Assembly (NCBI GenBank): GCA_026770595.1
Contig: MU633744.1
Coordinates: 1 to 25,711 of the forward strand
DNA: 25,711 nt
Direction of reading: 5' to 3'
Source: Ochromonadaceae sp. CCMP2298
Taxonomy: Eukaryota > Sar > Synurophyceae > Ochromonadales > Ochromonadaceae
Positions within the stretch are counted from its first letter, which is position 1; each line of letters starts with the position of its first letter. Under the pieces are notes generated by a model that was not told the DNA's origin, did no database searches, and saw only the letters and a list, made by a program, of their open reading frames with translations. Shown here in pieces: positions 1 to 25,711 of this stretch. Both the position numbers and the translations under genes were made by a program.

Positions 1-143
1 ATATCAACTTTACAATCTGCTGTAGCTCACCCACAAAACTTATAACTCACCCACATTATATTTAGCTAAGCCATATCAAATTTACAACCTTCTGTAGCTT
101 ACCCAAAATATTTATAGGTCACCCACATTATTTATACTTAACC
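1..143. repeat. Two imperfect 72-bp tandem units
   Basis: A unit beginning ATATCAACTTTACAA at 1 recurs as ATATCAAATTTACAA at 73, and both continue through TGTAGCT, CACCCACATTAT and TTTA.CTAA blocks. The period is 72 bp with scattered substitutions. The array probably continues to the left of the window. The CACCCA/ACCCAC motif recurs every 20-30 bases but is not a canonical telomere repeat. No gene is seen here. Confidence 0.75.
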
Positions 144-175
144 CACAGTTATACTATATCTTACTGATCACGTAG

Positions 176-835
176 ATGACTACCGCCCTCAGCTGCTTGG
201 CGCTTTCTCGTGAAGGCGAGGAGAGAGAGCAAGTGGGGTCCAAGCGACTGAGATTGCATGGTGGGACAGTTCAGCCAGATTTGGAGGCAGAGACCCAGAT
301 GTTCAGCACTCCACCAACCATTCCAGCTAGCGGAAGCAGCTCCACGGGTGAGACGACGGCTGCCACGAAGGTCGGTGCCAATGCTTTTGACAGGCTGAGA
401 GCGGCAGCGAAGAGCAACGCACAAGGCCTGGACAAGCACATCTTCGCCGGCGGACTCAACATCGACGAGCTGTTCGCCGTGTGGTACAGAAAGGCAATGA
501 CGCCCGAAAACCATGGAGTCAAGTGGGAGGCTGGAACGCGGCAGGAGAAAGGCAAGATCCTACAGATTCTGAAGCGTGCCAAAGACGTGGCAACGGGAGA
601 GATGCTACTAACCCTCTATGCGCCTGAACCAGCCGTTGATTCGACAGAGTGGAAGGTGTGGAAAGATAAAAATCGAGCGGCCAGTATCGAGCTCAGGGAC
701 GCTGTCAGCAAGTCAATTGCAGATGGAATCAAGGTGCAATCGTTTACTGTTGCTGCTGTTGCTGCACGGCTTACAAAGGTGGCTAAAGAGGTTCCGGTAT
801 TTAAGGCAGACAAGGAGACAGGGGGGGGCTATTAA
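176..835 (+). CDS. Hypothetical protein, 219 aa, unrecognised
   Basis: An uninterrupted ORF runs from ATG at 176 to TAA at 833-835. I do not recognise the family. The first 65 residues are low in hydrophobics, Ser/Thr/Pro-rich, with a short basic patch (SKRLRL) that could be a nuclear signal. Residues about 68-210 look like an alpha-helical folded domain with regular hydrophobic spacing, including a Trp-rich stretch around ELFAVWYRKAM and a second around TEWKVWKDKNR. There is no signal peptide or membrane segment. An internal ATG at 299 could be the true start. The two competing minus-strand ORFs here show no domain character. Just downstream lies a foldback repeat, so this could be an ORF carried by a repeat family. 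Function unknown; that it is coding rests only on length and composition. Confidence 0.45.
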   Translation: MTTALSCLALSREGEEREQVGSKRLRLHGGTVQPDLEAETQMFSTPPTIPASGSSSTGETTAATKVGANAFDRLRAAAKSNAQGLDKHIFAGGLNIDELFAVWYRKAMTPENHGVKWEAGTRQEKGKILQILKRAKDVATGEMLLTLYAPEPAVDSTEWKVWKDKNRAASIELRDAVSKSIADGIKVQSFTVAAVAARLTKVAKEVPVFKADKETGGGY

Positions 836-917
836 TTTACGAGTTAACTTAAAAAAAAAGTGCGGAAAGAGTCTGGGACATAGCCTGGGACGCTGGGGAG
901 AGGGTGCTGGGACAAGC

Positions 918-1031
918 GTGGTAATCTCTGGGACAGAGGGGTCCCGTTTGGCGGAGGGGACCCGCTGAAACGGGCGCAGATCTGGGACACTTCGTGTCCC
1001 AGATGGGACGCTTCGCGTCCCAGATTACCAC
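918..1031. repeat. Small foldback (MITE-like) element
   Basis: GTGGTAATCT at 918-927 is matched by its exact inverse AGATTACCAC at 1022-1031, with a further GGGAC/GTCCC match inside, bounding a 114-bp segment. Inside are two adjacent perfect hairpins with TTC loops: GGGACAC/GTGTCCC at 984-1000 and GGGACGC/GCGTCCC at 1005-1021. A third imperfect pair, GGGGTCCCGTTTGGCGG/GGGGACCCGCTGAAACGGG, lies at about 938-973. Terminal inverted repeats, small size and no coding capacity fit a miniature inverted-repeat element, but no target-site duplication is clear. Confidence 0.6.
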
Positions 1032-1075
1032 ATTTTCGTACCACTTCCAAAAATAGCTAACGGCCTGATCTCAAA

Positions 1076-1264
1076 ATGACTCACTTCGAAGGTCAATTGT
1101 CGTACGAGATGCTTGACAAGGCACAACAAAGATCGTACTGCTTTCACCACAGAACACCCAAACTCGAAATAGAGTGGTTGAGAGATCGATTGCAGTTGAA
1201 TGGCATTCACCCACCCCTCAAGACTCGTCGCAAGACCATGTGGAAGCTTCTACTTGCTCTCTAA
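1076..1264 (+). CDS. Small ORF with a SAP-like motif (uncertain)
   Basis: ATG at 1076 opens 62 codons ending in TAA at 1262-1264. Residues about 29-62, beginning KLEIEWLRDRLQLNGIHPP and continuing with basic residues and WKLLLAL, resemble the helix-turn-helix pattern of SAP DNA-binding motifs (L..EWLRDRL...G.......R...WKLL). The similarity is by eye only. The ankyrin-encoding frame that follows overlaps it in another frame and has no ATG of its own, so this could be the displaced 5' end of that gene through a frameshift or an unrecognised intron. It could also be a chance ORF. Confidence 0.25.
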   Translation: MTHFEGQLSYEMLDKAQQRSYCFHHRTPKLEIEWLRDRLQLNGIHPPLKTRRKTMWKLLLAL

Positions 1265-2028
1265 CTGGTAACCCCACCACATTGCACACATCCACAAACC
1301 AAGATTCCCAATCGCCATCATCTTCCGCGTCTTTGAAGCTTCATGACGTATCAATTTCCTCCAAGGTGCTCCCCGCATTGGTTACTATACCACTAACCAA
1401 AAAACGATCACACCCGAGAAGGCGGAGAAAGGGGAGACGGGAGAGAGGGAGAGACGGGGACGGGGAGGCTGGACAGGACTCGCGAACAACTACCAGACAA
1501 CTGGGGGACAACTGGGGGGAGGGGGAGAAAAGGGGAGAGAGGGGGGAGGTTGAGAACGGGGAGACGACGATTGACCCAAGAGTTTTTGACCCAAATTTGT
1601 GTGAGGTGACCCTTAGTAGTCAGGACCCTCCCTGTCCTTGGGGCATATTCAGTTGCGGGCTCGCTGCAGAGGGTGGTCATTTGCATGTGCTGCAGTGGCT
1701 ACGAGCCCAGGACCCCCCTTGCCCTTGGCACGAACAGACTTGTTATGCTGCTGCAGTTCGTGGTCACTTACAAGTGTTACAGTGGCTGCGAGCTCAGGAC
1801 CCTCCCTGTCCTTGGGATGAAAGGACTTGCACAGATGCTGCACGGGGTGGTCACGTGCATGTGCTGGAGTGGCTGCGGGCCCAGGACCCTCCCTGCCCTT
1901 GGAGCCAATCGACTTGCCTTTTCGCTGCAGTTGCTGATCACTTGGATGTGCTGGAGTGGCTGCGGGCCCAGGACCCTCCCTGCCCGTGGGACGAGGCAAC
2001 GGCCAGCCAGTGGGGTCCCTTGCTGTGA
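1174..2028 (+). pseudogene. Ankyrin-repeat (CPW type) gene fragment without ATG
   Basis: The frame from 1174 (a GTG codon) to TGA at 2026-2028 is open, but its 284 codons contain no ATG. This points to a 5'-truncated, frameshifted or spliced gene. The last 135 residues carry four ankyrin-like units of about 29-30 residues, each with the pattern T-C-x-x-A-A-x-x-G-H-x-x-V-L-x-W-L-R-A-Q-D-P-P-C-P-W. Ankyrin repeats of this CPW type are usually protein-binding modules and are common as large families in algae, oomycetes and giant viruses. Residues about 60-120 are simple-sequence, Arg/Gly/Glu-rich, translated from a purine-rich tract. The 3' end and its untranslated flank match the intact paralogue at 15379-16320 in opposite orientation. 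It lacks the F-box-like front end of that paralogue. Pseudogene or partial gene is the best reading; a spliced gene is not excluded. Confidence 0.65.
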
Positions 2029-2113
2029 GGGTGTTTCGACGCGTGGGGAGAGGGAGGGGACGAGGTGCTATAGCTGACAAAGGTCCCAGGTATCTGCCCT
2101 TAGGGTGAGGGAA
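1980..2113 (+). repeat. Copy 1 of shared ankyrin-gene 3' end and flank
   Basis: The end of the ankyrin frame plus about 85 bp after its stop codon (GACGCGTGGGGAGAGGGAGG, GAGGTGCTATAGCTGACAA, GGTCCCAGGTATCTGCCC, TTAGGGTGAGGG) recurs almost exactly, inverted, at about 15298-15430. Similarity across noncoding DNA indicates a recent segmental duplication or conversion. Confidence 0.85.
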
Positions 2114-2128
2114 GTGAGGGGGGGTGAG

Positions 2129-2526
2129 GGATGCTTCGCTGGTCTGATGCGGTCAGTGTCGCTGCCCTGCTGTATCTGTTCTACATTAAAAATAAATCAA
2201 ATATGTGTCGTGTCACATTAAAAACGATCAAATATTGCAATGGCTCTCATTCAGCCATGACAATCTGCCCCAACCTCTCGACATCTCATGTCACATATGT
2301 CTGTCGATCTGCCTGTCATAGGGGGATCTGTCTATCTCAATGGATACACATCTATACCCAGGGATATATATATATATATACATATTGTCTGACCCCCCAG
2401 GGAGAAATAAAAAGGGGGCCTTGGACTGCCCCGCTGCTCCTTTTGCGGTGCCTGCTCTTGCTCCTCTGCTGCTGCCCCTGCTGCTGCCTCTGCTGCTGCT
2501 ACTGCTGCTGCCCCTATAACCCCTCT
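2129..2526. other. Gene-poor stretch with AT and CTG-type microsatellites
   Basis: This lies between the ankyrin fragment and the 3' end of the minus-strand permease gene. It contains a short (TA)n run at about 2365-2380 and an imperfect CTGCTG/CTGCCC triplet tract at about 2440-2515. AATAAA-like hexamers occur at about 2200 and 2406 on the plus strand. No convincing gene is seen. Confidence 0.5.
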
Positions 2527-5500
2527 CTAACCCTCCGAGTCCCCATCCACCTCCTCCTGGCACCTCTCCCGCCACTCCCTCTCGCCCGCCTCGTGCGCCG
2601 CCTCCAACGCGTCCTCTGCCGCCTCTGCCTCCGCCTCAGCCTCAGCCTCTGCTTCTGCCTCCTCCGAATTCGCCTCCATATCTGCCTCCCTAAGCCCCGC
2701 TCCCGCCTCCGCCCCCGCCTCCCTCGCACAGCTCACGTCCCTCACGCTCATGTCCCAGTCCAGGCGAGAGACCTTGCTGGACTGCGTCAGCCGGGGAGTG
2801 TCCACGCTGGACTTGCCCGAGGCGTCTGGGTAGTCGGGGTAGGGGGCAATCTTGCCGAGTCCGAGCAGTCTGGGGCGTTTAGACCTCGTCCCCCCCCCCT
2901 CTGCCCCGTCGCTGTCGGAGCTGGCCAGGGAGCGTTTGTCGGTGGCAGAGACGGTGCGGTCCACTTGGATAGTGCATGTGTTAGTAAAGTATTTATATAT
3001 ATGTTAGTAGTGTATTTATATTTATATATATGTGTGTTAGTAGTGTATTTATATTTATACATATGTGTTTGTATAGTATTTATGTTTGTCAGTACCGGTA
3101 TAGCAAATTATATATGGTATAGTATAGTTAGTATAGTATGTATACATATATATATATGTTTATGTTTATGTTTGTGTTTATGTATACATATATGAATATA
3201 TCGTGCTCACCCTGAATGGAGCTCCTCACCAGGTCCTGCAGAGCGGTCAGGGAGGAGCGGAGGCGGAAGTGCAGCTTGTTGCTGAAGCCTGTCAGCTTGT
3301 GGCGCCGGTTGGCTGTGCAGGGGGGTGCAGCGGGGGGTGGGTGGGGGGTAGAGGGGATATAGTGTGAGTGGGTAGTGGTTGGGCAGAGAGGAGAACGGCA
3401 CACTAGTTGTGCTTCTACTCCTACACCTACTCCTATTTATACAAATGCTCATACTGTTACTAGTCCCACTCTGATACTGCTGCTGGAACCATTCCTCACA
3501 TACATATACACAAATAATCGTTTAAACCCACATATAAATGCAACAATAATCATATAAACCCACAGTAACTCACAGTTGATTATGTATGCCTTCATGAAGA
3601 CCGTCTGCTCCTCCCTGAGAGGCCGTAGACCGAATTAGATAAACCATAGAGTATAAAATGGGTTTTAGAAAAAAAAAACAGTTAGCGTATAGAAGGTGAA
3701 AAGACCAGATTCGGCCCAGGGAAACATAAAATTCAGATAAAAAGACGAAAAATACGTATTTTATGTAATTCACCTACACGTACCTGCTGAAGCACTGCCG
3801 TCTCTCCACCACGGCGAAATAGTAGACCACCATCCCCGCCACTAGGCAGAAGAACCCCACCGTGGCGCCCCAGTCCTCCCCCTGGTCTAGGGGCAGCAGG
3901 AAGAGTAGAGCCACCTCCACCTGGGGGTAGTGGGGTAGTGGGGTGATTAATAAAATTAGTGGGGTGATTAGTAAGTGTGATAGGGTGATTAATAAAATTA
4001 GTGGGGTGATTAGTATGGGTGATAGGGTGATTCATAGAATTATTGGGTGGGTAGTAAGGGTGATGGGGTTATTGATTGAGTTATCAATAGGTTTATAGGG
4101 TTATCAATAGGCTAGTAGGGTAATTAGTAGAGTAGGGTAATAGGGTTTTTAATATTAATTGGGTAATTATTAATAATATAGTTATACGTACCACGGTGAA
4201 TATCGCTATGCCCAGAAGTGCTCCGGGGATGCCCAGTGGCGAGCGGAATTCTCTGGCGATGTTGGAGAAACGCGTGCGGAACTGAATGAATGCGAGGAAT
4301 ACCAATACGTACACCACGCAGCCCCCCTGCAGCGCCGTCCGCCGTCCGTCGACCGAATTAGATAAACCAAAAAGGATAGTTTTAGAAAAAAAAACAGTTA
4401 GCGTATGTGGTAGAGGGTGGAAAACCCAGATTTGGTCGGGGGGACGATAAAAAGACGTGATAAAAAGACATTAAAAGACATGATAAAAATAACGGATTTT
4501 TTTTAATTCGGGGGGGGGGGGGGTACACCTACCTGCAGGGCCGTGCGGAAGAGCAGCGTGTATGGGTTGAACAGCCAGGCCACCACCAGGCCCACCAGCC
4601 CCACTCCTGTGACGAACAGCATAGCCCACACGGGGGTCTTGTAGAGGGGGGGTAGAGGGGTGGGGGGGTAAAGAGGGGGTGTAGTGTGAGTAGTTGGGTG
4701 CAGGGAACGGGGGGTAGAGGGGGGGGGGGTTAGAGAGGGGGTATAGTGTGAGTTGGGCAGTGGTTGGGCAGGGACAACGACGGGTGCTACTTACCTTGTT
4801 ACTGCCGAATGTGCGCCTGAACACTGGGGGCAGCAGGCCGGACCGCGCCATGGCGTTCACCTGCCTGCCCGCTATGTACATGAAGCCTGGTAGGGTGTAT
4901 AGAGTAAAAGATTATAGAGTATACGGTTAGAGTATAGGTTGTAGTATTTATAGAGTATCAGATCACAGAGTATTATTGAGTAAGGGCAGGGGCAGGGAGC
5001 AGGGGGCAGGGGCAGGAGCAGGAGAAGGGGAGCAGGGAGCAGGGTTAACATCCACAAGCACAACGCACACAAGCCCCCGAATTGACAGATACATGATATA
5101 ACTAGTAATATATTGAAAACTGTCATCAATATATACGTATTATTACCCGTGCAGCTGGCGAAGGACGGCGCTATACTGAACGCCACCCCGTATCTGTTGC
5201 TGATGCCCAGCACTGCCCCGAAACCGGGACTTAGTGGGAAATCATTCCCGACCTCGAAGAACGCCCCCACCAGCCCGGGTGCCTGCCCCGCCACCGTCAC
5301 CTGTGCAGATGCAAAAGATGTAAGAGGTGGGTTAATGCATATATCAGTATAGGAGGGGGTTTAATGCGTGTTATAGTATATGGGTTACACATTGTAATAC
5401 AGAGGGGGATAAGTACACACCTCTAGCCACAGGGAGAGCAGGCACATGATGCACATGACGGTGATCATGGCACGGGGGATGTTCACCTTGGCCTGTGGGG

Positions 5501-7226
5501 AGGGGGAAACAGGGTTAGGGATGGGGTGAGGGTGAGGGTTAGTAACGACAGATCAGTGGTTAATAGAATAAATAATAGAAAAAATAATAGAATAAAAAAT
5601 AGTAAAATAATAGAGAAATAATAGTAATACTAAAACCGCTGTCATAGAAATACGATCATAAACAATGTACACTTCCACCAATCGCCCCGCACCCCTGCCC
5701 CTCCCTTACTTACGTTCTGCACCTCTTCGCAGGTGGAGGTGAGTAGGTCGATGCCGACGAAGAACCAGCCCGGCAGACGCCTGCGAGTAAGAGTCAAATG
5801 TGTAATAAGTAATAAAACATTATATAACTTACATGGCGAGGAATAAGTAATAATCAAATATTGTGTAATAAATATGAGTAATAAAACATAATATATAACA
5901 TATATATAAAAATATATATATACATATATATATGTGTGTACCATAGTGTGCAACTTACATGGCGGGGAAGAACATGAGAATGTCTATATATACATACATA
6001 TATATATACATATACACATATATATACACATATATATATATATACACATCTTACATGGCGAAGAAGAACATGAGAATGTCTCCGGAGAAGCCGTTGGGGG
6101 CGTTCTCAAAGGCGTACCTCTCGAAGTCCTGGTAGGGGGGCGTGGAGGGTTAGCACACATACATGTATGTATATGCATACATATATACATACATATACAT
6201 ATACATACATGCATACATACATACATATATATATGCATACATACATACATACATACATACATACAAACAAATGTACCTGGTAGGTGCTGAAGTCGCTGAT
6301 TACGAATACGGCGTATACGGTAGTGAATACGGCGAATACTACAGTGAATACTATAGTGAATACGGTGCATACGGTAGTGAATACGGTACATACGGTAGTG
6401 AATACGGTGAATACAGTGAATACGGTGAATACAGTGAATACGGTAGTGAATACGGCGAAAACAGTGAATGCTGCGGTGAATACAGTGACCACGGTAGCTC
6501 ACCAGATGCTTGATGGACCCCAGCAGGAAGATCAGCAGGCTCGTCATGGTCAGCAGCGTGCACAGGGACATGAAATTCCAGAAGGCGATGCCGCCCCTAG
6601 AGATGTGTATAGGGTATAGAGATAGGGTATAGGGGGAGGGTATAGTGTATAGTGTATAGTGTATAGTGTATAGTGTATAGTGTATAGTGTATAGATGTTT
6701 AGAAGATAAAACAATAGTTGATGAGCAATACACCAATGAAGATGGCTGATCGCTAAATTGATTATGGTATGTCAATACTCATTAAACTTCTGATGAAAAG
6801 CAGTACCTGATGTGGAAGAGGATCATAGCGGAGTAGCCCACGACCCACCACAGCACCTCGTAGATGCGGCGTGTACCCAGCAGCACAGTGGTGGCTTGGC
6901 CTAGTTTGATTTATAGAGGGGGTTTAATACAAATTATAGTATAGAAAGAGGGGGGTTGATACCTAGTTTGAACAGGCTCACGGTGAGGAAGAATATGGAC
7001 TCTGAGAGAGGGGCGGGGGGAGACGGGGAGAGGGGAGATGTGAGATGCGAGAGGGGATATGGGAAGTGGGAGGTGGGATGGGAGGGGAGATGTGAGATGT
7101 GAGATGTGAGATGGGAGGTGGGATACGGGGGGGGGAACCGCTCACCTATAAGACCCATGCAGCCGCACAGGTAGCCCCAGAAAGGACCCAGGGAGGCTCG
7201 CACGTAGCCGAAGTGGCCGCCTGTAG

Positions 7227-7293
<67 letters not shown>

Positions 7294-7959
7294 GTGTATA
7301 TGTATATGTATATGTATAAGAGAAGGAGTAGTGGTAGAGGGAGTGGTGGAGTGGGGGAAGGGTCAGAGGGGGGGTGAGAACAGTGAGGATAGTGCAATCC
7401 ACAGCCCACGAGCCACAGCCCACGCCCCTGAACCCAGCCCACACGCCACCCCTACTCTGTAAATGTGTATTAAACCCTCATTCTAACCCTTTACAAGTGT
7501 ATTATACCCTCATCTCTACCCATGTACATGTGTATTAAACCCCCCTACCTGGAAAAGAGATGGTGCTGCTGAGCTCGGCTACTGCGAGTGTGAGGCAGAA
7601 GTAGCCAAGGGCCACGACCAGGGACACCAGTAGGTACCCCCAGAAACCTGCCACGAAACCGTTGTGCCACGCCGCCACGCAGCCGCCCAGCTTGATGGAC
7701 AGACCTGTGGGGGGCGTGGGGGAGTGGGGGAGTGGGGGAGTGGGGGAGTGGGGAAGGGGGGAGGAGGAAGTGGGGAAGGGGGGATAAGAATGTGATACGT
7801 GTGCATAGTGCACTTGCTCCCGACACTCAAAAGCGGTACAGCCCTTCTGTCCGCGTGCTCACCAAGCAGCAGAATGTGCGAGAAGGTCACGATCTGCTTG
7901 CTCTCCGGTGCCACCGCCGTGGGCGAGGCCTCCCTTCCTTCTTCGGATACGCTATTCAT
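2527..7959 (-). CDS. APC-superfamily amino-acid permease, 17 exons
   Basis: Predicted amino-acid/polyamine transporter of the plasma or an internal membrane. Exons, in transcript order: 7959-7863, 7704-7549, 7220-7146, 7001-6963, 6900-6807, 6596-6503, 6128-6055, 5780-5714, 5492-5421, 5300-5147, 4886-4795, 4637-4533, 4326-4192, 3920-3784, 3614-3574, 3312-3211, 2963-2527. All introns are GT-AG, phases agree at each join, and the sum is 1971 bases (656 residues plus TAG). Family features in order: FPGGHFGYVRASLGPFWGYL (helix 2-3 GG.YG.VR..LGP pattern), GWFFVGIDLLTSTCEEVQN then KVNIPRAM (Glu-rich loop before an IP+A motif), GRQVNAMARSGLLPP, and FRSPLGIPGA. I estimate 11-12 membrane helices up to about residue 460. 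The last ~145 residues, mostly one exon, are a hydrophilic tail with an (EA)n acidic run. Substrate is unknown; the resemblance is to AA_permease_2 proteins. The ATG at 7959 follows an upstream region with no clear exon. An optional extra exon at 6295-6277 was rejected. Confidence 0.88.
3615..3783 (-). repeat. Intron-filling repeat copy A (introner-like)
   Basis: This 169-bp permease intron shares ordered blocks with the 206-bp intron at 4327-4532, in the same orientation: GTCTTTTTATC, C(A/G)AATCTGG, TACGCTAACTG followed by a T-run and CTAAAAC, and TGGTTTATCTAATTCGGTC. The last block ends only about 16-20 bases before the 3' splice site, and a GTAGGTG block lies at the 5' end. Two unrelated introns of one gene thus carry one repeat. 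Confidence 0.8.
3926..4190. repeat. Intronic minisatellite, GGGTGATTARTA type
   Basis: The permease intron 4191-3921 consists largely of repeats of a GGGTGATTAATAAAATTAGT unit and shorter GGGTTATCAATAGG relatives, degrading towards the 5' splice-site end. It explains the spurious Asn/His/Pro/Thr-rich ORF there. No other feature is seen in the intron. Confidence 0.8.
4327..4532 (-). repeat. Intron-filling repeat copy B (introner-like)
   Basis: Second copy of the repeat described at 3615-3783, filling the intron between the exons ending ...FRTALQ and beginning GGCVVYV. It has an extra C-run near the 5' splice site (about 4511-4523), extra tandem copies of a GTCTTTTTATCA-type unit, and a duplicated CGGACGG motif close to its 3' end. 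Divergence from copy A is mainly small indels in simple tracts. Confidence 0.8.
5826..5985 (-). repeat. Extra copies of an exon-end/splice-donor segment inside an intron
   Basis: The 3' end of permease exon 7 with its donor (plus-strand 6050-6081) is repeated at 5954-5985 with 30 of 32 bases identical, and again as a shorter piece at about 5826-5842. Both extra copies keep an intact donor (CCAT/GTAAGT on the minus strand), better than the one used by the exon (GTAAGA). They are separated by (TA)n and (TATACA)n microsatellites. Confidence 0.7.
6150..6500. repeat. Intronic ATAC and GTGAATACG tandem arrays
   Basis: The permease intron 6502-6129 contains an (ATAC)n/(CATA)n microsatellite at about 6153-6270 and, at about 6300-6490, an array of a 9-bp GTGAATACG-type unit with variants (GTATACGGTA, GTGAATACAG). 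The 9-mer array is open in several frames, giving long spurious ORFs on both strands. Confidence 0.85.
6640..6692. repeat. 7-bp GTATAGT tandem repeat in an intron
   Basis: About seven head-to-tail copies of a 7-bp unit (GTATAGT) lie in the permease intron 6806-6597. The array is perfect over most of its length, implying recent slippage. Confidence 0.9.
7225..7318. repeat. (GTATAT)n hexanucleotide microsatellite in an intron
   Basis: About 15 copies of a GTATAT hexamer, with one G interruption, lie next to the 3' splice site of the permease intron 7548-7221. It reads as alternating Met-Tyr in one plus frame, which is not coding. Confidence 0.95.
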
Positions 7960-8831
7960 TGTTGATTGTGGTAAGATCAGGCTGTTCCCAGGCTGTTCCC
8001 AGGGTTCGACGCTGTCCAGTGGGAGGGCCCGTCACTGCCACTTCAGGCGATCCATCCGCTTCCTCCACGCCATGGTCCAAATGGCTGCATAATCAAGATA
8101 AGCGAAGAATCCAACCATCCGTGTAAGTTACCGCGGATACCCTTCAAGGGAGGGCCTGTGGCATGGATAGGAACTTCACCATAAGTTATCCAACTGCCCC
8201 CCAAACCCTTAAGAGCGATGTCTTGAGAAAACTGAAAATCCGAGGCTGAAGTATTGGAAGTGGCATTCAAAGGTGTTGTGCCTCCCGACCTCTCCTGATC
8301 GCTTTCTCATTTCAAGAGCGAGAGAGCGAGAGTGCGAGAGAGCCACCAAGCAGGTGGTTGTGGAATACTGGATCACACACAGGAACAGGGCAGAGCTGAC
8401 GAGTGAGATCTTTGAGATGATGAAAGATTGGTTGGACTTTACGCATCGAGCACATTCCCCGGAAATGGGTGCGTTCCCATGAAGCCATTTTCTCTGCCAA
8501 AAAATATCGCCACCTATTGGTGCAGAGAAGTCTGGCTGAGGGCACTAAGACCCAGTTCTAAATACAGGGTTATAATGCGAAGAGCCTCTTTAGTACCGCT
8601 TCGTAATGACAGGTTGATCAGCGGAGAAAATTTTTGGTCTGCCGATTGTTGGCTAAAATCTAGACCCCTTCCACTTCGTCTTCGCCCAAAAGCTCGCTTC
8701 GCAAGGGGGAACTCAATGTGCTCTTCAATCTGATCTATTTACATTTCGAGGACTCTTCTTGGTGGGCCAGATTCGTGCACCGGTAGATTTTGCATATTTC
8801 TGCGGTGGCGGGCCAGCGGCAGCAGGCCAAA
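7960..8831. other. Region between divergent genes; short unassigned ORFs
   Basis: This stretch separates the permease start (minus) from the coiled-coil ORF (plus) and should hold both promoters, though no promoter motif is clear. Two ORFs have protein-like composition but no family I recognise: minus 8270-8043 (75 residues, around LKGLGGSWITYGEVPIHATG) and plus 8273-8482 (69 residues, around VVVEYWITHRNRAELTSEIF). Either could be an exon of an unrecognised gene or a piece of an old mobile element. A run of GAGAGAGCGAGAG lies at about 8319-8345. Confidence 0.35.
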
Positions 8832-9665
8832 ATGGGCAGGTATTCCACATTTGGAGCGAGAAAAAAGTCAGTCTATAAGAGTCATGACCACGCTATACTG
8901 AGCGGGATAGAGTATTCGCCGCCTGGAACGCAGCCTGTAACGCAGCCTGTAACGCAGCCTGGAACACAGCCTGGAACGCCGCCTGGTACACCGCCTGGAA
9001 CGCCGCCTGGTACGCCAGCAGTACTGGTGGCTGCCACACCGGCGACGACACCGAAGACGCTGTTGATCAAGGCGCTGCAGAAGGAGCTGCGCGCTAATCA
9101 AAAGGAAGCTACGAAGAAAGCTGAGAAGACGAGAGAGAGGTATGAAGCTAAGGTCAAACATCTCGAGCAGAAAAACAGGCGGTTGAAGAAGAAACTCTCT
9201 GCCGCCGAGGAGACTTCTCAGGGGGGGGGAAGCGAAGCACGCAAAGCTTTCCTGACTTCGTTCCTGGTACCCCTCGACGAAGACACTGAGACAATTCTGG
9301 AGTCCCTGCTCGAGGTGGAGATTTTGGACGAAGATACGGTCGATTCATTGCGTGCGGGCATTCTGGATCTGCGATCTGGGACGCTAATGTCCCAAGTCGA
9401 GGCACATTTGCGCACGCTCTGGGGTATCGTAACGTTTCAAAACCAAGTTCTCCCGCGGACGAAAGCAAGCCGCAGCACCCGGCCCACACAGGCGAGGGTG
9501 GAGGGTGCGATTATCTACGAGGCGGAGATGGACGACGCGGCCAAGCCACGTGCTCTCCGCAAGCTGGAGAAGCAGCTCCATGGATTCATAGAGTTCGCCC
9601 TCTTTTTGCACAGCATGTCCACCATCACCACCACCACCATAGCATATGTACATACATATATATAA
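8832..9665 (+). CDS. Hypothetical coiled-coil protein with GTPP repeats, 277 aa
   Basis: The ORF is opened here at the first ATG (8832); the open frame begins slightly earlier, at about 8790, without an ATG. It ends at TAA 9663-9665. Residues about 31-62 are a tandem of four-residue GTQP, VTQP and GTPP units encoded by a 12-bp DNA repeat. Residues about 74-128 are highly charged with a heptad pattern (ALQKELRANQ, RYEAKVKHLEQKNRRLKKKL), predicting a basic coiled coil. Residues about 135-200 form an acidic Leu-rich helical region (ETILESLLEVEILDEDTVDS), followed by a mixed C-terminal part. The final residues (Thr run and YVHTYI) come from a CACCAT/ATACAT microsatellite, so the real 3' end may be at an unseen splice site or lie earlier. 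No signal peptide or membrane helix. No function can be assigned; a DNA-associated or structural role would be a guess. Confidence 0.5.
   Translation: MGRYSTFGARKKSVYKSHDHAILSGIEYSPPGTQPVTQPVTQPGTQPGTPPGTPPGTPPGTPAVLVAATPATTPKTLLIKALQKELRANQKEATKKAEKTRERYEAKVKHLEQKNRRLKKKLSAAEETSQGGGSEARKAFLTSFLVPLDEDTETILESLLEVEILDEDTVDSLRAGILDLRSGTLMSQVEAHLRTLWGIVTFQNQVLPRTKASRSTRPTQARVEGAIIYEAEMDDAAKPRALRKLEKQLHGFIEFALFLHSMSTITTTTIAYVHTYI
8926..9018 (+). repeat. 12-bp coding tandem repeat
   Basis: Seven to eight units of a 12-bp motif (CCTGGAACGCAG and the CCTGTAACGCAG, CCTGGTACGCCG variants) run in tandem without breaking the frame, producing the GTQP/VTQP/GTPP protein repeat. Copy number is likely to vary between alleles. 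Confidence 0.85.
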
Positions 9666-10351
9666 TGTATATATATAGATAGATGTATATATGCTCGGTA
9701 CATGTACGTGCACCACCTCCTCCAGCACATGCATCACTGCACTCTTCCCCACTGACGCTATTTGGGGGTGTAAAAACAAACAATTCTTCCGCGGAAAAAA
9801 TGCAAAAAAAATGACCCTAACCCTTTCCCCCAGGGCCTCGCTTGGATGAGTTGGCTCCCTGCTGCGCCCCCTGATCCATGGCGGAGCAAAGCGGATGTCG
9901 AATGAGCCCTTGTCTGTACCGCTGGTCTTCTGCGTGCGCAGCGCGCTGCTGGTGGCCGCTGCTAGCCGCCAGGAAGTACACAAAGTGATTCCTGCAGAGG
10001 TGCCCGCGTGCGGTGAGGCCGGCGTGAGCTGCGCAGGAAGATCTTCACGACCCAGATCGATCCTAAAGCCCCAGCCTGTGCCGCTAGTCTTCTGCGCGCG
10101 CAGCGCGTTAGCGCCGGCCGCTGCTGGCCATCGGGAAGTGCTGCCGCTGCTGGTTCTGGTTGCCCACGTCGCTCACCCCACCGTGACTCTCCATCATAGC
10201 GAAGAAGCCTTCCTGCGGACAATCATATTGATGTGCTTTAGACGCGAAACAGTTCAATGGATGCGTTGCCTGTCGCACTTACCTGCTCGCTTGCTAAAGA
10301 TGTGCTCGCAGTGTCCGCGACGAGCGCGTCGCAGAGGCGGCCGCTCCTGGG
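9666..10351. other. Unassigned GC-rich stretch with an internal duplication
   Basis: No gene is recognised. A segment at about 9905-9977 recurs at about 10076-10147 with roughly three quarters identity (CCGCTGGTCTTCTGCGTGCG versus CCGCTAGTCTTCTGCGCGCG, then GCAGCGCG, GGCCGCTGCT and GGAAGT). The plus frame 9895-10434 is open but its composition looks arbitrary. A TA-rich microsatellite lies at 9645-9695. Confidence 0.4.
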
Positions 10352-10510
10352 ATGACCGCGACGTTCGGCAAGACTGCAAACATCATCAAACGGCCAACCC
10401 AAGAGCTTTTGAGCAAGTTGAGGTCGCACTGTGAAGACCGTATGGACTTGGCTCTCGCTCTGGATCGAGTCGGTGCTTCGTCCGAGAGCTGTCGAGAGAC
10501 GCGACCTTAG
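10352..10510 (+). CDS. Small ORF or terminal exon, 52 aa, unrecognised
   Basis: ATG at 10352 to TAG at 10508-10510. The peptide (MTATFGKTANIIKRPTQELL, then a His-Cys-Glu-Asp stretch and MDLALALDRVGA) has the look of real helical protein. The frame is open upstream only to a TAA at 10295-10297, with an AG at about 10300 that could be a 3' splice site. It could be the last exon of a gene whose other exons I cannot identify. Low confidence. Confidence 0.25.
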   Translation: MTATFGKTANIIKRPTQELLSKLRSHCEDRMDLALALDRVGASSESCRETRP

Positions 10511-10691
10511 ATCAGACCCACTCCCAAAATTGAAATTTTGTAGGTCTTTGTTGGATCTCACACATAAAACATTTGGTTTAAAACCCCTCTCCACTTTAGG
10601 GGACCTTTTTTTTGGCAGAGAAAGTGGCTTCAACTTTTGTGGGGGGACCCGCACCCATTTCGGGGAAAAGGGCTCGATGCGTAATTTTGTG

Positions 10692-10728
10692 GGGGGGGGA
10701 CAATTCCCGTTGGGAATTGTCCCCCCCC
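10692..10728. repeat. Perfect 17-bp stem, 3-nt loop hairpin
   Basis: Eight G plus ACAATTCCC (10692-10708), loop GTT, then GGGAATTGT plus eight C (10712-10728) pair perfectly. Flanking T-rich and A-rich bases extend the pairing imperfectly. It sits about 170 bp upstream of the ATG at 10897. It could be a foldback-element core or an intergenic hairpin; a bacterial-type terminator reading does not apply in this eukaryotic context. Confidence 0.8.
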
Positions 10729-10896
10729 ATAAAAAAAATGGCGCAAAACATGGCACCACAACACAACTCAAAGTGTTCAAAGTTCCACAGCAGTTCAAAT
10801 GTTCTCACTCGGCACTCTCTCATCCAGCCATCCCTCTCTCGACGAGAGAGACATCCAACTCGCCACGCCTGGCCGTGGATAGACTCTGTGAGCGCG

Positions 10897-12598
10897 ATGA
10901 TCCTGCACCTCTACGTGGGAGACGTGCGGCTCCACTGCCCCTCTGCCGGCCTGAGGTATGTGCAGGTGCTCTTCGACACCTCTGTCAGAGGCGACAGAGA
11001 GCACAGCCTGCTCTCAGACAGATTCGTGGAGGCAAATGTGGTCCGCTTCAACCAGACCATCCACATCGATGCAGATTCGGAGGTGCCCTCAGAGCTGCAG
11101 ATAACTCTCCTGGGCACCATGGCGGACGCATCCCAGGTGCTGCTGGGCCTCACTCGCCACACCTGCTACCCCTCGCACCACGGTCAAACCCACGACGTGG
11201 CCATCTCCGACCAGGGGGCCCTGACAGCGCGCATGCCTCTGACTGCCTTCTATTACGAGACTCAGGTGCCTCTGGGGGGGGCCGCTACCTACCAGGTATG
11301 ACCTATTATGACCCTGTCATACCCTATTATGATACCGGTGACCTGTTCTATGATATGCTGCCCATTCCTATTCTGCTGCTGCTTTGCTGCTCTGCTGCTC
11401 TCGTGCTTTGCCCAACTACTCTACTGCCCCTGCTGGTTCTATGATATGCCCACTCCTAACTAATTGTATGCCCTCACTAGCCTAACAGCCGAGAGCACAC
11501 CTTCCTCCTTGCCAGGCGCTTCCGCAGGTACATAAAACCGTCCCGATACCTTCCCCCCCCCTCTATCGTTCTATCTATATAACCCTCCCCTTATCTATAT
11601 AACCTTCCCCTCTATGGCACTATCTATAAAACCCTCCCCCTTTATGGTACTATCTATAAAACCCTCCCCCTCTATGGTACTTACTGTACAAAACCCAGGC
11701 CCTCTAAGCAGGTGCGTGTGGCCTTCGACGAGCAGGCGGAGTGGCGGGTCAACACTGAGGCGGCGCAGTACACCGACATAGACATGGACATGGATTTGGG
11801 TGCGGGGCGCCAGCAGCAGAGACAGAGAATGGAATTGGAATTGGAATTGGAACAGGAGCAGGGGCTGGGGCAGACATTTGCGGGGCGGGAGAGTAGGGAG
11901 CGGATCAGGACGGCCAAGGTGGCTGCCAGGGTGGTGATGGAGTCAGACGCGAAGAGGGGTGCGCAGGGGCAGAGTCAGACACAGGGGCTGGGGCAGAGAC
12001 AGGGGCAGAGGCTGGGGCAGAGATTGGGGCTGGGACAGGGGCTGGGACAGGGTCAGGGGAATCTGGGAATGGGGCAGGGCTCGGATATGATGACCTACTC
12101 TCCGGGTATGACTCGCAGCGGGTCTATCAGCGACGCCGCACGCGGCCGATGCGCCCCCGCCCCCGCCCCCACCTCCACCTCCGCCCCTGTTGGAAAGCGC
12201 TCAAAGGGTAGAGCCCCTGCCCCTGCCTCCACCTCTGCCTCTGCCACTGCCCCCACCTCTCGCCTCACAGCGCCTACCGCTGCCTCCACCGCACGTGTTT
12301 CCGCCACACACCCTCGCCCCAGCACCGCCCCAGGGACAGGGACAGGGGCCGAAGGACAGCAGGGACAGGGAGGGCAGGGGCAGGGGGGACAGGGGCAGCA
12401 GCAGGGGTTGCAGGGGGCTCCTAAGGTGCGTACTACGCAGATGGGCGTTGGTTTCTCTTCCCCCTGGCCGCAGCGAGACGACCTGGTGACAGCAGACAAG
12501 CGCAGGCAGCGGCTGCTGCTAGTGGAGGCAGCAAAGGCCTCCCTGCTGAAGCAGATATCGCTGCAGGTGCAGGGACAGGGACAGGGGGGACAGGGGCA

Positions 12599-12631
<33 letters not shown>

Positions 12632-14369
12632 GGGGCAGCAGGCTCCGAGTCTCGCTGAGAGGCAGGCAATCAGGCTGCGGGAGGAGCAGAGGCAGGCCAG
12701 GGGGGTGGGGAGGGAGCTGAGAAGGCGGGAGGGCGAGCTGAGTCTGCTGAGGGGCACGTTGAAGCACCTGCTGAGGGCGAGAGCCATGCAACCCATGCAA
12801 CCCACTGTGACCGCTGTGAAGGGTGTAGGGGGTGTGAAGGGGCGAGGGACGCACCAGTCCCAGTCCCAGTTGCACCTCAAGCAGCAGCGGCCACAGCACC
12901 CACAGCAGTCTCAGCAGCAGCAGCGGCCTAGCAGTGCTCCCTGTAGGGGCAGGAGGGAGGGGAGTATGGGCCTGGATAGGGGCAGGGGCAGGGATAGGGA
13001 TAGGGGCAGGGGCAGGGATAGGGACAGGGATTGGGGCAGGGATAGGGACAGGGATGGGAGCCTGGGCTGGGGCAGGGGCATGGGCCTGGGTAGGGAGAGT
13101 AGCTTGGGCAGGAGCAGGAGCCCCGAGGCAGATACAGGGGAGATAGGAGAGGTAGGAGAGGCAGTGGAGGTAGGAGAGGCACCCTTGCTGGTCTCTCTGG
13201 TGGCTGCACACAGACAGGCGCTGCTGCAAGCCACGCATACATACAGCAGCACCCGCACCCCCATCCTCACACCTACTACCCGCACACGCACCCCCGTCCC
13301 CACCAACGCCCGCACCAGTAGTCGCACCCCCATCCATCCCCACACCCGACCCACCCGCGCCCCTGCACACATTCCCGCCCCTGAGCCTATGCGCAAGCCA
13401 GCAGTGCCCCCTGCCCGCGTGCCCCACGCGCTGAGGGGGGGGGTGGGGGCAGCAGTAGGGGTAGAGCGGGTAGGAGGGGCAGGGAGAGCAGGGGGGGGAG
13501 GAGCCAGCGGGAAGAGAAGCAGCACGAGCAGCACAAGCAGGGACAGGGGTCCCGTAAACGCAGGGGATTTGGGGCTGATGATCGCGCAGGGGTGGCTGGC
13601 CTCGGCCAGGGCACGCATACAGATGCAGGGGGTGGGGGTGGGGGTGCAGGGGGTACAGGGGCAGGCAGAGGAGGCAGAGGAGGNNNNNNNNNNNNNNNNN
13701 NNNNNNNNNNNNNNNNNNNNNNNNNNNNNNNNNNNNNNNNNNNNNNNNNNNNNNNNNNNNNNNNNNNNNNNNNNNNNNNNNNNNNNNNNNNNNNNNNNNN
13801 NNNNNNNNNNNNNNNNNNNNNNNNNNNNNNNNNNNNNNNNNNNNNNNNNNNNNNNNNNNNNNNNNNNNNNNNNNNNNNNNNNNNNNNNNNNNNNNNNNNN
13901 NNNNNNNNNNNNNNNNNNNNNNNNNNNNNNNNNNNNNNNNNNNNNNNNNNNNNNNNNNNNNNGGGAGGAGGGAGGGGGGGAGAAAGAGAAGGTGTGGGGG
14001 GAGGAGCAGGAATGGGAGGAGGAGGAGGAGCAGGAATGGGGGCAGGAGAAGGAGTGGGAGGAGGAGGAGGAGTGGGGGGAGGTGGCTGGGGACACAGCTG
14101 ACGGCGCAGAGGCGGGCACAGAGGCGGCTGTACCTGCACCTGCACCTGCTTCTGCTCCTCTGTCTCCGTCTCTGCCTCTATCTCCTTCTCCGTCTCCGTC
14201 TCCCTCTGCCTCTCTGCCTCTGTCTGCCTCTGCCTCTCCCTCCTCTGTGTCCCCCTCTCTAGCCGTGCCCCTGTCTCTGCCCCTGTCTCTGCACAGCCAC
14301 AGCAGCGCTGGCAGCTCTCCAGACAGTGCCGACTGGGGACACGCAGACTACGTCGACCTGCTGTCATAG
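10897..14369 (+). CDS. Three-exon gene: possible C2-like N-domain with long low-complexity tail
   Basis: Exons 10897-11295, 11481-11527 and 11699-14369 join in phases 0 and 2 into 1039 codons (1038 residues, TAG stop) including 93 unknown residues from the assembly gap. The joins give QPNSREHTFLLARRFRRPSK followed by QVRVAFDEQAEW with no stop. Residues 1-160 alternate hydrophobic and polar residues (MILHLYVGDVRLHCPSAGLR, RYVQVLFDTSV, ELQITLLGTM), a beta-rich pattern reminiscent of C2 domains. This is by eye and no Ca-binding aspartate set can be shown. The remainder is low complexity: GQGQGLGQ, Ala/Pro/Thr runs, a (GM)n run, Arg-Asp dipeptides (DRDRGRGR), Glu-rich and Ser/Pro-rich segments, with short helical islands (ERQAIRLREEQRQARGVGRE). 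No signal peptide or membrane helix. The start is the first ATG before the conserved-looking domain. Possibly a disordered scaffold; function unknown. Confidence 0.6.
13684..13962. other. Assembly gap (279 N)
   Basis: A run of 279 unknown bases inside the third exon of the gene at 10897-14369, between GGAGGCAGAGGAGG and GGGAGGAGGGAGG tracts. The gap length is a multiple of three, so the frame stays open across it, but the true length is unknown and the repeat may be collapsed. Confidence 1.
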
Positions 14370-14400
14370 TACGTACTATCAGCAATATGTACTATGACAG
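14361..14400. repeat. Hairpin spanning a stop codon
   Basis: CTGTCATAGTAC (14361-14372) and GTACTATGACAG (14389-14400) are perfect 12-bp inverted arms with a 16-nt loop. The stop codon TAG (14367-14369) of the upstream gene lies within the left arm. A third partial copy, CTGCTGTCATAGGACTG, follows at about 14412. Confidence 0.8.
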
Positions 14401-15090
14401 TAGACAGTAGACTGCTGTCATAGGACTGCTGTCCCAGACCCCCCTCTCCTCCCCTCTCTCCCTTCTCCCATCTCCCTCTCTCCACTTCTCCCCTATCCTC
14501 GGGAATAATCCATTTCTCGCCACGCCAGCACCTCGGCTGTTCCATAGCGTCAAAGCATGTTTAAATTGCTCGAATTGTCCACGTGTATATAGCACATGCA
14601 ACATACCATCGCACTGCGGAAGTAGCAGTAGGAGTAGTAGGAGTAGTGGTAGTCTAGTAGCCCCTCGGCATCCCTGTACCATGTATCATACCAACACTGC
14701 CTATTAGCATACCATCATTGCTTAGCTACTCTACTACTCTATTCTGTATCTCATCACTACACTCTGCATATCATAAGGAAAAAGGCATAAGGAGAGAGCT
14801 CTTCACACAGTCGTGTTTATTTACAGGTGGGATGCGGTAAAAGGGGCCAGATCAGCACCCACCGGCCCCGCGCAATCGTGTTTCCTGCGTATTGTCAACG
14901 TATTGTCAACGTATTGTCAACGTATTGTCAACGTATTGTCAACGTATTGTCAACGTATTGTCAGCGAATGGCTAGCGTGTATAACACTAGAACAGGAATT
15001 GTTCGAGTAGTTGAGTACTTTAGAGAACGGTCATCCCCCCCAGATATCATTCCCCACACATATGTACAGAAGGAACCCAGCCGACAGCGA
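14401..15090. other. Intergenic stretch with an 11-bp minisatellite
   Basis: No gene is recognised. The main structure is the 11-bp array at 14888-14964, listed separately. The rest includes CT-rich DNA (14440-14500) and TACTACT/AGTAGT simple stretches (about 14625-14655 and 14728-14745). Confidence 0.5.
14888..14964 (+). repeat. 11-bp minisatellite, seven copies
   Basis: CGTATTGTCAA is repeated head to tail seven times; the first six units are identical and the last ends in G. Because three units make 33 bases, the array stays open in more than one frame and yields peptide repeats of RIVNVLSTYCQ, which I regard as noncoding. Confidence 0.95.
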
Positions 15091-15095
15091 TGAAT

Positions 15096-15304
15096 GGCCC
15101 CCCTCCCTCACCCTCCCTCATCCCCCCTCGCCCTCCCTCACCCTCTCTCCCCCTCCCTCCCCCTCCCTCACCCTACCCTGCCCTCTCTCATCCCCCCTCA
15201 CCCCCCCTCACCCTCCCTCACCCCTCCCTCACCCTACCCTACCCTCTCTCACCCCCCCTCACCCCCCCTCACCCTCCCTCACCCCCCCTCACCCCCCCTC
15301 ACCC
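15096..15304. repeat. Polypyrimidine tract (CCCTCCCTCA-type), G-quadruplex-prone on the minus strand
   Basis: About 210 bp consist almost wholly of C and T with single A residues, built from CCCTCCCTCAC and CCCCCCCTCAC units. The minus strand therefore carries many G3-G7 runs separated by TGA or A. The tract begins where the duplicated flank of the ankyrin gene ends, and the plus copy near 2098-2128 has a much shorter version. Confidence 0.9.
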
Positions 15305-15430
15305 TAAGGGCAGATACCTGGGACCGTTGTCAGCTATAGCACCTCGTCCCCTCCCTCTCCCCACGCGTCAAAACACCCTCACAGCAAGGGACCCCACTGG
15401 CTGGCCGTTGCCTCGTCCCACGGGCAGGGA
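15298..15430 (-). repeat. Copy 2 of shared ankyrin-gene 3' end and flank
   Basis: Inverted counterpart of 1980-2113. Homology covers the last codons (...DEATASQWGPLL), the TGA, and about 85 bp of untranslated flank down to TTAGGGTGAGGG, after which this copy expands into the long pyrimidine tract. Confidence 0.85.
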
Positions 15431-16320
15431 GGGTCCTGGGCTCGTAGCCACTGCAGCACATGCACGTGACCAGCCACTGCAGCACCTGTGCAAGTCCCTT
15501 CGTCCCAAGGGCAGGGAGGGTCCTGGGCCCGCAGCCACTCCAGCACATGCACGTGACCACCCCGTGCAGCAGCTTCGCAAGTCCCTTTGTCCCCAGGACA
15601 GGGAGGATCCTGGGCTCGTAGCCACTCCAGCACATGCACGTGACCACCCTTTGCAGCATACCAGCAAGTCACTTGGTTCCAAGGACAGGGAGGGTCCTGG
15701 GCCCGCAGCCACTCCAGCACATGCACGTGACCAGCCACTGCAGCACCTGTGCAAGTCCCTTCCCAAGGACAGGGAGGATCCTGGGCTCGTAGCCACTCCA
15801 GCACATTCACGTGACCACTCTTTGCAGCGGAATAGCAAGTCCCTTTTCCCCCACGACAGGGAGGATCCTGGGCTCGTAGCCACTCCAGCACATGCACGTG
15901 ACCACCAGCTGCAGCAACACCGCAAGTCCCTTCCCAAGGACAGGGAGGATCCTGGGCTCGTAGCCACTCCAGCACATGCACGTGACCACCCTTTGCAGCG
16001 GAATAGCAAGTCCCTTTTCCCCAAGGGCAAGGAGGGTCTTGAGCTCGTAGCCACTGCAATACCTCCTGATGGCCACCTACCGCTGCCTTCTCGGTAACTA
16101 GATTCGTCCGAGGCATGTTGAGCTCCTCCCACGCCCAGATAATCAGAGAAGTTGACAAATAGTCATCGATTCTCAATTCCTCAACAGGCGTGGTTGCCAG
16201 TTGATCTCTCCACAGCCTCGACACGAGCCTCAGCTGCGCGTCACAGGAAGGGCCCAGGAACTCTCTGACATACCGCAGCACGATCGGAAACGCCACGGCG
16301 GAAGGAGAGGGAGGCTCCAT
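15379..16320 (-). CDS. F-box-like / ankyrin-repeat (CPW type) protein, 313 aa
   Basis: ATG at 16320-16318 to TGA at 15381-15379. The frame is open further upstream to an ATG at 16536, but the shorter start puts an F-box-like helix pattern at the N-terminus: AVAFPIVLRYVREFLGP followed by AQLRLVSRLWRDQL, which resembles the L/P...I..FL...L..VSR.WR arrangement. From about residue 75 there are eight WLRAQDPPC motifs in ankyrin-like units of 28-29 residues (GTCxxAAxGGHVHVLEWLRAQDPPCPW). In F-box/ankyrin proteins the N-domain recruits SKP1 for ubiquitin ligation and the repeats bind a target; that role is inferred from the family. Repeats are near-identical at DNA level, indicating recent expansion. 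One unit has CRG instead of CPW and another CPG. Flanked upstream by transposon remnants. Single-exon; no introns seen. Confidence 0.75.
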   Translation of the reverse strand: MEPPSPSAVAFPIVLRYVREFLGPSCDAQLRLVSRLWRDQLATTPVEELRIDDYLSTSLIIWAWEELNMPRTNLVTEKAAVGGHQEVLQWLRAQDPPCPWGKGTCYSAAKGGHVHVLEWLRAQDPPCPWEGTCGVAAAGGHVHVLEWLRAQDPPCRGGKGTCYSAAKSGHVNVLEWLRAQDPPCPWEGTCTGAAVAGHVHVLEWLRAQDPPCPWNQVTCWYAAKGGHVHVLEWLRAQDPPCPGDKGTCEAAARGGHVHVLEWLRAQDPPCPWDEGTCTGAAVAGHVHVLQWLRAQDPPCPWDEATASQWGPLL

Positions 16321-16691
16321 GATTGAATTATGAAGCTCCTGGCACTCATGCCACACGGTTAAGTTTGCAAGCAGCAAGAGTTGAGGAGATGCTCTTGACC
16401 ACGTTTTGCCGAATTTGCTACGACGCCGTGCTGCCGCTATCATAGAGCATTTGGCGCCTTTTAAGAGAAACACATGCCCATATTTCTTAAGAGGAACCTT
16501 GGGAACAGATGTCCCGATTTTGGGATATTTGGGCAACTTTTTGATAGAAAGACCCTTCTTTGGGTGAGGATTTTAGGCCCTCGTGAGAGGTGCCATCGTA
16601 TATAACAGTTTACCATCGAACCTAGGCTCATACACAACGGCCGATTTAGTACCCCCAAAAAGTCGGTTTTTCGGCCGATTATTTCGGCCGA

Positions 16692-16764
16692 TTTTGTACC
16701 ACTGTAATGTGCATTGTTAGTACTGTAGTACATATATAAGACGCACATTAATCTGGTACAAAAA
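16692..16764. repeat. Inverted TTTTGTACCA...TGGTACAAAA termini
   Basis: TTTTGTACCACTGTAATGTG (from 16692) and its near inverse ending CGCACATTAATCTGGTACAA (16742-16761, then A-run) form arms of about 22 bp around a 28-bp core. The left arm read on the minus strand starts CAGTGGTACAAAA, similar to hAT-type terminal repeats, and continues into CGGCCGA repeats. The right arm lies about 25 bp beyond the stop codon of the transposase fragment. This may be two abutting element ends. Confidence 0.55.
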
Positions 16765-16787
16765 AATATCCCTATTTAGTCACCTAA

Positions 16788-16994
16788 TTAACGCCTATTC
16801 ATCTGAAGCATCACAGATACAGATACGTAATCCTCTATGGCCTCTTTCTGTTCACGACCAAAGGAGTTCTTCAAGATAGAAAACACCCTCTCGGCCGCAG
16901 CAGATGATGAAGTGTATGTAAATGCTAGTCGTACTACCTTAGCTAAGTAGGGAAACACAGCATAATGTCCCTGCCAGTAATTCTGTGCCTCGCT
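16788..16994 (-). mobile_element. hAT transposase C-terminal dimerisation domain, truncated
   Basis: The minus-strand frame from 16994 to TAA at 16790-16788 has 68 sense codons and no ATG at its start; an in-frame TAG lies immediately upstream (16997-16995). It encodes EAQNYWQGHYAVFPYLAKVV, then a variable stretch, then SSSAAAERVFSILKNSFG and EQKEAIEDYVSVSVMLQMN. This matches the C-terminal dimerisation region of hAT-superfamily transposases (P.L...A...... SSAAAERVFS.LKN.FG). The rest of a transposase (DDE domain, zinc finger) is not seen upstream, so this is a relic. Inverted repeats around it (16692-16764 and 16616/17459) are likely element ends. The protein would be inactive as it stands. 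Confidence 0.88.
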
Positions 16995-16999
16995 CTAGA

Positions 17000-18647
17000 T
17001 GAGGCAGAGCCGATGCTTGTTCCCAGAGGAACCATCTCCACCTCCAAGACAGCAGCTCGAGCAGCTCGAACCGCTGCGGGAACCGCTGGGGGCGCAAACA
17101 CGGGGTACATCGAAGAAAGAAGTAGGAAAGATGTGAGAGGCAGGCCAGAGAAGCAAGAAGCGACCAATTGGTTCCCAGAACGAACTGCAGAAGCAGTGGG
17201 TGGTGGGTGGCACCCAGGGAAACCAGCCCCAAAAGTGGGTTTTATTGTTTTCCAATTCAATTTGGGGTGGAAAACCCTGTTTCACCTTTCTGCCGTCACG
17301 GTGATTTTTTTTTGTGCTTGGGAAAGGTCCCCTCAAAACATGAAACTTACGTCAATTCCCAGGAGATTGGACAAAATTTTGGGAAAAGTCGCTTTTTTCG
17401 GACCTCTCTGCAAAAAAGTCGAAAAAACCGAATCGGCCGTTGTGTCTGAGCCTAATCGAACCTCGTGTATTTTTGTGGCGGTCGTGTATTTTTTTTGCGC
17501 ATACACGCTAGTAAATAATATTCTAGGAATCCTCAATTTTTGCGCATACGATCTATCGAGGCACCACGCGTTGTAAAAGGTCGGTTGTCCCTTGCGTGTG
17601 AGTCAGAAGTTGAAGACAGAGCCTGATGCGTGCCAGGGACTTGAGTCAAGATGGAATTATCGTGCTTCCTTCGGGGGAAGTGTACGAATTACGATGAGGC
17701 TCCATTTTGACACTGCAAACCCTTCCAAACCCCTCTATTTTCTCGGTACTAAATTATTGCCCTTAGTATCTTCTGATGGCTGGGTCTGACTGAACGTAGA
17801 ATTGCAACGCTGTCCTCAAATTCGTCCCAACATACACGGACGAATAGTGAATAAATCGATTCCTAGTCGCAAATGAAATCGCACCTCGACCACATACTGA
17901 GACTGCCGCCGGCAGCTCGGAGCGTGAAGCACGCGAGTCGCTGGTTCCCACTGGATTCACAAAAATTGCTCAGCAGGGCGGTGTATTCCAGAGTCATAAA
18001 GTACCCGGTGCTTGCCGTTTTTGCGCACGACCCTAAACAAAAAAAAATTGTGGTAATCTGCGTAATCGCGGTAAAATTTCTCGAGCGGACAGTTATTTGA
18101 ATACGCCGTCAAAAATCGAACATTGCCATTGGACCCGTACACGATTCCACCCGTGCTTCAACAGTCGCTTTTGTCGATAATCGTAAGCATGCGGATGTCC
18201 GTTTTTTTTTGAAGTGTATTGAGTCCTGACCTTCGAACCCAAAGAATTCGATGCCCGGAAGCGCCTGGTCAGGCGCAAGAGCAAAGTCTTTGAGAATGTC
18301 GTCGTTTATCGTTTGGTTGGTCTCCCTTCCTTTTCAAGCAGTTTCTTACGTTCGCAATCCCTATATTTGTTTTTTCCTACGGTAGAATCTTCTTGCAAGG
18401 GTTACGGCAATACGACCGACTCGTCAGCGTCGTCTATCCATGTCAAATATCCATAATACAATGCTGTGGCGGTGCCCTCGTGGAAGGGTAGGATTAGCTA
18501 CACTAAAAAAAGTGTTGGCTGTGGAGGCTCCTACTCAGATGAAGATATAAAGAAAAGAAAATTGAAACCCCCCTTTCGGAAAAAAGATTAACTACCCGCC
18601 TAAATCGAATACATCTATCATACGGGCGTCGTCCATGGGCTACTTCT
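17000..18647. other. Unassigned, repeat-rich stretch
   Basis: No gene is supported. The plus ORF 16965-17576 (203 codons) overlaps the transposase relic in antisense and has arbitrary composition. T- and A-runs occur at 17307-17315, 17465-17497, 18040-18048 and 18200-18209. Short minus ORFs between 18284 and 17763 (for instance around ADYHNFFLFRVVRKNGKHRV) have some protein-like character but are broken by stops. These could be the remains of a decayed gene. Confidence 0.4.
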
Positions 18648-19308
18648 TCATACAGGGACCCACTCATCGACATCATCTCGCAACCAGCGTGTGCGGCATC
18701 CCGGATAGGCTAGTACCACGGCGACAATAGATGCATCAGTGATGCGAGCGCAAAAGCGCACATCTAGGTACCTCATCAGCGGAGTGGCCTTTGCCAGAGC
18801 TATGACGGATGCATCAGTGATGAGCCTTCACACGGGCACATTCAGCGACTCCAGCTGCGCGCAGTGTCTCGCTAGTGCATTGATGGATGCATCGGTGATG
18901 CCCTGACAAATTTTCAGATCCAGAGACTTGATTCTCCGATAGGCCATGGCAAGAGCGGTGATCGATGCATCGGTGATCAAATCACACTCGTACACCTTCA
19001 GCGACTCCAGCTGCGCGCAGTGTCTCGCCAGTGCATTGATGGATGCATCGGTAATGGAACCCGCCTTAACCAGTGACCTGATCCCCGGGCAGCCCTTCGC
19101 TAGCGTGAAAATAGACGCGTCGGTCAGAAGTGGGCAGAGGGTCAAGACCAGCGAATCCAGCTGCACGCAGTGTGTGGCCAGTGCGTCGATCGCCGCATCT
19201 GTCAGTCGATTGCACCGGGACAGGTTCGCAGACCTGATCTGCGGAATAGCCTCGATCAGTTGGACGACGAATGCACCTGCAAACTGTCCTGAGAAATTTT
19301 CTCACTAA
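18648..19308 (-). pseudogene. Leucine-rich-repeat (cysteine type) gene remnant with internal TGA
   Basis: The minus frame from about 19308 to a stop at 18650-18648 encodes seven LRR units of about 24-26 residues with the pattern L-T-D-A-S-I-x-A-L-A-x-x-C-x-x-L-x-S-L-x-x-x-x-C. This is typical of F-box/LRR and AMN1-like proteins that recognise ubiquitin-ligase targets. The frame is interrupted by TGA at 18830-18828, in the unit ending LESLNVPV, exactly where neighbouring units have cysteine (VYEC, LKIC, VRFC). It lacks an ATG: a TGA lies a few codons upstream of QFAGAFVVQLIE and the 5' side is a CTCA/TGAG repeat field. Two units (about 18843-18900 and 18998-19056) are nearly identical at DNA level. 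Best read as a truncated pseudogene, or exons of a gene with an assembly error. Confidence 0.75.
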
Positions 19309-19600
19309 ATTACTCATTTGGAGATGAGGTGGAGATATTTCTCACTATGAGTTCCAATCTCACTATGAGTAATTATCTTACCAACTGAGAAGTTTTCTCA
19401 CTATGAGTAATTACTCATAAGGAGTAGTTATCTCACAAAGTGAGATATTTTCTCACCTTTGTGACCCCACAAGAGGAGTAATTTTCTCATAAAACGAGAC
19501 TTTTTCTCTATTTGAGTATGCGCTCATAATGAGATTACTTCTCTATATTGGAGTTATTTACTCAATGGAGATATTTTATCATCGTTTTCTCACAGGATAG
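19293..19600. repeat. CTCA/TGAG quasi-palindromic repeat field
   Basis: About 300 bp are made of short variants of CTCACTATGAGTAATTA, TACTCATAAGGAG, TGAGATATTTTCTCAC and CTCATAATGAG, on both orientations. Almost every 15 bases there is a CTCA or TGAG word, often as a local palindrome. It begins at the broken 5' end of the LRR remnant. There is no fixed unit length. Confidence 0.7.
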
Positions 19601-20252
19601 TTTACGGGTGAGATGTGGCATCAATCAGAGTTCTGTGATCTGTTGTCAACTGTGGGGATCATCTGCTGCTGTCGACGCTTTGTTTTTTGTTGTTGTGTCA
19701 ATTGCACTGGTACACAATAGTAAATGAGCCATATTGGAAACCTATCTCCTCTTCGAATTGTGACTGAGACAATATAAAGAGAATTGGTGGTAGTAATGAC
19801 GGTATTGCACATCTTATCACAGATCGGATAAGGATTTAATGTAATTCATAGAACAATCTTCACCCAAAGTGGCTGCATTTTTTTTGCTTTTGCTAATTTT
19901 TGACTCAAACTCCCCCGGGGACAGTAAACGGCTGTACCCCAGAAAATGCTACTATGCTACTACATAAAGCAGATTTCTGCAGTGCTGCATGTGGTAGTGC
20001 AAGTGAGCGCGTCAATACCACACGCAGCAATGAATCCATCCACGGGTACGTGATTTCATCGCATCCCACGTACCTCTTCCCTCTCCTATGTCATACCACA
20101 TATCACATGTCTTGCACAACCCGCCGATGCCAACCGCCACTGCCAGGCTGTTGTCTACACCTCCGCTACTGTACTGTAAAGTATAGCGTGCAGTACAGAA
20201 CAGTACTAATTACAGCAGTACTGCGCAGTAGCGAGGTTCAGTGTGAGGCCAC
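19601..20252. other. 3' flank of the DUF4470 gene, no gene seen
   Basis: It lies downstream of the minus-strand DUF4470 gene. The plus ORF starting at 19900 runs into the last exon in antisense and is not supported. A cluster of CTGTACTG, GCAGTAC and CAGTACTG words occurs at about 20168-20232. No repeats of recognised family. Confidence 0.5.
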
Positions 20253-23200
20253 CTACATCCCAGGCATCGCCTCGAAGGAGCTGAACAGCGGGGAGATAGC
20301 TGCCCTACTGAAATGGCCCATCACGCGAGCTGCACTGCCCCCCCTGTATCTGCTGAACTCTGTCCCCTGCAGCCCTCTGCCCAGACCGCAACTGCAGACC
20401 ACCTTAGTGCCCATCGAGTGCGAGGACAGGGGTATTAGGGTGGGGGCGTCTGCATTACCCCCACCAACCTCACCCTTGCTTCCTTTAGCTCTACCTTTAG
20501 CTTTGCTGCCTTTACCCCCACCACTATCACTGCTCTTGCCCAGATACTCGCACTCTGGACCATGTGTCCAGTCGTTGCGTGTGCGCTCGACCAGTGCAGG
20601 CAGCGCCTTTTTCCACAACACCATCTCCGCATCCGTTACATTGGTGCTGTGCATACCTCCCGACGCCTGCCCATCCTCTGTGATCCACCCAGCGACCAAT
20701 TGTACATTGGACTGGTCTAGCACACACACAGCGGCGTCCAGCACCAATCTGCCTAAGGAGCAGTCGAGTCGGATGCAGTTGATGAAGACAGCCACCTCGC
20801 CGCCGCAGGAGGGAGACTGCAAGCATGTCAGGGAGTGACGCTTGCCTGAATGCAGTGGTGATATATGTAGTATATATTATATTATATGTAGTATATATTA
20901 TATTATATAAACAGATTTCAGCAGTGCAGGCACATAGCACATAGCACAGAGCACATGCACTTACCTGTGTTGTTATTGTGACCCAGGGAATTCATGGCCA
21001 ACGCATGTATGGTTTCTTTCATCGACACCACAGCGGTCTTATGTGCTCCATCCCCCGCCCTTTCTTCTTTGGATAGCTGCGCCGACACGTGGGTGGACAG
21101 ATCCTGAAGGCAGTGTTTCGCCCCCACTGGGCAGATCTTGGGCATGCACTCCAGCAGAGCGCGGGGGGCGCCGAACAAAGCATACCCACCCATTGAGGGC
21201 GACATTCTTGGTGGTACACCCACTATCTCCCGAAACATGTGCACCGTCCTCCTGCACGCGTCGAGGCCGCGCACTGTCGGCAGAGCCAGTATCAGCACCC
21301 CCCTCTTCTTGCTGATCTGTATCTTGGCCTTGGAAATGTCCACAACTGCTGGTAGATACAGGTCGTAGTGCGTGTACCCCTCCGCAGCCTCGACGGCATG
21401 CACAGCCAGCAGTGTCTTGCTTCGGCTCTGACTGCCCTTTACCACAGCATTCGCAGAGGAATTAGGGAAGAGGCGCACTCGGAGGTGCTGGGGGTGGGGG
21501 AGGTCTAAGAGGGTGGCGGTGCGGTTGGCAAGGTGCTGGGGGTCGTTGAACGTGAGGGTGAGGGTGTAGGAGTCTATGTGGGTGATAGTGGTAGTGCCTG
21601 CTACTGCTGCTGTGGTGGAGAGAGCTGAGGCGGCTTGGGAGATGCAGGTGGCGCGGAGGGGCGAGACTGTGACGGGCCCCGGTGTGAGGGTGGTGGAGGA
21701 GGGGGAAGGGGGCACGGTGGAGGTGTGGGGTGTGGGGGGGATGAGAGCTGTGGGAGGGGTAGGGGGGCTGCTTAGTGCTGATGCCTGTAAATGCGTGGGT
21801 ACTTTGGGCAGTGGAGGTGCAAAGGGTGCAGAGGGTGCATACCCGCCCCCCACAGGCAGCATGTGTTTGTGCCTCTCTGCACTGTACGCACACCAAGACA
21901 CTCTCGATGTGTCAGTAAGCTTGGCGCAGCTCAGTGGCCTGAAGAGGAGCTCCGGCACCAACGTTCTGGCAGCATATAACGATTTGCTGTTAGTCGCCAC
22001 CCTCAGGCCGACTGATATTTCACTCTGAGCTGTGTGCGCCACGCAGGGCAGCGTGACGAGCACAGAGCACGACACATAGTCGTCCCTAGCAGAGCCCCCC
22101 ACAAGGTTGAAGTTATTGAGAGTCAGCAGCCCCCCAACTACCTCCTCTGCGTTCGCACCCGCACCTACACCCGCACCTGCACCCGTACGTGAACCTGCAC
22201 TCAAACCCCCTATGCGGCGCTTGACATGCCCCATGTGGAATGATGAGAAGAAACTCTGGCACTGGGCGCTCTCCACTGTCATCTCCAGCAGCACAGCAGG
22301 CATCGCGCTGAGTCGCTGGATGTCGCGCACAGGCACGAGCAACGTCAACAGCAGCAGCGGTGGTGGGGTGAGAGTGGGGGTGGAGCTGAGGGTGAGTGAG
22401 GCGGTTGTGGGGGTGGTGGGGGTGATGATGGCAGCGGGGGCGGTGGAGGTACCCCACCATCGTAGAAACTGAGCTTTTCCTTTGGCAGTGAGAGGCGCCG
22501 ACTGCTGAACGAATGTTTCAAGCGCCTCGTATGACAGCAGGCCCAGCAGGTGCAGCCACACTGCGACCTCTTGCGTATACTGTCCCTGCACCAGGTACCC
22601 AGAGAAGCGGATCTGCTCCAGCAGCTGCACTACTACATCCCCAGCACCTGCACCCACCCCTTCACACCCACCCGCACCCGCACTCCCAACATCCACAGCA
22701 CACCTCGCCATGGCCGCACACAGCAGGCGGCAGAAGGTCTGCACAGTAGGTTTGGAGAACACATTCTGCCCCTGCATTTGTGTCACTAGATGCTCCATCG
22801 CGCGATCAGTGCAGCTGACCCCCATACTACTCTCGAACATCCTGCGATAGAGTTAGGGTTTAAAGGTTAACAAAGGCATTGGTAAATGGGTTAATAAGTG
22901 AACGAAGGCATATTCAATAGGGTTTAATATGATGGATTACATGACGTACCTGCGGTAGATGGACATAAACAGCGCCACGAAATCGGGTGAAGAAATGGTC
23001 GCTAGGGTAGGTGTAGGTGTAGGTGTAGGTATAGGTGTAGGTGTAGGTGTAGGTGTAGGTGTAGGTGAGAGGGGTTGAGTACTGATACAGTGCCACTCCA
23101 GGGTAGTCGACAGTCGCTGGAGTTTTGAGTCTGATTTTTGCGTGGTTACTAGGAGGCGTATGTTTTGCTCGATGTGCTTGAAGCTGCAGCTGTTGCGCAA

Positions 23201-24997
23201 GCACGACTCAGAGAGGGTTAAGCCAGTGAGTGTTGCAAATGTGGCCAGGTCACAGTGCAGAAGCTCCTCTAGGAACAAATCCACGCGCCCTGTGTTTGCT
23301 AACGATGTGGACAGTATGTCGGTGGAGATGACGCTGTGCAGGCCAGGTGCTAGGAGGGGGGTGCAGGTGCAGAGCACGTTCAGCAGGCCCAGGCTGTCCC
23401 CGATATTGCTCGAGTCGATGAAATCGAACTTCGCAGGTGCTGCAGGGTGGAAGTTGAGTGGCCGAAGGCTGTGGGAGGGAAGGAAGGGAGGAGGGGAGCC
23501 TGTCCCAGCCCCTGCCCCTGCCCCCACCTCTGTCCCTTTCCCAGCCCCTTCTGTACAACGCGAGCTGATAGCCTGGCAGCAGTCCCCCGCGTCACCTGCG
23601 AATGTCCAGATCTCGATCCTGCCGACGCTAGCGCCAGAGCCAGTACCAGTGCTAGTGATAGTGTCAGAGCTACTGTCGCCGTACACAGAGGCTCGCAGCA
23701 TACAGGCGAGGGCAGCGCCCCACTCGCTGAACTGTCGAAAACAGGTCATATAGATGGCATCTCGGTCCACACTGCCATCATCGGCACCAGGACCAGTAGT
23801 AGAAATAGCAGTAGTAGCACCAGTGTGGGGGGCTAGGTAGGCAGCGGCCAGGTGGAAGCCGCAGGTGGGGTCTAGTGCGTAGTGTAGCGTGACGCCTTGC
23901 TCCGGACCCTCCAGCATCATCGGGTTACATAGGGTGCCAGGGCCTGTGACTCCTGTACCTGCACCTGTACCTGCACCTGCACCTGCACCTGCGCCCGTAT
24001 TGCGTATGCATGCAGGAGTAGCTCCCACTCTGATGTACTCCTTCGCCAGGTCACTGTGCTCCTTGCTGTTCTTCATTGCACTCATCAAAGCCACTGGTGT
24101 GGCCTGCTGAGCCGCAGTGATGAGCATATTAGTCTCGAAGTCGTACCCCATTTTCTCGCACTCCCTTTGCTGCGATTTCTTGAACATCTCTACTTTCTGC
24201 TTATCCGCCACCTCCCCCCTAGCGTACACTGCCCATACCTCCCTCACCAATCGAAAGCTGCCCTCGTCGCAGAAGCGGACCACACTGCCGAATGGGGTGT
24301 CATGCCAGGCTGCCAGGGTGGGGCCGAGGGAGAGCAGTGATGCGGCACAGGTGAGCAGGGCGTGGACGCAGTTCCTGTCCACCACCTTCGAGTAGAACAG
24401 TGACCAGACTACCGCCCCCTCTACACCGTCCAACAGCAGCTTATACAGCACGATGTTGCGTGCCATAACAGAGGGAATGATGTCGCACATGACTAGTGAG
24501 AGGCTCTGCTGTGCTGCCAACCCGCCCGCCCTCTGGGCGCAGTATGCGGAGAAGAGGAGGTGGCGCGAATCCCCACACCCGAGCAATAGCAGACGCGCGC
24601 ATGCCTGGTCCGCAGGGATGTGCTGCAGCAGCGACTTGGCGGGGGTGTTTCCGAAGGGGTAGAAGAAGTTCTTGTTGGCCCACACGAAGGGGCTGGGGTT
24701 CATGGACAGAGTCGCTGTGCTGATGGGGATCGATGTCTGGCATCCCACAGCAGTACCAGCAGCAGAAGCAGGAGCAGGAGCAGTGATGGCTGCGTTCTCC
24801 CTGCTGATCGATATGATCAAGCCAGTGAGCACGATGCGAACTTCAAGCCTGCCGTTCTGCAGTTGCCTCTGGACGATTGCGAGTTGCTCGTTGAGGTCGC
24901 TGCGCCTCTTCAAGTCGTGAACTTTGACCTCCTGTCCTGGGCTGATCTCTCGCAATGTGAGCTCCGCCGCTTCCTCCAGAAGGGCGTCCAGATCCAT
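20253..24997 (-). CDS. DUF4470-domain protein, 3 exons, 1505 aa
   Basis: Exons 24997-22950, 22841-20965 and 20845-20253 join in phases 2 and 1 to 1506 codons ending in TAG. Joins read FMSIYRRMFESSMGV and GHNNNTGKRHSLTCLQ. Residues about 110-150 carry the DUF4470 signature: FFYPFGNTPAKSLL then ARLLLLGCGDSRHLLFSAY, a Rossmann-like GCGD motif, followed by LVMCDIIPSVMARNIVLYKL. The C-terminal part has features shared with the long DUF4470 proteins of fungi and protists: VSMKETIHALAMNSLG, FINCIRLDCSLGRLVLDAAV, EMVLWKKALPALVERTR, a HGPECEYL motif and CSCGLGRGL near the end. No MYND zinc finger is seen. Low-complexity inserts (GAGAGAGTG, TPTPTPTP, Pro/Thr runs) separate conserved blocks. The N-terminal 60 residues look helical (coiled-coil-like). 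Molecular function of the family is not settled; DNAAF3, a dynein assembly factor, has a related domain, so a link to axonemal assembly is possible but weak here. Confidence 0.85.
20860..20910. repeat. TA-rich tandem repeat in an intron
   Basis: A GTAGTATATATTATATTATAT unit occurs twice in tandem within the 119-bp intron 20964-20846 of the DUF4470 gene. It explains the Tyr/Ile-rich ORF running out of the exon. Confidence 0.85.
23006..23068 (-). repeat. Hexanucleotide repeat within an exon (Thr-Pro run)
   Basis: A GTGTAG hexamer (plus strand) is repeated about ten times near the end of DUF4470 exon 1. On the coding strand it gives an alternating Thr-Pro run. Hexamer length keeps the frame, so expansion is tolerated. 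Confidence 0.9.
23952..24000 (-). repeat. Coding hexamer repeat (Gly-Ala run)
   Basis: CCTGTACCTGCACCTGCACC on the plus strand continues for about 48 bp; on the minus coding strand it gives an alternating Gly-Ala/Gly-Thr run between conserved blocks of the DUF4470 protein. Confidence 0.85.
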
Positions 24998-25711
24998 GGC
25001 TACTCACAACAGTCTTGGGAGATGGTAGGGCGACGTTTGTGGTGCCTGATGTACCCTTCATCAAAGCAGACCAGAAGCCAGCAGGTGCTTGCGCTCCGAA
25101 CTTTTTTGTGTTCCCAGGTTTTGCCGAGAAAGATCTTGAAAAAGAAGCCTTTTTCGTACATATTACGGGCCCGAATGTGGCCTTTTTTGTACTAGAGGGA
25201 AAATCATAAAATATTTTTCGTGGGCAAAAAAATATCCTTGCCTTTTTAACCGAAAAGTTTTTTGCCGGACTTTTTTTTTTCAGTTTTTCTTTGGATTTTG
25301 TTTCTTTTTAGACGCTTTTTGTACAAAACCTGTATTTTGTCGCACATTGAAGTGGTACAAAATTGGTGCATGATTTGCCCCCATTCTTTGTTCACCAACC
25401 GTCCATCGAAGGATCCGAGACCACTAATTCAGGAACCACTCTCGATAGGAGATAGTGGCGGCCGCCGATCGAATCCGATCGTATCGGCGGTGTACCTTGC
25501 GATGTCTGACAGCGCGGATGGAGCGGCGGCGGCGATGAGTGGGGCAAGATAGGTTCTGGGGTGCTCCCGTCGAGGGAAAACGGGCACCGACTCTCAAGAA
25601 AGGTGAGCGTTCATGTAATTCTAAGTCGTTGCTTAATTTAAGGGTGGATTACCGTCTATAAAGTATCTCAGGCACTATCTCTAACCTCTCACCTTGTCCC
25701 CCGCGGCCTCC
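24998..25711. other. Right-end stretch with T-runs and a repeat terminus; no gene supported
   Basis: The first part is the upstream region of the DUF4470 gene. 25140-25340 is AT-rich with T-runs at 25268-25280 and an AAAAAAATATCC word shared with 16762-16772. 25345-25372 matches the hAT-like terminus at 16.7 kb. A short ORF beginning MSDSADGAAAAMSGAR at 25501 could be the start of a gene continuing off the window, since a good donor (AAAG/GTGAGC) lies at about 25601, but the frames do not connect. An 8-bp inverted pair CCGCCGAT/ATCGGCGG occurs at 25462 and 25483. Confidence 0.4.
25345..25372 (+). repeat. Third copy of the hAT-like terminal motif
   Basis: CGCACATTGAAGTGGTACAA followed by AATTGG resembles the two arms at 16692-16713 (inverted) and 16742-16764 (CGCACATTAATCTGGTACAA). 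The conserved pattern is CGCACATT, two variable bases, then (A/T)(C/G)TGGTACAAAA. It may mark the edge of a dispersed element extending to the right. Confidence 0.55.

Follow-up and report, generated by a model that had tools for sequence, protein, structure and literature searches.

Two introns of a permease gene resemble each other nearly from splice site to splice site, which raises the question of whether they are copies of an element that makes introns by inserting itself into exons (an introner), or older introns that came to share sequence in some other way. The gene lies on the minus strand of a 25,711-nucleotide window, the whole stretch of DNA analysed here, on contig C61 of an assembly of 11.2 Mb in 724 contigs. 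The initial annotation proposed the introner reading, and copy number, extent to the splice sites, sense context, reading frames and the protein records of relatives all support it: with a probability of about 0.93, both introns are members of one family of ~150-b introners that has spread by insertion into coding exons.

Two related introns in a permease gene

The introns had been annotated at 3783-3615 and 4532-4327, and the sequence has GT...AG ends at exactly these positions. Ordered, co-oriented blocks, namely TACGCTAACTG with a T-run, CTAAAAC and TGGTTTATCTAATTCGGTC, are common to both, as annotated; the distance from the last block to the 3′ splice site required correction, being 13 b in the first intron (copy 1) and 24 b in the second (copy 2) instead of 16-20 b. 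Copy 2 exceeds the consensus length of the family; its 5′ end bears a C-run, and its 3′ end is extended by GACGGACGGC. The 3′ inverted-repeat arm of copy 1 (Table 1) contains CTAAT, which we take to be a branch-point-like motif, and the TACGCTAACTG box of the same copy may act as a second branch-point-like element, CTAAC.

Table 1. Introner copies, their conserved parts and the neighbouring permease exons in the window
Feature	Position	Strand	Basis
Introner copy 1, complete 169-b permease intron, GTACGTGTAG...CCTCTCAG	3615..3783	-	sequence, profile, alignment; frame and homologue alignment
Introner copy 2, complete 206-b permease intron, GTAGGTGTAC...GCTGCAG	4327..4532	-	sequence, profile, alignment; frame and homologue alignment
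5′ inverted-repeat arm, copy 1 (GAATTACATAAAA)	3759..3771	-	sequence; alignment
3′ inverted-repeat arm, copy 1 (TTTATCTAATTCGG)	3630..3643	-	motif search
5′ inverted-repeat arm, copy 2 (CCGAATTAAAAAAA, partly decayed)	4498..4511	-	sequence
3′ inverted-repeat arm, copy 2 (TTTATCTAATTCGG)	4353..4366	-	motif search
Conserved TACGCTAACTG box, copy 1	3679..3689	-	sequence; alignment
Conserved TACGCTAACTG box, copy 2	4395..4405	-	sequence; alignment
Permease exon upstream of copy 2	4533..4637	-	sequence; spliced protein
Permease exon from copy 2 to a non-introner intron	4192..4326	-	sequence; spliced protein
Permease exon upstream of copy 1	3784..3920	-	sequence; spliced protein
Permease exon downstream of copy 1	3574..3614	-	sequence; spliced protein

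The two copies match a profile of eight seed copies, all from other contigs, with E = 1.1e-27 and 9.2e-20; since the profile was built without them, their similarity is not due to chance. The spliced permease piece of 332 residues matches the amino-acid permease family PF00324 at 52.2 bits. Its homologue P0121 (281 residues, 33-kb contig, 62% identical) aligns without a gap at either introner junction, the one gap of two residues lying away from both, and P0122-P0127, from shorter contigs, are likewise ungapped at the two positions. No transcript identical to the window permease was found, and the splicing of both introns is therefore supported by family membership, frame and homology.

Other repeats are present in the window. 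At 5820-6110 on the minus strand, a permease exon end with its 5′ splice site (ACATTCTCATGTTCTTC..GCCATGTAAG) recurs about three times, whole or partial and closely spaced, a pattern resembling local duplication of both into the next intron. Two opposite-strand reading frames at 1174-2028 and 15379-16536, similar in DNA, contain WLRAQDPPCPW repeat units and are presumably ankyrin-like. A dispersed minisatellite with a unit near GGGGGTTTAATACACATTATAGTATAGA occurs near 5354 and 6917 and, elsewhere in the genome, at L018:5883-5997, L019:1432-1597, L027:2885-2993 and L033:3955-4294; it is partly plainly intronic. An introner lies no more than 4 kb from 42 minisatellite clusters; 35 of these are antiparallel to the nearest introner (gene sense TGTATTAAACCCCC) and seven parallel, and the minisatellite is possibly a second, tandem-repeat intron family.

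A dispersed family of short elements in coding sequence

Element ends: The family consensus spans GTAGGTGT to CCTCTCAG, and the 151-b seed consensus reads GTAGGTGTCCGAATTACATAAAAGACGTCTTTTTATC...TACGCTAACTG...TTTATCTAATTCGGACGCCTCTCAG, with AGGTGTCCGAATTACATAAA as the element end sequence. The element carries both splice sites, GTAGGT at the 5′ end and CTCTCAG at the 3′ end. Alignment of 95 copies, cut at their inferred splice sites, revealed the 5′-end variants GTAGGTGTCCGAATTA, GTAGGTGTAGGTGTTGTAGAATTA and GTACGGTTAGGATTA. The element has a terminal inverted repeat (TIR) of 14-19 bp, in which AGGTGTCCGAATTA and TAATTCGGACGCCT form 14 pairs, including one G-U, followed by four to five more; copies with other 5′ ends retain the inner arm only. 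Neither this repeat nor the absence of a target-site duplication (TSD) had been noticed in the initial annotation. The predicted fold of the consensus has -33.8 kcal/mol (z -4.6), a stability reached by none of 200 shuffles; the weaker value for the window copy (z -2.25) is not comparable, since trimming had cut its 5′ arm. Copies end near splice sites, as expected of introners: 94 of 106 matches lack no more than ~10 positions at either end of the profile, whose own limits are the splice sites (start by model position 11, reach to at least position 140 of 151). Some matches are without one end, for example L024 411-308 and L017 6679-6537.

Family size: As a BLAST query, copy 1 found at least 41 places including itself, a count based on scoring 40 of 173 candidates. 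Allowing one mismatch at most, the motif TTTATCTAATTCGG occurs 140 times genome-wide, 100 of these matches being itemised, versus once for the backward control; the 140 include some 5′ arms, which lie within one mismatch of the motif. Twenty regions (L009-L028, ~185 kb) were picked around matches, blind to gene context, and these together with the window gave 106 matches to the seed profile and again 106 to the refined profile. Nine arbitrarily chosen 5-kb pieces added two copies, and one weak partial match brought the total to 109 in ~250 kb, where the motif matches number 73. With 29 further matches above 20 bits in 25 small pieces aimed at itemised motif matches, 138 profile matches were found, in keeping with the many copies predicted for an introner family. 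Genome-wide, the rough estimate is 200-500 copies, from ~210 by scaling the 140 motif matches to ~500 from the nine arbitrary pieces, the latter with a wide error. The median pair of copies is 77% identical.

The family is strongly clustered, with many copies on a few contigs (C185, with 29 aligned copies; C107; C526), and, given 140 motif matches, at least 584 of the 724 contigs hold none. Tetranucleotide composition, mildly shifted in the arbitrary pieces without a clear split from the copy-rich pieces, does not clearly suggest a mixed bin as the source of this clustering. Viral contigs contained no match to three exact core patterns of the introner; their 13 RPB1-like loci are distant (26-40% identity). 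A search for a longer or autonomous element behind 5′-motif matches that had no itemised 3′ end, including a pair 2.4 kb apart on C395, resolved these into separate ~150-b copies.

Coding context: Frame and orientation were assessed in 124 copies, 14 of the 109 having been left out for want of a placed boundary or sufficient flank. The flanking frames join only on splicing in 115 of the 124 (68/74 outside RPB1, the gene of an RNA polymerase II subunit; 20/21 within it; 27/29 in the further pieces), versus 33.5% for a set of 3000 random sites chosen without regard to splice dinucleotides. The sense orientation gives the higher flank score in 116 of 124 (68/74, 20/21 and 28/29, respectively), versus 49% at random, so that the predicted sense placement was borne out. 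The codon model was trained on RPB1, and the RPB1 copies are thus not independent of it. Of random windows taken outside the copies in the retrieved DNA, only ~42% look coding on one strand or the other; the bias of the copies towards exons in sense is thus far from what chance placement would give. Nine copies failed the frame test and eight the sense test, and some non-exonic or decayed copies may exist; by eye, no clearly intergenic copy was recognised.

These results bear on two explanations that dispense with an introner family. An ordinary transposon could have landed twice, in the same orientation, within two older introns, for which the likeness of two introns in one gene is the only argument. 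This is rejected, as a very improbable event, because homology reaches both splice sites (94/106) and exon frames join on excision (115/124); the relatives' protein records, uninterrupted at the sites, also contradict it. Gene duplication or low-complexity composition, with no mobile element at all, has a parallel in other introns of the genome that share simple minisatellite sequence, yet the conserved boxes are complex sequence, and the best copy outside the seed set matches the profile at E = 1.7e-41. The exon flanks of the itemised copies differ, confirming that the similarity does not extend into exons, and the hosts include RPB1, the permease and other unrelated coding sequence. We regard this second explanation as next to negligible, and the introner family is retained.

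Intron load and insertion sites in RPB1

RPB1 lies on the plus strand of C185, from ~6320 to 15.3 kb. Our model contains 25 introns, 22 introners and three others, and its 1762 codons are free of stops; among solved RPB1 chains, the best match to the spliced model scores 1457 bits. A public contig of 5830 b, P0001, is identical to the first 1731 residues of the spliced protein and agrees with it across all 25 modelled junctions. We infer that it is a transcript contig, since it is too short for a genomic gene of ~9 kb, and the host splicing machinery appears to remove the elements cleanly. P0001 differs further in one absent 7-residue CTD repeat and in 38 extra N-terminal residues, which imply another RPB1 intron upstream.

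In five relatives (P0003, P0011, P0020, P0021 and P0024), RPB1 is a single protein of 1611-1655 residues, 65-79% identical to ours, on contigs of 21-179 kb (P0003: 79%, 71.5-kb contig). Their records are uninterrupted at almost all RPB1 introner sites, as is that of P0121 at both permease sites, in agreement with the expectation that relatives lack these introns; to judge from the protein records, the DNA there is probably intron-free. The odd first and last residues of the records look like plain open-frame calls entering terminal introns. In an alignment of 16 relatives, no residue is gained or lost around introner junctions in conserved stretches, a comparison that leaves aside junctions in variable stretches, such as those at residues 1291, 1608 and 1629. 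The simplest reading is that nearly all RPB1 introners were gained in the lineage of the window.

That lineage is apparently chrysophyte. A FastTree phylogeny of RPB1 (the query, its 70 nearest records and further labelled records) places the query in a clade with a Paraphysomonas-labelled record and apart from diatom, Tribonema and oomycete records; Paraphysomonas is a chrysophyte. The record P0039, labelled Ectocarpus fasciculatus, falls inside the chrysophyte-like clade and away from P0069 (label Undpi1, presumably Undaria), probably owing to contamination of the record. A conserved 18S motif was absent from the assembly.

Insertion sites are far from uniform. Twenty of the 22 RPB1 introners lie directly after C(A/T)G. 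The coding sequence of RPB1 has 26 CAGG sites, of which 10 hold an introner, and G occupies +1 at 73% of introner sites versus 28% of all C(A/T)G sites in the gene. Outside RPB1 as well as in it, 94 copies could be placed, 11 of the 106 matches remaining unplaced and one lying too close to an edge. The placement rule fixed (A/T)G as the last two exon bases and (C/T)AG as the last three intron bases, and these letters were not counted; among the others, T is the second intron base in 92 of 94 copies, exon position -3 is C in 84, position -2 is A rather than T in 79, and the next exon starts with G in 64. This CAG/G bias (the slash marks the insertion point) could reflect either targeting by the mechanism or selection for sites that splice well.

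No TSD signal was detected in the 94 copies over all position pairs within 20 b of both ends, a search that a duplication concealed in the near-invariant CAG might escape. Signals of z >3 at offsets 18 and 33 were read not as duplications but as codon periodicity across the splice, because both offsets are multiples of three. Empty alleles were not found in the assembly: 11 of 83 eligible joined junctions were searched, and the 22 matches were all half-sites. Contigs C209 and C223 (L003, L004) look like alleles, but are identical over all 1983 b compared, with mirrored match spacing; they represent assembly redundancy and, being 100% identical, are uninformative on empty sites.

The origin of introns in bulk is a long-standing question. 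With 22 introns of one family in RPB1 and uninterrupted records in relatives of 65-79% identity, this gene gives a direct view of how introns were gained, which sites they took and how the protein was affected.

Routes of spread and relation to known introners

The route of copying is the least certain part of the explanation. In our reading, non-autonomous mobile elements of ~150 b, carrying the 5′ splice site GTAGGT, branch-point-like boxes and the 3′ splice site CTCTCAG, enter coding exons, in most cases behind C(A/T)G and with CAG/G preferred, and the spliceosome excises exactly the element, restoring the original message. As to how copies are made, we lean towards DNA-level transposition over spliceosomal reverse splicing: a transposase supplied in trans would move the TIR-bearing element, which resembles a miniature inverted-repeat transposable element (MITE), and leave no TSD. 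The RNA route, which we hold to be possible rather than probable, would have excised intron RNA reverse-spliced at CAG/G into another transcript or into R-loop DNA and fixed via reverse transcription, the inverted arms being an intron stem instead of transposon ends.

The arms are central to this choice. AGGTGTCCGAATTA and TAATTCGGACGCCT pair as a TIR, and a TIR of 14-19 bp is a hallmark of DNA elements, but in RNA the sole mismatch of the outer DNA repeat turns into a G-U pair. Arm pairing is weakly better within than between copies (938 versus 928.3, SD 4.3, z 2.3, 87 of 95 copies), which is no clear sign that compensatory change maintains the stem; the weak covariation, which probably reflects subfamily structure, was set aside as support for an RNA stem. 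The nearest relative of a copy lies on the same contig in 25% of cases versus 12.6% expected (p = 0.0013), and three of the ten closest pairs lie on opposite strands of C185, an arrangement that speaks against the RNA route; the locality signal is due to C185 alone and disappears when this contig is excluded (p = 0.70, n = 66). In favour of the RNA route, the ends of the element are splice sites, CAG/G is a proto-splice site, similar fungal elements have been argued, in the portion of the source considered here (PMC8469720), not to transpose as DNA, and 116 of 124 copies lie in sense beside coding sequence although only ~42% of random windows are coding. The absence of TSDs between the 94 end pairs counts against the DNA route, because at 77% median identity duplications should still be visible. 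Together with the position of copies in exons in sense and with the choice of proto-splice sites, the missing duplication is no harder to reconcile with reverse splicing than with DNA transposition.

An autonomous partner for DNA transposition was sought at three of 11 PIF/Harbinger-type and all three MULE-type loci, none of which carries both arms; at L078, the 13-b 5′ arm is matched twice, each time with three mismatches, and the 3′ arm not at all. The transposase frames (L077-L082) comprise 11 matches to PF13359 and three to PF10551, two of these above the cut-off, and most are without internal stops. As a tentative synthesis, a stramenopile alga may harbour one short intron family, free of duplications and aimed at spliceable CAG/G in transcribed exons by reverse splicing or by a splice-site-seeking transposase, which in one lineage would have taken RPB1, a gene that reads as nearly single-exon in relatives, to more than 20 introns.

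Introners as such are already known; the present family looks new, published family tables being outside our comparison. No report of chrysophyte introners was found in the papers searched, and, if the chrysophyte placement holds, introners extend to this further group. The main text of Gozashti et al. 2022 (PMC9860276) has no word beginning with chrysophy-, and its surveyed set of 175 genomes may include the present one; candidate introners are noted for mirusviruses in the part of PMC12768974 that concerns them, and PMC4457414, searched for terms on splice sites and structure, contained none. Gozashti et al., in the passages used here, describe introners as similar introns that reach near both splice sites, often have TIRs and are enriched in aquatic species and in genes (PMC9860276). 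The present family shares the splice-to-splice similarity and the TIRs, and its combination of TIRs with no TSD is that of their Acanthoeca example. Their Aureococcus example likewise carries both splice sites, but has an 8-b TSD and adds 12 b to the message, (PMC9860276), whereas the present family shows no TSD and adds nothing to the protein wherever junctions can be aligned. Because it combines TIRs with sense placement and shows no TSD, the family is well suited to the debate over DNA- or RNA-mediated introner spread.

The same combination, an inverted-repeat intron without TSD on the coding strand, is the signature of fungal introner-like elements. The symmetrical sister (stw)introns of Hypoxylaceae, as far as the consulted part of PMC8469720 describes them, have TIRs and seamless insertion, no flanking duplication and function on the coding strand only, as here, but their TIRs measure 45-55 nt and they have no site preference, in contrast to arms of 14-19 bp and preferred CAG/G in a different eukaryotic group. 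That preference is closer to the AG/GY sites of the other fungal introner-like elements of van der Burgt et al., as cited there (PMC8469720). Amoebophrya introner elements, according to the sections of PMC7789003 drawn on, resemble ours in inverted repeats at both intron ends (8-20 nt in theirs), a hairpin and no internal transposase; they differ in having 3-5-nt direct repeats that span the boundaries and splice sites that are for the most part non-canonical, whereas the present family is GT-AG and has no direct repeats. MITEs, characterised in the same sections as short, non-coding, non-autonomous TIR transposons with many copies (PMC7789003), share their brevity, lack of coding capacity, TIRs and abundance with the present family, which is set apart by the undetected TSD and by the position of nearly all tested copies in sense within coding sequence.
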